DNA of 64,000 nucleotides, from the NCBI RefSeq assembly GCF_003966715.1, contig NZ_AP018907.1:3885391-3949390 (forward strand), in the 5' to 3' direction. Below are positions 1 to 64,000 of this stretch, piece after piece (position 1 is the stretch's first letter; each line of letters opens with the position of its first letter). The notes beneath the pieces were generated by a model. The model saw only the letters and a list, made by a program, of their open reading frames with translations, was not told where the DNA came from and did no database searches. The DNA is from Blastochloris tepida (GTDB lineage Bacteria > Pseudomonadota > Alphaproteobacteria > Rhizobiales > Xanthobacteraceae). A program made the position numbers and the translations under genes.

Positions 1-275
1 ATCTGTTGCCCAACGCCATGGTGGCGACGCTGACCTTTCTGCCCTTCATCCTGTCGGGGGCGGTGATGACGCTGACCGCGCTCGACTTTCTGGGCTTCGG
101 CCTGCCGCCGGGCTCGCCCTCGCTGGGCGAGCTGTTGGCCCAGGGCAAAGCCAACGTTCAGGCGCCCTGGCTCGGCCTCACCGGCTTCTTCGCCGTGGCG
201 ATCATGCTGTCGCTCCTGATCTTCATCGGCGAGGCGGTGCGCGACGCCTTCGACCCGCGAAAGACGTTCGGGTGA
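1..275 (+). CDS. yejE: YejE-type peptide ABC transporter permease, C-terminal end (5' truncated by window edge)
   Basis: This is the last ~90 residues of an inner-membrane permease of the oligopeptide/microcin C class. The visible part has the family's typical ending: a stretch reading DFLGFGLPPGSPSLGELLAQ, in which the FGLPP-SPSLGELL pattern is conserved in YejE/OppC-like permeases, then one last hydrophobic helix (LTGFFAVAIMLSLLIFIGEA) and a VRDAFDPRKTFG tail. The reading frame is open from the first bases, so the start lies outside the window. The cognate ATPase (yejF) follows at 975, but a small toxin-antitoxin-like pair is inserted between them. Assignment to YejE rather than another OppC paralogue rests on the tail and on the adjacent fused ATPase. 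Confidence 0.85.
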   Translation, partial: LLPNAMVATLTFLPFILSGAVMTLTALDFLGFGLPPGSPSLGELLAQGKANVQAPWLGLTGFFAVAIMLSLLIFIGEAVRDAFDPRKTFG

Positions 276-313
276 GGGTGCGGTAGGATGCGGCCGAGTG
301 ACGGAGTCGCCAG

Positions 314-535
314 ATGAACAGGATCGTGCGGGAGAACTATCCGGCCTCCAAGCTGCCGGAGGATCTGCGGGGGGATATCGAGCCCGGCGCGAGCGTCACC
401 GTGACCGTCGTTGCCGAAACCAGGGGCGCGCCGCAACGCTTCGCCGAGCTGCGGCAGAGGCTGGGCCAGGGTCGCCTCTCGCTGGTGGATGCCGTCGAAC
501 GGGTGCGGAAGATCCGCGAAGGCGAGGCGTTCTAG
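314..535 (+). CDS. Putative antitoxin of a PIN-type toxin-antitoxin pair
   Basis: A 73-residue protein with a polar N-terminus, a short beta-rich middle (VTVTVVAE) and a helical C-terminus (RFAELRQRLGQGRLSLVDAVERVRKIREG). I recognise no specific antitoxin family. The call rests on size, on position 6 bp upstream of a PIN-domain reading frame, and on the usual antitoxin-then-toxin order. The ATG at 314 has a GGAG-like site about 10 bases upstream. It lies between yejE and yejF, so it probably entered the transporter operon as a cassette. Because the downstream toxin is frameshifted, this gene may be a relic or an orphan antitoxin. Confidence 0.5.
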   Translation: MNRIVRENYPASKLPEDLRGDIEPGASVTVTVVAETRGAPQRFAELRQRLGQGRLSLVDAVERVRKIREGEAF

Positions 536-541
536 GTCCCG

Positions 542-978
542 ATGCTGCGCCTTTATCTGGACGCCAACGCGGTCATTGGCCTTGCCGAGGGAACGGGCGA
601 CGGCATTGAGGCCCTGGGCCGAATGCTCGATCTTGGGCTCGATGGCCGGCTGATCCTGGTCAGTTCGCGCTGGTTCTCGGTGAGGTGCTGGTGATGCCGA
701 TTGCCGACAGGAACGAGACGTTGCTCAAGTTCTATGGACAAGACCTGTCGCGATATGTCGACCTGCGCGATATCGACGACGGCGTGATCCGTCAGGCCGC
801 CGCCATCCGGGCGAAATGGCGAACCGTCAAGTTGCCCGACGCCCTTCACTTGGCGACCGCAGAGCTGACCGGCTGCGCCGTCATTGTCAGCGCCGATAAG
901 CGCCTCCCGGCCGATTTCAGCGTCCCTCGCTGCGACCCGGCCACGGACCTTGATTTGTTGCTGGATCGGCTCCCATGA
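542..978 (+). pseudogene. PIN-domain ribonuclease toxin, frameshifted
   Basis: Read across two frames this is a VapC-like PIN protein. The first frame (542-694) starts MLRLYLDANAVIGLAEG, carrying the first conserved Asp of the PIN fold, and runs to LILVSS before ending at a stop at 692-694. The second frame, usable from about 667, continues with ALVLGEVLVMPIADRNE and ends with KLPDALHLATAELTGCAVIV, which carries the conserved D-A-x-H-x-A-T block and the later Asp (SADKRLP). Restoring one base near 665-668 (AGTTCG/CGCTGG) joins the two into one ~145-residue protein. The stop overlaps the yejF start by 4 bp (ATGA). A sequencing error would give the same picture. Confidence 0.75.
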
Positions 979-2603
979 CCCACCCCCTCCTCACCGTCGA
1001 AGACCTGTCCGTCGCCTTCCGGCAGGGGGCGCGCGAGACGCTGGCGGTCGACCGCATCTCCTTCACCGTCAACAAGGGCGAGACGGTCGCGCTGGTCGGC
1101 GAATCGGGCTCGGGCAAGTCGGTCTCGGCGCTGTCGATCCTGAAGCTCCTGCCCTATCCGGCCGCCTTCCACCCCTCGGGCCGTGTGCGCTTCAAGGGCG
1201 AGGACCTGCTCGACCTCGCCGAGCGCGACATCCGGCGGGTGCGCGGCGACGACATCACCATGGTGTTTCAGGAGCCGATGAGCTCGCTCAACCCGCTCCA
1301 CACCATCGAGAAGCAGATCGGCGAGATCATCGAGATGCACCGGCCCCTGCGCGGCGCCGCGGTGCGGGCGCGCATCCTCGAGCTTCTCGCCCAGGTCGGC
1401 ATTCCCGATCCGGCGACGCGGCTCGGCAGCTATCCACACCAGCTCTCGGGCGGCCAGCGCCAGCGGGTGATGATCGCCATGGCGCTCGCCAACGAGCCCG
1501 ACCTCTTGATCGCCGACGAGCCGACCACCGCGCTCGACGTCACGGTGCAGGCCCAGATCCTCACTTTGCTGAAGGAGTTGCAGGCGCGGCTCGGCATGGC
1601 GATCCTGTTTATCACCCACGATCTCGGCATCGTGAAGAAGATCGCCGACCGGGTGTGCGTGATGAACCGGGGCAGGATCGTCGAGCAGGGGCCGGTCGCG
1701 CGCGTCTTCGAGGCGCCCGAGCACCCCTATACCAGGGCGCTGATGGCGGCCGAGCCCAAGGGCGAGCCGGCGCCGCCCCGGCCCGAGGCGCCGGTGGTGG
1801 TGGAGACACGGGATCTCAAGGTGTGGTTCCCGATCCGGCGCGGCGTGCTGCGGCGCACGGTCGGCCACATCAAGGCGGTGGACGGGGTGTCGCTCGCCAT
1901 CCGCAAGGGCGAAACGCTGGGCGTGGTCGGCGAATCGGGCTCGGGCAAGACCACGCTCGGCCTCGCCATCCTGCGGCTGATCTCCTCCGACGGCCCGATC
2001 GTGTTCATGGGCGCGCCGGTGCAGGGTCTCGGCTTCAAGGAGATGCGGCCGCACCGGCGCAACATGCAGATCGTGTTCCAGGACCCTTACGGCTCGCTGA
2101 GCCCGCGCATGTCGGTCGAGGACATCATTGCCGAGGGGCTGCTCGTCCATCAGCCCAAGCTCACCGAGGCCGAGCGGGCGGCGCGGGTGGTGGCGGCGCT
2201 TGAGGATGTCGGGCTCGACCCGGAGACGCGGTTCCGCTACCCGCACGAATTCTCCGGCGGCCAGCGCCAGCGCATCGCGGTGGCCCGCGCCATGGTGCTG
2301 GAGCCGTCCTTCGTGGTGCTGGACGAGCCGACCAGCGCGCTCGACATGCTGGTGCAGGCCCAGATCGTTGATCTGCTGCGCGACCTGCAGCGGCGGCGCG
2401 ACCTCACCTTCCTGTTCATCTCGCACGACCTCAAGGTGGTGGCGGCGCTGGCCAGCCGCCTCTTGGTGATGAAGGCGGGCAAGGTGGTGGAGGAGGGGCC
2501 GGCCGAGCGGCTGTTCCGGGCGCCCGAGACCCCCTACACGCGGGCGCTGTTCGCCGCCGCCTTCGCGCTGGAGACCGCCGGGGAGGGCGCCGCCAGCCAG
2601 TGA
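975..2603 (+). CDS. yejF: YejF-type fused double ATPase of a peptide ABC importer
   Basis: A 542-residue cytoplasmic protein made of two ABC ATPase domains in tandem, which energises uptake of oligopeptides or microcin-type peptides through YejB/YejE. Domain 1 has Walker A GESGSGKS at residues 42-49, signature LSGGQRQRV at 157-165 and Walker B LLIADEP at 177-183. Domain 2 repeats these (GESGSGKTT near 319, FSGGQRQRI near 427, [12 protein letters not shown] after that). Both domains carry the C-terminal extension typical of the Opp/Dpp group ([16 protein letters not shown]). The ATG overlaps the stop of the upstream PIN frame, so it is probably translationally coupled. The stop codon lies at the edge of a palindromic intergenic repeat. 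Confidence 0.93.
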
Positions 2604-2725
2604 TACGGTTTCCGGCTGATCAAGCCTTCGAGCCGTATTCCGGTCGCCGAAAATCCCGTTATCGAACAAGGGATTTTCGGCGAGACCGTTTCCGGTATCC
2701 CGAAGGGATCAACCGGAAACGGTAT
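2604..2725. repeat. Dispersed three-hairpin palindromic repeat, copy A
   Basis: A near-complete copy of an intergenic repeat of about 120 bp. The outer arms are ATACGGTTTCCGGCTGATC on the left and its inverted relative ending CCGGAAACGGTAT on the right. In the centre is a hairpin with the arms CGAAAATCCC and GGGATTTTCG. Copies B (17621) and C (21507) are in the opposite orientation. It starts right after the yejF stop codon and may serve as a transcription end or mRNA-stabilising structure there. One strand of the repeat is open over its length and gives a spurious peptide beginning IRFPADQA. Confidence 0.85.
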
Positions 2726-2746
2726 GAGGTCCGCCCCGCCGAAAAA

Positions 2747-3160
2747 TCACACCGCGAGGCTCGCTCGCAGCGACTTCACCAGCGATTCGCGGGCTTCGGC
2801 GGCGTAGGGTACCCGCACGCCCTTGCCCCACACCGGGTCCGGCCAGGCCGCGTCGCCGCGGAAGCGGGCGATGACGTGAACGTGAAGCTGCGGTACCTGG
2901 TTGCCCAGCGTCGCCACATTGAGCTTGGTGCAGCCGGTGGTCTCCTTGAGCGCGCTCGATGCGGCGGCGATCTCCTCGATCAGCACCGCCCGGTCGGCCG
3001 GCGCGATGTCGATCAGGTCGACGACGCCGGCAAGGCGCGGAATCAGCAGGAGCCAGGGGAAGCGGGCATCGTCGACCAGCCGCACCACGGACAGCGGCAG
3101 GTCGGCCAGCGGAACGCTGCCCTGCTCAAGGCGCGCATCCATCGCGAAAGAAAGCGTCAT
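2747..3160 (-). CDS. HIT-family nucleotide-binding hydrolase
   Basis: A 137-residue histidine-triad protein. The triad region reads QLHVHVIARF (His93 and His95 of the HxHx motif), which in this family binds the alpha-phosphate of purine nucleotides, usually for nucleoside phosphoramidate or dinucleotide hydrolysis. The preceding segment (ARFPWLLLIPRLAGVVDLIDI) matches the short HIT subfamily common in alphaproteobacteria. I chose the start at 3160 (MTLSFAMDARLEQG) rather than the longer open frame to 3265, because a clear AAGGAT-type ribosome site lies just upstream and the extra residues are low complexity. Its substrate cannot be told from sequence. Confidence 0.85.
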   Translation of the reverse strand: MTLSFAMDARLEQGSVPLADLPLSVVRLVDDARFPWLLLIPRLAGVVDLIDIAPADRAVLIEEIAAASSALKETTGCTKLNVATLGNQVPQLHVHVIARFRGDAAWPDPVWGKGVRVPYAAEARESLVKSLRASLAV

Positions 3161-3267
3161 GGGACTATCCTTCGAACCTTGCCTTCGAACCTTGTCGTTA
3201 GAATTTGTGACTAAGACGCATGAAACCAGCCCGGTCTGGGGCCGTTGTGAGACAGGGAAGCTCATTC

Positions 3268-3807
3268 ATGCGCCACGGTGAACCTCCGATGAAACACGAT
3301 AGGGATCGGCAGCGGTTCGATCGCCGCCGGCTGCTGGCCGGGGCGGTGCTGGCCGGCGCCCTCTTCGCCGGCTGGGGGCCGGGTGCGCTGCGGCCGGCCC
3401 AGGCCGCCTCGTCCGACGATCCGGTCGCACTGGTGCGAAGCGTCTACACCAAGGCGGAGGCGAACGGCCTGCCCGAGCGGGATTTCGTGGCGCTGCTCAG
3501 CGCCGACCTGCGGCGGCTGTGGCAGGCGCGGGCCAAGCCGGTCGGCCTCGCCGAGGCCGAGCGGCTGCGGGCGGCGGTGTTCGGCCCCGGTGCCGGAAGC
3601 GACCTTGCGGTGAAGCGCGTCACCAATATTCCGGGCCTGCCGAAGGAGCGCATGGTCGCGGTCGAGTTCCTGATGGGCAGCGAGCCGCGGCAGGTGTTCG
3701 TCCACCTCGCGCCGGCCGATGGCGGCTGGACCATCATCAACATCATCTACGACCAGGGCGACGACTTCCGCCGCATCGCCGAGCAGGGCTCGCGGACGGC
3801 GAGCTGA
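3268..3807 (+). CDS. Exported protein with Tat-like signal, function unknown
   Basis: A protein of about 179 residues with an N-terminal export signal: FDRRRLLAGAVLAGALFAGW combines a twin-arginine-like cluster with a hydrophobic run and is followed by AQAA, a likely cleavage site. The mature part (DDPVALVRSVYTKAEANG to the WTIINIIYDQGDDF end) has the mixed alpha/beta look of small periplasmic proteins and faintly resembles DUF3828-type domains, but I do not assign it. The start at 3268 has an AGGGAAG site; the ATG at 3289 is an alternative. It is divergent from the HIT gene and lies upstream of the SRP RNA gene. Confidence 0.7.
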   Translation: MRHGEPPMKHDRDRQRFDRRRLLAGAVLAGALFAGWGPGALRPAQAASSDDPVALVRSVYTKAEANGLPERDFVALLSADLRRLWQARAKPVGLAEAERLRAAVFGPGAGSDLAVKRVTNIPGLPKERMVAVEFLMGSEPRQVFVHLAPADGGWTIINIIYDQGDDFRRIAEQGSRTAS

Positions 3808-3888
3808 GGGCGCGAGGCCGGGGATATCCGGACAGTCCCGATCATCTGCCGGCTTGCCATCGCGGCGCGGGCAGACGATATAGGGGCC

Positions 3889-3984
3889 GGGAGGTTGGCG
3901 GTGGACGGACCACTCGCCAACCGGGTCAGGTCCGGAAGGAAGCAGCCCTAACGAGACCGGGCCGGGTCGCTCGTCCAACCTCCC
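3889..3984 (+). ncRNA. ffs: Signal recognition particle RNA, small bacterial (4.5S) type
   Basis: A 96-nt hairpin RNA. The ends pair perfectly (GGGAGGTTGG at 3889-3898 with CCAACCTCCC at 3975-3984). The apical domain has the hallmark of SRP domain IV: GGTCAGGTCCGGAAGGAAGC, containing the GGAA tetraloop region and the Ffh-binding internal loop, followed by AGCCCTAACGAGACC. With Ffh it targets nascent membrane proteins to SecYEG. Its position directly upstream of dnaX is conserved in Hyphomicrobiales. The remainder of the gap (3985-4167) shows no further feature that I can support. Confidence 0.95.
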
Positions 3985-4167
3985 ACTTTCGACCAGTCGC
4001 CCAAGACCTGCGGCCAGTCGCCTGAGAGCTGCCGCTCGAAAGAGCCGTTGCTGCTCGAACGAGATTTGGCACGAGAAAGAGATTTGCCGCTCGCGCTGGA
4101 CCTGCCGCTCGCCAGCGCCGGTTCGTTCCCGTGAGGCCGCGAGCGCCGACGAGGCCGCTTCCCCGCG

Positions 4168-6006
4168 ATGACCGACGCGACCCCGCTTCCCCTCCCGGCG
4201 CACGGCCAGGCCCCCGCCGGGCCGGAGACGGCGTTGCAGGCGGGCGTGCCGCCGCCGGCCGCCGCCGGCTACCGGGTGCTGGCCCGCAAGTACCGCCCGC
4301 AGCGCTTCGAGGATCTGATCGGCCAGGAGGCGATGGTCCGCACCATCGGCAATGCCTTCTCGACCGGCCGCATTCCCCAGGCGTGGATCCTCACCGGCGT
4401 GCGCGGCGTCGGCAAGACCACCACCGCGCGTATCCTCGCCCGCGCCCTGAACTATGAGGCGCCGGGCGTCACCGGCCCGACCATCGAGCTTCCCGCCGAG
4501 GGCGTGCATTGCCGCGCCATCATGGAGAGCCGGCACGTCGACGTGATCGAGATCGACGCCGCCTCCCACAATGGGGTCGCCGACATCCGCGAGCTCACCG
4601 ACAATTCGCGCTACCGGCCGGTCTCGGCGCGCATGAAGGTCTATATCGTCGACGAGGTGCATATGCTCTCGACGGCGGCCTTCAACGCGCTCCTGAAGAC
4701 GCTGGAAGAGCCGCCCGAGCACGTGAAGTTCATCTTCGCCACCACCGAGATCCGCAAGGTTCCGGTGACGGTGCTGTCGCGCTGCCAGCGCTTCGACCTG
4801 CGCCGCATCGAGGGCGGCGTGCTGGTGCGCCATCTCGCCGGCATCTGCGACAAGGAGGGCGTCGCCGCAGAGCCCGAGGCGCTGGCGGTGATCGCCCGCG
4901 CCGCCGAAGGCTCGGTGCGCGATTCGCTGTCGCTGCTCGATCAGGCGATCGCCCACGGCGCCGGCCGCATCGAGGCGGAAGCGGTGCGCACCATGCTGGG
5001 GCTCGCCGACCGCGCCCGCATCATCGACCTCTACGAGGCGCTGATGCGCGGCAACATGGCGGCCGCCTTGAGCGAGTTCCGCGCCCAGTACGATGCCGGC
5101 GCCGACCCGGCGTCGATCCTGGTCGATCTCGCCGACTTCACCCACCTCGTCACCCGCGTGAAGATCGTGCCGGCGGTGGCCGACGATCCGGCGCTGGTCG
5201 AGGCCGAGCGCCGGGCCGCCCGGGAGCTTGCCGGCGCGCTGTCGATGCGGGTGCTGGGGCGGGCCTGGCAGATGCTGTCGAAGGGCATCGCCGAGGTGAA
5301 CGCCGCGGCCCGGCCGGTGCAGGCGGCCGAGATGGTGCTGGTGCGCATCGCCTATGCCGCCGACCTGCCGACGCCGGACGAGGCGCTGCGCAGGCTCGCC
5401 GAGCTTGCCAATGGAAATGCTGCGCCATCCCTGTCGGCGGGGCCCAATGGCGGGGCGCGCGCCCAGCTCGTCGCCCCAGTCGGCGGCTCGATCGGCGGTC
5501 CGGTGGCGAGCGCGCTGGCGCGGCCTTCGCCGCAGGCAGAGGCGGGGATACGCCTCGAGACGTTCGAGGAGCTGGTGGCGCTGGCGGCAAGCCGCCGCGA
5601 CATCCTGCTCAAGACCCAGCTCGAGACCGGGGTGCGGCTGGTCGCCTTCCAGGACGGGCGGCTGGAGATCGCGCTGGCCGGCGCCTCGCCGTCGATCATC
5701 GCCGAACTGGGCGAGAAGCTGAGGACGTGGACCGGGCGGCGCTGGGTGGTGACGCTGTCGCGCGAGGGCGGCGGCCAGACGCTCGCCGAGAAGCGCGCGG
5801 CCGAGCATGCGCGGATGCGCCACGACATCAGCGCCCACCCGGCGGTGCGCGCGGTGATGGAACACTTTCCCGGCGCGGAGATCGTCGAGGTGCGGCGGTT
5901 GGCCCCCGAACCGCCGGCCCCCGGCGACGGACCGGACGGCAGGGACCCCGACGACATGGGCCTCGACGGCCCGTTCGCCGACCCCGACGAGGACGACGCG
6001 TTCTGA
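4168..6006 (+). CDS. dnaX: DNA polymerase III subunits gamma and tau
   Basis: A 612-residue clamp-loader ATPase. The N-terminus has YRVLARKYRPQRFEDLIGQE, then Walker A GVRGVGKTT (about residues 77-85), Walker B VYIVDEVHMLS (about 160) and the SRC sensor motif (LSRCQRFDLRR). The four zinc-binding cysteines normally found between Walker A and EIDAASH are missing: the segment reads PTIELPAEGVHCRAIMESRH, with a single Cys. This is the common form in alphaproteobacteria. The C-terminal part holds the tau domains III-V, rich in Ala/Pro/Asp. Downstream ybaB and recR complete the conserved recombination and replication cluster. No obvious programmed frameshift slippery run was noticed. Confidence 0.95.
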   Translation: MTDATPLPLPAHGQAPAGPETALQAGVPPPAAAGYRVLARKYRPQRFEDLIGQEAMVRTIGNAFSTGRIPQAWILTGVRGVGKTTTARILARALNYEAPGVTGPTIELPAEGVHCRAIMESRHVDVIEIDAASHNGVADIRELTDNSRYRPVSARMKVYIVDEVHMLSTAAFNALLKTLEEPPEHVKFIFATTEIRKVPVTVLSRCQRFDLRRIEGGVLVRHLAGICDKEGVAAEPEALAVIARAAEGSVRDSLSLLDQAIAHGAGRIEAEAVRTMLGLADRARIIDLYEALMRGNMAAALSEFRAQYDAGADPASILVDLADFTHLVTRVKIVPAVADDPALVEAERRAARELAGALSMRVLGRAWQMLSKGIAEVNAAARPVQAAEMVLVRIAYAADLPTPDEALRRLAELANGNAAPSLSAGPNGGARAQLVAPVGGSIGGPVASALARPSPQAEAGIRLETFEELVALAASRRDILLKTQLETGVRLVAFQDGRLEIALAGASPSIIAELGEKLRTWTGRRWVVTLSREGGGQTLAEKRAAEHARMRHDISAHPAVRAVMEHFPGAEIVEVRRLAPEPPAPGDGPDGRDPDDMGLDGPFADPDEDDAF

Positions 6007-6063
6007 CGGACGCCGGAGCCTGAGACGAAGACCCGAGATCAACGAGCAGCAAGAGGGGACGAC

Positions 6064-6381
6064 ATGGATATCATGGGAATGATGGGCAAGGCCAAGCAAC
6101 TCCAGGCCAAGCTCGAGGCGCTGCAGGCCGAGATGGACACCATCGAGGTCGACGGATCGTCCGGCGGCGGGCTGGTGACCTGCCGCACCACCGCCAAGGG
6201 CGAGTTGCGGGCGCTGTCGATCGACCCCAGCCTGCTCAAGCCCGAGGAGAAGGAAGTCGTCGAGGATCTGGTCATTGCCGCGATCGCCGATGCCCGCAAG
6301 AAGGGCGAGGCGGCGATGGCCGAGAAGGTGTCGGCGCTGGCCGGCGGCCTGCCGCTGCCTCCCGGCATGAAGCTGTTCTGA
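6064..6381 (+). CDS. YbaB/EbfC nucleoid-associated protein
   Basis: A 105-residue protein beginning [20 protein letters not shown], the typical methionine-rich start of YbaB/EbfC DNA-binding dimers. A glycine-rich turn ([15 protein letters not shown]) and the segment ALSIDPSLL, near the second strand, are also typical. The C-terminal helix ends in a [11 protein letters not shown] tail common in alphaproteobacterial members. These proteins bind DNA as tweezer-shaped dimers and are nearly always found between dnaX and recR, as here. The start has a strong AAGAGGGG site. It is 57 bp downstream of dnaX and probably co-transcribed with it. Confidence 0.93.
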
Positions 6382-6382
6382 A

Positions 6383-6570
6383 CAGCAACCGGTCGTCCCC
6401 GGCGAGCACCGCGAAGCGGTGCGAGGGAAGGGGACCCAAGGACCATGATGTCTCGGGTGGGGCTGAGCGGCCGCCTTTGCGACGAGCGTTGTGTTTTTCT
6501 GCGGCGTGGTTCTTGGGTTCCCTTCCCGACCGCCTGACGGCGGTCGCCGGGAACGACCGGTGGCGTCTCC
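6383..6570. repeat. Inverted-repeat pair (MITE-like) between ybaB and recR
   Basis: Two ~50-bp blocks face each other. The left block (about 6388-6442) has ACCGGTCGTCCCCGGCGA, then a small hairpin CACCGCGAAGCGGTG, then GGGAAGGGGACCCAAGGACC. The right block (about 6511-6563) is its reverse complement with changes: GGTTCTTGGGTTCCCTTCCC, then hairpin GACCGCCTGACGGCGGTC, then CGCCGGGAACGACCGGTGG. The inner hairpins differ in sequence but keep their pairing, which suggests compensatory change. The whole could fold into a long cruciform. It separates ybaB from recR and may carry an end-of-transcript signal or be a small non-autonomous element. Confidence 0.7.
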
Positions 6571-6715
6571 GCGCCGACTTCTCCAGCGGCTGCAAGATGT
6601 GGATTCCGGGCGACCCATTCGGGATCCCGGAGAGGCTCTCGCCAAGAGCATCTGTCTGTTGTGGTTGACGACCGCTCCGCGTTGGCGCCGCAAAACCCTT
6701 GAACATTATCCCCCG

Positions 6716-7318
6716 ATGCCTGCTGCCGCCGGTCCCGAGATCGAACGTCTGGTCCAGCTCCTGGCCCGCCTGCCGGGGCTCGGGCCGCGCTCGGCGCGAC
6801 GCGCCGTGCTGCATCTGATCAAGAAGCGCGAGCAGCTGATGGCGCCGCTCGCCACCGCGCTCGATGACGCGCTGGCCAAGGTCTCGGTCTGCCGCATCTG
6901 CGGCAATATCGACTCGGTCAATCCCTGCAGCGTCTGCGCCGACCCGCGGCGCGATCCGAGCCTGCTGGTGGTGGTCGAGGACGTCGCCGACCTGTGGGCG
7001 CTGGAGCGGGCCTCGGTGATCCAGGCGCGCTACCATGTGCTGGGCGGCACGCTTTCGCCGCTCGACGGCGTCGGGCCGGACGACCTCAATCTCGCCGGTC
7101 TCGTCGGGCGGGTGACGGGGAGCGATGTGCGCGAGGTGATTCTGGCGCTCGACGCCACCGTCGACGGCCAGACCACCGCCCATTACGTCACCGACCTGCT
7201 GCGCCCCACCGGCGTCAAGGTCTCGCGCCTCGCCCATGGCGTACCGGTCGGCGGCGAGCTCGATTATCTCGACGAGGGCACGCTGGCCCAGGCGCTGCGC
7301 GCCCGCACGCCGGCGTGA
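6716..7318 (+). CDS. recR: Recombination mediator RecR
   Basis: A 200-residue protein of normal RecR length. The N-terminal helix-hairpin-helix reads [18 protein letters not shown]. Next comes the four-cysteine zinc finger [16 protein letters not shown] (Cys59, 62, 71, 74), then the Toprim segment starting [16 protein letters not shown], and the C-terminal Walker-B-like block [19 protein letters not shown]. With RecO it loads RecA on SSB-coated gaps. The open frame extends upstream to 6491, but that part lies in the inverted repeat and is not conserved in type, so I take the ATG at 6716, which gives the family's usual [20 protein letters not shown] start. Confidence 0.95.
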
Positions 7319-7331
7319 GGCCTGCGCCTTC

Positions 7332-8681
7332 CTACTTTGCCTTGGCCCGGTCGGCCTGATCGAGTCCGGCGAAATGGCCGCGCACCTGCAGGACGGCCAG
7401 CAGCACGAGACCGGGCACCGCGGCGAGCGACGACAGCGCGAAGAACATCGGCCAGCCGGTCGCCTCTGCCACATAGCCGGCGCCGGCCGAGAGATACGTC
7501 CGCCCCACCGCGGCGAGCGCGGTCAGGAGCGCGTACTGGGTTGCGGTGTGGGCCGGGCTCCAGCACAGCGCCGACAGATAGGCGACGAAGATCACCGTGC
7601 CGATGGCGCCGGCGAAATTCTCGGCGATGATCGCCGCGGACAGCGCCCACAGATTGGTGCCGGCGAAGGCGAGCCCCACGAACACCAGATTCGAGACCAT
7701 CTGCAGCAGCGCGCCGACCCACAGCGCGGTGGCGAGCGGCAGCGCGCGGGCGATGAAGCCGCCGGCAAAGCCGCCGATGAGGGTCGCCGCCAGCCCGACG
7801 CCCTTGACGATGGCGGCGTATTCGTCGCGCGTGAAGCCGAGGTCGATGACGAAGGGCGCGGTCATGGTGCCGGCGAAGGCATCGCAGAACTTGAACAGCA
7901 CCACGAAGGCCAGCACGGCGACCGCCAGATCGCGGGTCAGGAACTCGGAGAAGGCGCCGGCCGCGGCCTTGGCCACCCGCACCAGCGCGCCGTCGCCGGC
8001 CTGCTGGCGGATGGCCTCGGCCGAGCGATCGGGCTCGGTGGCGAGAAGCGTGGTGACGAGGCCCGCCGCCATCAGCGCCGCCATGGCGAGATAGCCGGCG
8101 GTCCAGGCGCCGGCCCGGTCGAAGCCGTAACGCTCGAAGCCGGTGACCAGGAACAGGGCGCCGGCGGTCGAGGCGAGCATGCCGAGCCGGTAGGCGGCGA
8201 CATAGCTCGCCATGCCGGCGGCCTGCTCGCGCTCGTCGAGGCTCTCGACACGGAAGGCGTCGATGACGATGTCCTGGGTGGCCGAGGCGGCGGCGACCAG
8301 GAGCGCGCCGAACGCCACCGCCCAGGGCGAGACGGCGGGATCGCGGGTGGCGAGCAGCACGATGGCGCCGATCAGCAGGATCTGGGAAAAGATCAGCCAG
8401 CCGCGCCGCCGGCCGAGCAGGCGCGACAGCACCGGCACGTTCAGCGCGTCCACCACCGGCGCCCACAGGAACTTGACCGTGTAGGGCGTGCCGACCAACG
8501 CGAACAGGCCGATGGTGCCGAGATCGACATTGGCCTCGCGCATCCACACCAGCAGCGTCGAGCCGGACAGCGCCAGCGGCAGGCCGGAGGCGAAGCCGAG
8601 AAACAGCACGATGAGCACGCGCGGCCGCAGATAGACGGCGAGCGTGTCCATCCAGTCGGCGTGGGACGGGGTGGCGGTCAT
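7332..8681 (-). CDS. AmpG-like MFS permease
   Basis: A 449-residue inner-membrane transporter with about 12 hydrophobic segments. It carries AmpG-family marks: the N-terminal FLGFASGLPLALSGSTLLVW, the GLFALVGTPYTVKFLWAPVVDAL segment around helices 2-3, and AASATQDIVIDAFRVE near helix 4-5. AmpG proteins import anhydro-muropeptides for cell-wall recycling. Alphaproteobacteria often have several paralogues whose substrates are less certain, so muropeptide import is inferred. The start at 8681 (MTATPSHADWMDTLAVYLRPR) is preferred over the longer open frame, whose first ~85 residues are arginine-rich and unlike any membrane leader. It is convergent with recR, 13 bp away. Confidence 0.85.
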   Translation of the reverse strand: MTATPSHADWMDTLAVYLRPRVLIVLFLGFASGLPLALSGSTLLVWMREANVDLGTIGLFALVGTPYTVKFLWAPVVDALNVPVLSRLLGRRRGWLIFSQILLIGAIVLLATRDPAVSPWAVAFGALLVAAASATQDIVIDAFRVESLDEREQAAGMASYVAAYRLGMLASTAGALFLVTGFERYGFDRAGAWTAGYLAMAALMAAGLVTTLLATEPDRSAEAIRQQAGDGALVRVAKAAAGAFSEFLTRDLAVAVLAFVVLFKFCDAFAGTMTAPFVIDLGFTRDEYAAIVKGVGLAATLIGGFAGGFIARALPLATALWVGALLQMVSNLVFVGLAFAGTNLWALSAAIIAENFAGAIGTVIFVAYLSALCWSPAHTATQYALLTALAAVGRTYLSAGAGYVAEATGWPMFFALSSLAAVPGLVLLAVLQVRGHFAGLDQADRAKAK

Positions 8682-9000
8682 GCGGCGGATCGCTGGTGCG
8701 CCGCAGGGCGCGGCGGGTGACGGGAGCCGGCAGTCTGGCGATTCGCGCGGCTCGCGCAAATCCGTTTCGGCAGCGGCGTCCGCGCTCGGGGCGCCGGCAG
8801 CGCGCGGGGCATCGCGCCTGGGCCGGCGGGAGACGGAATGGTCGCGGATGCAACCAAAGGCTTTGCGGCAGTGCACGATGCGGCGGCGGTTCGCCCCGGC
8901 CGGCGGGACGCTGCCGGAGCGGCGCGGTGACACCATGATACCGCGCGAAGCTGCCGGGGCTGTTCCGAACAGAACGGGAACGTTTCGGCAAAAAGAGAGG

Positions 9001-9044
9001 CCGGTACGGCGTCATCCGATGACGAAGCGCGTACCGGCCTTTGA
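9001..9044 (-). terminator. Hairpin with U-run on the minus strand, possible terminator
   Basis: Perfect 10-bp arms GGCCGGTACG and CGTACCGGCC enclose a second small palindrome (CGTCAT-CCG-ATGACG). On the minus strand the stem is followed by CTCTCTTTTTG, which fits a factor-independent terminator; on the plus strand only TTTG follows. No minus-strand gene is recognised between here and def, so the hairpin would end a short unannotated transcript or act as a spacer. Confidence 0.45.
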
Positions 9045-9169
9045 GTCTCGGGAAGACCACGGTGCAACTCGACGACAGACGGACAAGACGCGATCTTGAA
9101 TCGGCAGCGTCCGCCGGTCGCCGTGTCAACCAGGCGGGCGGATATGACCATGCGCGAGTGCAGTGCACA

Positions 9170-9197
9170 TTGACATGAATCAGGCCGCCGCTACGGT
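9170..9197 (+). promoter_or_regulatory. Possible sigma-70-type promoter of def
   Basis: TTGACA at 9170-9175, a 16-bp spacer, then TACGGT at 9192-9197. The -35 element is a perfect match and the -10 is poor (TAcggT), so the call rests mostly on the -35 and on position about 100 bp upstream of the def start. Confidence 0.3.
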
Positions 9198-9295
9198 CTA
9201 ATGCCTACACGCGATGCGGGTGGCCGGGCCTGGCGGCGGCAAAAGCGTTGGGCCCGTTCGTTGACCCGCCGGGTTCCATCGCCTATTTCGCCTGT

Positions 9296-9811
9296 ATGGC
9301 CATTCGCGACATTCTTGTTCTGCCCGATCCCCGGCTCAGGCTGACCTCGGCGCCCGTCGAGGCCGTCGACGACACCGTGCGGCGTCTCATCGACGACATG
9401 TTCGAGACCATGTACGACGCGCCCGGCATCGGGCTGGCGGCGATCCAGGTCGGCGAGCCGCGCCGCATCGTCACCATCGATCCCGCCCGCAAGGGCGAGG
9501 AGAAGCGGCCGCTGGTGCTGATCAATCCGGAGGTGGTGTGGTCCTCGGAGGAGAAGCGCTGCCACGAGGAGGGCTGCCTGTCGATCCCGGACTATTATGA
9601 GACGGTCGAGCGGCCGGACCGGGTGCGGGTGCGTTTCCTCGACCGCACCGGCGCGCCGCAGGAGCAGGAGTTTTCCGGCATCCTCTCCACCTGCATCCAG
9701 CACGAGATCGACCACCTCAATGGCGGCCTGTTCATCGACTACATCTCGCGCCTCAAGCGCGAGCGGGTGATGAAGAAGTTCACCAAACAGGCGCGCCGCG
9801 CCGCAGAGTGA
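9296..9811 (+). CDS. def: Peptide deformylase
   Basis: A 171-residue metalloenzyme that removes the formyl group from the initiator methionine of nascent proteins. All three signature motifs are present: GIGLAAIQ (residues 44-51), EGCLS with the metal-binding Cys94, and QHEIDH with metal ligands His136 and His140 and catalytic Glu137. The C-terminal tail ([15 protein letters not shown]) is that of type 1 bacterial deformylases. The ATG at 9296 gives the standard [15 protein letters not shown] start; an upstream in-frame extension to 9248 is not typical. The usual partner fmt does not follow: the next gene is a convergent MerR regulator. Confidence 0.96.
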
Positions 9812-9916
9812 TCAGAGCCACCGAATGATCAGTCGGTCGCACCGCGCCGCCGGGTGATGAGCCCGGCGCGCCGGTCGCGTGCAGCGGGAGGCCGGCCCTC
9901 GGGGCCGGATGCCGCG

Positions 9917-10375
9917 TCAGTCCGCCGGGGTGAGACGGCCGGCGCTGCTGCAGAGCGGCAGGCTGCTGCGCAGCTCCGCAATCGCCTCGTCGATCTCCTG
10001 GCGCTGCTTCTCGAGCACGGCGATCTGCTGCAGGATCGTCTCCTGCGACAACGCCAGATTGGCGGCATCGTCGCGGCCCTCGTGCAGGGCGATCATCGCC
10101 TTGATCTCGGACAGCGTGAATCCGTAGCGCTTGCCCTTGAGAATGAGGACCAGCCGGTTGCGGTCGGTGCCGCTGTAGAGGCGGGTCAGGCCTTCCCGCT
10201 TCGGGCTGAGCAGGCCCTTGTCTTCGTAAAAACGCAGCGCCCTTAAGGTTACGCCGAACTCCCGAGCGAGGTCGCCAATCGTGAAATAATCGGATCGATT
10301 CGCGATCTTGGTTTCGCTGTACCCTGTGCGTGCCTCGACGCCGCTTGCGGCGATTTCGTGCTCTTTCATCATCAT
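9917..10375 (-). CDS. MerR-family transcriptional regulator
   Basis: A 152-residue regulator. After a ~28-residue polar leader, the winged-helix DNA-binding domain reads YFTIGDLAREFGVTLRALRF YEDKGLLSPKRE (MerR signature). It continues through a dimerisation helix (LSQETILQQIAVLEKQRQEIDEAI). The C-terminus has no metal-binding cysteine pair (only LPLCSSAG), so a metal or redox ligand is not indicated; it resembles the short MerR proteins of alphaproteobacteria near lipid or stress genes. Three consecutive ATG codons (10375, 10372, 10369) are possible starts. It is divergent from the PodJ-like gene, with a ~460-bp gap between them. Confidence 0.88.
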   Translation of the reverse strand: MMMKEHEIAASGVEARTGYSETKIANRSDYFTIGDLAREFGVTLRALRFYEDKGLLSPKREGLTRLYSGTDRNRLVLILKGKRYGFTLSEIKAMIALHEGRDDAANLALSQETILQQIAVLEKQRQEIDEAIAELRSSLPLCSSAGRLTPAD

Positions 10376-10839
10376 CCCAACTCTTGTTTATCTTTATTGT
10401 GCGAATCCGTTCCGCCCGTGGACCTTCGGAAAGACGGTCACTTGTGAAAGGGCCGTCAACGGCTGCAGTCCCTGCAACTACCGTTCTGTAGGAAATTACC
10501 TCCAAAAGTGTCTCGTTCCGCACATACGCAATTTCCTCGTCTCACATGCAACAGGAAAGAGCAGACCCCCTATCCGAGCGGAATGATTAATTAGACTAAT
10601 TCAAAATTCCCCCGTGTTGAAGAGACTGCGCCGCCGCACCGTCCGTCAACGGGGGATTGAGGCCGAAACGACACACGTTGCCTCAACGCAAAGGTGCCAC
10701 TGAAGTTGCATCGGCGTTAACCGTACATTTACCGTGGCAGGAAAAAGTGCGCGGGGACGCACAGCGCCCGCGTGCCGCCGGCAATTCCGGCTCCGGCGGC
10801 CCATCCAGCGGTGCCGGCAAACGCCCGACGGGTTTGACC
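10376..10839. other. Divergent control region between MerR gene and PodJ-like gene
   Basis: About 460 bp, AT-richer than the surroundings. It holds a perfect odd palindrome AATTAGACTAATT at 10589-10601, a plausible operator. GTTAACC, a CtrA-like half site, appears in GGCGTTAACCGTACATTTACC around 10712-10732. An open frame in phase with the PodJ-like protein runs back to 10657, so a start earlier than 10840 is possible. Confidence 0.4.
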
Positions 10840-13800
10840 ATGACGCAAAGTGGATCGTGGAACCGACGCAGCACCGCTCCCGACGCGGCCGCGGATCTTG
10901 CCGCCGACGCGCTGGATGCCGCGCGGGCGGCGGCGGAGCGGGAAGGAGTTTCCCTGGAGCGCTGGCTTGAGCGCGCGCTTCAGGCCGAGGGCGGCGAGCC
11001 GGGCGAGCGCAGCGCTCCGCGGCGCGCCGCCGCCAGCGAGCGCCCCGAAGGACCGGATGTCCGGCGCGAGCCGCCGGCCCGCGAGCCCGAACCGCCCGCG
11101 CCCGGCGCCGAGGGGGTTGCGGCCGCGCTCGGCGAGGTGTCGCGCCGACTCAATGCTCTGCTTGGCGAGGTCGCCGGCGCGCCGCCGCGCGGCGCCGCAC
11201 ATCCGCGCGACGGCCTGGGACGGCCGGCCGGCCGCACCGGTTCGGAGCGGCGCAGCGGCCTGGAATCGCCGCAGCTCGATCTCCACCGCCGGCTGAACGA
11301 GCTTGCCGGCAATATCGAAGCCATGAACGAGCGTCTGTACAGCGCGGCCGAGGCGCGGCCGGGCCGGCGCCCGCTGCTCGACTCGGCGGTGGCCGAGATC
11401 AATGCCCGCCAGCGCCTGCTCGACGAGCGGGCGGGCCTGCGCGGCTACCGCTCCGATTATGATGAGGTGGCATCGCTGCGCCGCGACGTCTCCGAACTGT
11501 CGCGCAGCGTCAGCTATCTGTCGCCCTGCCGTTCGCTGGAGGCGCTCGACGCCTCGGTGCGGGCGCTGCACGCGCACGTCGAGGCGACCGCCCAGCCGGC
11601 GATCGACATCGACCAGCTCAACGACATGACGCGCATGCTGATCGAGGTGCGCGAGGGCGTGCGCGAGATGCAGGCCGAGGCCGGCATCGCCGCGCTCGGC
11701 GAGGAGCTGAAGGGCCTGCACCAGCGCTTCGACGCCCTCGACGAATCGCGACTGGAGCCGGGGGCGATCGACCGCCTCACCGGCCAGATCAGCGAGCTGC
11801 GGGCCACGCTCGAACAGTTTCCCGCCCTCACCGCCGCCGACGGCTTCACCGGCGAGCTGCAGCAGCTTGCGGCCAAGGCCGAGCGCATCGGCAGCGTGCT
11901 GGAGGATGCCGCCGCCGCACTCGAGACCCTGGAGGGGCTCGACCGCAAGATCGACAAGCTTGAGGAGTCGCTGGCCGCGACCTCGGCCGGCAGCGCCGAG
12001 GACGAGGCGCTGGAGGAGATTCGCGAGCGGCTCGACCGCCTGCAGGTCGCGCTCGAGAACACCGTCCGCAATGCGCCGATCGCCGTCGAGCGCTCGATGC
12101 TGCTCTTGGTCGACAAGCTCGATCGCCTCCAGGCGCTGGTCGCCGACGGTCCGGATCTCGGCTCGATCGACTCGCGTCTCGAGCAGATCGTCGAGCGGCT
12201 CGACCAGTCGGACAGCCGCCTCGGCCAGCTCGACGCGATCGAGCGCGGCCTGAACGACCTGTTCGCGCAGATCGAGGAATCGCGCTGCAGCGCCATCGAC
12301 GCGGCGCGCGACGCGGTGCGCAATCTCGGCATGACGCCGGTCAACGACCTGATGCGCGACCTGTCGGAGCTGCGCACGGCCCAGCGCGAAACCGAGGTGC
12401 GCACCCACGGCACGCTGGAGACGGTGCACGGCACCCTGGAGCGGGTGGTCGACCGGCTGGCGATGCTGGAGGAGGACATTGCGCGCCGCGGCGATGCGGC
12501 GCCCGGCGAGCGGGCCGAGCGCCCGGCCGCCGTCCCGCCGCCCGCTGCTTCGGTGGCACCGGCGGCGCAGGTGGCCGAGGCCGCATCTGCGCTGGTGCGC
12601 GATCTGCCGCCGGCACTTGCGCCGGACCTTTCGTCGGATCTTGGGCCGGGGCTTGCACCGAATCTTGCGCCGGAGCCGGTGTCCGAGCTGCCGCCCGATT
12701 TGCCGCTCGAACCCGGCTCGCGCATGCCGCTGCTGCGGAGCGGAACGGTCGCCACCGGGGCCGCCGCAGGCGCCGCCGCGCCCGGTCTCGGCGCCAAGCC
12801 GCTGTCGGATGCCACCTCCAAGGCGAGCTTCATCGCCGCCGCCCGCCGCGCCGCCCAGCAGGCGACCGCCGAAGGGATGCCGCCCGCCGCCGCGTCGGAC
12901 GACGATCCGGCCGAGAGCGGCGTGCGCGCCGCGCTCGCCCGCCACCGGACGCTGATCCTGGCCGGCGTGGTGCTGATGGTGATGGCCGCCGCCGCGCCGA
13001 TCGTCCTGCCGCCGATGCTCGGCAAGCTGTCGAAGGCGCCGAAGGCCGAAGCCCCGGCGATCGAGGCGCCGGCCACCGTGCCGTCCGCGCCGCCGGGCGA
13101 TCCGGCGCAAGTGCCGGCGGCTGGGCCGGCCCAGGCACCCGCCGAAACGCCTGCCGTGGCGCCTAACGTTCCTGGGCCGCAATCGTCCCTCCAGCGCGAT
13201 CCGGTCATCGCCCAGGCGCCGTCGTCCGGCGTCGTGCAGCCGGCCCTCTCCGCCGCGTCGATGCCGGCGTTCTCGGCCGGGCTCCTGGGCAGCAGCGATC
13301 CCGACATCACCGGCTCGACCCAGCCGGCCGCCGTCACGCTCGCCCCCACCGCGCCGCAACCGCTGCCGGCGGCGATCGGCCCGCAGGCGCTGCGCGAGGC
13401 GGCGCTGGCCGGGGATGCGGCGGCCCAGTTCGAGATCGCCACCCGCTATGCCGAAGGCCGCGGCGTGCCGCAGAGCTTCTCCGAGGCCCTGCGCTGGTAC
13501 GAGCGCGCGGCGCAGCAGGGCTCGATCCCGGCGGCCTACCGCCTCGGCAGCCTCTACGAGAAGGGCCAGGGCGTGACCCGCGACCTCGTCAAGGCGCGCA
13601 GCCACTACACGCGCGCCGCCGAGGCCGGCAACGCCAAGGCCATCCACAATCTCGCGGTGCTGTACGCCGAGGGGATCGACGGCAAGCCGGACTACCGGCA
13701 GGCCGGCCAGCTGTTCCGCCGCGCCGCCGATCACGGCCTGCGCGACAGCCAGTACAATCTCGGCATCCTCTATGCCCGCGGCCTGGGCGTGGAGCAGAAC

Positions 13801-14037
13801 ATGGCCGAGTCGTTCAAGTGGTTCGCACTGGCGGCGAGCCAGGGCGATACCGAGGCGCAGAAGAAGCGCGACGACGTTGCCGGCCGGCTCGATGCCCAGA
13901 CCCTGCTCGCCGCCCGGCTGGCGGTGCAGACCTGGGCGCCGCAGCCGCTCGATCCGGCCGCCAACGAGGTCCGCCCCTCAGCCGACTGGGACCGCGCCGC
14001 CGGCACGCCGAGCCGGAAGGCCATCGGCCGCTCCTGA
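10840..14037 (+). CDS. PodJ-like polar localization factor with Sel1 repeats
   Basis: A protein of about 1065 residues with the PodJ/PodJL layout. The N-terminus is short and helical, containing a VSLERWLERAL segment. Residues ~130-560 form a long, acidic coiled-coil region with many LDRLQ/LDQSDSRL-type heptads, followed by a Pro/Ala linker. A single membrane helix (LILAGVVLMVMAAAAPIVLP, about 704-724) comes next, then a second Pro/Ala linker and four Sel1/TPR-like repeats (about 856-1003, e.g. AEGRGVPQSFSEALRWYERA). In Caulobacter, PodJ marks the new cell pole and recruits development factors. Here the chain ends soon after the Sel1 repeats, with no peptidoglycan-binding domain. A strong terminator follows at 14085. 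Confidence 0.8.
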   Translation: MTQSGSWNRRSTAPDAAADLAADALDAARAAAEREGVSLERWLERALQAEGGEPGERSAPRRAAASERPEGPDVRREPPAREPEPPAPGAEGVAAALGEVSRRLNALLGEVAGAPPRGAAHPRDGLGRPAGRTGSERRSGLESPQLDLHRRLNELAGNIEAMNERLYSAAEARPGRRPLLDSAVAEINARQRLLDERAGLRGYRSDYDEVASLRRDVSELSRSVSYLSPCRSLEALDASVRALHAHVEATAQPAIDIDQLNDMTRMLIEVREGVREMQAEAGIAALGEELKGLHQRFDALDESRLEPGAIDRLTGQISELRATLEQFPALTAADGFTGELQQLAAKAERIGSVLEDAAAALETLEGLDRKIDKLEESLAATSAGSAEDEALEEIRERLDRLQVALENTVRNAPIAVERSMLLLVDKLDRLQALVADGPDLGSIDSRLEQIVERLDQSDSRLGQLDAIERGLNDLFAQIEESRCSAIDAARDAVRNLGMTPVNDLMRDLSELRTAQRETEVRTHGTLETVHGTLERVVDRLAMLEEDIARRGDAAPGERAERPAAVPPPAASVAPAAQVAEAASALVRDLPPALAPDLSSDLGPGLAPNLAPEPVSELPPDLPLEPGSRMPLLRSGTVATGAAAGAAAPGLGAKPLSDATSKASFIAAARRAAQQATAEGMPPAAASDDDPAESGVRAALARHRTLILAGVVLMVMAAAAPIVLPPMLGKLSKAPKAEAPAIEAPATVPSAPPGDPAQVPAAGPAQAPAETPAVAPNVPGPQSSLQRDPVIAQAPSSGVVQPALSAASMPAFSAGLLGSSDPDITGSTQPAAVTLAPTAPQPLPAAIGPQALREAALAGDAAAQFEIATRYAEGRGVPQSFSEALRWYERAAQQGSIPAAYRLGSLYEKGQGVTRDLVKARSHYTRAAEAGNAKAIHNLAVLYAEGIDGKPDYRQAGQLFRRAADHGLRDSQYNLGILYARGLGVEQNMAESFKWFALAASQGDTEAQKKRDDVAGRLDAQTLLAARLAVQTWAPQPLDPAANEVRPSADWDRAAGTPSRKAIGRS

Positions 14038-14084
14038 GCGCCGCCGGGGCCGCGGCCTGCGGCCGTGACCGAGTTTGAATAATA

Positions 14085-14119
14085 AACGAGGCGCCGGCAG
14101 GCCATGCCGGCGCCTCGTT
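14085..14119. terminator. Strong hairpin terminator after the PodJ-like gene
   Basis: A perfect 15-bp stem, with arms AACGAGGCGCCGGCA and TGCCGGCGCCTCGTT and a 5-nt loop (GGCCA). It is followed by CGTTCG rather than a long U-run, and preceded by AATAA, so it may act in both directions. It sits about 50 bp after the PodJ-like stop codon. Confidence 0.8.
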
Positions 14120-14290
14120 CGTTCGGGCGTCCGCCAGCCTGGGCTTGACCGGTGTTAGGGACGAATTTCGCCCCGTGTGGCCGGTGGAGCACGACGCGAC
14201 CGTCCGGATCCCGTATGAAGCGGTTGCGGAAGGTCCGGCGTGCGCTTCGGGCGAGCCCGGGCCTTCGGTTGCGTTGCAAGGCCGAACCCC

Positions 14291-15217
14291 GTGCAGATCT
14301 ATCTCCCGATCGCGGAACTGCCCGTGAACGTGTTCCTCATTCTCGGAATGGGGATCGCGGTCGGGTTCATCTCCGGCATGTTCGGCGTCGGCGGCGGGTT
14401 CCTGATGACGCCGCTGCTGATCTTCGTCGGCATTCCGCCGGCGGTGTCGGTGGTCACCGTCACCGCCCACATGGCGGCGTCCTCGGCGTCGGGCGCGATC
14501 GCCTATTGGCGGAAGGGGACGATCGATTTCGGCCTTGCCGGGGTGCTGCTGCTCGGCGGCATGGTCGGCACCGGGCTCGGCGTGTGGGTGTTCACCATCC
14601 TGCGCCGGTTCGGCCAGCTCGAACTGGCGATCGGCATCTCCTACGTGCTGCTGCTTGGCATCATCGGCAGCCTGATGATCGGCGAGAGCGTGCGGGCCAT
14701 CCTGCGCAGCCGACGCAAGACGGCACAGCCGCCGCGGCTGGCGGCCAAGCCCTGGTGGTTCGCCGAGCTGCCGCTCCGCATGCACTTCCGCCGCTCCAAC
14801 CTCGACGTCTCGGCCCTGCCTGTGCTGGCGATCGGCGGCGCCATCGGCTTTCTCGGCGCGGTGATGGGCATCAGCGGCGGCTTCATGCTGGTGCCGGCGC
14901 TGATCTACCTGCTGCGTGTGCCGACCGGCGTGGTGCTCGGCACCTCGCTGGTGCTGACGCTCGCCACCATGCTGGCGGCGGTGCTGATGCACGCGCTCTC
15001 CAGCCTGTCGCTCGATGTCGTGCTCGCCCTGATCCTGATGGTCGGCGGGGTGATGGGGGCGCAGTTCGGCGCCCGCGCCGGGCAGGCGATGCGCGGCGAG
15101 CAGCTTCGCCTGCTGCTCGGGCTCCTGGTCCTGGCGGTGGGGCTGCGCTTCCTGGTCGATCTGGCGCTGCCGCCGGAGGAGATGTTCACCGTGCTGCAGA
15201 CGGAGCGGGTGCGGTGA
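14291..15217 (+). CDS. TauE/SafE-family sulfite or anion exporter
   Basis: A 308-residue membrane protein with about eight hydrophobic segments. It carries the two glycine-rich inverted-repeat motifs of this family: GFISGMFGVGGGFLMTPLL near the N-terminus and GFLGAVMGISGGFMLVPAL in the second half. TauE/SafE proteins export sulfite, sulfoacetate or related anions. The actual substrate here is unknown. I use the GTG at 14291 because VQIYLPIAELPVN matches the typical start of rhizobial members; the open frame upstream to 14240 is a possible longer version. The stop overlaps the start of the next gene (GTGA), so the two are coupled. Confidence 0.88.
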   Translation: MQIYLPIAELPVNVFLILGMGIAVGFISGMFGVGGGFLMTPLLIFVGIPPAVSVVTVTAHMAASSASGAIAYWRKGTIDFGLAGVLLLGGMVGTGLGVWVFTILRRFGQLELAIGISYVLLLGIIGSLMIGESVRAILRSRRKTAQPPRLAAKPWWFAELPLRMHFRRSNLDVSALPVLAIGGAIGFLGAVMGISGGFMLVPALIYLLRVPTGVVLGTSLVLTLATMLAAVLMHALSSLSLDVVLALILMVGGVMGAQFGARAGQAMRGEQLRLLLGLLVLAVGLRFLVDLALPPEEMFTVLQTERVR

Positions 15218-16008
15218 GGGCGCCAGCCCCGGTGCGCCTCGCCGTCGCGGCGCTGCTGGCGCTTCCGGCTTTGCTTCTGCTGCCGGCGGCGGCCATGGCC
15301 GAGAAGCTGGTGATCTCGCTCTCCACCGACCGGGTGCAGATCGCCTCCAACTTCACCGGCGACGACATCGCGGTGTTCGGCAGCATCGACCTGCCGGCCT
15401 ATCTCACCGAAGGCATCGCCTACGACGTGGTGGTGACGGTGCAGGGGCCGCGCCAGTCCTTCACCACCCGCCGCAAGGAGCGGGTGCTCGGGTTGTGGGT
15501 CAATGTCGATTCGCGCGAGTTCGTGGAGGCGCCGGCCTATCTCGCGGTGCTGTCCAACCGGCCGCTGGCCGACATCGCCGATGGCGACGTGCAGCGGCGC
15601 GAGCGGCTCGGCATCGCCAATGTGCGCCTGCTGCAGCGCATCGGCCCCGACTATGCCGACACCGTGGCCGACGACGTGTTCCGCCAGGCCTTCGTGCGCA
15701 TCCGTGGTGGCGAGGGCCTCTATATCGAGAGCGATGCCGACGTGTCGTTCCTCACCGGCACGGTGTTCCGCGCCACCGTGCCGCTGCCGCCGAACGTGCC
15801 GACCGGCCGCTTCGACGTCGACGTCAAGGTGTTCGCCGCCGGCCAGCTCGTGGCGCGCGATCAGGCGGCGCTGACCATCAGCAAGGTTGGGTTCGAGCAT
15901 TTCGTCGCGGTCTATGCCCACGACCATGCGCTCATCTACGGCCTCGCCGTGGCGCTGATGGCACTCGGCACCGGCTGGCTGGCGAGCGTGATCTTCCGGC
16001 GGGATTGA
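15214..16008 (+). CDS. TIGR02186-family membrane-anchored periplasmic protein
   Basis: A 264-residue protein with an N-terminal signal (LAVAALLALPALLLLPAAAMA, then EKLV). A beta-rich periplasmic domain opens with LVISLSTDRVQIASNFTGDD and continues through a VFGSIDL strand. A C-terminal membrane helix (HALIYGLAVALMALGTGWLASVIF) precedes a short RRD tail. Proteins of this uncharacterised family are almost always encoded next to a TauE/SafE permease in alphaproteobacteria, suggesting a shared anion-export role. The GTG start at 15214 overlaps the permease stop by 4 bp. The 3' end faces the methyltransferase gene with only 16 bp between them. Confidence 0.85.
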   Translation: MRAPAPVRLAVAALLALPALLLLPAAAMAEKLVISLSTDRVQIASNFTGDDIAVFGSIDLPAYLTEGIAYDVVVTVQGPRQSFTTRRKERVLGLWVNVDSREFVEAPAYLAVLSNRPLADIADGDVQRRERLGIANVRLLQRIGPDYADTVADDVFRQAFVRIRGGEGLYIESDADVSFLTGTVFRATVPLPPNVPTGRFDVDVKVFAAGQLVARDQAALTISKVGFEHFVAVYAHDHALIYGLAVALMALGTGWLASVIFRRD

Positions 16009-16024
16009 TCCGAAATCCGGCCGA

Positions 16025-16954
16025 TCAGGCCGGCTGGTTTGGCTTGGCCAGCACCGCCAGCCAGCCCGGCACCGGCGCGCCGGCATCATTGCGGGCGGAG
16101 GCGGCGGCGAGCCGCAGCACCTCAAGGCCGGCGGCGGTGGCGCGGCCGCGCACATGATCGGCGCCGTGGCGGTAGCGCAGGCTGGCGTGCAGCTCGATGC
16201 CGGCCTCGCTGCGCTCAAAGGTGGCGGCGAACAGCCCGCCCGGCGACAGCACCCGCGCCGCCTGCGCGAACACCGGGCCAAGCTCGCCGACATAGACCAG
16301 CGCGTCGGCGGCGACGATCAGGTCGGCCGAGGCGGCCGGCTCGGCGGTCAAGGCGGCCAGCAGATCGGCCTGCAGCAGGTCGTCGTAGCAGCCCTTGCGG
16401 CGGGCCTGGGCCAGCATGCCGGCCGACAGATCGATGCCGACGAGTGTTGCGCAATGCGGGCGCAGCAGGGCGCCGGCGAGGCCGGTGCCGCAGCCGAGGT
16501 CGAGGCAACGGGTCGCCCGCCAGTGCGGGCCGCGGACAGTGGCGAGCGCATCCTGAAGCAGTTGCGGCCCGACATAGCCCAGCCGGTCGACCAGGGCCGC
16601 GTCGAAATCGGCGGCGTACTGGTCGAACAGCGACTGCACGTAGCCGGCGGCCATCGCATCGGCGGCTTGGCCGTCGCCCAGCCGCGCCAGCCGCAGGGCG
16701 GCGCCGAGTTCATCGTCCGGGTCGATGTCGCGGGCGTGGCGGAAGGCATCGGCCGCATCCTGGCGCGCGCCCAGGGCGTCGCGCACCTCGCCCAGCGCGA
16801 ACCAGGCGGCGGCCCAGTCCGGGGCGAGCTCGACCGCCTGCGTCAGCAGGTCGGCGGCAGCGGCAAGATCGCCGTCGCGCCGGTAGGCCAGCGCGAGGTC
16901 GTAGCGGCGGTCGGCGATCGGGTCGCCGGAGGAGCGGAAAACGGGCGAGCGCAT
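16025..16954 (-). CDS. TPR-fused SAM-dependent methyltransferase
   Basis: A 309-residue protein. The first ~100 residues form two to three tetratricopeptide-like helical pairs (YDLALAYRRDGDLAAAADLL, then AWFALGEVRDALGARQDAAD). The rest is a class I methyltransferase with the SAM motif CLDLGCGTGLAGALLRP, the acidic loop LVGIDLSAGML and motif IV-like DLIVAADALVYVGEL. The methyl acceptor is unknown; related proteins are annotated as putative TPR methyltransferases. The start at 16954 (MRSPVFRSSGDP) is chosen over 16993 because the extra residues are basic and low complexity. A 144-bp tandem repeat array lies upstream of its start. Confidence 0.85.
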   Translation of the reverse strand: MRSPVFRSSGDPIADRRYDLALAYRRDGDLAAAADLLTQAVELAPDWAAAWFALGEVRDALGARQDAADAFRHARDIDPDDELGAALRLARLGDGQAADAMAAGYVQSLFDQYAADFDAALVDRLGYVGPQLLQDALATVRGPHWRATRCLDLGCGTGLAGALLRPHCATLVGIDLSAGMLAQARRKGCYDDLLQADLLAALTAEPAASADLIVAADALVYVGELGPVFAQAARVLSPGGLFAATFERSEAGIELHASLRYRHGADHVRGRATAAGLEVLRLAAASARNDAGAPVPGWLAVLAKPNQPA

Positions 16955-17052
16955 GCGGACGGCCTTCCTCGACCGGACCGCGCCGTTTCGCAAGAGGCGA
17001 GCGCCGCTCCGCCGCGCATTTCCAACGTCCGGATGGGGCGGGGCGGGTGTTT

Positions 17053-17575
17053 CGTCCCGATCCGCGACAGGCGATGTCGCGTCCGGTCCGTCGTTTTCGA
17101 ACGGTGACGGAACGGACCATGTCCGAATCGCGGGCAGGAGTTGGCCAAGCGAGTCGGGTTTCTGAAAGGTTAGCGCAGGATGGCGCCGGAGCGGGGCGTC
17201 CCGATCTGCGACAGGCGGGGTTCCGTCCGGTCCGTCGTTTTCGAACGGCGCCGGAACGGACCATGTCCGAATCGCGGGCAGGAGTTGGCCGAGCGAGTCG
17301 GGTTTCTGAAAGGTTAGCGCAGGATGGCGCCGGCGCGGGCCGTCCCGATCTGCGACAGGTGGAGCCCCGCCCGGTCCGTCGTTTTCGAACGGCGCCGGAA
17401 CGGACCATGTCCGAATCGCGGGCAGGAGTTGGCCGAGCGAGTCGGGTTTCTGAAAGGTTAGCGCCGGGTGGCGCCGGCGCGGGCCGTCCCGATCTGCGAC
17501 AGGTGGCGTTCCGCCCGGCCCGTCGATTTCGAACGGGCGCCGAACGGACCATGTCCGAATCGCGGGTTGGCGGGG
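17053..17575. repeat. Tandem array of a 144-bp unit, about 3.6 copies
   Basis: Units begin at 17053, 17197, 17341 and 17485, marked by CGTCCCGATC followed by TGCGACAGG; the period is exactly 144 bp at four separate landmarks. Each unit also has CGGACCATGTCCGAATCGCG (17113, 17257, 17401, 17545). Each contains a hairpin GGTCCGT...ACGGACC enclosing CGTT-TTCG-AACG, a UUCG-type loop. Units 2 and 3 are nearly identical and the last is truncated and diverged. Because 144 is a multiple of 3, frames on both strands stay open across the array (48-residue repeats), but I see no evidence that it is translated. It lies between the methyltransferase and DUF6460-type genes. Confidence 0.93.
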
Positions 17576-17620
17576 TGCCGCGGCCGCGCCGGCCTTGAAT
17601 GGCGGCGTCCGTCATCCAAT

Positions 17621-17745
17621 TATGCGGCTTCCGGCTGATCCCCTCGGGATGCCGGAAACGGTCTCGCCGAAAAATCCTTGCTCCGAACAGGATTTTTCGG
17701 CGATCGGAATACGGCTCTCCGGCTTGATCAGCCGGAAACCGTATC
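17621..17745. repeat. Dispersed three-hairpin palindromic repeat, copy B
   Basis: A near-complete copy in the orientation opposite to copy A. Hairpin 1: TTCCGGC...GCCGGAA around ATCCC-CTC-GGGAT. Hairpin 2: perfect 12-bp arms GCCGAAAAATCC and GGATTTTTCGGC. Hairpin 3: TACGG...CCGTA around CCGGCTTGATCAGCCGG. It ends about 30 bp upstream of the DUF6460-type start, so its right hairpin lies in that gene's leader. Confidence 0.85.
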
Positions 17746-17776
17746 ATGCGGGTGCTTTGCCGCGCCGGAGGCTGCC

Positions 17777-18121
17777 ATGACCTATCCCGATCCCGCGTCC
17801 CCGCCTCCGTTCGAGCGCGGCCCGCGCGCCGCGCCGTCCACGGTCGACCGGTTCTTCGGCGGCCCGCCGGTGTGGGTGGTGCTGCGGCTGCTGATGCTGT
17901 CGCTGGTGGTCGGCGTCATCCTGTCGGTGATCGGCCTCGACCCGCTCAACATCATCCAGTCGCTGGGCGATTTCGTGCGCTGGGTGGTCAAGCGGTTCGA
18001 GGACTTCTTCCACCTCGGCTTCGAGGCGGTCGAGCGGATCATCCGCTACGTGCTGCTGGGCGCGGCGGTGGTGGTGCCGATCTGGCTGCTGGTGCGGCTG
18101 TTCAAGGTCAGCGAGCGCTGA
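17777..18121 (+). CDS. DUF6460-type small membrane protein
   Basis: A 114-residue protein with a Pro-rich cytoplasmic start, a conserved-looking STVDRFFGGPPVWVVLRLLM segment, a first membrane helix (LLMLSLVVGVILSVIGL), an amphipathic middle (IIQSLGDFVRWVVKRFEDFF) and a second helix (VLLGAAVVVPIWLLVRLF). The FFGG-x-P-x-WVVLRL plus DPLN pattern fits the small rhizobial membrane family DUF6460; no function is known. The start ATG follows GCTGCC, with a GGAGG site 6 bases upstream. Its stop is 7 bp from the convergent pyrD stop, leaving no room for a terminator between them. Confidence 0.72.
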   Translation: MTYPDPASPPPFERGPRAAPSTVDRFFGGPPVWVVLRLLMLSLVVGVILSVIGLDPLNIIQSLGDFVRWVVKRFEDFFHLGFEAVERIIRYVLLGAAVVVPIWLLVRLFKVSER

Positions 18122-18128
18122 CTTCCGC

Positions 18129-19202
18129 TCATTTTGTTCTGGCCCAACGGTCGGCGCCCGAGCCGACCGCGTCGGCGATTTGCGCAAATCCGCCCTCGGC
18201 GAGCTTCGCCAGCAGCGTCGACTTGATGTCGCCGATCAGGCCGAGGCCCTTGAACACCATGCCGGAATAGAGCTGCACCAGCGTCGCCCCGGCCTCGATC
18301 TTGGCCCAGGCGGTCTCGCCCGACTCGACGCCGCCGACGCCGATCAGCGCGAACGCACCCTCGGCCCGCTGGTAGGTGTGGGCGAGCAGGCGCGTCGAGG
18401 GTTCGAACAGCGGCCGGCCGGACAGGCCACCGGCCTCCTTGGCCTGCGGGTCCTTCAGCGTCGCCGGCCGGGCGATGGTGGTGTTGGAGACCACCATGCC
18501 GTCGAGGCCGCGCCGCTTCACCACCGCCACCATGGCGTCGAGTGTCCCGAGATCGATGTCGGGAGCGATCTTGAGCAGCAGTGGCCGGCGCCGGGCCGCC
18601 GCCTCGCGCGCCTCGACGCAGCGGGCGACGAGGTCGTCGAGGGCGGCCGCCGCCTGCAGGTCGCGCAGGCCCGGGGTGTTGGGCGATGAGACGTTGAGGG
18701 TGAAGTAGTCGGCGACCGGCGCGAATGCCGCGATCAGCCGCACATAGTCGGCGGCGCGGTCGGCCGAATCCTTGTTGGCGCCGAGATTGAGCCCGACCAC
18801 CCCGCCGCGGCCGGCCCGGGCGGCAAGGCGCGCCCGCACGCGCTCCATCCCGTCATTGTTGAAGCCGAAGCGGTTGATCAGCGCCTGATCGGCCAGCAGG
18901 CGGAAGGCGCGCGGGCGCGGATTGCCGGGCTGCGGGCGCGGCGTCACCGCGCCGGCCTCGACGAAGCCGAAGCCGAGCCGGAGCAGCGCGTCGGGCACCT
19001 CGGCGTTCTTGTCCATGCCGGCGGCGGCGCCGAGCGGATTGGGAAAGCTGAGCCCGAACGCCTTGACCGCCAGCCGCGGATCGTCGGCTTCCGGCTTCGG
19101 CAGCGGCGCCAGCCTGAGCCCGGCCAGAAACAGCGCGTGGACCTGCTCCGGATCCATGGCGAGCAGGAGCGGGCGGGACAGGCGATCGAGAAGGCGGATC
19201 AT
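18129..19202 (-). CDS. pyrD: Dihydroorotate dehydrogenase (quinone), class 2
   Basis: A 357-residue flavoenzyme that oxidises dihydroorotate to orotate in pyrimidine synthesis and passes electrons to membrane quinones. Class 2 features are present: an N-terminal membrane-associating helix pair ([20 protein letters not shown]), the [22 protein letters not shown] region, NRFGFNND, the [11 protein letters not shown] catalytic-serine region, and the C-terminal [20 protein letters not shown] phosphate-binding loop. The start at 19202 gives the standard N-terminus; the open frame upstream to 19583 overlaps the divergent regulator's promoter and is not credible. Confidence 0.95.
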
Positions 19203-19414
19203 CGGTGCGGTTTCCGTGGGCGCGGGGGCGGCGCACGCTAGAGCATTTTCCGCAAAAGTGGATACCGAACGGTCGTCAGAACCCGGCTTGGCTGTGGCGG
19301 TGGGGCTGTGGATTTCCCAGGGTTGTGACCGATATTTCGAAGATGCCGCGGGGACTTTCATTGAATGAAAAGGGCTTTCAAAGGGCAACAATCCCATTGA
19401 GCGCACCCGGCGCG

Positions 19415-19442
19415 TGGACATTAAGACGGAAGTCCTTATACT
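19415..19442 (+). promoter_or_regulatory. Sigma-70-type promoter of the S24 regulator gene
   Basis: TGGACA at 19415-19420, a 16-bp spacer and TATACT at 19437-19442, one of the best consensus matches in this GC-rich window. It lies 36 bp upstream of the GTG start at 19478, with the ribosome site GGAGGA in between, so the leader would be about 29 nt. Confidence 0.6.
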
Positions 19443-19477
19443 GGAAAGAAAGCCAAGAAGTCGTTTCGGAGGAAATC

Positions 19478-20104
19478 GTGCTGACCCATGGGGAGATCTG
19501 GGCCGCAATCGACAAGCTCGCCGAACGGCACGGCCTGTCGACCTCGGGCTTGGCCAAGCGGGCCGGCCTCGACCCCACGACATTCAACCGGTCCAAGCGC
19601 ATCACCTCGGACGGGCGGCCGCGCTGGCCGTCGACCGAGTCGATCGCCAAGATCCTGTCGGCGACCGGCGAGAGCGTCGATGCCTTCATGTCGCTGCTGT
19701 CGGGCATCTCGACGACGCGGCGCACCGTGCCGCTGATCGGTCTTGCCCAGGCCGGCGAGGGCGGCATCTTCGACGACGCCGGCTTTCCGGTCGGCACCGG
19801 ATGGGACGCGGTGGAGTTTCCGGCGATCGGCGACGAGAACGCCTATGCGCTGGAGATCACCGGCGATTCCATGGCCCCGGCCTATCGCGACGGCTGCGTG
19901 GTGATCGTCTCGCCCAATTCGCCGGTGCGCCGGGGCGACCGGGTGGTGGTCCGGCTCAAGAACGGCGAGGTGATGGCCAAGGAGCTCAAGCGCCTGTCCG
20001 CCAAGACGCTGGAGCTGAAGTCGCTCAATCCCGAGCACGCCGATCTCAGCTACGGCCGCGAGGACGTCGCCTGGATCGCCCGCATCCTGTGGGCCAGCCA
20101 GTGA
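19478..20104 (+). CDS. S24/LexA-like helix-turn-helix regulator with self-cleavage domain
   Basis: A 208-residue protein. The N-terminal helix-turn-helix is [20 protein letters not shown] followed by [13 protein letters not shown]. The C-terminal S24 domain has a cleavage-type Ala-Gly at residues 92-93 (LAQAGEGG), the catalytic Ser131 in ITGDSMAP and Lys168 in EVMAKEL, so the Ser-Lys dyad is complete. Phage CI-like and HdiR-type proteins of this build are inactivated by RecA-stimulated autocleavage; RecA dependence here is inferred. No phage genes adjoin it, so it looks like a chromosomal stress regulator. The GTG start has a perfect GGAGGA site. Confidence 0.85.
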
Positions 20105-20211
20105 GGGCAGGGAGCGGCGCGGAGGTTGTGGTTCCTCGACCGGCGCTGCGGGCGAGAATGATCTAAAGTGGCGGCGCCTGCCGTCCCGTCCCCGCGCTCC
20201 GGACCGCCGCC

Positions 20212-20832
20212 ATGCCCGACACCGTCGAATACTTCTTCTCGCTCGTCTCGCCCTGGGCCTATCTCGGCCACGGCCACCTGCTCGACATCGCCGACCGCTA
20301 TCGCGCGCGGCTGGTTTTCCGGCCGGTCCATCTCGGCCCGGTGTTCGAGGCGACCGGCGGGTTGCCGCTGGCCAAGCGCCATCCGGTGCGCCAGCGCTAT
20401 CGGCTGGTCGAGCTGCAGCGCTGGCGGCTCAAGCGCGGCGTGCCGCTCAATCTCCAGCCCAAGCATTGGCCGTTCGATGTCGGGCTCGCCGACCGGTTGG
20501 TGATCGCGGCGGACGCCGCCGATGCCGACACCGGCGCGCTTGTGCAGCGGCTGTTCGAAGGGGTGTGGGCACGCGACGAGAACCTCGCCGATCCGGCAAC
20601 GCTTGTTGCGATTGCCGGCGGGCTCGGCCTCGACGGCGCGGCGCTGCTCGAAGAGGCCGAGTCTGCCGCAGTGAAAGCCGCCTATGACGAGAACGGGCGC
20701 CGGGCGATCAGCCTCGATGTGTTCGGCTCGCCCTCCTATGTGCGCGGCGGCGAGGTGTTCTGGGGGCAGGACCGGCTCGACCTGCTGGCCGACGCGCTGG
20801 CCTCCGGCCGGCGGCCATTCGCGCGCGGCTGA
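20212..20832 (+). CDS. DsbA-fold 2-hydroxychromene-2-carboxylate isomerase-like protein (kappa GST)
   Basis: A 206-residue thioredoxin-fold protein. The N-terminus VEYFFSLVSPWAYLGHGHLL has the active-site serine (Ser13) in the S-P-aromatic motif of HCCA isomerases and kappa-class glutathione transferases instead of the CxxC of DsbA. The C-terminal half carries GVWARDENLADPATLVAIAG and the cis-Pro loop FGSPSYVRGGEVFWGQDRLD, typical of the family. Known members isomerise 2-hydroxychromene-2-carboxylate in naphthalene degradation, but most chromosomal copies have unknown glutathione-dependent substrates. No aromatic-degradation genes are nearby. Confidence 0.85.
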   Translation: MPDTVEYFFSLVSPWAYLGHGHLLDIADRYRARLVFRPVHLGPVFEATGGLPLAKRHPVRQRYRLVELQRWRLKRGVPLNLQPKHWPFDVGLADRLVIAADAADADTGALVQRLFEGVWARDENLADPATLVAIAGGLGLDGAALLEEAESAAVKAAYDENGRRAISLDVFGSPSYVRGGEVFWGQDRLDLLADALASGRRPFARG

Positions 20833-20898
20833 CGTCCGCCACCCTACTGCTGCCATCACCCGCGCCCCATATTGGGCGCGAAACAGGGAGGATGCGCG

Positions 20899-21507
20899 AT
20901 GACGGGTCGGCTTTCGATTCGCATGGCGGCGATGGGCCTGCCGCTCGCCGGACTGGCGGTCGTCGGTCCGGTGCCGGCCATGGCGCAGGCGCCGCAGAGC
21001 GTGCCGCAGATCATGGCCCCGGCCGAGCAGCCGCCGGGGACGAACGAGCCCGGCCGCTTCAGCTTCGCGCCGGTCGAGGGCGGGGTAATGCGGCTCGACA
21101 CCCGCACCGGCGACGTCTCGCATTGCGCGCGCCGCACCGCCGGCTGGACCTGCGAGGCGGTGGCCGACGACCGGGCGGCGCTGCAGGCCGAGATCACCCG
21201 CCTCGCCACCGAGAATGAGCGCCTCGCCGCCCGGGTGGCGAACCTGGAGCGCCAGATCGAGCAGAGCCGGGTCGGCCCGCCGCCGGTGCCGCCGGGCGAC
21301 GTGCCCAACGCCCAGCGCCCGCCGCAGCCGCCCCCCGGCCAGGGGCTGGGCCGCGACCTGCCGAGCGACGCCGAGGTCGACCGGGTGATGAGCTTCGTCG
21401 AGCGGGTGTTCCGGCGGTTCATGTCGATGGTGGAAACGCTGCGGCCCGACGCCCCGCCGCCGTCTCCACCCCAGTCGCAGCCCCAGTCGGCGCCGGAGAG
21501 GATCTGA
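20899..21507 (+). CDS. Exported coiled-coil protein, function unknown
   Basis: A 202-residue protein with a signal peptide (SIRMAAMGLPLAGLAVVGPV, then PAMAQA). A short domain follows, centred on GRFSFAPVEGGVMRLDTRTG with a Cys pair (DVSHCARRTAGWTCEA). Next is a coiled coil (DDRAALQAEITRLATENERL and onward to LERQIEQ), a Pro-rich linker, and a helical tail (EVDRVMSFVERVFRRFMSMV). I recognise no named family. The GGGAGGATGCGCG leader places the site well for the ATG at 20899; the upstream frame to 20872 is less likely. The stop codon directly abuts palindromic repeat copy C. Confidence 0.7.
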   Translation: MTGRLSIRMAAMGLPLAGLAVVGPVPAMAQAPQSVPQIMAPAEQPPGTNEPGRFSFAPVEGGVMRLDTRTGDVSHCARRTAGWTCEAVADDRAALQAEITRLATENERLAARVANLERQIEQSRVGPPPVPPGDVPNAQRPPQPPPGQGLGRDLPSDAEVDRVMSFVERVFRRFMSMVETLRPDAPPPSPPQSQPQSAPERI

Positions 21508-21629
21508 TACGGTTTCCGGTTGATCCCTTCGGGATACCGGAAACGATCTTGCCGAAAAACCCTTGATCGGATGAGGATTTTTCGGAGAACGGCATACGGT
21601 TCTCCGGCTTGATCAGCCGGAAACCGTAT
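21507..21629. repeat. Dispersed three-hairpin palindromic repeat, copy C
   Basis: A near-complete copy, same orientation as B. Hairpin 1: GTTTCCGG...CCGGAAAC around ATCCC-TTC-GGGAT. Hairpin 2: CCGAAAAACCC-type left arm with a GGATTTTTCGG right arm, imperfect. Hairpin 3: TACGGTTCTCCGGC with GCCGGAAACCGTA around TTGATCA. It starts at the last base of the upstream stop codon, as copy A does. Confidence 0.85.
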
Positions 21630-21632
21630 GAT

Positions 21633-21686
21633 GCGATTCCTGCGATTCCTGCGATTCCTGCGATTCCTGCGATTCCTGCGGTGCCT
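21633..21686. repeat. 9-bp simple tandem repeat, 5 perfect units plus a variant
   Basis: GCGATTCCT repeated five times (21633-21677), then GCGGTGCCT. It sits between repeat copy C and the 3' end of the esterase gene (stop at 21701 on the minus strand). In the esterase frame it would add an Arg-Asn-Arg run if the stop were read through. It is a likely site of slippage. Confidence 0.9.
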
Positions 21687-21700
21687 GCTTGGGCTGCCGC

Positions 21701-22663
21701 TCACCCCAGGCCGGCGAGGAAGGATTCGCTGCGCGCCAGGCTGTCCTCGGTCATGTCGCTTTCGAAATAGGTGAAGGCGTGGCAGCCGCCGGGATAGACG
21801 GCGAGCTCGGCGCGGTGGCCGGCCGCCGCCCAGCGCGCGGCCAGGAACAGCGTGTCGTCGATCAGCGGATCGCGGGTGCCGACGGTGAACAGGGCCGGCG
21901 GCAGGCCGGCGAGGTTGGCGCGGAGCGGTGAGATGTCGGGGTCGAGCAGGCTGCCGCCATTGGCCAGGAAGCAGCGCACGAACATGCGGATGTCGCGGGT
22001 GTTGAGCACCAGCTTCTCGCTGCCCCAATTGGCGGCGCTTGGCGTCAGCGCCAGATCGTAGCAGCCGGCCACCAGATTGGCGCCGCGGAACGGGCGCAGG
22101 CCGTGCCGGTCGCGCAGCCGGCACATGGTGACCACCGACAGGTGCGCGCCCGCCGATTCGCCGCCGATGGCGAGCCGGTTCGTGCCGAACCGCCGGATGC
22201 CGTCGCGCACCACCCACAGGGCCGCGGCTTCGCAATCGTCGGGGCCGGCGGGATGCGGGTGCTCGGGCGCCAGCCGGTATTCCACCGACAGGCAGACGAA
22301 GCCGGCATAATCGGCGATGCGTTCGAGCTGCGGATCCTGCTGGTCGGCGCCGCCGAGCGTCCAGCCGCCGCCATGGATGTGCAGATAGATGCCGCGCGGC
22401 TGGCCGCGCGGGGCGATCATCCGCAGCCCGACATTGCCGCCCGGCCCCTTGATGGTGATGGTCTCGGCGCGGGGGCTCTTGGGCGCCAGCGGGAAGGGCC
22501 CGAGCCCGCGCGCCCGCCGCTCGCGGATCACCGCGGGCGGAAAGGTCCAGGGGTCGGGCAGGCTGGTCAACTTGTCGACGATGGTGGTGTTGAGGGCGCG
22601 GGTGTCGAGGCTGATCGCCGCATCGGTGAACACGGAGGCATCGGGGAAGATGAGTGCGGACAT
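21701..22663 (-). CDS. Alpha/beta hydrolase, hormone-sensitive-lipase (family IV) esterase
   Basis: A 320-residue hydrolase. It has the oxyanion-hole motif HGGG (residues 97-100) in YLHIHGGGWTLGG, the nucleophile elbow GGESAGAHL with Ser170, an acid Asp265 in TVGTRDPLIDD and His295 in YPGGCHAFTYF, so the triad is complete. The segment SVEYRLAPEHPHPAG is the family IV signature. It should hydrolyse short or medium acyl esters; the natural substrate is unknown. I take the start at 22663 (MSALIFPDASVF); the longer frame to 22780 crosses a Pro/Thr-rich low-complexity stretch made of 15-bp imperfect repeats. Confidence 0.9.
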   Translation of the reverse strand: MSALIFPDASVFTDAAISLDTRALNTTIVDKLTSLPDPWTFPPAVIRERRARGLGPFPLAPKSPRAETITIKGPGGNVGLRMIAPRGQPRGIYLHIHGGGWTLGGADQQDPQLERIADYAGFVCLSVEYRLAPEHPHPAGPDDCEAAALWVVRDGIRRFGTNRLAIGGESAGAHLSVVTMCRLRDRHGLRPFRGANLVAGCYDLALTPSAANWGSEKLVLNTRDIRMFVRCFLANGGSLLDPDISPLRANLAGLPPALFTVGTRDPLIDDTLFLAARWAAAGHRAELAVYPGGCHAFTYFESDMTEDSLARSESFLAGLG

Positions 22664-22863
22664 GGTGGGCGGGGTCTCGGCTGGCGGGGGCTCGGCTGGC
22701 GATGTCTCGGGGGCGATGTCTGGGTGGTGGGAATCCTGATCGGGGATGGCAGCATGGGCCGCTGTCGGTCCGGCGCGCAAAGTCTATAACCTGACGGGGA
22801 GAGCGGCACGCGGTTTCGCGCAGGCGGTGCACGCGCCGGTGGACATCAGCAGGGAGGATGCGC

Positions 22864-23319
22864 ATGCCTGTCCGTCGCGGCCCGCTTGCGGCCGGTGACG
22901 TCGCGCGCTGGGCCTCGGCCACGCTGGAGGTCGCAACCCGCGGCCGCGGGCTGGTGGAGATCACCGCCGAGCTTGCCGCCTTCGTCGCCGATGCCGGGCT
23001 CGGCGACGGGCTTCTCACCGTGTTCTGCCGCCACACCTCGGCATCGCTCACCATCCAGGAGAACGCCGATCCGGACGTGCGCACCGACCTTCTCACCGCG
23101 CTCGACCGGCTGGCGCCGGAGAACGCCGGCTGGATCCATCGCAGCGAAGGGCCGGACGACATGCCGGCGCACATCAAGGCCATGCTCACCGGCACTTCGC
23201 TCGGCATCCCGATCGTCGGCGGCCGGCTTGCGCTCGGCACCTGGCAGGGGGTCTATGTGGTCGAGCACCGGGCGCGGGCGCACCGGCGCGAGGTGGTGCT
23301 GCAGGCCATGGGTGCGTGA
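22864..23319 (+). CDS. YjbQ / UPF0047 secondary thiamine-phosphate synthase-like protein
   Basis: A protein of about 151 residues. It has the UPF0047 pattern: VTR-like ATRGRGLVEITAEL, FCRHTSASLTIQENADPDVR (conserved His-Thr-Ser-Ala-Ser and N-E/D-D motifs), HIKAMLTGTSLGIPI and the C-terminal LGTWQGVYVVEHR. E. coli YjbQ has weak thiamine phosphate synthase activity, and the true role of the family is unsettled. An AGGGAGG site immediately precedes the ATG at 22858. The second ATG at 22864 has better spacing, so I use it; the difference is two residues. Confidence 0.88.
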   Translation: MPVRRGPLAAGDVARWASATLEVATRGRGLVEITAELAAFVADAGLGDGLLTVFCRHTSASLTIQENADPDVRTDLLTALDRLAPENAGWIHRSEGPDDMPAHIKAMLTGTSLGIPIVGGRLALGTWQGVYVVEHRARAHRREVVLQAMGA

Positions 23320-23677
23320 GACGGGTTCCGGTCTATCCCTTCGGGATGATGCCGGGTGCGGGTGTGGCGGCGGCATCCACCGCCGGCGGTTGTTGCCGGA
23401 AACGGTTGCCGGCGGACTGGTTGCGAAACGGACTTGTGCTGAAGCCCGCCAGCGGTTTCAAGCCACCTTGCACTCGCAGGTCCGTGGGTTGACAATGTGA
23501 ACGATTTCCGGGCGATCACGTCGTGAGCCGCGGAAGCGGACCTGCCGAACCTCTTTCTTCGGGAACAGGCTGTTCGGCGACCGGAAGACGAAATTCCGGC
23601 TGCAGGCGCCGGATGTCGTGAATTGCCGCGTCAACGTCCGGGCAACAGGCGGGCGTCGTCGGCCAGCGGGGGAATGC
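23320..23677. other. Intergenic gap with a degenerate palindromic-repeat fragment
   Basis: About 360 bp between yjbQ and the response regulator gene. The first ~90 bp contain recognisable remains of the dispersed repeat: GGTTCCGG and ATCCCTTCGGGAT near 23325-23347, and TTGCCGGAAACGGTTGCCGG near 23394-23413. The rest shows no gene or clear promoter. Confidence 0.4.
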
Positions 23678-24352
23678 GTGGAGGATACGAGCGGTTATCG
23701 GGTCGTCATCGCAGATGATCACCCGCTGTTCAGAGGTGCACTGCGGGAGGCTTTGGGCAAGCTGTTCCCGCAGGCGGTGGTGGTCGAGGCCGGCACGTTC
23801 GACGAGCTGCAGGCGCTGATCGAGCGCGACAGCGGCGTCGATCTCGTGCTGCTCGACCTGACCATGCCGGGCGCGCGCGGATTTTCGGGGCTGATGTATC
23901 TGCGCGGCCAGTATCCCTCCATTCCGGTGGTGGTGGTCTCGGCCAATGAGGACGCGGCGGTGATCCGCCGCTGCGTCGAGTTCGGCGCCTCGGGCTTCAT
24001 TCCCAAGACGCTGGCGGTGGAAGGCATGCGCACTGCCATCCGCACCGTGCTGGAAGGCGGCGCCTGGATTCCGCCGGACGTCGATCTGGCGACCGGCTCG
24101 GATCCCGAGACCAGCGAGCTGGTGGCGCGGCTGTCGTCGCTGACGCCGCAGCAGATGCGGGTGCTGATGATGCTGTCGGAGGGGCTGCTCAACAAGCAGA
24201 TCGCCCACGAACTGTCGGTGTCCGAGGCGACGGTGAAGGCCCACGTCTCGGCCATCCTGCAGAAGCTCGGGGTGGAGAGCCGCACCCAGGCGGTGATCGC
24301 CGCCTCCAAGATCGAACTGGTCAACTGGGCGGCGCAGGGCGCACCCAACTGA
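23678..24352 (+). CDS. LuxR/NarL-type two-component response regulator
   Basis: A 224-residue regulator. The receiver has Asp13-Asp14 (VVIADDHPLF), the phosphoacceptor Asp60 in LVLLDLTMPG and the lysine in GFIPKTLAVEG. The C-terminal HTH of the NarL type begins LTPQQMRVLMMLSEGLLNKQ and continues with IAHELSVSEATVKAHVSAIL. The GTG at 23678 has a GGGGGAA site; the frame is open further upstream to 23618. No kinase gene is immediately adjacent, but a symporter-fused hybrid kinase of the kind often paired with such regulators starts at 28903. A hairpin terminator follows at 24411. Confidence 0.9.
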   Translation: MEDTSGYRVVIADDHPLFRGALREALGKLFPQAVVVEAGTFDELQALIERDSGVDLVLLDLTMPGARGFSGLMYLRGQYPSIPVVVVSANEDAAVIRRCVEFGASGFIPKTLAVEGMRTAIRTVLEGGAWIPPDVDLATGSDPETSELVARLSSLTPQQMRVLMMLSEGLLNKQIAHELSVSEATVKAHVSAILQKLGVESRTQAVIAASKIELVNWAAQGAPN

Positions 24353-24410
24353 CCGGGCTTTCCGCGTTCGCGCGCCGCGTCATCCGTGGCGCGCCACTCT
24401 CTCGTGGATA

Positions 24411-24442
24411 CGGGCTCCGGCTTGATCTGCCGGAGCCCGTTT
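24411..24442 (+). terminator. Hairpin terminator after the response regulator gene
   Basis: A perfect 11-bp stem (CGGGCTCCGGC and GCCGGAGCCCG) with loop TTGATCT, followed by TTTC. The loop and stem resemble the right arm of the dispersed palindromic repeat, so it may be a repeat fragment used as a terminator. The SOUL gene converges just beyond it. Confidence 0.65.
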
Positions 24443-24447
24443 CAAGC

Positions 24448-25116
24448 TCAGTTCCGCATGCTCACCGCCACCGCCGCCTCGTTGCGGCGCAGGAAGGGCA
24501 GCGTGAACGGCCCGTCATAGTAGAGCGCGAAGGGCTCGTCCGCCGGCTGCCACGCCGTGCCCCGGAGCCTCTTCACAAGCTCCCACTGGCGCTCCGCCAT
24601 CTCCCAGCCGACGCCCGAGAACCGCCGCACCGCAACGGTCTCGCCCGGCACGGTGACGAGCTTCACCCGAGGGTCGGTCGGACGCGGCGCGGTTTCGGCC
24701 GTCAGGCTCGCCGGCAGGAAGAAGCGGATCCGCCCGGCACTGCCGCTCTCCGCCATCTCGACCGGCGCGGTCATGGCGATCTTTTCGGCCTTGGCGGTCT
24801 TTTCGGAGTCCGTCTCCTTTCCGGACGTGCGCATCTCCACCGGCACGGTCATGGCGATCTTGTTGACGCCCGGTGCGCCCTGATTGGCGCCGGCGATGTA
24901 GTTGAACAACAGCATGAAGGCGTCGCCGCCGTCGCGCCCGCCGGTTTTCGGATATTCGACCTCGGCGGCGAGACGCGGCGCATAGCGGCGGATCTCGATG
25001 TCCTCTCCGACATGGCCGACCACCTGATAGGCCGGCTCCTCATAGAGACGGACGCCGAAGGTGCCGGCCACGGTTTCCAGCACCAGCGCGGAATAATAGG
25101 CGACGTTCTGCAGCAT
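24448..25116 (-). CDS. SOUL-family heme-binding-like protein
   Basis: A 222-residue protein of the SOUL/HBP family. It opens with a hydrophobic segment (NVAYYSALVLETVAGTFGV). The core has YQVVGHVGEDIEIRRYAPRL, the typical EIRRY motif, then two KIAMTVPVEM / KIAMTAPVEM motifs separated by a polar Lys/Glu/Ser insert, and the VAVRRFSGVGWE strand. Family members bind heme or porphyrins; bacterial roles are unclear. The insert between the twin motifs (TSGKETDSEKTAKAE) is short. The start at 25116 is chosen over 25212, where the frame runs into an unrelated Cys-rich peptide. Confidence 0.85.
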   Translation of the reverse strand: MLQNVAYYSALVLETVAGTFGVRLYEEPAYQVVGHVGEDIEIRRYAPRLAAEVEYPKTGGRDGGDAFMLLFNYIAGANQGAPGVNKIAMTVPVEMRTSGKETDSEKTAKAEKIAMTAPVEMAESGSAGRIRFFLPASLTAETAPRPTDPRVKLVTVPGETVAVRRFSGVGWEMAERQWELVKRLRGTAWQPADEPFALYYDGPFTLPFLRRNEAAVAVSMRN

Positions 25117-25333
25117 CGCGCGAACTCCAAATCGGGGAACAAAGCGGTCCCGCGCACCATGCGCGCCGCATGTTTTCGTCAGGAGATACGCGCCACAACC
25201 GGCGCAGATCATGCCGCCGGGTAACGGGCGTGTGATGAGCAGGGCGCCGGGAGACCGTTTCGCGATCCCGGAAACCGCGTGAGCCGCCGCATTCGCTTTC
25301 GCAAAGTCGGTTCCCGCCGTTGCGGAGACGGCT

Positions 25334-28300
25334 CTACTCCGCCGCCCGGCGCGCCATGCGCCAGCGCGCGAGCAGCGCCCTGAGCGCCGCCGGATTCACC
25401 GGCTTGTTGAGAAGCTGGACGTTCTTCTCGCGCGCCTCTTCGCGCAAAGCCGGCGAGCGGTCGGCGGTGATCAGCACCGCCGGGGTCTCGGCGCCGAGCC
25501 GCCAGCGCAGCACCACCACCGCATCCAGGCCGTTGCCCTGGTCGAGGTGATAGTCGACCAGCAGCACGTCGGGCGTCGGCATGGTTTCGCGCAAAGCCGT
25601 GCGGGCCATCTCCAGCGAGGTGGCGGTGGCCACCTGACAGCCCCAATTGGACAGCAGCGCCACCATGCCGTCGAGAATGGCCGGCTCGTTGTCGAGCGCC
25701 AGCACCGACATGCCGGCGAGCGGCGCCTGGGTGGCGGGGACGATCTGCGGCGAGGCCAGCGCCAGATCTGGCAGCGAGGCCACCCGCGGCAGCTCCACGG
25801 AGAAGGTCGAGCCCTCGCCCGCGGCCGAGCGCAGGTGGATGCGGTGCTGCAGCACGGCGGCGAGGCGCTCGACGATCGACAGGCCGAGCCCCAGGCCGCG
25901 CGCCGCCCGGGCGCCGGGCTCCAGGCGCTGGAACTCCTTGAAGATCAGCTTCTGCTGGGAGGCCGGAATGCCGAGCCCGGTGTCGTGCACCTCGATCTGG
26001 GCGCGCCCGCCGCGCCGGCGCACGCCGACCAGCACGCGGCCGTGCGGGGTGTACTTGATGGCGTTGGAGACGAGGTTCTGCACCAGCCGGCGCAGCAGCC
26101 GCCGGTCGGAGCGCACCGCGATCGAGGAGCGCACGAAGGTGAGCTTGAGATCCTTCTCGGCCGCCATCGGCGCGAACTCGGTCTCGAGCTGGGCCAGCAC
26201 GTCGCTGATGCGGAACACCGAGATCTCGGCCTTGAGGGCGCCGGTGTCGAGCCGCGAGATCTCCAGGAGCGCGCCGAGGATCTCCTCGACCGCCTCCAGC
26301 GAGGCATCGACATTGCGGGTCAGGCGGGCGTTCTCGCTCTCGCCGTCGGCCCGCTCGACCAGCGCGGCGGTGTAGAGGCGGGCGGCGTTGAGCGGCTGCA
26401 GCACGTCGTGGCTGGCGGCGGCGAGAAAGCGCGTCTTGGAGAAGTTGGCCTCCTCGGCCACCGCCTTGGCGCGCTTGAGCTCGATATTGAGCCGGGTCAG
26501 CTCCTCGGTGCGCTCGCGCACCCGCCGCTCCAGCGTCTCGTTGGCGCGCTCCAGCGTCTCGGCCGCCGTCACGCTGTCGGTGATGTCGGTCAGTGTCATC
26601 ACCGTGCCGCCGTCGGGCATGCGGTTGGCGCGCACCTCGATGACCGTGCCGGAGGCCGGCAGGCGCTCCTGCACCGTTTCCAGCCGGACGGCGTAGCGCT
26701 CGACGCGGTTGATGACGATCGCCTCGATCTCGCCCGGACCGAGACCGCCGGTGGCGGCGATGACGCGCACCAGTTCGTCGAGGCCGACACCGAGCCGCAC
26801 CATGTCGGGCGGGATGTCGAGCATCTCGCCGAAGCGGCGGTTCCAGCAGATCAGCCGCAAATCCTTGTCGAACACCGCGATGCCCTGGCGGACATGGTCG
26901 AGCGCGGTCTGCAGGATCTCGCGATTGTAGTGGAAGGCGGCCGAGGCGTCGTCGAGCAGCTTGAGCGCGGCCTTGGTCGACACCGTGCGCTTGCGCAAGA
27001 GCAGCGACAGGACGAGGCGGGAGGAGGCGGCGCCGATGGCCGACGACAGCAGGAACTCGGCATGGCGCAGCAGGTGGATGTCGGCCTCGCGGTCGGGATC
27101 GAGCAGGATGCGCCGGGCATCGGCGAAGCTTTCGAACGCCCGTCGTGCGCGCTCCTCGCCAAGGTAGCGGGCCACCGTGGCGATCAGCTCGCCGACGGTG
27201 AGCGAGGTTCGCCACAGGCGGAAGCTGTGGCTCATGGCCACCGTTTCGGCATCGACGAACACATTGGCCTGCAGCTGCTCGATCGGCTGGGCCGGGCGGG
27301 TCAGCGAGGTGCAGACGAAGCAGGCGATGTTGGCGCCGAGCGACCACAGCACGCCATGGGTGAGGGGGTCGAGCTCCAGGCCGAACAGCCCCTGCGGCTT
27401 GAGGAAGAACAGGCCGAACGGTCCCTCGGTCAGGATCGAGGGGTCGAGGTGGCCGGCATCGGCGAAGCTCGGCAGCAGCAGCGTGTAGGCCCACACCAGT
27501 GTGCCGACGACGAGGCCGGCAATGGCGCCGCGCGCATTGGCGCCGCGCCAGAACAGGCCGCCGAAGAAGGCCGGCGCGAACTGCGCCACCGCGGCAAACG
27601 ACAGAAGGCCGATCTGGGCGAGCTGGCCGGTGCCGGCATTGCGGTAATAGAGATAGGCCAGCGCGAGCACGGCGATGATGGCGATGCGGCGCGTCGCCAG
27701 CACCAGCAGGGTCATGTCGCCGGGACGCGGCACCCTGGCCGGCAGTAAGCCCGCGGGCGGCTCGGCCGACGCCTCGGCATTGAGCCGGCGGCGCAGGATC
27801 AGCGGCATCACCAGCCCGTTGGAGACCATGATCGAGATCGCCACGCATTCGACGATCACCATGGCGGTGGCCGCCGACAGACCGCCGATGAAGGCGATCA
27901 GCGCGACGGTGTCGGAGCCCGCCGACAGCGGCAGCTCCAGCACGTACATGTCGCCGTCGACCGAGCCGGGGGGGAAGCTGATCAGGCCGGCGATCGCCAC
28001 CGGCACCACGAACAGGTTGATCAGCAGCAGATAGAGCGGAAACAGCCAGGCCGCCCGGCGGATCTCGTCCTCATTGTTGTTCTCCACCACCGCCACGTGG
28101 AATTGGCGCGGCAGCAGCAGGATGGCGAAGAACGACAGCAGCGTCATGGTCACCCAGGCCGGGCCGAAATCCTCCTTCCTCAGCGGCGCCACCAGCTCGG
28201 GATGCCGGGCGGCCTGACCGAACAGGTCGCTCGGCCCGTCGAACATCACGAACATCACGAACGCGCCGACCATCAGGAAGGCGATGAGCTTGACCACCGA

Positions 28301-28903
28301 CTCGGTGGCGATCGCCAGCATCAGCCCTTCCTGATGCTCGGTGGCGTCGGTGTGGCGGGTGCCGAACAGGATGGCGAACATCGCCATCGACATCGCCACG
28401 AACAGCGACAGGTCGCCGATCCAGGTCGTCGTGGTGACCGGAATGTGGATGCCGAGGTGGCCCAGCATGGTGGTGAGCGACGCCGACACCGCCTTGAGCT
28501 GAAGCGCGATGTAGGGCACCGCGCCCACGACCGCGAGCACGGTGACCAGCGCCGCCACCGCCTGGTTCTTGCCGTAGCGGGCGGCGATGAAGTCGGCGAT
28601 CGAGGTGATGTTCTGCGCCTTGGCCAGCCGCACCACGCGGATCAGCAGCGGCCATGCGAAGCCGATCAGGATGATCGGGCCGATATAGATGGCCAGGAAG
28701 TCGAAGCCGGCGTGCGAGGCGAGGCCGACCGAGCCGAAGAACGTCCAGCTCGTGCAGTAGACCGCGAGCGACAGCGGATAGATGAAGCGCCGGGTGCGCC
28801 GCTCGACGCCGCGCAGGCGCAGCCGGTCGCCCAGGCTCGCGACCAGGAACAATAGGCCGATATAGGCCAGCGCCAGCGTGACGACGACCCAGCCCTGCAG
28901 CAT
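25334..28903 (-). CDS. Sodium:solute symporter-fused hybrid histidine kinase
   Basis: A 1189-residue inner-membrane sensor. Residues ~1-500 form a 12-13-helix SSS-family domain (e.g. FIYPLSLAVYCTSWTFFGSV, PRQFHVAVVENN). A linker is followed by a PAS domain (about 640-770, ALDHVRQGIAVFDKDLRLIC) and a coiled coil. The HisKA box is FLAAASHDVLQPLNAARLYT with phospho-His near 832. An HATPase domain follows (NAIKYTPHGR, DTGLGIP, GLGLGLSIVERL), then a C-terminal receiver with Asp near 1116 (VLLVDYHLDQG). The layout matches the NahK/ErcS-like group with CbrA-type sensors. It probably couples solute uptake or sensing to the nearby LuxR-type regulator at 23678, but that pairing is inferred. Confidence 0.92.
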   Translation of the reverse strand: MLQGWVVVTLALAYIGLLFLVASLGDRLRLRGVERRTRRFIYPLSLAVYCTSWTFFGSVGLASHAGFDFLAIYIGPIILIGFAWPLLIRVVRLAKAQNITSIADFIAARYGKNQAVAALVTVLAVVGAVPYIALQLKAVSASLTTMLGHLGIHIPVTTTTWIGDLSLFVAMSMAMFAILFGTRHTDATEHQEGLMLAIATESVVKLIAFLMVGAFVMFVMFDGPSDLFGQAARHPELVAPLRKEDFGPAWVTMTLLSFFAILLLPRQFHVAVVENNNEDEIRRAAWLFPLYLLLINLFVVPVAIAGLISFPPGSVDGDMYVLELPLSAGSDTVALIAFIGGLSAATAMVIVECVAISIMVSNGLVMPLILRRRLNAEASAEPPAGLLPARVPRPGDMTLLVLATRRIAIIAVLALAYLYYRNAGTGQLAQIGLLSFAAVAQFAPAFFGGLFWRGANARGAIAGLVVGTLVWAYTLLLPSFADAGHLDPSILTEGPFGLFFLKPQGLFGLELDPLTHGVLWSLGANIACFVCTSLTRPAQPIEQLQANVFVDAETVAMSHSFRLWRTSLTVGELIATVARYLGEERARRAFESFADARRILLDPDREADIHLLRHAEFLLSSAIGAASSRLVLSLLLRKRTVSTKAALKLLDDASAAFHYNREILQTALDHVRQGIAVFDKDLRLICWNRRFGEMLDIPPDMVRLGVGLDELVRVIAATGGLGPGEIEAIVINRVERYAVRLETVQERLPASGTVIEVRANRMPDGGTVMTLTDITDSVTAAETLERANETLERRVRERTEELTRLNIELKRAKAVAEEANFSKTRFLAAASHDVLQPLNAARLYTAALVERADGESENARLTRNVDASLEAVEEILGALLEISRLDTGALKAEISVFRISDVLAQLETEFAPMAAEKDLKLTFVRSSIAVRSDRRLLRRLVQNLVSNAIKYTPHGRVLVGVRRRGGRAQIEVHDTGLGIPASQQKLIFKEFQRLEPGARAARGLGLGLSIVERLAAVLQHRIHLRSAAGEGSTFSVELPRVASLPDLALASPQIVPATQAPLAGMSVLALDNEPAILDGMVALLSNWGCQVATATSLEMARTALRETMPTPDVLLVDYHLDQGNGLDAVVVLRWRLGAETPAVLITADRSPALREEAREKNVQLLNKPVNPAALRALLARWRMARRAAE

Positions 28904-29300
28904 CGGTTCTCCCGCAACTCCACCTTTGCCGGCCGCGTCCGGCGCCCCGCCGTCACAAGGTTTGCGGCGAGGCCGTCCCCGGCATCCCGATGGGACCAGC
29001 CGGAAACCGCATCAGGTCATCACGCCGCTGCCGGCCTGTCCAGCCCGCGCGCGGCCGTGGGGCGCCCGCAAGATCGGTCCAGGTGTTCCGCGAGGTCCGA
29101 CGAGCCGGCGCGGCCGAGGGCGGGCAGGATGACATCAGGATGAACGAGTGTGACCCATTCGACACATCGGCATTAACGGCTTGTTTCCCAAGCCGTTGCA
29201 CCCTGCGGCTACAACTTGGCCGCGCCCGCTCGGGCGGCCCGGGCCTTGCATCGCCGGATGCGCTGTGGTCTGAGTGGAATCAACTGGCTAGGGGGAACTC
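28904..29300. other. Divergent gap with a repeat fragment and a hairpin
   Basis: About 400 bp between the hybrid kinase and an exported-protein gene. 28956-29015 resembles the right half of the dispersed repeat (GGCGAGGCCGTCCCCGGCAT, then CCGGAAACCGCATCA). At 29175-29197 there is a perfect 9-bp hairpin, AACGGCTTG and CAAGCCGTT with loop TTTCC; it has no U-run and lies between divergent starts, so it could be an operator. Confidence 0.4.
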
Positions 29301-29738
29301 ATGTCGCTGCGCACGGCCATCGCTGCTGCTCTCGTCATCGCCGCGACCCCGGCTTTGGCTGAGAACCTGAACGCCCAGCAGGCCCGCGAGTTCGTGGTGG
29401 GCCGGCACTTCGCTTTCGTCTGCTTCGACGGCACCGCCGGTCAGGGCCGGGTGCAGGGCGACGGCTCGGTCTCCGGCCGCATTCGCCTGCAGGGCAACGC
29501 GCCCGAACGCTATGTGACGCTGCCGCGCGACACGCTGCGCGTGCGCGGCGACGCGGTGTGCGCCTCGGTCAAGGGGCTGGCGTTCGAGCCGTGCTTCGAT
29601 GTGATCAAGACCAGCGCCCGCACCTTCCGCGGCACGCTGGCGGGCGTCCCCGGCCTGTGGTGCGACTTCACCCGCGGCGGCCGCCCCGGCTTCGCCTCGG
29701 CGCCGCGCCGCACCGCGCTCAATCAGGCCTCGAACTGA
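29301..29738 (+). CDS. Small secreted protein, function unknown
   Basis: A 145-residue protein with a clear signal peptide (SLRTAIAAALVIAATPALA, then ENLN). The mature domain is small and beta-rich, with four cysteines in HFAFVCFDG, GDAVCASVKG, AFEPCFDV and GLWCDF, which may form two disulfides in the periplasm. It resembles small alphaproteobacterial periplasmic proteins that I cannot assign to a named family. The start has a GGGGGAA site. It converges with the acetoacetyl-CoA synthetase gene; two hairpins lie between the stops. Confidence 0.75.
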   Translation: MSLRTAIAAALVIAATPALAENLNAQQAREFVVGRHFAFVCFDGTAGQGRVQGDGSVSGRIRLQGNAPERYVTLPRDTLRVRGDAVCASVKGLAFEPCFDVIKTSARTFRGTLAGVPGLWCDFTRGGRPGFASAPRRTALNQASN

Positions 29739-29814
29739 TCCGGGCAGGCGGACGCTCAAGCCGCCACAGGATCGACAAGCCGCCGCATATCTAGACTCTG
29801 GGGTTAGGATTTGG

Positions 29815-29838
29815 GTGGCCGGGACGAAGCCCGGCCAC
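29815..29838. terminator. Hairpin between convergent genes
   Basis: A perfect 9-bp stem (GTGGCCGGG and CCCGGCCAC) with loop ACGAAG, 77 bp after the secreted-protein stop. There is no clear U-run, so its strength as a terminator is uncertain. Confidence 0.5.
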
Positions 29839-29881
29839 GACGACGCGACGCGCTTCACGCATTGGCAATATGGACGCCTTC

Positions 29882-29908
29882 ATCGCTCTCCCGTGACGGG
29901 AGAGCGAT
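29882..29908 (-). terminator. Hairpin after the acetoacetyl-CoA synthetase gene
   Basis: A perfect 12-bp stem (ATCGCTCTCCCG and CGGGAGAGCGAT) with a 3-nt loop, 15 bp beyond the minus-strand stop at 29924. There is no U-run on the minus strand (GAAGGCG follows), so it may protect the 3' end rather than terminate. Confidence 0.5.
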
Positions 29909-29923
29909 GCGCGCGCAAGACAC

Positions 29924-31888
29924 CTACGTCCCCAACTCGCTCAGCCCCTCGAACAGCGCCAGTGCCTCCGGATTGGCCAAGGCCTCGGTGTTCTTCACCG
30001 GGCGGCCGTGAACGATGTCGCGCACCGCGAGCTCGGTGATCTTGCCCGAGCGCGTGCGCGGAATGTCGGCGACGCGGAGGATCTTGGCCGGCACGTGGCG
30101 CGGCGAGGCGCCGGTGCGGATCTTGTCCTTGATCCGCTTGATCAGCCCGTCGTCGAGCTCGACCCCCTCCTTGAGGCGCACGAACAGCACCACCCGCACG
30201 TCGTGTTCCCAGTCCTGGCCGATGGCGATCGCCTCGATCACCTCGGGGATCTGCTCCACCTGGGCGTAGATCTCGGCGGTGCCGATGCGCACGCCGCCGG
30301 GGTTGAGCGTGGCGTCCGAGCGGCCGTGGATGACCATGCCGCCATTGGCCGTCCACTCGGCGAAGTCGCCGTGGCACCACACGCCGGGGAAGCGGTCGAA
30401 ATAGGCCGAGCGGTACTTGGTGCCGTCCGGGTCGTTCCAGAACTTTACCGGCATCGAGGGGAAGGCCTTGGTGCACACCAGCTCGCCGCGCTCGCCCCGC
30501 ACCGGGCGGCCGTCCTCGCTCCACACGTCGACCGCCATGCCGAGTCCCGCCGCCTGGATCTCGCTGCGATAGACCGGCGAGGTGGGATCGCCGAGCACGA
30601 AGCAGGAGACGATGTCGGTGCCGCCGGAGATCGAGGCGAGGTGCACGTCCTTCTTGATGTGGTCGTAGACGTAGTCGAAGCTCTCCGGCGCCAAGGGCGA
30701 GCCGGTCGAGGTGATCAGCCGCAGGGCGGAGAGGTTGTGGGTCGAGGCCGGGTCGAGCCCCGCCTTCTTGCAGGCGTCGATATATTTCGCCGAGGTGCCG
30801 AACAGCGTCACCCGCTCGAACTGGGCATAGTCGTAGAGCACGGTCTGGGTCGGCGAGAACGGCGAGCCGTCGAACAGGATGATGGTCGCCTCGCTGGCCA
30901 GCGCCGAGGCCAGCCAGTTCCACATCATCCAGCCCAGCGTGGTGAAGTAGAACACCCGGTCGCCGGGCCTGACGTCGCAGTGCAGCCGGTGCTCCTTCAG
31001 ATGCTGCAGCAGCGTGCCGCCGGCGCCATGGACGATGCACTTCGGCACGCCGGTGGTGCCGGAGGAATAGAGAATGTAGAGCGGCGTCGCGAAGGGCAGC
31101 CGCACATAGGTGACGGGCTGCGCCTCGAACGGGGCGAGGAAGCCGGCGAGCGGCAAGCCGTTGGGCAGGCGGGCGGCCACCGCTCCGGCCTCGCCGAGAT
31201 AGGGGACGATCACCACCCGCTCGACGCTGGGAAGCTCGGCGGCGATGGCGGCGAGCTTGTCGCCGATCGCGATGCGCTTGCCGGCGTACCAGTAGCCGTC
31301 GGCCGAGACGAACACCTTGGGCTCGATCTGGCCGAAGCGGTCGAGTACGCCGCGCTCGCCGAAATCGGGCGAGCAGGAGGAGAACACCGCGCCGAGCGAA
31401 GCGGTCGCCAGCATCAGCGCCACCGCCTCGGGCATGTTGGGCAGCATTGCCGCGACGCGGTCGCCGACGCCGACGCCGGCCGCGGCCAGCGCCTGCTGCA
31501 GGCGCGACACCAGCGCGTTCAGCTCCGCCCAGCTCAGGCGCCGTTCCAGCTTGTCCTCGCCGCGGAACACCAGCGCGGTGGTGGCGTCATTGCGGCGCAG
31601 CAGGTTCTCGGCGAAATTGATCCGGGCATCGGGGAAGAAGCGGGCGCCGGGCATGGCGTCGTCGATCAGGACACGCTCGCCCCGCTCGCCGATCACGCCG
31701 CAATAGTCCCAGATCAGGTCCCAGAAGGCTTCCCGCTCGGCGATCGACCAGGCGTGAAGCTCGGCGTAGGAGGTGATCGGCCGGCCGGCCCGCCGCTCGG
31801 CGGCGCGCATGAACTCGGCGAGGTTGCTTGAGGCCACCCGCTCGGGGGCAGGCCGCCACAGCGGGGTTTGGGAACCCGGATGAGACAT
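29924..31888 (-). CDS. aacS: Acetoacetyl-CoA synthetase (acetoacetate-CoA ligase)
   Basis: A 654-residue ANL-family adenylating enzyme that activates acetoacetate to acetoacetyl-CoA. It has the ACS N-terminal segment (GQTPLWRP-like [14 protein letters not shown]), the AMP-binding P-loop [55 protein letters not shown] (typical of AcAc-CoA synthetases rather than acetyl-CoA synthetases), the hinge [19 protein letters not shown] and the C-terminal catalytic lysine in RTRSGKITE. It likely serves ketone-body or polyhydroxybutyrate turnover. The start at 31888 has a perfect GGAGGA site; the frame open to 31945 lacks one. Confidence 0.93.
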
Positions 31889-32314
31889 GTCTTCCTCCCA
31901 GGGATGCGCGTCGCTCGGGTCTTGGTTGAGATGTTCCCGATGCAACGGATTGCGGCAAATCTACCGGAGCAATTCGGGCAAGTCATACGAAATCCGGTCC
32001 GCCGGGGGCACTCTCCCCTCCGCCGTTGGTCGGAGAAAGCCGTTTTCGGACAAGGCCGTTCGGCCGATGCGCGGCTGGCCGCGGGGAGGGGGAGGCGCGC
32101 CGGCTCGTCCCTCGGGCGCGCGGTCGCCAGTCCGGGTCCTTGGCCCGGCCGTGATGTCAGGCCGCAACCTGTGGGCCGCGGCGGCGGGACGCGCGTGGCG
32201 TGCGCTGACACGGTCTGCAATGAATTTTGACCTGACATTCACCTTTGCCGCGTAGGATGACAGCGCTGTTCCGGCGAGTCGATCGGGTCTGCCGGCAATC
32301 AGGGGTTGGGACGC
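31889..32314. other. Divergent gap upstream of aacS and glmM
   Basis: About 425 bp. A weak -35-like TTGACC at 32227-32232 lacks a convincing -10 at normal spacing. I see no RNA gene, repeat copy or conserved open frame here. Confidence 0.35.
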
Positions 32315-33667
32315 ATGGCGCGCAGGTACTTCGGCACGGACGGAATCAGGGGCAAGGCGAACAACGGCACGCTGACGGCAGACCTTGCCCTGCGTGTCGG
32401 CATGGCGGCGGGCCTCATGTTCCGGCGTGGCGATCACCGCCACCGGGTGCTGATCGGCAAGGACACCCGCCTCTCGGGCTACATGATCGAGCAGGCGATG
32501 ACCGCGGGCTTCCTGTCGGTCGGGCTCGACGTGTTCCTGGTCGGGCCGATGCCGACCCCGGCGGTGGCCATGCTGACGCGCTCGATGCGCTGCGACCTCG
32601 GCGTGATGATCTCCGCCTCGCACAATCCTTACGACGACAACGGCATCAAGCTGTTCGGGCCGGACGGCTACAAGCTGTCCGACGAGGTCGAGCAGAATAT
32701 CGAGGTGCTGCTCGATTCCGACATGAAGAAGCGCCTCGCCAAGTCCGCCGATCTCGGCCGCGCCACCCGCATCGAGGGCGTGCAGGCGCGCTATGTCGAG
32801 TTCGCCAAGCGCACGCTGCCGCGCAATCTCGAGCTCAACGGCCTGCGCATCGTCGTCGATACCGCCAACGGCGCCGCCTACCGGGTGGCGGGCGACGCGC
32901 TGTGGGAACTCGGCGCCGAGGTGATCCGCATCGGCGACGAGCCCAACGGCTTCAACATCAATCGCGACTGCGGCTCGACCGAGCCGGACGCGCTGTGCCA
33001 CAAGGTGCGCGAGATGCGCGCCGACATCGGCATCGCCCTCGATGGCGACGCCGACCGCGTCATCATCGTCGACGAGAAGGGCCACGTGGTCGATGGCGAC
33101 CAGCTGATGGCGGTGATCGCCGAGAGCTGGCTGCAGGACGGCCGTCTGGCCAAGCCCGGCATCGTCGCCACGGTGATGTCCAATCTCGGCCTGGAGCGCT
33201 ATCTCAAGGGCATCGGCCTCGGGCTGGAGCGCACCGCGGTCGGCGACCGCTACGTGCTCGAGTGCATGCGCGAGCACGGCTACAATCTCGGCGGCGAGCA
33301 GTCCGGCCACATCATCCTGGCCGACCACGCCACCACCGGCGACGGGCTCCTCGCCGCGCTGCAGCTGCTCGACGTGGTGGTGCGCTCGGGCAAGCGGGTC
33401 TCGGAGATCTGCCACCGGTTCGACCCGCTGCCGCAGGTGCTCAAGAATGTGCGCTACAGCAACGGCAACCCGCTGGAGAGCGGGCTGGTCACGGCGGCGA
33501 TCGACGACGCCCGGGCGCGCCTTGCCAATTCCGGGCGGCTGGTGATCCGCCCCTCGGGCACCGAGCCGGTGATCCGGGTGATGGCCGAGGGCGACGACCG
33601 CGATCTGGTCGAGACGGTGGTCGACGAGGTCATCGACGCGCTGAGCAAGGTGGCGCTGGCGGCCTGA
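32315..33667 (+). CDS. glmM: Phosphoglucosamine mutase
   Basis: A 450-residue enzyme that interconverts glucosamine-6-phosphate and glucosamine-1-phosphate on the way to UDP-GlcNAc for peptidoglycan and LPS. The N-terminus [13 protein letters not shown] is diagnostic. The active-site phosphoserine is Ser102 in [14 protein letters not shown], and the metal-binding loop DGDADR lies near residue 242. The sugar-binding GGEQSGH and the C-terminal phosphate loop [11 protein letters not shown] follow. The ATG at 32315 (MARRYFG) is the family's usual start. The common rhizobial neighbours ftsH and folP are not present here. A terminator follows at 33757. Confidence 0.96.
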
Positions 33668-33756
33668 TTGGGGCTCCGGCCAGACCGCTTCCGGCATCCC
33701 CAAGGGATCGCTCTGAGGGATCGCTCCGAAACCGTCTCTTTGCATCGAACTCACGA

Positions 33757-33792
33757 GCGCCCGGTCCGGCGGTGTCGGACCGGGCGCTTCGC
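33757..33792 (+). terminator. Terminator downstream of glmM
   Basis: A 12-bp perfect stem (GCGCCCGGTCCG and CGGACCGGGCGC) with a 7-nt loop (GCGGTGT), followed by TTCGCGTTT. It is 90 bp past the glmM stop. Confidence 0.75.
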
Positions 33793-33943
33793 GTTTGGAG
33801 CGCGGCTTGCGGGCAGCGTGGCCGGGAACGGCTCGGCACAATCTCCCCCTTAGATTGCATTTTGCTGCCGCATAAACCTTTGGAGGAATCCGATAGATCA
33901 AAGTCGATCTCTGCAAGTAAATTTTCGTGGTTAAGAATTAAGG

Positions 33944-33959
33944 TTAAGTGGTCTTTAAC
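33944..33959 (+). promoter_or_regulatory. CtrA-type box (TTAA-N7-TTAAC)
   Basis: TTAAGTGGTCTTTAAC matches the alphaproteobacterial CtrA consensus TTAA-N7-TTAAC exactly. Just upstream are further TTAA half sites (GGTTAAGAATTAAGG). It lies 83 bp before the start of the outer-membrane protein gene, suggesting cell-cycle control by CtrA. In a GC-rich genome this pattern is rare by chance. Confidence 0.55.
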
Positions 33960-34041
33960 GGTTGGCTGCAATTCTGCGTCTCGTGCGTAAACCGGTGTGG
34001 GCTGGCTGATTCCGTTGCCCTGCCATGTGGATGGATGCGAG

Positions 34042-34845
34042 ATGAACAGCTCGAATGTTGTTGTGCTCGCCGGTGTTCTGGCGTTGGCACCGGCGGCGGC
34101 CCAGGCTGCGGACATGCCGGCTCTGCTCGAAAAGGCGCCGGTCATCGAGGACTTCGGCGGCTGGTACCTGCGCGGCGACATCGGGATTACAAATCAGCAG
34201 GTGGACCGGATCCACAATATGCTGATGGATCCTCCGTACACGACCCGTTTCGAGTTCCTTGATGCCGGGTCGTTCGACAGCGGCTTGCTGCTCGGTCTCG
34301 GTATCGGCTATCAGTTCAACGGCTGGCTGCGCGCCGACCTGACGGGCGAATACCGCGCTCCGACCGATTTCCGTGCAGCCGACAGTTATTTTTCTTCGGC
34401 AGGGTTCGGCGGCCGAAACGAATACACCGCACAGAAGACGGAATGGCTCTACTTGGCCAACGTCTATTTTGATGTCGGCACATGGTGGAACATCACGCCG
34501 TTCATCGGTGCCGGCATCGGCGCTGCCGAGGTGACGATCAGCAATTTCAATGATCGCGACGTCGTGAACAACGGCGGCGGCTACGCGGCGAGCCACTCGC
34601 AATGGAACTTCGCCTGGGCGCTCTACGCCGGCCTCGCCTACCACGTCACGCCGGGCTTCACGGTTGAGCTGGCCTACCGCTACCTCAGCCTCGGCGACGG
34701 CAAGACCGGCGACGTCATCAATTATGACGGCACCAACCAGTGGTACAACCCGACCGAGTTCAATGACATCACCTCGCACGACGTGAAGTTCGCCGTGCGC
34801 TGGGCTCTTGGCGGCGCCGAGGTGCCGGTCGTCCGCAAATACTGA
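34042..34845 (+). CDS. Outer-membrane beta-barrel protein (Omp25/31-like), first of a tandem pair
   Basis: A 267-residue protein with signal peptide (NSSNVVVLAGVLALAPAAAQA, then ADMP). After [12 protein letters not shown], the mature chain is a series of alternating aromatic strands ending in VKFAVRWALGG. It matches the small OmpA-type barrels (Omp25/Omp31/RopB-like) that are abundant surface proteins of Hyphomicrobiales. Strand marks include LLLGLGIGYQFNGWLRADLT and YLANVYFDVGTWWNITPFIG. The end (VVRKY) lacks the usual terminal Phe but has an aromatic Tyr, acceptable for Bam-mediated insertion. A CtrA-like box precedes it. A second paralogue follows after 86 bp. Confidence 0.85.
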   Translation: MNSSNVVVLAGVLALAPAAAQAADMPALLEKAPVIEDFGGWYLRGDIGITNQQVDRIHNMLMDPPYTTRFEFLDAGSFDSGLLLGLGIGYQFNGWLRADLTGEYRAPTDFRAADSYFSSAGFGGRNEYTAQKTEWLYLANVYFDVGTWWNITPFIGAGIGAAEVTISNFNDRDVVNNGGGYAASHSQWNFAWALYAGLAYHVTPGFTVELAYRYLSLGDGKTGDVINYDGTNQWYNPTEFNDITSHDVKFAVRWALGGAEVPVVRKY

Positions 34846-34931
34846 TCCTCAGATACCGACACTCAGATCCCGATCCTCAGACCTGGGGCGGCGCCGCAGC
34901 CGGCGCCCGTCCCTGTGCTTCGGAGCTTGCC

Positions 34932-35645
34932 ATGAAGCGCGCGTCCCTGCTCACTCTCGCCCTTGCCGCGGGCCTCGTCGGCCACGGAGAAGCCCGCGCC
35001 GCCGATCTCGGCATCGCCCGACCGCCGATGCCGCCGGTGCTCGAGGAATACGGCTCGGGCTGGTACCTGCGCGGCGACATCGGCTGGACCGGCTATGCCG
35101 GCGTGTCGGCCGACTACGTCACCGCCGGTGTGCCCAACAGTGGCTATTTCACCAGCACCAAGCTCGAGGATTCGTGGTTCGCCGGCGCCGGGATGGGCTA
35201 CCGGTTCGGCTGGTTCCGCGCCGACATTACCGCCGACTACCGCTTCCAGAGCCAGTTCACCGGCGCGACGGTCGGCAATGTCTATACTGGCGAGGAGACC
35301 AACTGGTCGGTGCTGGTCAATGGCTATGTCGATCTCGGCACCTGGTCGGGGATCACGCCCTATATCGGCGGCGGCCTCGGCGGCGCCTATCACGGCACCA
35401 GCAAGTGGCGTGACGGTTGGGACAACGCGTTCGCCGACGGCAGCAACTGGGACTTCGCCTGGGCGGTGATGGCCGGCTTCGCGGTGCAGGTGTCGCCACA
35501 CGCCTTGATCGACATCGGCTACCGCTATGTCGATCTAGGCAAGCCGGAATCGGGCCTCGATGTGGCGACTGGCGCAGATAGAATCCGGCTCGACAATGTC
35601 ACGGCCCACGAGCTGCGGGCCGGCGTGCGCTACATGATCGACTGA
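34932..35645 (+). CDS. Outer-membrane beta-barrel protein (Omp25/31-like), second of a tandem pair
   Basis: A 237-residue paralogue of the preceding protein. It has a signal peptide ([20 protein letters not shown], then RAADLG). It shares blocks with its neighbour: [56 protein letters not shown] and [19 protein letters not shown]. The pair most likely arose by tandem duplication followed by divergence, mainly in loop lengths. It ends [14 protein letters not shown] site precedes the ATG, and a UUCG-loop terminator follows. Confidence 0.85.
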
Positions 35646-35672
35646 CCGCCACACTCTCCGGCGGCAGGGGCA

Positions 35673-35697
35673 GGCGCGGCTTCGGCCGCGCCTTTCC
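35673..35697 (+). terminator. UUCG-loop terminator after the barrel-protein pair
   Basis: An 8-bp GC stem (GGCGCGGC and GCCGCGCC) closed by a TTCG tetraloop, followed by TTTCCGTTT. It is 28 bp past the stop codon, an ordinary factor-independent terminator for this genome. Confidence 0.8.
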
Positions 35698-35775
35698 GTT
35701 TGGCGGCGCGCTCAACTGACGGTCCTGCACACCGAATCGGCAGGCCGCGCCTTGACCGCGGCATCGTCTTGGCGT

Positions 35776-35826
35776 AGCCTCTCGCGCGGGACACCTCTCC
35801 CCAACGAGAGGCGCCCATCTGAGAGG
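35776..35826 (+). promoter_or_regulatory. Structured serC leader, candidate serC-type RNA motif
   Basis: Just before serC the leader holds GTAGCCTCTCGCG, then the hairpin CCTCTCCCCAACGAGAGG (about 35801-35818), then GAGAGG at 35821-35826, the ribosome-binding site. CCTCTC upstream could pair with either GAGAGG, so two exclusive folds would expose or hide the site. A serC RNA motif is known upstream of serC in alphaproteobacteria. I infer that this may be an instance from position and fold, not from a covariance match. Confidence 0.4.
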
Positions 35827-35835
35827 ATGGATACC

Positions 35836-37011
35836 ATGACGACGACGATGCCCGGCGTGCGGCCGGCCGTTCCGCATTTCTCGTCCGGCCCCTGCGCCAA
35901 GCGCCCCGGCTGGTCCCTCGAAGCCCTGAAAGACGCGGCGCTGGGCCGCTCGCATCGCGCGAAGGTCGGCAAGACCAAGCTCAAGCGCGCGATCGACCTC
36001 ACCCGCGAGGTCCTTGGCGTTCCCGCCGGCTATCGCATCGGCATCGTGCCGGCCTCGGACACCGGCGCGGTCGAGATGGCGCTGTGGTCGCTGCTCGGTG
36101 CCCGCCCGGTCACCATGCTGGCCTGGGAATCCTTCGGCGAAGGTTGGGTCACCGACGTCGTCAAGCAGCTCAAGCTGAAGGACGTCACGACTCTGAAGGC
36201 CGGCTACGGCCAGATCGTCGACCTCGCCAAGGTCGACACCAAGACCAGCGACGTCGTCTTCACCTGGAACGGCACCACGTCGGGCGTGCGCGTTCCCAAT
36301 GGCGACTGGATCGCCGCCGATCGCGAGGGCCTCACCATCTGCGACGCCACCTCGGCGGCGTTCGCCCAGGATCTCGCCTGGGACAAGCTCGATGTCGTCA
36401 CCTTCTCCTGGCAGAAGGTGCTGGGCGGCGAGGCGGCCCACGGCATGCTGATCCTGTCGCCGCGCGCGGTCGAGCGCCTCACCAGCTACACCCCGCCCTG
36501 GCCGCTGCCGAAGATCTTCCGCCTCACCTCCGGCGGCAAGCTGATCGAGGGCATCTTCGAGGGCGAGACCATCAACACCCCGTCGATGCTGGCGGTCGAG
36601 GACTATCTCGACGCGCTGGAGTGGGCGAAGTCGGTCGGCGGCCTCAAGGGTCTGATCGCCCGCGCCGACGCCAACACCAAGGCGATCGCCGACTGGGTGG
36701 CGAAGACCGAGTGGGTCGATTTCCTGGCCGGCGATCCGGCGATCCGCTCCAACACCTCGGTGTGCCTGAAGGTGGTCGATGCCACCGTGGCGGCGCTGTC
36801 GAACGAGCAGCAGGCGGCCTTCGCCAAGGCGATGGTCTCGGCGCTGGAGAAGGAGAAGGTGGCGCTCGACATCGGCGCCTATCGCGATGCCCCTCCCGGC
36901 CTGCGCATCTGGTGCGGCGCCACGGTCGAGACCGCCGATGTCGCGGCGCTCACCGATTGGCTCGACTGGGCGTTCGAGACCGCCAAGGCTCAGCTCGACC
37001 CGGGAGTCTGA
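35836..37011 (+). CDS. serC: Phosphoserine aminotransferase
   Basis: A 391-residue PLP enzyme of the alphaproteobacterial (Methanosarcina-like) SerC branch. It converts 3-phosphohydroxypyruvate to phosphoserine. It shows [19 protein letters not shown] at the N-terminus, the substrate loop [11 protein letters not shown], a [13 protein letters not shown] segment, and the PLP lysine Lys194 in [11 protein letters not shown]. The ATG at 35836 is preferred (9 bases from GAGAGG); the ATG at 35827 is too close to that site. serA follows in the same direction after 212 bp, so the first two steps of serine synthesis are encoded side by side. Confidence 0.95.
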
Positions 37012-37223
37012 TCCCCCACAGCTCGGCTCTGCCGCCGGCGGAGCGCGAGCCCGCCCCGCGCTCGGCGGGGCCAGCCGCCAACGGCCGGGTGAGGGAAGGC
37101 CCCTCACCCTCGACAGTCCCATCACCCGCCCTTCACCGGCCGCGCCCGCGGCGCGCCAACCTCCCCGCCCGTGGGGACAGGCGAGCGCTCGACCCGCGCG
37201 GCAGACATGATCGAGACACCGCC

Positions 37224-38813
37224 ATGACCACACCGAAAGTGCTGATTTCCGACGCCCTGTCGGAGGCCGCCGTCCAGATCTTCAAGGATCGCGGCATCGA
37301 GGTCGATTTCCAGCCGTCGCTCGGCAAGGACAAGGACAAGCTCGCCGAGATCATCGGCAACTATGACGGCCTCGCCATCCGTTCCGCCACCAAGGTGACG
37401 GCCAAGATCCTGGAGAACGCGACCCGCCTCAAGGTGGTCGGCCGCGCCGGCATCGGCGTCGACAATGTCGAGATCCCCGCCGCCACCTCGCGCGGCGTGA
37501 TCGTGATGAACACGCCGTTCGGCAACTCCATCACCACCGCCGAGCACGCCATCGCCATGATGATGGCGCTGGCCCGCCAGATCCCCGAGGCCGACCGCTC
37601 CACCCAGGCCGGCAAGTGGGAGAAGAACAAGTTCATGGGCGTCGAGCTGACCGCCAAGACGCTCGGCATCATCGGCTGCGGCAATATCGGCTCGATCGTC
37701 GCCGACCGCGCGGTGGGCCTGAAGATGCGGGTCATCGCCTTCGACCCCTACCTGTCGGACGAGCGCGCGGTGGCGCTCGGCGTGCACAAGGTCGAGCTTG
37801 AGGACCTGCTGCGCCGCGCCGACTTCATCACGCTGCACACCCCGCTCACCGACAAGACCCGCAACATCCTCGACGCCTCGGCGATCGCCAAGTGCAAGAA
37901 GGGCGTGCGCATCATCAACTGCGCCCGCGGCGGGCTGGTCGACGAGGCGGCGCTGGCGGAGGCCATCAAGTCCGGCCATGTCGCGGGTGCGGCGTTCGAC
38001 GTGTTCGTCGAGGAGCCGGCGACCGCCAACCCGCTGTTCGGCCTGCCCAACGTCATCTGCACGCCGCACCTTGGCGCCTCCACCACCGAGGCCCAGGAGA
38101 ATGTGGCGCTGCAGGTGGCCGAGCAGATGAGCGACTATCTCCTGCAGGGCGCCATCACCAATGCGGTGAACTTCCCGTCGATATCGGCGGAGGAAGCGCC
38201 GCGCATCAAGCCGTTCGTGACGCTCGCCGAGAAGCTCGGCTCGTTCCTCGGCCAGCTCACGGAAGCCGCGATCAAGGGCATCCGCATCGAGTATGAGGGC
38301 GAGGTCGGCAAGCTCAATACTCGCGCGATCAACGCCGCCGCCATCACCGGCGTGCTGCGGCCGTTCATGCCCGAGATCAACATGGTCAATGCGGCGGCAA
38401 TCGCCAAGGAGAAGGGCATCACCATCGAGGAGGTGAAGAGCTCGCACGAGGGCGATTACGAGAGCCTGATCCGCATCGTGGTCGAGGCCGAGGACATGGC
38501 GCGCCATGCCGCTGGCACCGTGCTGCAGGACGGCAAGCCGCGCATGGTCGAGATCCGCTGGATCGACATGGACGCCGAGTTCGCGCCGCACATGATCTAC
38601 ATCCGCAACGACGACAAGCCGGGCTTCATCGGCCGGTTCGGCACGCTCTTGGGCGAAGCCGGCGTCAATGTCGCCACCTTCAATCTCGGCCGCGACCAGG
38701 CGGGCGGCAACGCCATCTGCCTCGTCGCCGTCGACGAGGCGGTCTCCGACGACCTGCTGCGCGCGATCGAGAAGATCCCGCACGTCAAGCGGGCGCGCCG
38801 GCTGAAGTTCTGA
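37224..38813 (+). CDS. serA: D-3-phosphoglycerate dehydrogenase
   Basis: A 529-residue NAD enzyme, the long (type 1) form. It catalyses the first step of serine synthesis. The N-terminal substrate-binding part includes GRAGIGVDNVEIPAATSRGV. The Rossmann motif GIIGCGNIGS is near residues 148-157. Catalytic Arg (~235, NCARGGLVDE), Glu (~264, FVEEPA) and His (~282, TPHLGASTTEA) are in place. After ~310 comes the ASB domain, then a C-terminal ACT domain (HMIYIRNDDKPGFIGRFGTL), the usual site of serine feedback. The ATG at 37224 gives the standard MTTPKVLISDALS start. A hairpin terminator follows. Confidence 0.96.
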   Translation: MTTPKVLISDALSEAAVQIFKDRGIEVDFQPSLGKDKDKLAEIIGNYDGLAIRSATKVTAKILENATRLKVVGRAGIGVDNVEIPAATSRGVIVMNTPFGNSITTAEHAIAMMMALARQIPEADRSTQAGKWEKNKFMGVELTAKTLGIIGCGNIGSIVADRAVGLKMRVIAFDPYLSDERAVALGVHKVELEDLLRRADFITLHTPLTDKTRNILDASAIAKCKKGVRIINCARGGLVDEAALAEAIKSGHVAGAAFDVFVEEPATANPLFGLPNVICTPHLGASTTEAQENVALQVAEQMSDYLLQGAITNAVNFPSISAEEAPRIKPFVTLAEKLGSFLGQLTEAAIKGIRIEYEGEVGKLNTRAINAAAITGVLRPFMPEINMVNAAAIAKEKGITIEEVKSSHEGDYESLIRIVVEAEDMARHAAGTVLQDGKPRMVEIRWIDMDAEFAPHMIYIRNDDKPGFIGRFGTLLGEAGVNVATFNLGRDQAGGNAICLVAVDEAVSDDLLRAIEKIPHVKRARRLKF

Positions 38814-38856
38814 TCCGCTTTCCGGACTGAAGGGCCGAAAAACCTGTGATCCCAAG

Positions 38857-38886
38857 GCGGGCGGCGGACATTGGTCTGCCGCCCGC
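38857..38886 (+). terminator. Hairpin terminator after serA
   Basis: Arms GCGGGCGGC and GCCGCCCGC (9 bp, extendable with one mismatch), 43 bp past the serA stop and before the convergent EamA gene. A short fragment resembling the dispersed repeat (CCGCTTTCCGG, GCCGAAAAACC) lies between the stop and this stem. Confidence 0.65.
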
Positions 38887-38913
38887 TGCCGTTCCGCCCT
38901 CGCGGGTCTCTGG

Positions 38914-39816
38914 TCAGCCCCTGCGGGCCTCGGCCAGCGCGATGCCGCCCAGCACCAGCGTCAGCGCCGCGGCGTGGTAGATGCCGAACGGCTCGGCCAG
39001 GATCGCCACCGCGAACAGGGCGCCGAACACCGGCACCAGATTGACGAACAGCGAGGCGCGACCCGGCCCGATCAGCTCGACCGCACGCATGAACAGCACC
39101 TGGGCGGTGAGCGAGGGCAGCAGCCCGACATAGAGGATGCACAGCAGACCCGTGGCGTCGGGCCACAGCACCTCGCCGCGCGCCACCTCGATCGCCAGCA
39201 GCGGCGCCGAGGTCAGCGCCGCCACCAGCGCGAAGGCGCCGAGCAGCGCCAGCCCCGGGACGTTCGGCCGGTTGCGCAGCCCGATCGTGTAGCCGGCATA
39301 GAGCAGGCAGGCGACGATCATGCCGAGATCGCCGACATTGAGCTCGAGCCCCAGCAGATTGGCGAGATCGCCCTGCGACGCCAGCACCGCGACGCCGACC
39401 AGCGTCACCGCCATGCCCAGCGCCTGCATGGCGCCGACCGGCGTGCCGTAGAGGGCGAGCGCCCCCAGCATCACGAACACCGGAATCGCGCCCTGGATGA
39501 TGGTGAGGTTGACCGCCGTGGTGTGGTGGGCGCCCCAATAGAACGGCACGTTGAAGCCGGTGAAGCCGATGGTGCCCATCACCAGCAGATAGGGAAGGCG
39601 TGGGCGAAGCTGCGGCCAAGCCTCCACCACCGGCCGCCAGGCGAACAGCGCCATGGCAAGGCAGGTGATCACCCAGCGCAGCGAAGTGAGCGCCATCGGC
39701 GAGATGTGGCCGACCGCGATGCGCGCGGCGACGCCGTTGCCGGCCCACATCATCGAGGTCAGGACGAGCAAGAGATAGGGGTTGTGGTGGACCCACGTCC
39801 CGACGCGTTTCAGCAC
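38914..39816 (-). CDS. EamA/RhaT-family (DMT) metabolite exporter
   Basis: A 300-residue membrane protein with ten hydrophobic helices in two EamA repeats. The first repeat has NPYLLLVLTSMMWAGNGVAA, SPMALTSLRWVITCLAMALF and GFTGFNVPFYWGAHHTTAVN. The second has LLCILYVGLLPSLTAQVLFM and VELIGPGRASLFVNLVPVFG, including the conserved SLF-NLxPVFG helix. DMT proteins export amino acids, nucleosides or similar metabolites; the cargo is not predictable. It is encoded convergent to serA and starts at 39816. A 15-bp imperfect tandem repeat lies just upstream of its start. Confidence 0.88.
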   Translation of the reverse strand: MLKRVGTWVHHNPYLLLVLTSMMWAGNGVAARIAVGHISPMALTSLRWVITCLAMALFAWRPVVEAWPQLRPRLPYLLVMGTIGFTGFNVPFYWGAHHTTAVNLTIIQGAIPVFVMLGALALYGTPVGAMQALGMAVTLVGVAVLASQGDLANLLGLELNVGDLGMIVACLLYAGYTIGLRNRPNVPGLALLGAFALVAALTSAPLLAIEVARGEVLWPDATGLLCILYVGLLPSLTAQVLFMRAVELIGPGRASLFVNLVPVFGALFAVAILAEPFGIYHAAALTLVLGGIALAEARRG

Positions 39817-39825
39817 GGGCAGATT

Positions 39826-39869
39826 TTCAAGCTGGGGGACTTCGGGCTGGGGGACTTCAAGCGGGGGAC
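39826..39869. repeat. 15-bp tandem repeat, about three units
   Basis: TTCAAGCTGGGGGAC (39826-39840), TTCGGGCTGGGGGAC (39841-39855) and a 14-bp TTCAAGCGGGGGAC (39856-39869). It lies 10 bp upstream of the EamA start on the minus strand, within its probable leader. The G-rich runs could also affect transcription. Confidence 0.75.
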
Positions 39870-40088
39870 TCCGGCAGGCGGCGGGCGCATCCGGGCGTCA
39901 CACCGGTGCGGAGGGCCGAACATATAAATATGCGCCGGCTCGGATGAACAAGCGGGGGCTGCAGCATGGCGGGAATGCCGCGCGGGTGCCCGCCCGCCGC
40001 CGCAACCGCACCGCAATCGACCGCTCAAGTTGTGCGCTCCGGCGGCTCGTCCGGCCGCCGGCCCGGCATTTCTCACAGGCATCCGACG

Positions 40089-41756
40089 ATGATCCGTTTC
40101 CTGCTCGTCTCGGCGGCGCTGCTCGCCGCTCTTCCCGTGGCCTCCGGGCCGGCCGCCGCCCGTGACGCCGAGGTGCACTCGCGCCTCGACCGGGTGACGG
40201 TCTATCCCGACGGCGCCAGCGTGGTGCGGCTGATCACCTTCGACCTGCCACCCGGCGAGACCACGCTGGTGGCGCGCGATTTTCCGGCCGGGCTCGATCC
40301 GCGCTCGCTGCGGGTGGAGGGAGTGGGCGGCGTGGCGGTGCTCGGCGTGGTCGCAAAGCCGCTCGATGCGGTGGAGCAGCCGGCCGGGGCCGACGCGCTG
40401 AAGGCGAAGCTCGATGCGCTGCGGCTGGAGCGGCAGGGCATCCAGAGCCGGATCGAGGCGCTGCAGGCCCGCAAGGGCTTCGCCGAGCGCTACGCCCGCG
40501 AGGTGCCGTTCGCCGCCGGCGAGAAGGAGACCAAGATTCCGTTCGCCGAATGGCGCCAGACCTTCACGGGCCTTGCCGATGAGATCGAGGCCGCCGGCCG
40601 GGCGCTGATCGAGGTGCGCGAGCGCGCCCGCACGCTCGATGAGGCGATCGCCAAGGCCGAGCAGGATCTGCGCGCCAAGCCGGTGAACCGCATGCAGGTG
40701 CGCATCGACGTCGCCGCCGATGCCGCCGCCAAGGGCACGCTCGCCGTCACCTACAGCGTGCGCAACGCCCGCTGGACGCCGCTCTATGATGCGCGCCTCA
40801 CTGTCGGCAAGCCGGGCGGCACGCCGAGCCTCGAACTGGTCCGCCGCGCCGAGATCGTCCAGCGCACCGGCGAGGACTGGACCGATGTCGCGCTCAGCGT
40901 CTCGACGCTGCGCACCGCGGGCGGCACCCAGGCGCCGCAGATCCAGCCGGTGTTCGTACGCTTCCTGCCGCCGCCGCGGCCGATGCCGGCACCGGCCCGG
41001 GCGCCGATGCTCAAGCAGAGCGAGTCGATTGCCGAGCGCGCCGCCCCGGCGATGGCACCGCCGCCGCCACTGGCTGATGAGGCGCCGGTGAGCGAGCGCG
41101 AGGCGCAGGCCGAGGAGGGCGCGCTGCAGGTGGTGTGGACGCTGCCGGGCCGGGTGAGCGTCGGCTCGGGCGAGGGCGGGCGCGTGCTGCGGCTGGCCGC
41201 AACGACGGTGGCGCCGGATCTGTCGGTCATGGTGGCGGCGGCGCTCGACACCACCCCCTATCTGCAGGCGAGCTTCCGGCAGGACGAGGAGGCGCCGCTG
41301 CTGCCCGGGCGTGTCGCGCTCTATCGCGACGGCATCCTGGTCGGCACCGGGCGGCTCGATCTGGTGACCCAGGGCGAGATGGTGACGCTGGGCTTCGGCG
41401 CCGACGAGCGCGCCAAGGTCACCCGCACGCTGCTGCGGCGCGACGAAAGCCAGAGCGGCATCGTCAGCCAGAGCCGGGTCGAGCGGCAGGAAATGAAGAT
41501 CAGCGTGCGCAACGCCCACGACGTGCCGATGCGCATCACCGTCGAGGACCGCATTCCGCAGAGCGAGGACCAGGAGATCCAGGTGGAGCTCGCCTCGGGC
41601 GGCACCGCGCCGACCGCGAAGGATGTCGGCGACCGGCGCGGCGTGCTGGCCTGGAGCTACGATTATGCGCCGGGCGAGAGCCGCACCATCACCTTTGGCT
41701 GGCGGGTCAAGTGGCCGGCCGACCGGCAGGTCATCACGGCGGGGCCGCGGCGCTGA
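40089..41756 (+). CDS. MuiA-family (DUF4140/DUF4139) exported protein
   Basis: A 555-residue protein with a signal peptide (IRFLLVSAALLAALPVASGP, then AAARDAEV). The DUF4140 domain starts SRLDRVTVYPDGASVVRLIT, followed by a coiled coil (residues ~110-200, DALKAKLDALRLERQGIQSR onwards). The DUF4139 barrel-like domain has ARWTPLYDARLTV and ends with ESRTITFGWRVKWPADR. A Pro-rich insert divides the DUF4139 part (LPPPRPMPAPARAP). Proteins of this group are named mucoidy inhibitor A-like; their real biochemical role is not known. The ATG at 40089 gives a normal signal peptide; the frame upstream is not convincing. Confidence 0.85.
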   Translation: MIRFLLVSAALLAALPVASGPAAARDAEVHSRLDRVTVYPDGASVVRLITFDLPPGETTLVARDFPAGLDPRSLRVEGVGGVAVLGVVAKPLDAVEQPAGADALKAKLDALRLERQGIQSRIEALQARKGFAERYAREVPFAAGEKETKIPFAEWRQTFTGLADEIEAAGRALIEVRERARTLDEAIAKAEQDLRAKPVNRMQVRIDVAADAAAKGTLAVTYSVRNARWTPLYDARLTVGKPGGTPSLELVRRAEIVQRTGEDWTDVALSVSTLRTAGGTQAPQIQPVFVRFLPPPRPMPAPARAPMLKQSESIAERAAPAMAPPPPLADEAPVSEREAQAEEGALQVVWTLPGRVSVGSGEGGRVLRLAATTVAPDLSVMVAAALDTTPYLQASFRQDEEAPLLPGRVALYRDGILVGTGRLDLVTQGEMVTLGFGADERAKVTRTLLRRDESQSGIVSQSRVERQEMKISVRNAHDVPMRITVEDRIPQSEDQEIQVELASGGTAPTAKDVGDRRGVLAWSYDYAPGESRTITFGWRVKWPADRQVITAGPRR

Positions 41757-41950
41757 CGGCACATCGGCGTCCGGCGGATCGCGGCGCGGTCCGCCGGAAC
41801 CGGTAGAACATCCGGGATAGGGCGGCCGGCCGCCTTGCTTCGCTACAGTCGATCCGGTACGGGAAACGAGCCTCGACGGACGCGCCGGGGATCGTACACC
41901 TTTTGTTCTCATCTTTCCGGGCCCGACCGGGCCCTGGCGTGGCGGCAGAT

Positions 41951-43243
41951 ATGGCCAATGTGGTCGTCGTCGGCTCCCAGTGGGGCGACGAAGGTAAGGG
42001 CAAGATCGTCGATTGGCTTTCGGAACAGGCGGACGTCGTCGTCCGCTTTCAGGGCGGCCACAATGCCGGCCACACGCTGGTGATCGACGACACCACCTAC
42101 AAGCTGTCGCTTCTGCCCTCCGGCATCGTGCGGCCGGGCAAGCTGTCGGTGATCGGCAACGGCGTGGTGCTCGATCCCAGGGCGCTGGTCGACGAGATCG
42201 CCCGGCTCACCGCCCAGGGCGTGCGTATCGACCGCGACGTGCTGCGCATCGCCGACAATGTGACGCTGATCCTGCCGCTGCACCGCGAGCTCGACGCGCT
42301 GCGCGAGAGCGGGGCGGCCGGCACCCGCATCGGCACCACCAAGCGCGGCATCGGCCCGGCCTATGAGGACAAGGTCGGCCGGCGCGCCATCCGGCTGATG
42401 GATCTGGCCGAGCCGGAGACGCTGCCGGCCAAGATCGACCGCCTGCTCGCCCATCACAATCCGCTGCGCCAGGGGCTCGGCATGCCGCCGGTGCCGCGCG
42501 ACGAGCTGGCCGGCGAGCTGATCGCGCTGGCGCCGCAGGTGCTGCCCTACATGGACCGGGTGTGGGCGCTGCTCGACGACCACCGCCGCGCCGGCTCGCG
42601 CATCCTGTTCGAGGGCGCGCAGGGGGCGCTGCTCGACGTCGACCACGGCACCTATCCGTTCGTCACCTCGTCCAACACCGTGGCCGGCGCCGCGGCGATC
42701 GGCTCCGGCCTCGGCCCCACCGCCATCGGCTATGTGCTGGGCATCGCCAAGGCCTACACCACGCGGGTCGGCGAGGGGCCGTTCCCGACCGAGCTTTTCG
42801 ACGACATCGGCCGGCGCATCGGCGAGCGTGGGCGCGAGTTCGGCACCGTCACCGGCCGGCCGCGGCGCTGCGGCTGGTTCGATGCGGTGATCGTGCGCCA
42901 GACCGTCAAGACCTCCGGCATCACCGGCATCGCGCTGACCAAGCTCGACATTCTCGACGGTTTCGACGAGATCAAGGTGTGCGTGCGCTACAGGCTGGAC
43001 GGCGAGGAGATCGACTATCTGCCGGCCGGCCAGGGCGCCCAGGCGCGAATCGAGCCGGTCTATGAGACGATTCCCGGCTGGTCGGCCTCCACCGCCGGCG
43101 CGCGTTCCTGGGCCGATCTGCCGGCGCAGGCGATCAAATATGTGCGCTGGATCGAGGAGCTGATCGGCTGCCCGGTGGCGCTCTTGTCGACATCGCCGGA
43201 GCGCGACGACACCATTCTCGTCCAGAACCCGTTCGAAACCTAG
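41951..43243 (+). CDS. purA: Adenylosuccinate synthetase
   Basis: A 430-residue enzyme that joins IMP and aspartate using GTP in AMP synthesis. The signature [18 protein letters not shown] places GDEGKG at residues 12-17. The catalytic His41 is in [11 protein letters not shown]. Further family blocks are [47 protein letters not shown] and the GTP base loop [14 protein letters not shown]. The ATG at 41951 gives [17 protein letters not shown]; the extension to 41903 is unlikely. It follows the serine genes after the EamA and MuiA-like genes. Confidence 0.97.
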
Positions 43244-43300
43244 CTGACCCCACGCCTCGGCGCCTAAGCCTCAGCGCCTGGGGCCGACCCGATCAGGACC

Positions 43301-45001
43301 ATGGCGGATTTTGCCCCTCTGCTCTCCCGCGCGATCGCCGGTCTGGAAACGAACACCGCCGAGGCCCGGCGGTCGCTGTACGACCGGGCGCGGTCGGCGC
43401 TGGTGACGCAGCTTCGCAGCCTCGATCCGCCGCTGACCGAATCGGAGATCACCCGCGAACGGCTGGGTCTTGAGGAGGCGATCCGCCGGATCGAGGCGGA
43501 GTACGCCCGCGGCCAGCGCGACAGCGCGCCGCCGGTGCCGCCCACGGCGGCCGCCCCGCCGCCGCCCCCGGCAGAGCCCGCGCCGGAAGAGTCTGCGCCA
43601 GCGGCGCCCGCTGCCGAAACGCCTGTGCAGGCCGAACCCGAAACTCCGGCCGAGGCGCCGCCCGTGCCGGCTCAGCCGCGCGAGCCGGAGCCGGCCGAGC
43701 GCAAGGCGAGCCCGTTCCAGGCGCGGATCGACCGCCTGACCGGCGGCAACGGCAAGCCGTCGTTCCGCGACGCCATGAAGGAGGCGGCGCAGCTCGGCGA
43801 GGAGGGGCTGACCACCCGGGCCGCGCGCGAAGCGCGCGCCGCGCCGCCTGCGCTCGCGGATGCGGCTGACGCACGTCCCATTTCGCCGCCGTCGCCCGAG
43901 CCGGACCTGCCGAGGCGGTATGCCGAGCCCCCGGCCCCGCCGGCCGGCGAGGCCATGCCAGTTGGCGAAGGAGTTGCGGCGACCGAGGGGCTTGGGGCAG
44001 GCCAGAATTTTGCGCCAAGCCACGACATGACGGCGGCCGAGGATCTCGCCGTGGGCGAGGGCGCGCCGGCATCGGCCGAGGCGCCGCCGGCCCGCAACCG
44101 CAGGAGCAAGATCGAACCCCGGCCGGCCAACCGCCCGGCAGTGGCGGTGCGGCCGCGCCTCGACGACCTCGACGGGACCGGCGAAACCGGTGGCAGCCGC
44201 CTGCGGTTCTGGGCGATCGTCATCGGCATCGTGGCGCTGGTGGTGGTGGCCGCGGTGGTCGGCCTGCTCGCGGCATCGGGCAAGCTCTCGCTGCTCAGCG
44301 GCGGTGAGCGCCCGCGGGTGGTGGCGCCGCTGCAGCCGGCCGAGCGGCCGAAGATCACCGACCGGGTGACGCAGGATGCACCCCGCGCCCCGGCGCCGCA
44401 GCCGGAGGGCCAGGCGCAGCCGCAGCCGCCGGCCCAGCCATCGGCGCAGGCGCTGCAGGTGGCGCAGCGCGCCATCCTCTATGAGGAGGATCCGAGCGCC
44501 GGCCAGCAGGGTCAGGTGCTGGTCGGCACCGTCGCGTGGCGGACGGAGACCGTGATGTCCGGTCCCGGCCTGCCGCCGGATGTCGCCATCCGCGCCGATG
44601 TCCTGGTGCCCGAGCGCCGGCTGGCGGCGGCGCTCACCATCCGGCGCAATGTCGACACGGCGCTGCCGGCGAGCCACACCATCGAGCTGCTGTTCACGAC
44701 CCCGCCCGATTTTCCGTTCGGCGGCGTCTCCAAGGTGCCCGGCATCCTGGCCAAGCGCAGCGAGGGCCAGCGCGGCGCGCCGCTGGCCGGCCTCGCCGTC
44801 GACGTCACCCCCGGCTTCTTCATCGTCGGCCTGTCGGCGATCGAGGCCGACGTGCAACGCAACCTCCAGCTCCTCAAGGAGCGGGCGTGGCTCGACATTC
44901 CGCTGGTCTACAAGAACGGCCGCCGCGCGATCCTGTCGATCGAGAAGGGCGTGCCGGGCGACAAGGTGTTCGAGGACGCCTTCACCGCCTGGGGGCAGTG
45001 A
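43301..45001 (+). CDS. Membrane-anchored protein of unknown function downstream of purA
   Basis: A 566-residue protein. The N-terminus is helical (MADFAPLLSRAIAGLETNTA to RIEAEYARGQ). A long Pro/Ala/Glu-rich disordered stretch runs to ~300. A single membrane helix follows (FWAIVIGIVALVVVAAVVGL, about 307-328), then another Pro/Gln linker. The C-terminal folded domain of ~180 residues begins AILYEEDPSAGQQGQVLVGT and contains HTIELLFTTPPDFPFGGVSK. A protein of this build follows purA in many Hyphomicrobiales; no function is established. The layout suggests a cytoplasmic N-terminus and a periplasmic C-domain. Confidence 0.8.
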   Translation: MADFAPLLSRAIAGLETNTAEARRSLYDRARSALVTQLRSLDPPLTESEITRERLGLEEAIRRIEAEYARGQRDSAPPVPPTAAAPPPPPAEPAPEESAPAAPAAETPVQAEPETPAEAPPVPAQPREPEPAERKASPFQARIDRLTGGNGKPSFRDAMKEAAQLGEEGLTTRAAREARAAPPALADAADARPISPPSPEPDLPRRYAEPPAPPAGEAMPVGEGVAATEGLGAGQNFAPSHDMTAAEDLAVGEGAPASAEAPPARNRRSKIEPRPANRPAVAVRPRLDDLDGTGETGGSRLRFWAIVIGIVALVVVAAVVGLLAASGKLSLLSGGERPRVVAPLQPAERPKITDRVTQDAPRAPAPQPEGQAQPQPPAQPSAQALQVAQRAILYEEDPSAGQQGQVLVGTVAWRTETVMSGPGLPPDVAIRADVLVPERRLAAALTIRRNVDTALPASHTIELLFTTPPDFPFGGVSKVPGILAKRSEGQRGAPLAGLAVDVTPGFFIVGLSAIEADVQRNLQLLKERAWLDIPLVYKNGRRAILSIEKGVPGDKVFEDAFTAWGQ

Positions 45002-45417
45002 CCCCGCGGCCGTGAAGCCTTTAGGCGGCGAGCCTGGGGGCGGTGAACCTTGAGGCAGTGAAACCTGGGGGCTGCGATGTCCGGGCGATCCTGCCACGGC
45101 CGCCAGGGCTTTCGGCGAGACCGTTTCCAGGATCCCGAAGGGATCAACCGGATCAACCGGATCAGCTGGCTGCGGCGTCATATCTGCTATGCGGTTTCGG
45201 CCCGTTCGGATGTAGGATGTCATACGGTTTCGGGCCGATCTGGCCTTCGGGCCGCAGTCCGCGAGCCGCAGTCCGATCGCCGAAAGTCCCGTTATCGAAC
45301 AAGGGGTGTTGGCGAAACCGTATCATTCATGTGTGCCGGCGGACGCACCCGGGCGCCGGCAGGAATGGGCCGGCGCCGTTCCCTCAATGGCTGCGTAGAC
45401 CTGACTGAGTAGACCTC
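45002..45417. other. Intergenic gap with a rearranged palindromic repeat (copy D)
   Basis: About 415 bp. 45020-45070 has short imperfect direct repeats (GGCGGTGAACCTTGAGG, GCAGTGAAACCTGGGGG). 45111-45160 matches the right end of the dispersed repeat (TTCGGCGAGACCGTTTCCAG, GATCCCGAAGGGATCAACCG), with GATCAACCG doubled. 45230-45326 matches the left and middle parts (ATACGGTTTCGGGCCGATC; CGATCGCCGAAAGTCCCGTT). This looks like two nested or broken copies. No gene is supported. Confidence 0.6.
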
Positions 45418-47214
45418 GTGTCCGCGATCGATCTTCTCCAATCGGCTGGCCATTCCCCGTTCGTCCTGGCGGTCGGGCTGTTCCTGCTGCCCTTCATCCA
45501 TGAGGACGTCGCCATCGTCGCGGCAACCCTGCTGCTGCAGGATGCGTCGGTGTCCTCGACCGTGGTCGTGCCCAGCCTGTTCTCCGGCATGGTGGCGAGC
45601 GACGCGGCGTTCTACGGGCTCGGCGTGTTCGCCGCCCGTCTGCCCTGGACGCAGAAGGTGATGGCGCGGCCGGGGCTCGACGCGGTGGCCGGGGCGCTGG
45701 AAAAGCGCATCCTGGAGACCATGCTGCTGGTGCGGCTGGTGCCCGGCCTGCTCCTGCCGTGCTTCATGACGTTCGGCGCGCGCCGCTTCTGCTTCCGCAG
45801 CTTTCTCGGCGCCTCATCGATCTTCTCGATGATCTATCTGGCGGTGGTGCTGGGGATCGCGCTGTTTGTCTGCCGCCACTGGCCGGCGGCGATCTCCGAC
45901 AGCCGGCTGATGATGGTTCTCGCCGTGCCGGTGTCGCTGGCGGTGGTCTATGCCATGCGCTGGGCGGCGACGCTGGTGGCGCCGCGCCTCGTCGCCCGCG
46001 CCAGCATCGGCGCGGCCGGCCGGTGGGATGGGGACGGGATCGGGCAGGGACTCGATCCGGAGATCGATCGGGAGCTCGACCCGGCACTCGACCGGGCGGC
46101 CGGAAGGCCGCTGCCGCCGCCGGCGGTGGCGAGCTTCCCGCGGCCGGTGGCGGCGGCCGAGCGCATCCCGCCGCTGGTGTTCTATGCGCCGCTCGCCGCC
46201 AACTGGCTGCGGCTCGCCCTTGCCTATCGCAGCTTCAGCCTGCCCACCGCCGCCAATCCGACCATCACCACCGGCGGCATGTGGGGCGAGCGCAAGAGCG
46301 AGTATCTCGCGTCGGCCGGGCCGCTCGCCCGGTCGTTCATGGCGCCGACGCTGGTGTTCGCCAAGCCGGAAGGCGCAGGCGGCCGCTGGGGCGAGGCGGC
46401 GGCGGCGCAGTGCGCGGCGGCGGGCCTGTCCTGGCCCCTGGTGCTGAAGCCCGACATCGGCTGGCAGGGCTATGGCGTGCGCGCGGTGGCCGATGCCGCG
46501 GAGTTCGGCGCGGCGCTTGCGGCCCTGCCGGCCGAGGTGCCGTTCCTGGCGCAGGCGATGTCGCCCTATCGCGGCGAGGCCGGGCTGCTCTATGCGCGCC
46601 TGCCCGGCGCGCCGCGCGGTGAAGTGGTGTCGCTCGCCATTCGCCACCACCCGGCGGTGATGGGCAATGGCCGCACCACGGTGGCCGAATTGATCGCCGC
46701 CGATCCGCGCCTGAGCTGGAAATCGGCGTGCTATCTCGGCCGCGGCGCCGGGCACCGCGGCCTGCCCGAGGCGCTCTTGCGCACGGTGCCGGCGGTGGGC
46801 GAGATCGTCACCCTGACCTTCATCGGCAGCCAGCGGGTCGGCGGCTTCTATCGCGACGGCTCGAGCCTGATCACCGCGGCGCTGGAGGCGCGCTTCGACG
46901 CCATCTCCCGCGACATGGCCGAGTTCCACTATGGCCGCTTCGACATCCGCTTCGATTCGCCGGCTGCGCTGATGTGCGGCGAGGAGTTCCAGATCATCGA
47001 GGTCAACGGCATCGGCGGCGAGGCCATCCATGTCTGGGACCCGGCGTTCGGCCTCGGCCACGTCTATCGCGAGCTGTTCCGTCAGCAGGCGCTGCTGTTC
47101 GAGATCGGCGACCGGCAGCGCCAGCGCGGCGTTCGGCCCTGCGGTACGGTCGAGCTGGTCGCGGCGCTGATGCGCCAGTCCCGGCTGATCGGCCTCTATC
47201 CGGCCTCGGAATGA
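45418..47214 (+). CDS. DedA/VTT membrane domain fused to an ATP-grasp-like domain
   Basis: A 598-residue protein. Residues ~10-190 form a DedA-like (VTT) membrane domain: FLLPFIHEDVAIVAATLLLQ, then GMVASDAAFYGLGVFAARLP, then LLVRLVPGLLLPCFMTFGAR with the conserved R-x-x-P-G. After more hydrophobic helices and an acidic linker (~205-235), the C-terminal half is ATP-grasp-like: SWPLVLKPDIGWQGYGVRAV near 338-357, FDIRFDSPAA, and FQIIEVNGIGGEAIHVWDP near 525 (metal-binding E-x-N). The start is GTG at 45418. DedA proteins carry lipids or undecaprenyl phosphate; ATP-grasp enzymes make carboxylate-amine bonds. What the fusion does is unknown. Confidence 0.82.
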   Translation: MSAIDLLQSAGHSPFVLAVGLFLLPFIHEDVAIVAATLLLQDASVSSTVVVPSLFSGMVASDAAFYGLGVFAARLPWTQKVMARPGLDAVAGALEKRILETMLLVRLVPGLLLPCFMTFGARRFCFRSFLGASSIFSMIYLAVVLGIALFVCRHWPAAISDSRLMMVLAVPVSLAVVYAMRWAATLVAPRLVARASIGAAGRWDGDGIGQGLDPEIDRELDPALDRAAGRPLPPPAVASFPRPVAAAERIPPLVFYAPLAANWLRLALAYRSFSLPTAANPTITTGGMWGERKSEYLASAGPLARSFMAPTLVFAKPEGAGGRWGEAAAAQCAAAGLSWPLVLKPDIGWQGYGVRAVADAAEFGAALAALPAEVPFLAQAMSPYRGEAGLLYARLPGAPRGEVVSLAIRHHPAVMGNGRTTVAELIAADPRLSWKSACYLGRGAGHRGLPEALLRTVPAVGEIVTLTFIGSQRVGGFYRDGSSLITAALEARFDAISRDMAEFHYGRFDIRFDSPAALMCGEEFQIIEVNGIGGEAIHVWDPAFGLGHVYRELFRQQALLFEIGDRQRQRGVRPCGTVELVAALMRQSRLIGLYPASE

Positions 47215-47694
47215 GTGTGCCCCGGCGCGCGAGGTGCGGGTCTTAGTCTGTGCGGTGAGGCGGGAAGGGTGGTGCCCCTGGCCGGTCTACCGGCTTCAGG
47301 CTAGATCAATCCGGTGCAACTGGTGGGACACCGGAAACCCGCAACGAGGGAATGCGGGTTTGCGGCCGTTTTGTCCCACCGTCCGGTCAGCTTCCCGCCA
47401 AGCCGAAAAACGAAAACCCCGCGGCTGGTGGCACAGCGCGCGGGGCTAATCGTAATGTTCCTGCCGGGCGGCGGAACGTCAGCAAAGCTAGCCGACGCGG
47501 CGGGCGCCCGCAAGAGCCTCGCCCGCCAGTCAGCGTCAATGACGATCCCCACCCCTATGGCCCCGACATCCCCGGCCGAGTAGGATCGTCCAGGCTTGGG
47601 TACGGCTGGGCTGCTTTCAGCACCGAGGAGCGCCTAATCGGCATCTTCGGGTTGCGCAAGAATGCGGTCGCTGCCCTTCTTGCGGAGGCGCGTC
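47215..47694. other. Left end of the integrated element: attL, nested hairpins, no clear gene
   Basis: About 480 bp. It includes attL (47270-47285). It also has a nested hairpin: outer arms GGTGGGACA (47322-47330) and TGTCCCACC (47372-47380), inner arms AAACCCGCA (47335-47343) and TGCGGGTTT (47353-47361). A further stem CCCCGCG/CGCGGGG lies near 47420-47445. A frame ending STEERLIGIFGLRKNAVAAL at 47702 overlaps the next gene but has no good start, so I do not call it. Confidence 0.5.
47270..47285. other. attL: 16-bp core shared with the tRNA-Leu 3' end
   Basis: TGGTGCCCCTGGCCGG is identical to 58402-58417, the CCA end, acceptor strand and part of the T-arm of tRNA-Leu. It is the displaced fragment of the original tRNA 3' end left by site-specific integration. 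The two copies are direct repeats bounding ~11.1 kb that contains the integrase. Confidence 0.9.
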
Positions 47695-48579
47695 ATGGCT
47701 GACGCTGCCCTCCGGACGTTCTCAAGCCTGACAGCCTCGACGCTCTACAACCACATCAACGCGGCGCGCTCGCCCGACCAGCTCGACAACCTTTGCAGTG
47801 CCCTCTGGCGCCATCAGGGCAAGGGCGAGATCAGCTACGACGAAGCGGTCTTCCTCGAATCGGCGATCGGCAAGCGCCGGCCTTGGCGTCCGTCCGGCAT
47901 GAAGATCGGCCCGCTTCGCGGCCGCATCGGATCGATCTTTGAGGAGCCGCGCAAGCCGCATCGCTCGCATGACCGCAAGGCGTCGCGCGAGCGCCGCAGA
48001 ATGCTCGGCGGCTCGGGGGCGATTCCGCCGCATCTGCGCGCCCTGTTCACCGAGGGCGAGCGCGCCGTGCTGGCCATCATCGCTGGCGAAGTGAAGCACC
48101 ACGGTCAATGCGATCTGCCGATCGACAAGATCGCCGCGCTCGCCGGCTGCTGCCGCACCACCGTGCAGAACGCGCTGAATGAGGCGCGCCGCGGAGGCCT
48201 GATCAGGATCACCGTGCGTCCGCAGCGTGGGCGCAAGAACCTGCCGAACGTCGTGGAGATCATCTCTCGCGAGTGGATGACGTGGCTTCGGCGAGGCCCC
48301 ACCGCACACCGGCCCAATAGGGTCCAAAATACCAAAATAGTGAACCCCTCGAAGAACATAGATATAAAAAAATACCAGCGCAAAAGCGAAGCGACAGCGG
48401 CAGCAGCGCAAGGGGCATTCGATGAAGGGCCGGGGCGATGTTCGCCTCCAAGGTCACACCGTGAGGTTGCCGCCAGCGGGGCGAAGAACAGAGGTTGCTC
48501 ATCCCCAACCCACTCCGCGCCGCTCTCCAAGCGGTCGACCCGGCCGTTGGGTCCTTCCCCCGCCAGGGCGTGCGAGTAA
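47695..48579 (+). CDS. Winged-helix protein of the element, possible replication or control protein
   Basis: A 294-residue protein. Residues ~100-215 hold a winged-helix-type domain: LFTEGERAVLAIIAGEVKHH, then IDKIAALAGCCRTTVQNALN (helix-turn-helix) and ARRGGLIRITVRPQRG. Similar proteins appear near plasmid or phage replication modules in Hyphomicrobiales. The C-terminal ~80 residues after NIDIKKYQRK are low complexity and Ser/Arg/Pro-rich. They are encoded partly by the most AT-rich stretch of the element (about 48318-48395), so an origin may overlap this part. The start at 47695 has a GGAGG site. Its function is not proven. Confidence 0.6.
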   Translation: MADAALRTFSSLTASTLYNHINAARSPDQLDNLCSALWRHQGKGEISYDEAVFLESAIGKRRPWRPSGMKIGPLRGRIGSIFEEPRKPHRSHDRKASRERRRMLGGSGAIPPHLRALFTEGERAVLAIIAGEVKHHGQCDLPIDKIAALAGCCRTTVQNALNEARRGGLIRITVRPQRGRKNLPNVVEIISREWMTWLRRGPTAHRPNRVQNTKIVNPSKNIDIKKYQRKSEATAAAAQGAFDEGPGRCSPPRSHREVAASGAKNRGCSSPTHSAPLSKRSTRPLGPSPARACE

Positions 48580-48651
48580 TTCGAACCCCATGACCTCGCT
48601 ACAGGAAGGCGATTTAGCAAGTAAACTCCGAGGCTTGAGGCAGGCTTAGCC

Positions 48652-49185
48652 ATGCAGGAAACGCAAGGCTTACCGCTTGGATACCGCCCGGCAGCAATGC
48701 CCGAGACGGTCTCCAAGCGCGCCTTCGCCGACCTCATAGGCGTGACGCAGGGCCGGGTGTCGCAGATGATCAAGGCCGGCTTGCCGGTCGAGCCCAACGC
48801 CCGCATCCACGTTGCGAAGGGCCGTGCGTGGGTGCGCGACAACATCGACACCAACCGCCGCCGTGCCAGCCTCGGCGAGGATGACGATCTCCGCGCCCCC
48901 ACCCCGCGCTCGACCCGTGACGCCGCCGAGGCGGAAATTGCCCTGCTGAAGGCCGGCCGCCTCGCCGGCAATCTGATTGACCGCAAGGCCACGCTCCGCA
49001 CCATCGAGACCCGTGCCCGCCAGGAGCGCGACGCCTGGATCGGCTGGGTGAATCGCGCCGCGCCCGAGCTCGCCCGCCTGCCGGCCGGCGATCTCGCCGC
49101 CATGGTGGCGGCGCTGGACCGCCTGGTGCGCGACCAGCTCGCCGCGCTCGCCGCCATGCCGCTGGACGGGCTCGACCATGACTGA
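48652..49185 (+). CDS. Phage terminase small subunit-like (Nu1-type) protein
   Basis: A 177-residue protein. The N-terminal winged helix (SKRAFADLIGVTQGRVSQMI, then KAGLPVEPNARIHVAKGRAW) is like the Nu1 DNA-binding domain. A helical region (RDAAEAEIALLKAGRLAGNL) and a long helical tail containing RARQERDAWIGWVNRAAPEL follow. Small terminases recognise the packaging site on phage or satellite DNA. Its stop overlaps the large-subunit start by 8 bp, the usual arrangement for this pair. The ATG at 48652 is used; a later ATG at 48697 is possible. Confidence 0.75.
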   Translation: MQETQGLPLGYRPAAMPETVSKRAFADLIGVTQGRVSQMIKAGLPVEPNARIHVAKGRAWVRDNIDTNRRRASLGEDDDLRAPTPRSTRDAAEAEIALLKAGRLAGNLIDRKATLRTIETRARQERDAWIGWVNRAAPELARLPAGDLAAMVAALDRLVRDQLAALAAMPLDGLDHD

Positions 49186-50989
49186 CCTCGACGCCCTGAC
49201 TGCCGAGTTGGTCGATGCCGCCTGGCGCCGCGGCCTCGCCCCCGAACCGCAGCTCACCGTGTCGGAATGGGCCGACCGTCACCGCATGCTGCCCACCGCC
49301 AACGCCGAGCCCGGCCCGTGGCGCACCGCGCGCGTGCCGTACCTGAAGGACATCATGGACGCGCTGTCGGTATCCTCGCCGGTCGAGCGCGTGGTGTTCA
49401 TGAAGGGCGCCCAGACCGGCGGCACCGAAGCCGGCCTCAACGCCATCGGTTATTGGATCGCCCACGCCCCCGGCCTCATCCTTGCGGTGTGGCCGTCGAT
49501 CGACATGGTCCGCCGCAACTCGCGCACCCGCATCGATCCCCTGATCGAGGGCACGCCCGAGCTGCGCCGCAAGATCGCCACGCCCCGCGCCAAGGACCCC
49601 GGCAACACCGTGGCGCTGAAGGAATTCCCCGGCGGCGCCCTGGTGATGACCGGCGCCAACTCCGCCACCGGCCTGCGCTCGACCCCGGCGCGCTATCTCA
49701 TGTTGGACGAGGTCGACGCCTTCCCGGCCGACGCCGACGACGAAGGCGACCCGGTGGCGCTCGCCGTGCAGCGCACCGTGACGTTCCGCGGCCGCCGCAA
49801 GATTCTCATGATCAGCACGCCGACGCTGGCCGGCGTGTCGCGCATCGAGAAGGCATTCGCCGAGAGCGATCAGCGCCGCTTCCATGTGCCGTGCCCGCAC
49901 TGCGGCACGTTCCAGGTGCTGGAATGGCGCGGCATCGCATGGCCCGAAGGCGAACCCGCCCGCGCCTTCTACGCCTGCCAGACCTGCGGCGGGGTGATCG
50001 AGGAGCACGACAAGCCGGCGCTGCTCTCAGCCGGCGAATGGCGCGCCACCGCGCCGGGTGACGGCCGCACCGCCGGCTTCCACCTGTCGGCGCTCTATTC
50101 GCCGTTCGAGAGCTGGGGTGAGATCGCGATCGACTTCCTTGCCTCGCGAAAAGACCCGACCCGGCTCAAGACCTGGACCAACCTCAAGCTCGGCGAGCCG
50201 TTCGAGGATCGCGACACCGCCCCGCTGGCGCCCGACACCCTCCAGGCCCGTGCCGAGGACTGGGGCGAGCTGCTGCCCGATGGCGTCGCAATCGTCACCG
50301 CCGGGGTCGACGTGCAGGACACCTGGCTGGCCATCGAGATTGTCGGCTGGGGGCTCGGCGAGGAATCGTGGTCGCTGGCCTATGAGGCGATCCACGGCGA
50401 CACTGCGCGGCCTGAGGTGTGGGACGCCCTCGACAGGCTGCTGGCGCAGCGCTTCCCACACCGTCGCGACGTGCCGCCACTGCCGATCGCCGCCGTGGCG
50501 ATCGATTCGGGCGGGCACCGCACCGGCGAGGTGATGACGTTTTCGGCCGCCCGGCTCAATCGCCGGGTCTGGGCCATCAAGGGCCGCGGCGGTCCCGGCG
50601 TGCCGCCGTGGCCGAAGCGCCCGCCCAAGGCCCGCCGCGCTGCGCTGGCGCCGGTTCACATCGTCGGCGTCGACAGCATCAAGTCGACGCTGTTCGCCCG
50701 CCTGCGGGCTGGCGAGCCCGAGGGCGCCGGCGCCTGCCACTTCCCGGCCGATCGCGATTACGCCTGGTTCGGCGAGCTGGTCGCCGAGCGCGCCGTGCGC
50801 AAGTACACCCGCGGCGTGGCGCGTCTGGAGTGGGTGAAGGATGCCGGGGTGCGAAACGAAGGGCTCGACACCCGCGTCTATGCCACCGCCGCGCTGCATG
50901 GCCTCTACGCCGCCGGCTGGCGCCTGACCGACCTTGCCGTCCGCATCAAAGAGGCGCCGAGGCCGCGCCGCAGCCGCCACCGGCCGTGA
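49178..50989 (+). CDS. Phage terminase large subunit, GpA family
   Basis: A 603-residue packaging motor. The ATPase part has TVSEWADRHRMLPTANAEPG, a Walker A variant KGAQTGGTEAG, and Walker B YLMLDEVDAFP, followed by the SAT-like coupling motif MISTPTLAG. A zinc-ribbon-like insert has CPHCG and CQTCG pairs. The nuclease part has the acidic motifs AGVDVQDTWLAIE and AVAIDSGGHRT. The GpA family (lambda-like) usually makes cos ends, so an element-specific cos site may exist, though I could not locate one. The 3' end faces hicB, with a 55-bp gap. Confidence 0.93.
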   Translation: MTDLDALTAELVDAAWRRGLAPEPQLTVSEWADRHRMLPTANAEPGPWRTARVPYLKDIMDALSVSSPVERVVFMKGAQTGGTEAGLNAIGYWIAHAPGLILAVWPSIDMVRRNSRTRIDPLIEGTPELRRKIATPRAKDPGNTVALKEFPGGALVMTGANSATGLRSTPARYLMLDEVDAFPADADDEGDPVALAVQRTVTFRGRRKILMISTPTLAGVSRIEKAFAESDQRRFHVPCPHCGTFQVLEWRGIAWPEGEPARAFYACQTCGGVIEEHDKPALLSAGEWRATAPGDGRTAGFHLSALYSPFESWGEIAIDFLASRKDPTRLKTWTNLKLGEPFEDRDTAPLAPDTLQARAEDWGELLPDGVAIVTAGVDVQDTWLAIEIVGWGLGEESWSLAYEAIHGDTARPEVWDALDRLLAQRFPHRRDVPPLPIAAVAIDSGGHRTGEVMTFSAARLNRRVWAIKGRGGPGVPPWPKRPPKARRAALAPVHIVGVDSIKSTLFARLRAGEPEGAGACHFPADRDYAWFGELVAERAVRKYTRGVARLEWVKDAGVRNEGLDTRVYATAALHGLYAAGWRLTDLAVRIKEAPRPRRSRHRP

Positions 50990-51044
50990 TCCGGTCGAAG
51001 TTCCTTGGGCAATGACCACCAAGCGGCAAATTTGCCGCTTGGTC

Positions 51045-51299
51045 TCACTCGGCGGCCGAGAGAATCGTGCCGCCGAGGTGCCGCGAGGGTGCCGGCACCT
51101 CGCGGCCAAGGTCGTGGGCGGCTTCGATCCAGGCGCGAATCGCGTCTTGGACGTTGACGATCGCCTCTTCCGGCGTCTCGCCGTCGCTCATGCAGCCGGG
51201 CAGGTCCGGCACGATCGCCGCGAAGCCGCCGCCGTCCGCCTCAGACAGCGGCTCGACCACCACCGGGTATTCAAGACGGGTCGGGTCATTGCGGGTCAT
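51045..51299 (-). CDS. hicB: HicB-family antitoxin
   Basis: An 84-residue protein with the degenerate RNase-H-like HicB fold: LEYPVVVEPLSEADGGGFAA, then IVPDLPGCMSDGETPEEAIV (the P-D-L-P-G-C motif is diagnostic), then NVQDAIRAWIEAAHDLGREV. It lacks a separate C-terminal DNA-binding domain, so regulation probably comes from the XRE protein encoded upstream in the same operon. It overlaps hicA by 14 bp. Confidence 0.88.
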   Translation of the reverse strand: MTRNDPTRLEYPVVVEPLSEADGGGFAAIVPDLPGCMSDGETPEEAIVNVQDAIRAWIEAAHDLGREVPAPSRHLGGTILSAAE

Positions 51300-51537
51300 G
51301 GGCCTTCCTCACGGCGTCGACGAACGCCACCAGCCTGCGAATATATACCGGCTTGATCGGCCGCTTGTAGGGCACGGTGAGAATCACCGGTACCGCCGGG
51401 TGGGCGACCTTGTAGTGCGAGCTGCCGCCGCGGGCTGCCTCGCAGGTAATGCCGTGCTCGCGGCATAGCGCCTCGACGTCCTCGATGCGCCAATCGCCCT
51501 GCGGATTGCCGCGCATCTGTTCCAGGCGCTTGCTCAC
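51286..51537 (-). CDS. hicA: HicA-family mRNA interferase toxin
   Basis: An 83-residue toxin with a dsRNA-binding-like fold. The N-terminal helix ends in RIEDVEALCREHGITCEAAR. The catalytic His41 is in GGSSHYKVAHP, followed by a strand ILTVPYKRPIKPVYIRRLVA. HicA proteins cleave mRNA when not bound by HicB. This copy is slightly longer than E. coli HicA. The start overlaps the XRE stop (ATGA) and its stop region overlaps hicB, so all three are coupled. Confidence 0.88.
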   Translation of the reverse strand: MSKRLEQMRGNPQGDWRIEDVEALCREHGITCEAARGGSSHYKVAHPAVPVILTVPYKRPIKPVYIRRLVAFVDAVRKAHDPQ

Positions 51538-51794
51538 GCGGGTCGATCCTTCTTCAGCCGCACGCCCGGCCCGCCGCCGTTCTCGGCGATGAACTCGACG
51601 CCAGCCTCTTCGAGGGCGCGCTGAACCGCCGCGACATTGTTCGCCATACCAGCGGCTGGCCCTACGCTGGCCTCCATTCGACGAAGTGTGGCGATCGAGA
51701 CCTTGGACCTCTCCGCCAAGTCCGTTTGAGCCATCCCCACCAGCGAGCGGGCAGCGGCGATCTGGCGCCCTGTGACCTGAGTTAAATCGCTCAC
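51534..51794 (-). CDS. XRE-family repressor heading the hicAB operon
   Basis: An 86-residue protein that is little more than one Cro/CI-type helix-turn-helix: TGRQIAAARSLVGMAQTDLA, then ERSKVSIATLRRMEASVG. The tail (VQRALEEAGVEFIAENGGGP) is the typical short dimer end of such regulators. The start is a GTG at 51794. It is the first gene of a leftward three-gene operon and faces rightward genes across an 80-bp gap with an inverted operator, as a lysogeny-type or satellite master repressor would. It may regulate hicAB as well as the element's rightward genes. Confidence 0.85.
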   Translation of the reverse strand: MSDLTQVTGRQIAAARSLVGMAQTDLAERSKVSIATLRRMEASVGPAAGMANNVAAVQRALEEAGVEFIAENGGGPGVRLKKDRPA

Positions 51795-51796
51795 TT

Positions 51797-51840
51797 TGAT
51801 ATGAACCTATTGACCGACGTTATTTGAGCTGTTTATATCA
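51797..51840. promoter_or_regulatory. Divergent operator/promoter between the XRE gene and the rightward genes
   Basis: Inverted arms TGATATGAAC (51797-51806) and GTTTATATCA (51831-51840) match at 9 of 10 positions, 24 bp apart. A rightward promoter lies between and over them: TTGACC at 51810-51815, a 17-bp spacer, TTATAT at 51833-51838. The right arm covers the -10 box, so a bound repressor should block it. This is an AT-rich island within GC-rich DNA. Confidence 0.65.
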
Positions 51841-51873
51841 TTGTGCATTCAAACGCTCAATGGAGCAACACCA

Positions 51874-52158
51874 ATGCCGAACACCACCGTTTCGGCTGCC
51901 GGCGGAGCTATGCCCGCGGCCAGCCAAGAGACCAACGAGGCGACCAAGCTGGGGTCGCTGATTGGCGCATTAGACGCCCTGCATAAGGCCCAGCACCTCG
52001 CCGAACTGCTCTACTTGGCCGGCGAAGGTCTTATGCGTGTCGACAGGGAGGTCGGAGAAGCCGTCATGACCGGCGTCGGCGCCCTCAAGGACAATCTCGA
52101 AGAAGTTGATGCGCTCCTCGAAGAGCTGCACGAGCGCGAGAGGGGGGACGCGGAATGA
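51874..52158 (+). CDS. Small helical protein of the element, function unknown
   Basis: A 94-residue acidic protein, mostly helical (LGSLIGALDALHKAQHLAEL, then LYLAGEGLMRVDREVGEAVM). It resembles small phage early proteins that I cannot assign. The ATG at 51874 has a GGAG site; the open frame extends to 51841 with a non-ATG codon. It is the first rightward gene after the XRE operator, and overlaps the next gene by ATGA. Confidence 0.7.
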   Translation: MPNTTVSAAGGAMPAASQETNEATKLGSLIGALDALHKAQHLAELLYLAGEGLMRVDREVGEAVMTGVGALKDNLEEVDALLEELHERERGDAE

Positions 52159-52430
52159 CCGAACAGGAAACAGAAGCTGCGGCAGAAGCCTGCACGCCAT
52201 TCGAAATCTCCTGCGAGATGGAAGACGATCTCGACGAATTGAGAGCGCTGGCCATGGCTCTCGACCTCATGGCCATGGGTATGTCGACCGACGAAAAGGA
52301 CGAAGATTCGGTCCCGATCGGACATATCGCTCGGAGGATGAAGAGATTGGTCGAAGCAGTAGAGGAACGGCGCGAGCAGCTTTTCAAAATGCTCCACCCT
52401 CGCCGACATGAACTGGAGGGCTCGGCATGA
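52155..52430 (+). CDS. Small acidic protein of the element, function unknown
   Basis: A 91-residue protein, strongly acidic at the start, with helices (LDELRALAMALDLMAMGMST, then IARRMKRLVEAVEERREQLF). It overlaps its neighbours on both sides by ATGA, so it is translationally coupled. Its family is not recognised. Confidence 0.7.
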   Translation: MTEQETEAAAEACTPFEISCEMEDDLDELRALAMALDLMAMGMSTDEKDEDSVPIGHIARRMKRLVEAVEERREQLFKMLHPRRHELEGSA

Positions 52431-52552
52431 CCCCGGAACCGATTTTCGCCGTTGCTCTGGTGTCCTGCGCCATCTCGCTCGCTGCCGGGTTCGCCCTCGG
52501 CCGGCTGACGCTGCCGGATAGCCGAGGCGCCTACGCCAGGCCGTGGCGCTAA
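52427..52552 (+). CDS. 41-residue single-pass membrane peptide
   Basis: A short gene starting at the ATGA overlap with the upstream stop (52428-52430). It encodes MTPEPIFAVALVSCAISLAA followed by GFALGRLTLPDSRG and ends RPWR. One membrane helix with a basic C-terminus is evident. Size and coupling suggest a real small gene; a holin-like or regulatory membrane role is only a guess. Confidence 0.5.
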   Translation: MTPEPIFAVALVSCAISLAAGFALGRLTLPDSRGAYARPWR

Positions 52553-52602
52553 GCACCCGCCGCGGTTCCAGACGGAGCGCTGCTGATCGGCACGATGCAA
52601 AG

Positions 52603-52688
52603 CGCCCGCCACAATAAAACGCTCACGCTCGATCGTTTGCTTGTGGCGGGCGTCGAGACCTGATAAAACGATCACACCCGATCGTTTT
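52603..52688. promoter_or_regulatory. Nested palindromes: two operator-like copies and a hairpin
   Basis: Copy 2 (52665-52688) has perfect 9-bp arms AAAACGATC and GATCGTTTT around ACACCC. Copy 1 (52616-52639) has AAAACGCTC and GATCGTTTG around ACGCTC, 49 bp away. Copy 1 is itself enclosed by a 12-bp inverted repeat, CGCCCGCCACAA (52603-52614) and TTGTGGCGGGCG (52641-52652). The next gene (52700, HTH protein) starts 11 bp after copy 2, so autorepression is likely. Confidence 0.7.
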
Positions 52689-52699
52689 AGAGGCGCGCC

Positions 52700-53206
52700 A
52701 TGACCTTCACCACATCCCACATCTGCAAGGCTTTCAATCTGAACCCGGTTTCCCTTCGTCGGTGGATGAATGATCCGAATTACCCGTTGCGCGTCGAGGC
52801 GCGCTCGGAAGAGAGCGCCGGCTGGCGCCGGTTCAACATGGCCGATGCAGTTCGTATTAGCCTCGTTTCGAGACTGATCAACAACCATTCTGTTGAGTCC
52901 TGGAATGCCGTTTATGCCGTGAATTCGATTTACGACCTCATCAGCATCAAGGTTCCGGAGTTTCTTGCTGCTGCTCAGGCCAACGGAAACTGGTTTCAAG
53001 AGCAGACTTGTTTCGTGATGTTCTTCCGTATGGACGACGATCCGGCTTTCCACCGGGTTTTTGATACGATCGATGGACTTGTCGAGGCGGCGACGAACCG
53101 CTCCATTTCCGGAACGATCCTCTTCGAGCTGTGGAGTGAGACGCTGCGGGCTGCCAGCAACTTGCAGACGGTTCCGCCCGAAGCGCAGCAGGACCTCGGC
53201 GAGTAG
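52700..53206 (+). CDS. MerR-like helix-turn-helix protein of the element
   Basis: A 168-residue protein. The first ~70 residues look like a winged HTH: FTTSHICKAFNLNPVSLRRW, then MNDPNYPLRVEARSEESAGW and RRFNMADAVRISLVSRLINN, the pattern of MerR/AlpA-like domains. The rest is helical with aromatic residues and has no known match. GC content is clearly lower than in flanking genes, suggesting separate origin. Paired palindromes just upstream suggest it controls itself, and being upstream of portal it may control the head genes. Confidence 0.65.
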   Translation: MTFTTSHICKAFNLNPVSLRRWMNDPNYPLRVEARSEESAGWRRFNMADAVRISLVSRLINNHSVESWNAVYAVNSIYDLISIKVPEFLAAAQANGNWFQEQTCFVMFFRMDDDPAFHRVFDTIDGLVEAATNRSISGTILFELWSETLRAASNLQTVPPEAQQDLGE

Positions 53207-53214
53207 GTCCGCAG

Positions 53215-54618
53215 ATGCCCCCCGCCCGCGACATCCTCAAGGTCCACAGCCGCTCGCTGGACGCCGGCGGCGGCGGGCGCCGGTGGTCGGATGACCGCCG
53301 CATCACGTCCGCCGGCGTGCTCCACCAGTCCGCCGCCACGGTTGGCGCTCGCGCGCTGGCCTACGCCCTCAACAACGCCAACGGCGCCCGCATCGTCGAA
53401 TCGCTCGCCGCCAACCTGATCGGCGAGGGCATCAAGCCGCGTTCAGAGCACCCCGCCGAGAGCACCCGCCAGGGCTTGCACCGCGCCTTCCGCGGCTGGA
53501 CCGACCGGGCTGACGCCGATGGCCTGACCGATTTCTACGGCCTCGAGGCGCACGGGGCGCGTGACCAGGTGGTGTTCGGCGAAGCGCTGTTCGTGTTCCT
53601 CGCCGACCCGCTGACCGGCGCGCCGCAGCTCCGCCGGCTGCACCCGGAGCAGCTCGACCGTTCCTGGACCCGCCGCCTCGACACGGGCGGCGCCGTCCAT
53701 CAGGGCGTCGAGTTCGACGCCGTGGGCCGCATCGTCGCCTATCACATTCGCCGGGCCGCCCCCGGCGATGCGCTCGCGGGGATCGCGGTGGCACCCGACC
53801 GCGTCCCGGCGGGCGACGTCATCCATGTGTTCCGCCAGCTGGTGCCGGGGCAGGTCCGCGGCCTGTCGTGGTTCGCGCCGGTGCTGCTGCCGGCCAAGGA
53901 GCTGGACGCGCTGCTCGATGCGTTGCTGGTGCGCGCCAAGGTCGCCGCGCTCCACGCCGGCTTCATCACCGACCCCGAGGGCACCCCGCCCTATGACGGC
54001 GAGCAAAGCGGCTCGACCTTCGACGCCTCGCTTGAACCCGGCGCGCTGATCACCCTGCCGCCGGGCAAGAGCGTGGAATTCCCCGAGACGCCCGACCAGG
54101 GTGGCGCCTCGGCGCTCTTGACCGCGTCCTTGCGCATGATCGCCGCCGGCGCCGGCGCCACCTATGAGCACGCCACCGGCGATTACAGCCAGACCAACTA
54201 TTCCAGCTCGCGCGGCGCGCTGCTGGAGTTCCGCCGGTTCTGCCGCTCCGTCCAGCACCACACCTTGGTGCACCAGTTCTGCCGGCCGGTGTGGGACCGC
54301 TTCATCCGCTGGCAGGTGCTCGCCGGCACCATTCCGGCGCTGGCCTATCAGCGCGACGTCGTCGCCTTCCACGCCGTGAAGTGGCTGCCGCCGGCCTGGG
54401 ATTGGGTCGACCCCATGAAGGATGCTCAGGCCGCAGAGATCGAGCTGCGCAACCATCTGCGCTCGCGCTCCGAGATCATCGCCGAGCGCGGCTATGACGC
54501 CGAGGACGTCGACCGCGAGATCGCCGCCGATCAGGCCCGGCTCGACCGCCTCGGCATCGCCCCGGCGCCGGCCGCGCCGAGCACCACCCCGACCGATCAA
54601 TCCGAGGTCTCCCTATGA
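53215..54618 (+). CDS. Phage portal protein, lambda family
   Basis: A 467-residue head-vertex protein. Typical features of the lambda portal family are the early ALAYALNNANGARIVESLAA segment, VFGEALFVFLADPLTGAPQL, RLHPEQLDRSW, GVEFDAVGRIVAYHIRRAAP, DVIHVFRQLVPGQVRGLSWF and the later TGDYSQTNYSSSRGALLEFR. The dodecameric portal is the DNA entry and exit port of the capsid and docks terminase. It starts 8 bp after the HTH gene and overlaps the next gene by ATGA. Confidence 0.92.
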   Translation: MPPARDILKVHSRSLDAGGGGRRWSDDRRITSAGVLHQSAATVGARALAYALNNANGARIVESLAANLIGEGIKPRSEHPAESTRQGLHRAFRGWTDRADADGLTDFYGLEAHGARDQVVFGEALFVFLADPLTGAPQLRRLHPEQLDRSWTRRLDTGGAVHQGVEFDAVGRIVAYHIRRAAPGDALAGIAVAPDRVPAGDVIHVFRQLVPGQVRGLSWFAPVLLPAKELDALLDALLVRAKVAALHAGFITDPEGTPPYDGEQSGSTFDASLEPGALITLPPGKSVEFPETPDQGGASALLTASLRMIAAGAGATYEHATGDYSQTNYSSSRGALLEFRRFCRSVQHHTLVHQFCRPVWDRFIRWQVLAGTIPALAYQRDVVAFHAVKWLPPAWDWVDPMKDAQAAEIELRNHLRSRSEIIAERGYDAEDVDREIAADQARLDRLGIAPAPAAPSTTPTDQSEVSL

Positions 54619-54968
54619 GCTACCTTCGCCTCGAATACCTCGCCGTCGAGAAGGTCGAAGCCCGCCGCGATCCCACTGGCGGTGTCGCGGCCGGTCAGGT
54701 GCTGGCGAGCGAGCTGCTGACGGTTTCGGCGACGCCGCTTGCGGGCGCCGCGCGTGGCACCGTGCCGGCCGATTGCTCGCTGGTGCGCGCGTCGGTGTTC
54801 GGCGAGGGCGCCTATGGCGTGGCCGTGAAGGTCGCGACCGATGCCACGCTGGCCAACCAGGCCGCCGCCAAGACCGACCCGTGCCTGTGGCTCACCTCGG
54901 GCCACGACTGGATTTTCCCGGCCTCACCCGGCGATCGCATCACCGCCGTTGACGCCAGCGTGTCCTAG
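54615..54968 (+). CDS. Small head-associated protein, putative decoration or accessory protein
   Basis: A 117-residue, mainly beta protein (VEARRDPTGGVAAGQVLASE, then PADCSLVRASVFGEGAYGVA). It lies between portal and the protease-capsid gene, a place where head decoration or accessory proteins occur. I do not recognise a family. The start overlaps the portal stop and the next gene begins 15 bp later. Confidence 0.6.
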   Translation: MSYLRLEYLAVEKVEARRDPTGGVAAGQVLASELLTVSATPLAGAARGTVPADCSLVRASVFGEGAYGVAVKVATDATLANQAAAKTDPCLWLTSGHDWIFPASPGDRITAVDASVS

Positions 54969-54983
54969 CCCGGAGGCCAGCCC

Positions 54984-56786
54984 ATGAACGCCCCCGCTTT
55001 CGTCCGCGCCGCCTTCACCCCGTCGTCGGTCGACGACGACGCCCGCACCGCCGAGCTGATCGCCGCCACCGGCGCCGGTGTCGACCGCGCCGACTTCGAC
55101 GGCCCGTTCCGCGAGGTGCTGGAGATCAGCGAACGCGCCGTTGACCTGTCGCACATCGAGGGCATGCCGCTGCTCGACAACCACAACCGCCGAACCGTCG
55201 ACGACATCAAGGGCGCGGTGCGCGGCGGCCGAATTGAAGCAGGCCAGCTCATCCTCAAGGTCGAGTTCTCGCCCCGCGCCGAGGACGTCTTCCAGGACGT
55301 CAAGCGCGGCATCATCCGCAACGTCAGCGTCGGTTACGCGCCCGAGACGTGGCGTGACAGTACGGACCAGAAGGGTGCTCGGGTCCGCACCATCACGCGC
55401 TGGGCGCTCCATGAGGTGTCCCTGGTGCCGGTTGGCGCCGATCCCAACGCGAAGGTTCGCAACATGCCCGAAACGACCCCCACGACTGACGCGCCCCCGC
55501 CGAACACCACCACGCCCGCAGCCGTCACCACTCGCGCGGCCGCCAACCAGGAAATCCGTGCGCTGGCCACCACCTTCGACCTCGGCAGCGACTGGGCCAA
55601 CGATCTGATCGACCGCGGCGCCAGCGAGGGCGAGGCCCGCGCCGCTGCGCTGGAGGCGATGCGCACCCGCCAGAGCCGGCCGGCGCCGGCGGCGCGCGTC
55701 ACGGTCGGCTTCTCCAATGACGACCCGGCGCAGCTCGTGACCCGCATGGGCGAGGCGCTGTACGCCACCCGCGCCAATCCGCGCCATCAGCTCAGCGAGC
55801 CGGCCCGGCCCTACGCCAACCTCACCACGTTGGACATGGCCCGCGAGTGCCTGCGGGCGCGCGGCTTCTCGACCACCGGCCTCAACCCGGTCGACACCAT
55901 CACCCGCGCCCTGCACACCACCTCCGACTTCCCGGCGATCTTCGGCGACACTGCCAACCGGGTGCTGCGGGCCGCGTATCAGGCGGCGCCAGCGGTGCTG
56001 AAGCGCGCGGCCCGCCAGACCTCGCATCGTGACTTCCGCGCCAAGACCCGCATTCAGGTGTCGGAGGCGCCGTCGCTGGAAAAGGTCCATGAGGCCGGCG
56101 AGTTCAAATACGGAACCTTCGCCGAGGCCAAGGAGAGCTACAAGGTCGACACCTTCGGCAAGATTTTCGGCATCTCGCGCCAGGCGCTCGTGAATGACGA
56201 CCTCGGGGCGTTCACCGATGTTGGCGGCAAGTTCGGGCTCGCCGCTGCCGAGTTCGAGGGGCAGTTCCTGGTGAGCCTCCTGGTGCAGGGTTCCGGCCTC
56301 GGGCCGACGATGGACGACGCCAAGCGCCTGTTCCACACCGACCACGGCAACCTTGCGTCGTCTGGAGCTGCACTCAGCGAAACCACGCTGGACGCCGCGC
56401 GACTGGCGATGCGCCGGCAGAAGGGCCTCACCGGATCGCCCGTCAACGTCGCGCCGCGGTTCCTGCTGGTGCCGCCCGAGCTGGAGACCGACGCAGAGAA
56501 ACTGCTGGCGCAGTTGCAGCCCATCAAGACCGAGGACGTGAACCCGTTCGGCGGCAAGCTTGAGCTGTTGGTCGAAGCCCGCCTGACCGACGCTTATCGC
56601 TGGTACGTCGTCGGCGATCCAGCCGTCATCGAGGGCTTGGAATACGCCTACCTGCAAGGCTCCGAAGGCCCGCAGACCGAGACGCGCGCCGGCTTCGAGG
56701 TCGATGGCATGGAGTTCAAGGTGCGCCTCGACTTCGGCGCCGCCTTCCTCGACCACCGCGGCTGGTACACCAACGCCGGCCACTGA
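54984..56786 (+). CDS. Prohead protease fused to major capsid protein
   Basis: A 600-residue fusion. Residues ~40-160 are an HK97/U35-type prohead protease: His67 in MPLLDNHNRRTVDDIKGAVR and Ser115 in RGIIRNVSVGYAPETW, then RWALHEVSLVPVGADPNAKV. After a Thr/Pro linker (~165-190) comes a helical scaffold-like part. The capsid domain runs from about 260 (LTTLDMARECLRARGFSTTG) to the end. It contains AGEFKYGTFAEAKESYKVDT, FGISRQALVNDDLGAFTDVG and LLVPPELETDAEKLL, like Mu-type/HK97-fold major head proteins. Self-cleavage would release the capsid subunit. Confidence 0.88.
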   Translation: MNAPAFVRAAFTPSSVDDDARTAELIAATGAGVDRADFDGPFREVLEISERAVDLSHIEGMPLLDNHNRRTVDDIKGAVRGGRIEAGQLILKVEFSPRAEDVFQDVKRGIIRNVSVGYAPETWRDSTDQKGARVRTITRWALHEVSLVPVGADPNAKVRNMPETTPTTDAPPPNTTTPAAVTTRAAANQEIRALATTFDLGSDWANDLIDRGASEGEARAAALEAMRTRQSRPAPAARVTVGFSNDDPAQLVTRMGEALYATRANPRHQLSEPARPYANLTTLDMARECLRARGFSTTGLNPVDTITRALHTTSDFPAIFGDTANRVLRAAYQAAPAVLKRAARQTSHRDFRAKTRIQVSEAPSLEKVHEAGEFKYGTFAEAKESYKVDTFGKIFGISRQALVNDDLGAFTDVGGKFGLAAAEFEGQFLVSLLVQGSGLGPTMDDAKRLFHTDHGNLASSGAALSETTLDAARLAMRRQKGLTGSPVNVAPRFLLVPPELETDAEKLLAQLQPIKTEDVNPFGGKLELLVEARLTDAYRWYVVGDPAVIEGLEYAYLQGSEGPQTETRAGFEVDGMEFKVRLDFGAAFLDHRGWYTNAGH

Positions 56787-56798
56787 TCGGGGATCACC

Positions 56799-57011
56799 GT
56801 GGCAACGCTCGCCGAGCTGCAAGCCCGCCTCGACGCCCTGCGCGCCCTGCGCGCGCGGGGCATCCGCCGGGTGTCCTATCAGGGCCAGGAAGTCGAATTC
56901 CGCTCCGACGCCGAAATGGCGTCGGCGATCGCCGATCTTGAACGGCAGGTCGCCGCGCTCAGCGGGCGCCGCGTCTCAACCGTCTACATCAACGCTTCGA
57001 AGGGCGTGTGA
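56799..57011 (+). CDS. gpW-like head completion (head-tail joining) protein
   Basis: A 70-residue protein closely matching the small gpW-type layout: helix (LAELQARLDALRALRARGIR), beta hairpin (RVSYQGQEVEFRSDAEMASA), helix (IADLERQVAAL) and a short tail. Lambda gpW closes the filled head below the portal and prepares it for tail attachment. The start is GTG with GGGG upstream. Its stop overlaps the next start (TGATG). In this element it is the last morphogenesis gene: no tail genes follow. Confidence 0.78.
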   Translation: MATLAELQARLDALRALRARGIRRVSYQGQEVEFRSDAEMASAIADLERQVAALSGRRVSTVYINASKGV

Positions 57012-57259
57012 TGCCCCGCCAGACCTCGCTTCCGCCGAACCTCCCGCCGCGCGGTATCGCCCGCGAGGTTGCGGCGCAGTATGTCGGCGTCTCGACAGCG
57101 AAATTTGATGACATGGTGCGGGACGGTCGCATGCCCGCCCCGAAGCTGATCGATGGCCGGCTGGTGTGGGATGTCCGCGCGCTCGACCTCGCCTTCGATC
57201 GCTTGCCGAGCCGGGGGCCGGATCGGCCCGACCGCTCATCCCGCGAAATCGTGTTGTGA
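57011..57259 (+). CDS. AlpA/excisionase-like HTH protein
   Basis: An 82-residue protein with a winged-helix core: RGIAREVAAQYVGVSTAKFD, then DMVRDGRMPAPKLIDGRLVW and DVRALDLAFDRLP. This is the pattern of AlpA-type regulators and phage excisionases (an HTH that reads a target, then a basic wing). It is 2 bp upstream of the integrase, the normal place for a recombination directionality factor. It overlaps gpW by TGATG, tying integration control to the head operon. Confidence 0.78.
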   Translation: MPRQTSLPPNLPPRGIAREVAAQYVGVSTAKFDDMVRDGRMPAPKLIDGRLVWDVRALDLAFDRLPSRGPDRPDRSSREIVL

Positions 57260-57261
57260 CC

Positions 57262-58398
57262 ATGGGCACCGTCCGGCTCCGCTTCGTCACGGTGGACGTC
57301 GATCGGCACGGCAACGTCCGCTACTATTTCCGCCGGCCGGGGCAGCCGAAGGTGCGCCTCCGCGGCGTTCCGGGCTCGGCCGAATTCATGGCCGGCTATG
57401 CGGACGCGCTCGCCGGCGTGGCTCCGACAACTCCGCCGCCGCGACGAACCCGGAAGCCGCAGGCCGGAACCCTTCGCTGGCTCGCCGCTGAGTATTTCGC
57501 GTCGGCCCCGTTCAAGGAGCTTGGCCCGCGCACCCGGCGTGTCCGCCGCGCCATCATCGAGAAGGTCTGCGAAAGCGCCGGTGATGAACCGTTCGCCGAC
57601 ATCACCGGGCCGGTGATCCGTAAGGGCATGGACCGCAGGGCAGACACGCCGGAGGCCGCGAACTCGTTCCTGAAGGCGCTTCGGCATCTGTTCGCCTGGG
57701 CGGTTGATGCAGGGCACCTCGCCGCCAACCCGGCCCGAGACGTGAAGAAGCTGCGCGGCAATCCCGAGGGCTGGCACACCTGGACTGTTGAAGAGGTTCG
57801 CCAGTTCGAAGCGCGCCATCCGATCGGCTCGCAGGCCCGCCTTGCCTTGGCGCTGCTGGCCTACACGGGCGTTCGTCGCTCGGATGTGGTGAAGCTCGGC
57901 CGCCAGCACGTCCGGGAAGGCCGGCTGCGTTTCACGGTCACGAAGAACCAGGAGCGCAGCCCGGTGGTGGTCGACATCCCGCTGCTGCCCGAGTTGCAGG
58001 CGGTCATCGATGCCAGCCCGGCCGGAAACCTCACGTTCCTGGTGACGATCCACGACAAGCCGTTCACCGGCGATGGGTTTGGAAACAAGTTCCGCCGCTG
58101 GTGCCGGCAGGCGGGCCTGCCGCATTGCTCGCCCCACGGTGTGCGCAAGGCGGCGGCGACGATCGCCGCTGAGAACGGCGCCACCGAAGCCCAGCTCGAC
58201 GCAATCTTCGGGTGGACCGGCCGCAAGATGGCCGCGCACTACACCGCCAAGGCCAACCGCTCGAAGCTGGCGACATCCGCCATGCCGATGCTGGTTCCGG
58301 CACAATCAGGGAACGGAACTGTCCCACTTTCGCCGCCAGACGCCGACAGTGAGACAAAAAAGAGAGGAAAGACGAGGAAAAACAATGGTAGACGCTAA
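57262..58398 (+). CDS. int: Tyrosine-type site-specific integrase
   Basis: A 378-residue recombinase. A short N-terminal arm-binding domain (YYFRRPGQPKVRLRG) is followed by a core-binding SAM-like domain (LRWLAAEYFASAPFKELGPR onward). The catalytic domain has Arg205 (YTGVRRSDV), His292 and Arg295 (SPHGVRKAAA), Trp318 (FGWTGRKM) and the nucleophile Tyr327 (AAHYTAKA), a complete set. The C-terminal ~40 residues are Lys/Arg-rich. The stop lies 3 bp before the att core, so the enzyme is next to its own site, as expected. The ATG at 57262 is used; the earlier frame overlaps the AlpA-like gene. Confidence 0.94.
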   Translation: MGTVRLRFVTVDVDRHGNVRYYFRRPGQPKVRLRGVPGSAEFMAGYADALAGVAPTTPPPRRTRKPQAGTLRWLAAEYFASAPFKELGPRTRRVRRAIIEKVCESAGDEPFADITGPVIRKGMDRRADTPEAANSFLKALRHLFAWAVDAGHLAANPARDVKKLRGNPEGWHTWTVEEVRQFEARHPIGSQARLALALLAYTGVRRSDVVKLGRQHVREGRLRFTVTKNQERSPVVVDIPLLPELQAVIDASPAGNLTFLVTIHDKPFTGDGFGNKFRRWCRQAGLPHCSPHGVRKAAATIAAENGATEAQLDAIFGWTGRKMAAHYTAKANRSKLATSAMPMLVPAQSGNGTVPLSPPDADSETKKRGKTRKNNGRR

Positions 58399-58401
58399 GA
58401 T

Positions 58402-58417
58402 TGGTGCCCCTGGCCGG
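58402..58417. other. attR: 16-bp core inside the tRNA-Leu gene
   Basis: TGGTGCCCCTGGCCGG, identical to attL at 47270-47285. It comprises the CCA end, discriminator base, acceptor 3' strand and start of the T-arm of the tRNA on the minus strand. The element thus restores a complete tRNA gene on integration. Confidence 0.9.
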
Positions 58418-58486
58418 GATCGAACCAGCACTCCTTGCGGAACGCGATTTTGAGTCGCGCGCGTCTACCAGTTCCGCCACAGGGGC
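58402..58486 (-). tRNA. tRNA-Leu (anticodon CAA)
   Basis: An 85-nt tRNA on the minus strand, read from 58486 to 58402. The acceptor stem is GCCCCTG with CAGGGGC, followed by A and an encoded CCA. The D-arm is GCGGAACTGGTAGACGCG. The anticodon arm is CGCGA-CT-CAA-AA-TCGCG, so the anticodon is CAA (reads UUG). A long variable arm (TTCCGCAAGGAGT) marks it as class II. The T-arm is CCGGC/GCTGG around TTCGATC. Its 3' end is the attachment site of the element at 47270-58417. Confidence 0.95.
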
Positions 58487-58530
58487 CCGGCGCGGACTAT
58501 AGACGGCGACTTCGCCCGGTCAACGCACCG

Positions 58531-58592
58531 TGATGCGGTTTCCGGACGATCTCGCCGGGATCGGGGTGCCGATCGCGCCGGAAAATCCGCGG
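58531..58592. repeat. Fragment of the dispersed palindromic repeat upstream of dsbB
   Basis: GATGCGGTTTCCGGACGATC, then CGGGATCGGGGTGCC and CGCCGGAAAATCCGCGG, resembles hairpin 1 and the start of hairpin 2 of the full-length copies. It is degenerate and truncated, and lies between the tRNA-Leu gene and dsbB, just outside the integrated element. Confidence 0.55.
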
Positions 58593-58682
58593 TGCGGCGC
58601 TCGGGCTCGATCTGCCGCAAGATGGCCGTGCCCGCGCGATAGGGCCGTGGACAGATGTATTCGGCAGGGGTATCGCGCCGCC

Positions 58683-59243
58683 ATGGATCGTTCGGCCGTG
58701 TCTCGTCTGGATGCGCTTCGGCTTGCCGCCCGCCGTTCGCCGCCGCTGGCCGGCGCATGGGCGGTGTTGGCGGTCGGCGGTGGCGCCATCGCCTTCGCCT
58801 GGGCGCTGGAGCTGATCGCCGGGCTCGTGCCCTGCTCGCTCTGCCTCACCCAGCGCATCCCCTATTACGTCGCGCTGCCGCTCGCTGCCGCCGTGGTGGC
58901 CGGCGGCTGGCTGCGGCTGCCGTCCGGCCTGCTGCGGGCCGGCGCCGCGCTGGTGGCGCTGGCCATGCTGGCTGCCACCGGAATCGCCGCCTACCATGCC
59001 GGCGTCGAATGGGGCTGGTGGCCGGGGCCGGCCGACTGTTCGGGCGGCGCGATCAAGCCGCTCGGCTCGGTCGCCGACCTGATGACGCAGATGCAGACGA
59101 CCAAGGTGGTGCGCTGCGACGAGCCGGCGCTGGTGGTGCTGGGCCTGTCGCTCGCCGGCTGGAACGCGCTGCTGTCGCTGGCGCTGGCGGCGGTCGCCGC
59201 CTGGGGGGTCGCGTCGCGGGGGGCTCTCAAGGACGCCGGCTGA
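58683..59243 (+). CDS. dsbB: Disulfide bond formation protein B family
   Basis: A 186-residue inner-membrane protein with four helices. The first redox pair is Cys51-Cys54 in VPCSLCLTQRIPYY, followed by the quinone-contacting Arg. The second pair, in the long periplasmic loop, is Cys119 (PADCSGG) and Cys145 (VVRCDEP). DsbB-type proteins reoxidise DsbA and pass electrons to quinones. The open frame upstream to 58530 overlaps a fragment of the dispersed repeat, so the ATG at 58683 is used. It could be called DsbI-like, but the cysteine layout is that of DsbB. Confidence 0.88.
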   Translation: MDRSAVSRLDALRLAARRSPPLAGAWAVLAVGGGAIAFAWALELIAGLVPCSLCLTQRIPYYVALPLAAAVVAGGWLRLPSGLLRAGAALVALAMLAATGIAAYHAGVEWGWWPGPADCSGGAIKPLGSVADLMTQMQTTKVVRCDEPALVVLGLSLAGWNALLSLALAAVAAWGVASRGALKDAG

Positions 59244-59265
59244 TCCACTCAGGCCCGAAACCGGA

Positions 59266-59823
59266 TCAGGGATCGAGCTCGGTATCCCAGTAGAGATAGT
59301 CCAGCCAGCTCCGGTGCAGATAGTTGGGCGGGAACAGCCGGCCGTTCTGGTGCAGGTCGTGCACCGTCGGTGCGAACGGCATCTGGGCCGGCCACATGCC
59401 CGCCTCGCCGGGCATCAGGCCCCCCTTGCGCAAATTGCAGCACGAGCAGGCGGTGACCACGTTTTCCCAGGTGGTCTGGCCGCCGCGCGAGCGCGGGATC
59501 AAATGGTCGAAGGTGAGGTCGTCGCGGTCGCCGCAATACTGGCAGGAGAAGCGGTCGCGCAGGAACACGTTGAAGCGGGTGAAGGCCGGCTGGCGGTTGG
59601 CGCGCACGAAGGTCTTCAGCGACACCACGCTGGGCAGCCGGATCTCGAAGCTCGGGCTGCGGACGAATCGGTCGTATTGCTCGACGACGCTGACGCGGTC
59701 GAGAAACACCGCGCGCACCGCATCCTGCCAGGACCAGAGAGACAGGGGGTAGTAGCTCAGGGGACGATAGTCCGCGTTGAGCACCAAAACGGGCCAGTTT
59801 CCGGGCGATGCGGCCGCGTTCAC
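59266..59823 (-). CDS. HNH endonuclease family protein
   Basis: A 185-residue protein. The N-terminal domain NWPVLVLNADYRPLSYYPLS is typical of a widespread chromosomal HNH family. The HNH part has a zinc pair CQYCG (Cys94, Cys97), the catalytic region LTFDHLIPRSRGGQTTWENV (Asp106-His107, with the G-G-x-x-x-W-E-N block) and a second zinc pair in ACSCCNLRKG. Members are chromosomal, with uncertain roles in DNA repair or RNA processing. The start is GTG at 59823. Nothing links it to the nearby satellite; it belongs to the flanking core region. Confidence 0.88.
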   Translation of the reverse strand: MNAAASPGNWPVLVLNADYRPLSYYPLSLWSWQDAVRAVFLDRVSVVEQYDRFVRSPSFEIRLPSVVSLKTFVRANRQPAFTRFNVFLRDRFSCQYCGDRDDLTFDHLIPRSRGGQTTWENVVTACSCCNLRKGGLMPGEAGMWPAQMPFAPTVHDLHQNGRLFPPNYLHRSWLDYLYWDTELDP

Positions 59824-60020
59824 GACGGCTCCTCACTCCCTTCAGCAGCGGCGCGTGCCGCTTCTCAGCACCACGACGCTCTAATGTACCGACTCGGCGT
59901 CAATTTTGTGAAGCCCGGACCGAAAACCCAGCCTGCCGATAAATTGCCGGCGAAATCTCTCCTGCATTATTTGCAATCCAGCCATGCGATAATGGCAGGC
60001 GCCGGCGCGGGGCGGGCGGC

Positions 60021-60080
60021 TCAGACCGGCGCGCCTTCGCGCTGCTTGTCTCAGATGGGCGCGCCCTCGCGCTGCTTGTG
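60021..60080. repeat. 30-bp tandem duplication at the glycosylase 3' end
   Basis: 60021-60050 and 60051-60080 share 26 of 30 bases (both begin TCAGA and contain GGCGCGCC and TCGCGCTGCTTGT). On the minus strand both encode KQREGAP followed by a stop, so the downstream copy is a leftover second C-terminus outside the gene. Confidence 0.85.
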
Positions 60081-60707
60081 CCACCGGTAATAGGCCCACA
60101 GCAGCTTGGCGGCGACGCCGCGGCGCGGCCGCCAGGCCTCGGCGATCCCGGCCAGCGCCCGGGCGCTCGGCCGCTCGGGCAGAGCGAAGGCGAGCCGGGT
60201 CGCCTCCTGCAAGGCGAGATCGCCGGAGGGGAAGGCATCGGGCCGGCCGAGCGCAAACAGCAGGTAGAGATCGGCGGTCCACGGCCCGATGCCGGGCACG
60301 GTGTACATCAGCGCGCGCGCCTCGTCGGCCGGCAGGTCGGCCAGCGCGTCGAGCGGCAGGCGGCCGGACTGCACGGCCTCGGCCATAGCCGCCAACGTGC
60401 GCATCTTGGCGGCGGAGAGCCCGCAGGCCCGCAATTCCTCAGCATCGGCCGCGAGCGCGCGGGCCGGCGTCAGCGGGTCGAGCCGGGCCTTGACGCGGCC
60501 GAAGATCGCCGCGGCGCTGGCGATCGACAGCTGTTGGCCGATCATGATGCCGACCAGGGAGGCGAAGCCCGGCGGATGCCGGCGCAGCGGCACCGTGCCC
60601 ACCGTGCCGAGCACCGGGGCGAGGCGCGAATCGGTCCGCACCAGGGCGCGGAGGTGGCAGGCGAGGTCGGCCTCGCTGTCGAGCGGCGTTCCGGGGTCGA
60701 AGCGCAT
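60051..60707 (-). CDS. DNA-3-methyladenine glycosylase II (AlkA type)
   Basis: A 218-residue base-excision enzyme. It has LVGIMIGQQLSIASAAAIFG (Q-Q-x-S/T motif), the HhH-GPD hairpin YTVPGIGPWTADLYLLFALG (about 137-153) and the catalytic Asp163 in AFPSGDLALQEA. It lacks the N-terminal domain of E. coli AlkA, as is common in alphaproteobacteria. It excises alkylated purines. I use the start at 60707 (MRFDPGTPL); a GTG at 60731 is possible. The 3' end is a 30-bp tandem duplication (60021-60080), of which the first copy in transcription order carries the stop. Confidence 0.9.
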   Translation of the reverse strand: MRFDPGTPLDSEADLACHLRALVRTDSRLAPVLGTVGTVPLRRHPPGFASLVGIMIGQQLSIASAAAIFGRVKARLDPLTPARALAADAEELRACGLSAAKMRTLAAMAEAVQSGRLPLDALADLPADEARALMYTVPGIGPWTADLYLLFALGRPDAFPSGDLALQEATRLAFALPERPSARALAGIAEAWRPRRGVAAKLLWAYYRWHKQREGAPI

Positions 60708-60772
60708 CGAAATATGGTAGCGTCGCGACACGCCGCTGTCGCCGCCAGCGGGGCCGTGCTAGCTCCCGCGCC

Positions 60773-61636
60773 ATGCGGCCCGTGTTCCGTTTCGCGCCGA
60801 GCCCGAACGGCCATCTCCATCTCGGCCACGCGCTGTCGGCGCTACTCAATGCAGAGGCCGCGCGCGCGGCCGGCGGCCGGCTGCTGCTGCGACTCGAGGA
60901 CATCGACACCACCCGCTGCCGGCCGGAGTTCGAGGCGGCGATCCTCGAGGATCTCGCCTGGCTCGGGCTTCGCTGGGAGGAGCCGGTGCGCCGCCAGTCG
61001 GCGCATTTCGACGACTACCGCGCGGCCCTCGGCCGGCTCGAGGCGATGGGCCTCGTCTATCCCGCCCTCGAAAGCCGGGGCGAGATTCGCAGCTTCGTCG
61101 CGGCGCGCGAGGCGGACGGACTCGCCTGGCCGCGCGATCCGGACGGCGCGCCGCTCTATCCGGGGGCCGGCGCCTGCCTGGGTGCTGTGGAAAGCGCCCG
61201 GCGGATGGCGGTCGGCGCGCCCTATGTGCTGCGGCTCGACATGCGGGCGGCGCTGGAGCGGGTCGGCCGGCCGCTCGACTGGCCGGAGGAGGGCCAGGGC
61301 CGCGTTGCCGCCGATCCCGCCGCCTGGGGCGACGTGGTGCTGGCACGCAAGGACATCCCCACCAGCTACCACCTGTCGGTTGTCGTCGACGACGCGCTCC
61401 AGGGCATCACCCATGTGGTGCGCGGCCGGGATCTCTACGCCGCAACCGCCGTCCACCGCCTGCTGCAGGAGCTGCTCGGCCTCCCGGTGCCTTCGTACCG
61501 CCATCATCGACTGGTTCTCGACGAGGCCGGCCGAAAGCTGTCGAAGTCGACCGGGGCGGTCAGCCTGCGCGCGCTGCGCCAGCAGGGGGCCACGCCGGCC
61601 GACATCCGCCGGATGGTTGGCTTGAGCTCGGCTTAA
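60773..61636 (+). CDS. gluQ: Glutamyl-Q tRNA(Asp) synthetase
   Basis: A 287-residue, truncated glutamyl-tRNA synthetase-like enzyme that attaches glutamate to queuosine at position 34 of tRNA-Asp. The HIGH-type motif is FAPSPNGHLHLGHALSALLN. A family segment LRLEDIDTTRCRPEFEAAIL follows. The KMSKS-type loop is RKLSKSTGA near residue 255. The anticodon-binding half of normal GltX is absent, which defines this family. The zinc-binding cysteines found in some members are not seen. The ATG at 60773 gives the usual MRPVFRFAPSPNG start. Confidence 0.93.
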   Translation: MRPVFRFAPSPNGHLHLGHALSALLNAEAARAAGGRLLLRLEDIDTTRCRPEFEAAILEDLAWLGLRWEEPVRRQSAHFDDYRAALGRLEAMGLVYPALESRGEIRSFVAAREADGLAWPRDPDGAPLYPGAGACLGAVESARRMAVGAPYVLRLDMRAALERVGRPLDWPEEGQGRVAADPAAWGDVVLARKDIPTSYHLSVVVDDALQGITHVVRGRDLYAATAVHRLLQELLGLPVPSYRHHRLVLDEAGRKLSKSTGAVSLRALRQQGATPADIRRMVGLSSA

Positions 61637-61684
61637 CCGGGCTTTGACCGGTCGGCGCGACAGTGGCCGCATGGGGGTAGTGCG

Positions 61685-62104
61685 ATGATGGCGGGTCCAC
61701 AGGATTTTGCGATTTCTCCGGGAGGAGGCAGCCTGCGCGTGCTGCTGGTCGACGACGCGCCCTTCGTGCGGGAAATCCTGGAGCGGATCCTGACCGCCGC
61801 CGGCCATTGCTGCGTCACCGCCGAGACCGGGGCGGCCGGGCTCGAGGCGGCCGAGGTCAGCAATTTCGACGTGGTGATCACCGATCACGAAATGCCCGAC
61901 CTCGACGGCTGCACGCTGATCGAGCGGCTGCGCAACGGCAACGGGCCGAATCAGGCGACGCCGATGATCCTGCTCTCCGGCTATATCGGCGACGAGGCGC
62001 TGACGGCGCGGGCCGACGCGGTCGGCGTCGATGCGGTGCTGGGCAAGCCGATCGTGGTCGCCGAGGTGATGAGCACGCTGGCGCGGCTCGCGCCGGTGGT
62101 GTGA
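61685..62104 (+). CDS. Single-domain response regulator (CheY-like)
   Basis: A 139-residue receiver without an output domain. It has Asp23-Asp24 (RVLLVDDAPFVRE), the phosphoacceptor Asp67 in VVITDHEMPDLDG, a Ser/Thr switch in ILLSGYIG and the conserved Lys in LGKPI. Such proteins relay phosphate or bind partners such as kinases or the flagellar motor. No chemotaxis genes are near, so its partner is unknown. It starts 48 bp after gluQ. Confidence 0.88.
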   Translation: MMAGPQDFAISPGGGSLRVLLVDDAPFVREILERILTAAGHCCVTAETGAAGLEAAEVSNFDVVITDHEMPDLDGCTLIERLRNGNGPNQATPMILLSGYIGDEALTARADAVGVDAVLGKPIVVAEVMSTLARLAPVV

Positions 62105-62138
62105 GGCGGTTTCCGGTTGATCGGCTCGGCTTCTCTCT

Positions 62139-62166
62139 TCCCTCTCCCCTTGCGGGTGAGGGAAAG
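62139..62166. terminator. Hairpin between the receiver gene and the CorC-like gene
   Basis: CTTCCCTCTCCCC with a matching GGGTGAGGGAAAG gives an imperfect stem between two convergent genes. A fragment of the dispersed repeat (GGCGGTTTCCGGTTGATC) precedes it at 62105-62123. No clear U-run is present. Confidence 0.4.
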
Positions 62167-62224
62167 AGGGCGGCTCCGGTCGGCGACGGTTCGAGCGGAT
62201 CGGCAGGAAACCATCGGTTCGCGC

Positions 62225-63517
62225 TCAGCGTGCCTCGGCGGGGCGCTTCTGGCCGGCCGCCAGCGACGCCACCCGCAGCAGGGTGATGCGGTTCCTGCTC
62301 TTGCGCAGGATGCGGAAGCGGAAGCCGTGGAAGGTGAAGGTCTGGCCCGGCTCGGGGATGATGCCCGATTCGTGGATCACCAGCCCGGCGATGGTGGTGG
62401 CGGCCTGCTCCGGCAGCCGCCAGCCCATGCGGCGATTGAGGTCGCGCACCGGCACCATGCCCTCCACCGTCACCGAGCCGTCGCCGCGCAGGCGGATGCC
62501 GGAGGCTGGCAGATCGTGCTCGTCGGAGATGTCGCCGACGATCTCCTCCAGAATGTCCTCCAGCGTGACGATGCCCATCACCTCGCCATACTCGTCGACG
62601 GCGAAGGCGAGGTGCATGCGGCGGCGGCGGAAGGCGCGCAGCTGCTCCTCGAGAGCGGTGGTGCCGGGCACGTACCAGGGCGGCAGCAGCAGGCTGGCGA
62701 TGTCGATGCGGCTGGCGTCGTTGTCGGCCTGCACCAGCGCCCGCAGCAGGCTCTTGGTGTGCAGCACGCCGACGATGTTCTCCGCCCGCTGGCGGTAGAC
62801 CGGCACGCGGGTGTGCGGCGAGGCCAACACCGCGCGCACGATCTCGTCGGGCGGGGTCTCGATGTCGACCGCCACCATCTTGGTGCGGTGGATCATCACG
62901 TCGGAGACCTCCAGTTCCTTCAGCGCCAGGAGGCCGCCGAGCATGTCGCGGTCCTCCTTCACCACCGCGCCTTCGCGGTGCATCAGGTCGACCGCGCCGC
63001 GCAGCTCCTCGGTGCCGTCCGCTTCGCGCGCCGGCGGCTGGGTGCGGCGGTCGAACGGGCAGAGCGCGAGCCGTCCGATGGCATCGAGCACCGCGGCGAT
63101 CGGCACGATGACCGCGACGAGCTTCGCCGCCGGCACCGCGACCACCTTGGCGACCCGGTTGGGGTCGCGCGCCGGAATCGCCCGCGACAGGCCGCGGGCG
63201 AGGCCGAACACCACGAGCCCGATCGCCACCGCCGCCAGCACGCCGGGCTTGCCCCAGCGGTCGTCGAGCACGGTGGTGGCGCTGGCGGTGGCGAACACCG
63301 TGGCGCCGAGATTGGCCAGCCGCAGCGCCGAGACCAGGATGTCGCGCTGCTCCAGCAGGGCGGCGGCGGCGGCGGCCTTGGCGTCGCCGGCTTCGCCTTG
63401 GGCGTGAAGCCGTGGCCGCGAGGCCCGCGTCAGGGCGCTCTCGATGGCGAGCAGGGCGACCGACACCACGAAGCAGATCAGGATCGCCGCGATCGCCAGG
63501 CCGTCACTGTGGGTCAT
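62225..63517 (-). CDS. CNNM/CBS-domain transporter-associated protein (HlyC/CorC family)
   Basis: A 430-residue inner-membrane protein. The N-terminal DUF21/CNNM domain has about four helices (GLAIAAILICFVVSVALLAI first). Two CBS domains follow (starting VMIHRTKMVAVDIETPPDEI and, later, VPGTTALEEQLRAFRRRRMH with FAVDEYGEVMGIVTLEDILE, the conserved ending). A C-terminal CorC_HlyC domain starts GIRLRGDGSVTVEGMVPVRD. Family members act in Mg/Co efflux. The gene overlaps the aroB stop by 4 bp (ATGA), an arrangement conserved with aroB in this order, and is probably expressed from the aro operon. Confidence 0.92.
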   Translation of the reverse strand: MTHSDGLAIAAILICFVVSVALLAIESALTRASRPRLHAQGEAGDAKAAAAAALLEQRDILVSALRLANLGATVFATASATTVLDDRWGKPGVLAAVAIGLVVFGLARGLSRAIPARDPNRVAKVVAVPAAKLVAVIVPIAAVLDAIGRLALCPFDRRTQPPAREADGTEELRGAVDLMHREGAVVKEDRDMLGGLLALKELEVSDVMIHRTKMVAVDIETPPDEIVRAVLASPHTRVPVYRQRAENIVGVLHTKSLLRALVQADNDASRIDIASLLLPPWYVPGTTALEEQLRAFRRRRMHLAFAVDEYGEVMGIVTLEDILEEIVGDISDEHDLPASGIRLRGDGSVTVEGMVPVRDLNRRMGWRLPEQAATTIAGLVIHESGIIPEPGQTFTFHGFRFRILRKSRNRITLLRVASLAAGQKRPAEAR

Positions 63518-64000
63518 GCCGGCGCGGCCTCCGCCTCCGCCACCTCGGTCGCGAGGAACGCCCGGACCGCCTCGGGCGCGACGTCCTTGGCGATGAAGGC
63601 GCCGCCGACGCCGCGGGCGAGGATGAAGGTCAGCGCGCCGCGCGCCACCTTCTTGTCCTGGGCGATGGCCTCCATCAGCCCGTCCACCGGGCCGACGCCG
63701 CCTTCGATCTGGTTCAGCCGGGTCGGCAGCCCGACCTCGGCGAGGTGGTCCTCGACGCGCTGGGCCACGGACGGTGCGCACAGGCTGAGCCGGGCCGAGA
63801 AGCGGAACGCCTGGGCCATGCCGAGCGCCACCGCCTCGCCGTGCAGCAGGCGGCCGGAGAAGCCGGTCGCCTTCTCCAGCGCGTGGCCGAAGGTGTGGCC
63901 GAGATTGAGCAGCGCGCGCTCGCCGCTCTCGCGCTCGTCGCGGCCGACGATGGCGGCCTTGGCGCGGCAGCTGGTCTCGATGGCGTCGAGCCGGGCCGGC
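63514..64000 (-). CDS. aroB: 3-dehydroquinate synthase, C-terminal part (5' end beyond the window)
   Basis: The C-terminal ~160 residues of AroB, which cyclises DAHP to 3-dehydroquinate in the shikimate pathway. Reading in from the right edge: the metal and substrate region RALLNLGHTFGHALEKATGF contains a metal-binding His. HGEAVALGM contains another His of the active site. KKVARGALTFILARGVGGAF is the usual final block. The frame stays open to the window edge, so the start is beyond 64000. Its stop overlaps the CorC-like start, and the two are probably co-transcribed. Confidence 0.93.
   Translation of the reverse strand, partial: PARLDAIETSCRAKAAIVGRDERESGERALLNLGHTFGHALEKATGFSGRLLHGEAVALGMAQAFRFSARLSLCAPSVAQRVEDHLAEVGLPTRLNQIEGGVGPVDGLMEAIAQDKKVARGALTFILARGVGGAFIAKDVAPEAVRAFLATEVAEAEAAPA

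Follow-up and report, generated by a model that had tools for sequence, protein, structure and literature searches.

Boundaries and gene content of the element

The question raised by this locus is whether a set of phage head genes that leads directly into an integrase gene, with no recognised tail gene, represents a capsid-forming satellite or a phage that has lost its tail. The locus lies in the window, the whole 64,000-nucleotide (64-kb) stretch of Blastochloris tepida DNA that was analysed, and a sequence-only reading had proposed a satellite of the type of the capsid-forming phage-inducible chromosomal islands (cf-PICIs), or a related lineage. The element, E1, was found to be 11,132 bp in size (47270-58417) and to be flanked by perfect 16-bp repeats, attL at 47270-47285 and attR at 58402-58417, both on the plus strand. 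The 16-mer was present in exactly two copies in the window, and still two when up to two mismatches were allowed; shuffled sequences gave a mean of 0.14 matches and none of 100 shuffles reached two. ARAGORN identified the integration target as a tRNA-Leu(CAA) gene on the minus strand at 58402-58486, so that the right repeat corresponds to the 3' end of the tRNA. The repeat search and the ARAGORN result agreed with the att repeats in tRNA-Leu that had been read from the sequence. In two sister species the tRNA-Leu gene had no adjoining E1, although the left flank failed to align and one species was covered for only 785 bases beyond.

E1 genes are on the plus strand unless stated otherwise. The first (47662-48579; the start may be at 47695) encodes an HTH protein that matched phrog_15967 (3.9e-55), a phage family of unknown function, and phrog_270 (6.4e-4); it resembles replication initiators weakly and is possibly one. 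The small terminase subunit gene, terS, follows (48652-49185; phrog_57, 9.3e-23, with the in-frame slice 48691-49185) and then terL, encoding a large terminase subunit of the gpA type (49178-50989; PF05876, 3.5e-93; PF20454, 4.6e-85). The portal belongs to the lambda family (53215-54618; PF05136, 8.3e-81). A 600-aa ORF (54984-56786) was identified as an S78 prohead protease fused to a PF25209/gpT-like major capsid protein (PF25209, 5e-56; PF04586, 2.1e-8; phrog_4523, 1.4e-197), and comparison with solved structures gave weak Mu gpT-domain matches. A gpW-like head-tail adaptor (56799-57011; phrog_2545, 1.2e-16), for which the structure comparison returned one unconvincing match to a designed protein (E 0.08), is followed by an AlpA-like regulator or excisionase (57008-57259, or from an ATG at 57011; phrog_25900, 5.9e-16; phrog_66, 1.7e-5; no match in the Pfam scan) and a tyrosine integrase (57262-58398; PF00589, 2.3e-14; phrog_1, 3.5e-37). 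The Pfam and PHROGs families confirmed the earlier assignments of the head genes, the AlpA-like gene and the integrase. The tight junctions that had been noted were also present in the sequence: ATGA at the portal, TGATG between gpW and the AlpA-like gene, and 2 bp between the AlpA stop codon and the integrase ATG (57262).

The interval between terL and the portal gene holds three small minus-strand ORFs, namely a HicB-like antitoxin (51045-51299; PF15919, 5.1e-14), a weakly matching HicA-like toxin (51286-51537; PF07927, 3.7e-4, under its cut-off) and a weakly matching XRE-type HTH protein (51534-51794; PF01381, 1.1e-3, under its cut-off); the HicB- and HicA-like genes are regarded as cargo. 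Two small ORFs at 51841-52430 (51841-52158 and 52155-52430) had no family in the Pfam scan, the one scan that was applied to them and to the small minus-strand ORFs. A 168-aa protein encoded upstream of the portal gene (52700-53206) had no family either, nor did a 117-aa protein (54615-54968) that is, by position, a possible head decoration protein and that had a single database homologue (79%). The HTH gene, the HicB/HicA-like pair, the XRE-type HTH gene and a cos motif are additions to what had been read from the sequence before.

This motif, GGGTCCTTC (48549-48557, plus strand), is the cosQ-like part of a putative lambda-type cos, with a cosN-like block within about 35 bp after it; in lambda, GGGTCCTTTCC occurs 30 bp from the right end. 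Since control words inside terL were equally frequent, the motif was tested by position and mismatch counts instead. Of 85 loci, a count in which E1 is included twice (as the window and as locus L001), 40 have the exact motif upstream of terS and 57 have it there with up to one mismatch, compared to 2 of 85 for the control. Some tailed relatives also carry a cos-like motif.

Tail and lysis genes in E1 and in related loci

No tail or lysis family was present among the families listed for the E1 proteins that were scanned with Pfam and PHROGs, and 75 reference tail, neck, holin and lysin proteins gave zero matches to E1 even at E 0.01; no tape measure was matched with these references. The reported lack of recognised tail and lysis genes was thereby upheld, although tail genes evolve fast and a dissimilar tail could escape the search.

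The survey of relatives comprised 160 loci chosen by similarity to E1, namely the top 80 of 168 in genomes and the top 80 of 386 viral ones; among them are at least 17 that nearly duplicate another (capsid identity of 98% or more). Genes outside the window were called with a codon-usage script. Part of 34 matching genomes was examined in one search and nine loci from 22 matching genomes in another. Protein names among the matches include uncultured Sphaerochaeta and a green alga assembly. With the 75 references (E 1e-4), no tube, sheath, baseplate, holin or lysin was matched in the 160 loci. The prediction that the unit recurs without tails was confirmed: in 65 of the 160 loci the block extends from terL as far as an integrase gene downstream, with zero tube, sheath or baseplate matches. 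A tape measure or its chaperone was matched in 13 of the 160, and also in L108 by PHROGs; tape-measure states were tallied on 72 rows, with L211 and the tailed rows left out. Weak matches were to a head-tail attachment protein in L104 (1.4e-4) and a minor tail or neck protein in L108 (1.5e-4). The same 75-reference search detected 5-10 tail genes in each of L212-L214, L219, L220, L251, L254, L255 and L257.

The sequence-only reading would have been contradicted by full prophages with a tail module inserted at the gpW/AlpA junction. None was found among the 160 loci, but several relatives have a partial tail-length set at or near this junction, consisting of a tail assembly chaperone and a tape measure, sometimes with a neck or completion protein. 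The 52-53% Paracoccus-type loci were first suspected to be full prophages because no integrase gene follows gpW; this was rejected, as those examined (L018, L036 and L041) had no tail match. Genes for primase, terminase, portal, capsid, gpW and decoration are present in these three together with cargo (in L036 from ORFs only).

Size, integration and selection

An integrase gene follows gpW in 29 of 84 loci. A repeat of at least 14 bp at a tRNA or tmRNA gene was obtained for 22 of these 29 (raw count) and no att repeat for the other seven. Of the 22 elements measured in this way, 21 are 9,878-12,456 bp in size (mean 11,242), and E2, a second element in the B. tepida genome, is 16,348 bp. At its two ends the metagenomic contig L100 carries an exact 127-bp repeat, as expected of an 11,371-bp circle, and it looks like a closed 11.37-kb circle.

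Omega values were 0.06-0.36 for terL, portal, capsid and gpW in pairs other than E1 and L006; for that pair they were higher (capsid 0.39, portal 0.43). Judged by these ratios, the head genes are under purifying selection.

Two further elements in the same genome

The genome holds two further such elements, E2, which has a tape-measure gene, and E3, which has an HK97-type head. An HMM homologue of the E1 HTH protein is located at the end of E3, and E3 also gave a weak HNH match (PF01844, 3.4e-4). A viral call of 45.9 kb covers E3, but the 75 references gave zero matches at 852-928 kb, so that no tail gene was detected beside it. A prophage at about C1:1.126-1.163 Mb in this genome carries a gene for a tail sheath (phrog_23, 1.4e-100).

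Comparison with known satellites

cf-PICIs encode their own head and packaging genes and are tail-less (PMC10690885, PMC10803314, PMC11389934); as defined in PMC10690885 they encode a major capsid protein, protease, portal, head-tail connector and both terminase subunits. In these descriptions the packaging set includes an HNH endonuclease and the average size is 14 kb. E1, at about 11 kb, has the same head and packaging functions and no tail genes, and it probably also uses helper tails, as far as its genes indicate. cf-PICIs carry an integrase and AlpA, as does E1 (phrog_1; phrog_25900 and phrog_66). Compared by description only, E1 differs in its gpA-type terminase, lambda-type portal, fused protease-capsid and gpW, and no HNH endonuclease was detected among the E1 proteins scanned with Pfam and PHROGs. 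The E1 integrase gene is downstream of the head genes and co-directional with them, which differs from the cf-PICI order. Of the original proposal, the alternative of a related lineage fits best; the cf-PICI type itself fits less well, given the lack of HNH and terminase, portal and capsid families other than those of the HK97-type set of E3.

PLE satellites encode their own tape measure and form chimeric tails (PMC12987554), and they remodel helper capsid proteins (PMC10945586). E2 and some relatives resemble them in having a tape measure, and some in having the chaperone, whereas neither was matched in E1. The Streptomyces satellites MulchRoom and MiniFlayer encode their own terminase, portal, capsid and head-tail adapter (PMC10690885), a likeness to E1 by gene description, but they differ in their hosts, direct terminal repeats and virulent helpers.

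Alternative explanations

An ordinary tailed phage from which the tail and lysis genes had been deleted would also leave a head module in the chromosome. The E1 terminase, portal, protease-capsid fusion and gpW are homologous to those of the tailed phages RcKemmy (Rhodobacter), Pben1 (Paracoccus) and yong2 (Microcystis), a decoration protein is often common to E1-type loci and tailed phages with the same head, and some relatives do carry tail genes. These phages, however, are about 40 kb in size, and gpW precedes the portal. In all 16 tailed relatives examined (nine loci and seven phages) the gpW HMM match was located between terL and portal, unlike in E1, so that deletion of a tail alone would not yield the E1 order. 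gpW was recognised in 156 of the 160 loci and followed the capsid gene in all 156; in L080 and L085 neither gpW nor portal was recognised. In a tree of 82 of the 178 capsids, including 9 of the 12 tailed ones, 72 of 73 tail-less rows formed one clade (SH-aLRT 98); L211 has gpW after the capsid gene, yet clusters with tailed phages. The gpW position and the capsid clade led us to reject E1 as a deletion scar. Together with the tight sizes, the purifying selection and the intact att repeats across many hosts, they make a defective prophage very improbable. A single old origin, and not repeated tail loss, is suggested by the shared order, in which gpW stands behind the capsid gene, beside the integrase end.

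E1 is also unlikely to be an autonomous virus whose tail or entry genes escaped recognition, whether in the cargo interval or at another place in the genome. A family is lacking for several small E1 ORFs, as such a virus would allow, but those at 51841-52430, 52700-53206 and 54615-54968 were absent from all other fetched loci and so are not a conserved tail. Moreover, gpW is a head-tail adaptor according to PHROGs, and the phage collection held no capsid match at 60% identity or above: 129 phage records matched the E1 capsid, all below 60%, the best of the 30 listed at 40.3%, and identity to tailed phages was about 33-40% among the records listed. A head domesticated as a gene transfer agent (GTA) or a capsid-based weapon has in its favour that GTA genes are described as widespread in Alphaproteobacteria (PMC9836097) and that this genome has GTA-like tail genes (C1:2.36-2.38 Mb). 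Those genes are at a locus separate from E1, however, and relatives of E1 occupy many different tRNA genes in different hosts. GTAs are not known to have an integrase, att or packaging site of their own, unlike E1 with its integrase, att repeats and cos-like motif, and domestication is considered extremely unlikely.

A model for the E1 lineage

E1 is very probably a capsid-forming phage satellite, and we conclude from its genes that the E1 lineage would act in the manner of cf-PICIs, with a head module that differs from theirs. Activation by a helper phage would lead to excision and replication, after which the 11-kb E1 genome would be packaged, starting at the element's own cos, into small heads that E1 itself encodes. 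gpW would finish the head, and the helper would supply tails and lysis. If the related 40-kb phages are assumed to be T=7, genome-length arithmetic predicts a head of about T=3. A contractile-tailed phage is a possible helper, since the tape measure is of that type in the relatives that have one.

More broadly, we somewhat favour the view that these elements form an old and as yet undescribed class of satellites that make their own capsids, with Alphaproteobacteria as its centre and an origin independent of the three known cf-PICI radiations, with a lambda/gpW-type head and their own lambda-type cos. The chassis, with an HTH gene at one end and AlpA-integrase at the other, would also accept a head of the HK97 type (E3). 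In some members (E2 and relatives) a tape measure and chaperone of the contractile-phage kind would be added, with which these elements set their own tail length on stolen tails. If this is correct, a separate lineage is added to the capsid-forming satellites, in a bacterial class that does not appear in the host list given in PMC10803314. One complete genome with three elements, two head types, one tape measure and a prophage whose tail is of the contractile type would offer a system in which to study head swapping and tail theft.

Restriction-modification genes occupy the gap between terL and portal in several relatives, as the HicB-like gene does in E1, so that the elements may carry phage defences around. 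N6 methylase domains were detected in 6 of the 110 cargo proteins scanned (of 125; best 25 families per scan).

Gene content and boundaries of E1

The element E1 occupied positions 47270 to 58417, flanked by a pair of perfect 16-bp repeats; the right-hand copy is the 3' end of tRNA-Leu(CAA). Its GC content was 0.678, compared to 0.698 for the remainder of the window; the host genome is a single contig of 3.95 Mb. The genes were arranged in the order HTH protein, TerS, TerL, a minus-strand block, three small ORFs, portal, a 117-aa ORF, a protein in which protease and capsid are fused, gpW, AlpA-like protein and tyrosine integrase. The HTH protein, encoded by the leftmost gene, belonged to a phage family of unknown function and gave weak matches to replication initiators. 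TerL was gpA-type and the portal lambda-type; the minus-strand block comprised HicB-like, HicA-like (weak) and XRE-type (weak) genes. When checked on the sequence, the gene junctions were as described in the sequence-only reading.

Conservation of E1-like loci

Relatives were sampled by capsid alignment, using the best 80 of 168 genome loci and the best 80 of 386 viral-contig loci; at least 17 of these 160 loci were near-copies of others in the set. By record title, the 80 genome loci came from alphaproteobacteria or from bins labelled just Proteobacteria or proteobacterium (n = 2), the titled genera being ones that we take to belong to the Alphaproteobacteria. The capsid was found in 160/160 loci, gpW in 156, the portal in 152 and TerL in 106, low counts being partly edge effects since many contigs were cut. 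In all 156 loci with gpW this gene followed the capsid, and 65/160 loci combined TerL, portal and capsid with an integrase no more than 6 kb downstream. In a class-wide sample of 385 genomes, 34 gave capsid matches, many of them short or weak. Several Paracoccus-type loci (including L017, L018, L041 and L046) formed a subfamily in which a large primase gene precedes terS; in L018 the terL-portal gap carried a BsuBI/PstI-type restriction-modification pair.

An integrase lay behind the capsid in 29 of 84 loci. In an uncontrolled count, with a repeat choice favouring tRNA genes, 22 of the 29 had a direct repeat 14 bp or longer that overlapped a tRNA or tmRNA; the search found no repeat in the other seven. 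The targets were Leu, Asp, Arg, Phe, Met, Trp, Cys, Asn and Thr tRNAs and tmRNA. Excluding E2, a sibling in the host genome, 21 elements measured 9,878-12,456 bp (mean 11,242, SD 612). One metagenome contig, L100, carried an exact 127-bp terminal repeat, as expected of an 11,371-bp circle, and carried alpA and int, a gene of replication type, terminase, portal and capsid genes, gpW (assigned by its BLAST cluster) and decoration genes; it was alone among the 80 viral contigs in having such a repeat.

For head and packaging genes, omega was 0.39 (capsid) and 0.43 (portal) between E1 and its relative L006, and 0.06-0.36 in the other pairs, one gpW pair having zero synonymous changes. In many pairs the integrases, and between E1 and L006 the terL genes, were too distant for omega to be used.

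Search for tail genes

The 160 loci were searched with 75 reference proteins at a cut-off of E 1e-4. The references comprised genes annotated as tail, neck, holin or lysin in five phages (L166, L167, L222, L223 and L225), unannotated downstream genes from phage LPPA33 (L221), whose tail is assumed because its annotation consists of hypothetical proteins only, and tail-region genes, some named by position alone, from the host-genome loci L203, L204, L205 and L208. The only reference types matched were tape measure and tail assembly chaperone, in 13/160 loci. In L108, PHROGs identified a tail-completion/neck protein and a tape measure belonging to the same cluster. At looser cut-offs this neck protein also matched, as did a protein for head-tail attachment in L104. 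The position of the tape measure varied among twelve relatives (L062, L070, L085, L108, L120, L122, L124, L134, L136, L146, L155 and L165), some of which also had a neck-type protein or tail assembly chaperone.

Applied to nine tailed loci (L212, L213, L214, L219, L220, L251, L254, L255 and L257), this search detected 5-10 tail genes per locus, and was therefore able to detect tails. The gpW HMM match lay between TerL and portal in these loci as well as in seven phages (L166, L167 and L221-L225). A less biased sample was drawn by portal from 100 genomes in the family of the host; 22 of them matched, and nine loci were examined. Four had gpW before the portal together with tail genes, and five had gpW after the capsid. 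Of the latter, L252 and L256 gave no match to the tail references, and L250, L253 and L258 carried a tape measure, two of them with a further minor tail/neck match.

Capsid phylogeny

In a quick capsid tree, thinned to 82 rows and built without a mixture model, a branch with SH-aLRT 98 separated 72 of 73 tail-less capsids from nine tailed rows and L211. The latter locus (G051 C2:1267000-1286999) has gpW after the capsid and gave no match to the tail references, its downstream genes having no assigned family; its capsid groups with tailed phages. L211 was left unclassified and is possibly a second origin of the gpW-after-capsid arrangement; a tree placing it among the other tail-less rows was not rejected (p-AU 0.357). 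Tape measures occurred in 9/72 rows and required at least three changes on the tree.

Related elements and prophages in the host genome

Two siblings were located on contig C1 of the host genome (G000). E2 (16,348 bp; ~985.2-1001.6 kb, L004 1185-17583) lies at tRNA-Asp and encodes a primase/helicase, TerS, tape measure, TerL, portal, capsid, gpW, a small protein at the AlpA position and an integrase. Its capsid is 51% identical to that of E1, and its one recognised tail gene encodes the tape measure (632 aa), which is placed between TerS and TerL. E3 (15,826 bp; ~874.0-889.8 kb, L207 1954-17794) lies at tRNA-Glu and has ends that resemble those of E1, one bearing an HTH gene and the other the genes for an integrase and an AlpA-like protein. 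It keeps an 86-residue fragment of a gpA-type TerL, and its head and packaging set is HK97-type (TerL, TerS, a weak HNH, gp6-like connector, capsid, S78 protease and portal). No match to the tail references was found within or beside E3.

A prophage at ~1.126-1.163 Mb of C1 (L203, L208 and L209) encodes a tail sheath (phrog_23) along with a tape measure and further tail proteins. By reading of its ORFs it is Mu-like and complete; PHROGs names the gene taken as its tube a head closure protein. It is a candidate helper for E1-type elements. The E2 tape measure resembles (2.5e-67) the one in a second prophage, which is partial and again reads as Mu-like. L204 holds a partial prophage, and L205 (C1:2360000-2379999) contains GTA-like tail genes, two near-identical transposase-like ORFs flanking part of the cluster.

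Proposed life cycle and relationship to known satellites

The analysis established the gene content, order and boundaries of E1-type elements, their conservation and a cos-like motif. In the proposed cycle a helper phage would trigger excision of E1, the DNA would be packaged into the element's own heads, for which arithmetic from genome length gives T ~3, and the helper would supply tail and lysis functions. The relatives' tape measures matched best those of L203, L204 and L222, of which L203 and L222 have sheath genes, and never those of L166, L167, L223 or L225; on this basis our guess is that the helper may be a contractile-tailed phage.

The element had been proposed to be a satellite like the capsid-forming phage-inducible chromosomal islands (cf-PICIs), or a related lineage. 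It probably works like a cf-PICI. The cf-PICI gene set comprises capsid, protease, portal, connectors, terminases and HNH (PMC10690885); E1, in contrast, lacks the HNH gene and has other head families, and for these reasons is not classed as a cf-PICI. The cf-PICIs are described as widely distributed across Bacteria (PMC10690885), with three clades of capsids (PMC11389934), an average size of 14 kb and hosts that are primarily Enterobacteriaceae, Pasteurella, Morganellaceae and several Firmicutes groups (PMC10803314). The presence of a tape measure in a satellite has been published before, since one paper reports that PLEs build chimeric tails using their own tape measure and, in a figure legend, putative tape-measure genes in a sampling of cf-PICIs (PMC12987554). 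The words "satellite" and "PICI" are absent from a survey of alphaproteobacterial phages (PMC10783043). In literature that leaves out most subscription journals, no paper was found that describes head-only satellites from Alphaproteobacteria, which is a weak sign of novelty.

Putative cos site

The sequence GGGTCCTTC was found upstream of terS in 40/85 loci as an exact match and in 57/85 with at most one mismatch, compared to 2/85 for the control, an equally long downstream stretch within the terminase region. Throughout 1.3 Mb, 40 of the 42 forward occurrences were upstream of terS, and there were two reverse occurrences. Half of the 28 loci without the motif belonged to the primase-bearing cluster. 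In phage lambda, GGGTCCTTTCC lies 30 bp from the right end and is taken to be cosQ; the E1 copy (48549-48557) is followed by GTGCGAGTAATTCG, where lambda carries CGCGGGTTTTCGC. The motif was also present ~100 bp upstream of terS in the tailed relatives L167, L220 and L257 and absent from other tailed relatives, so that alone it cannot separate satellites from phages. A second exact copy of GGGTCCTTC is located at window position 18448, outside E1.
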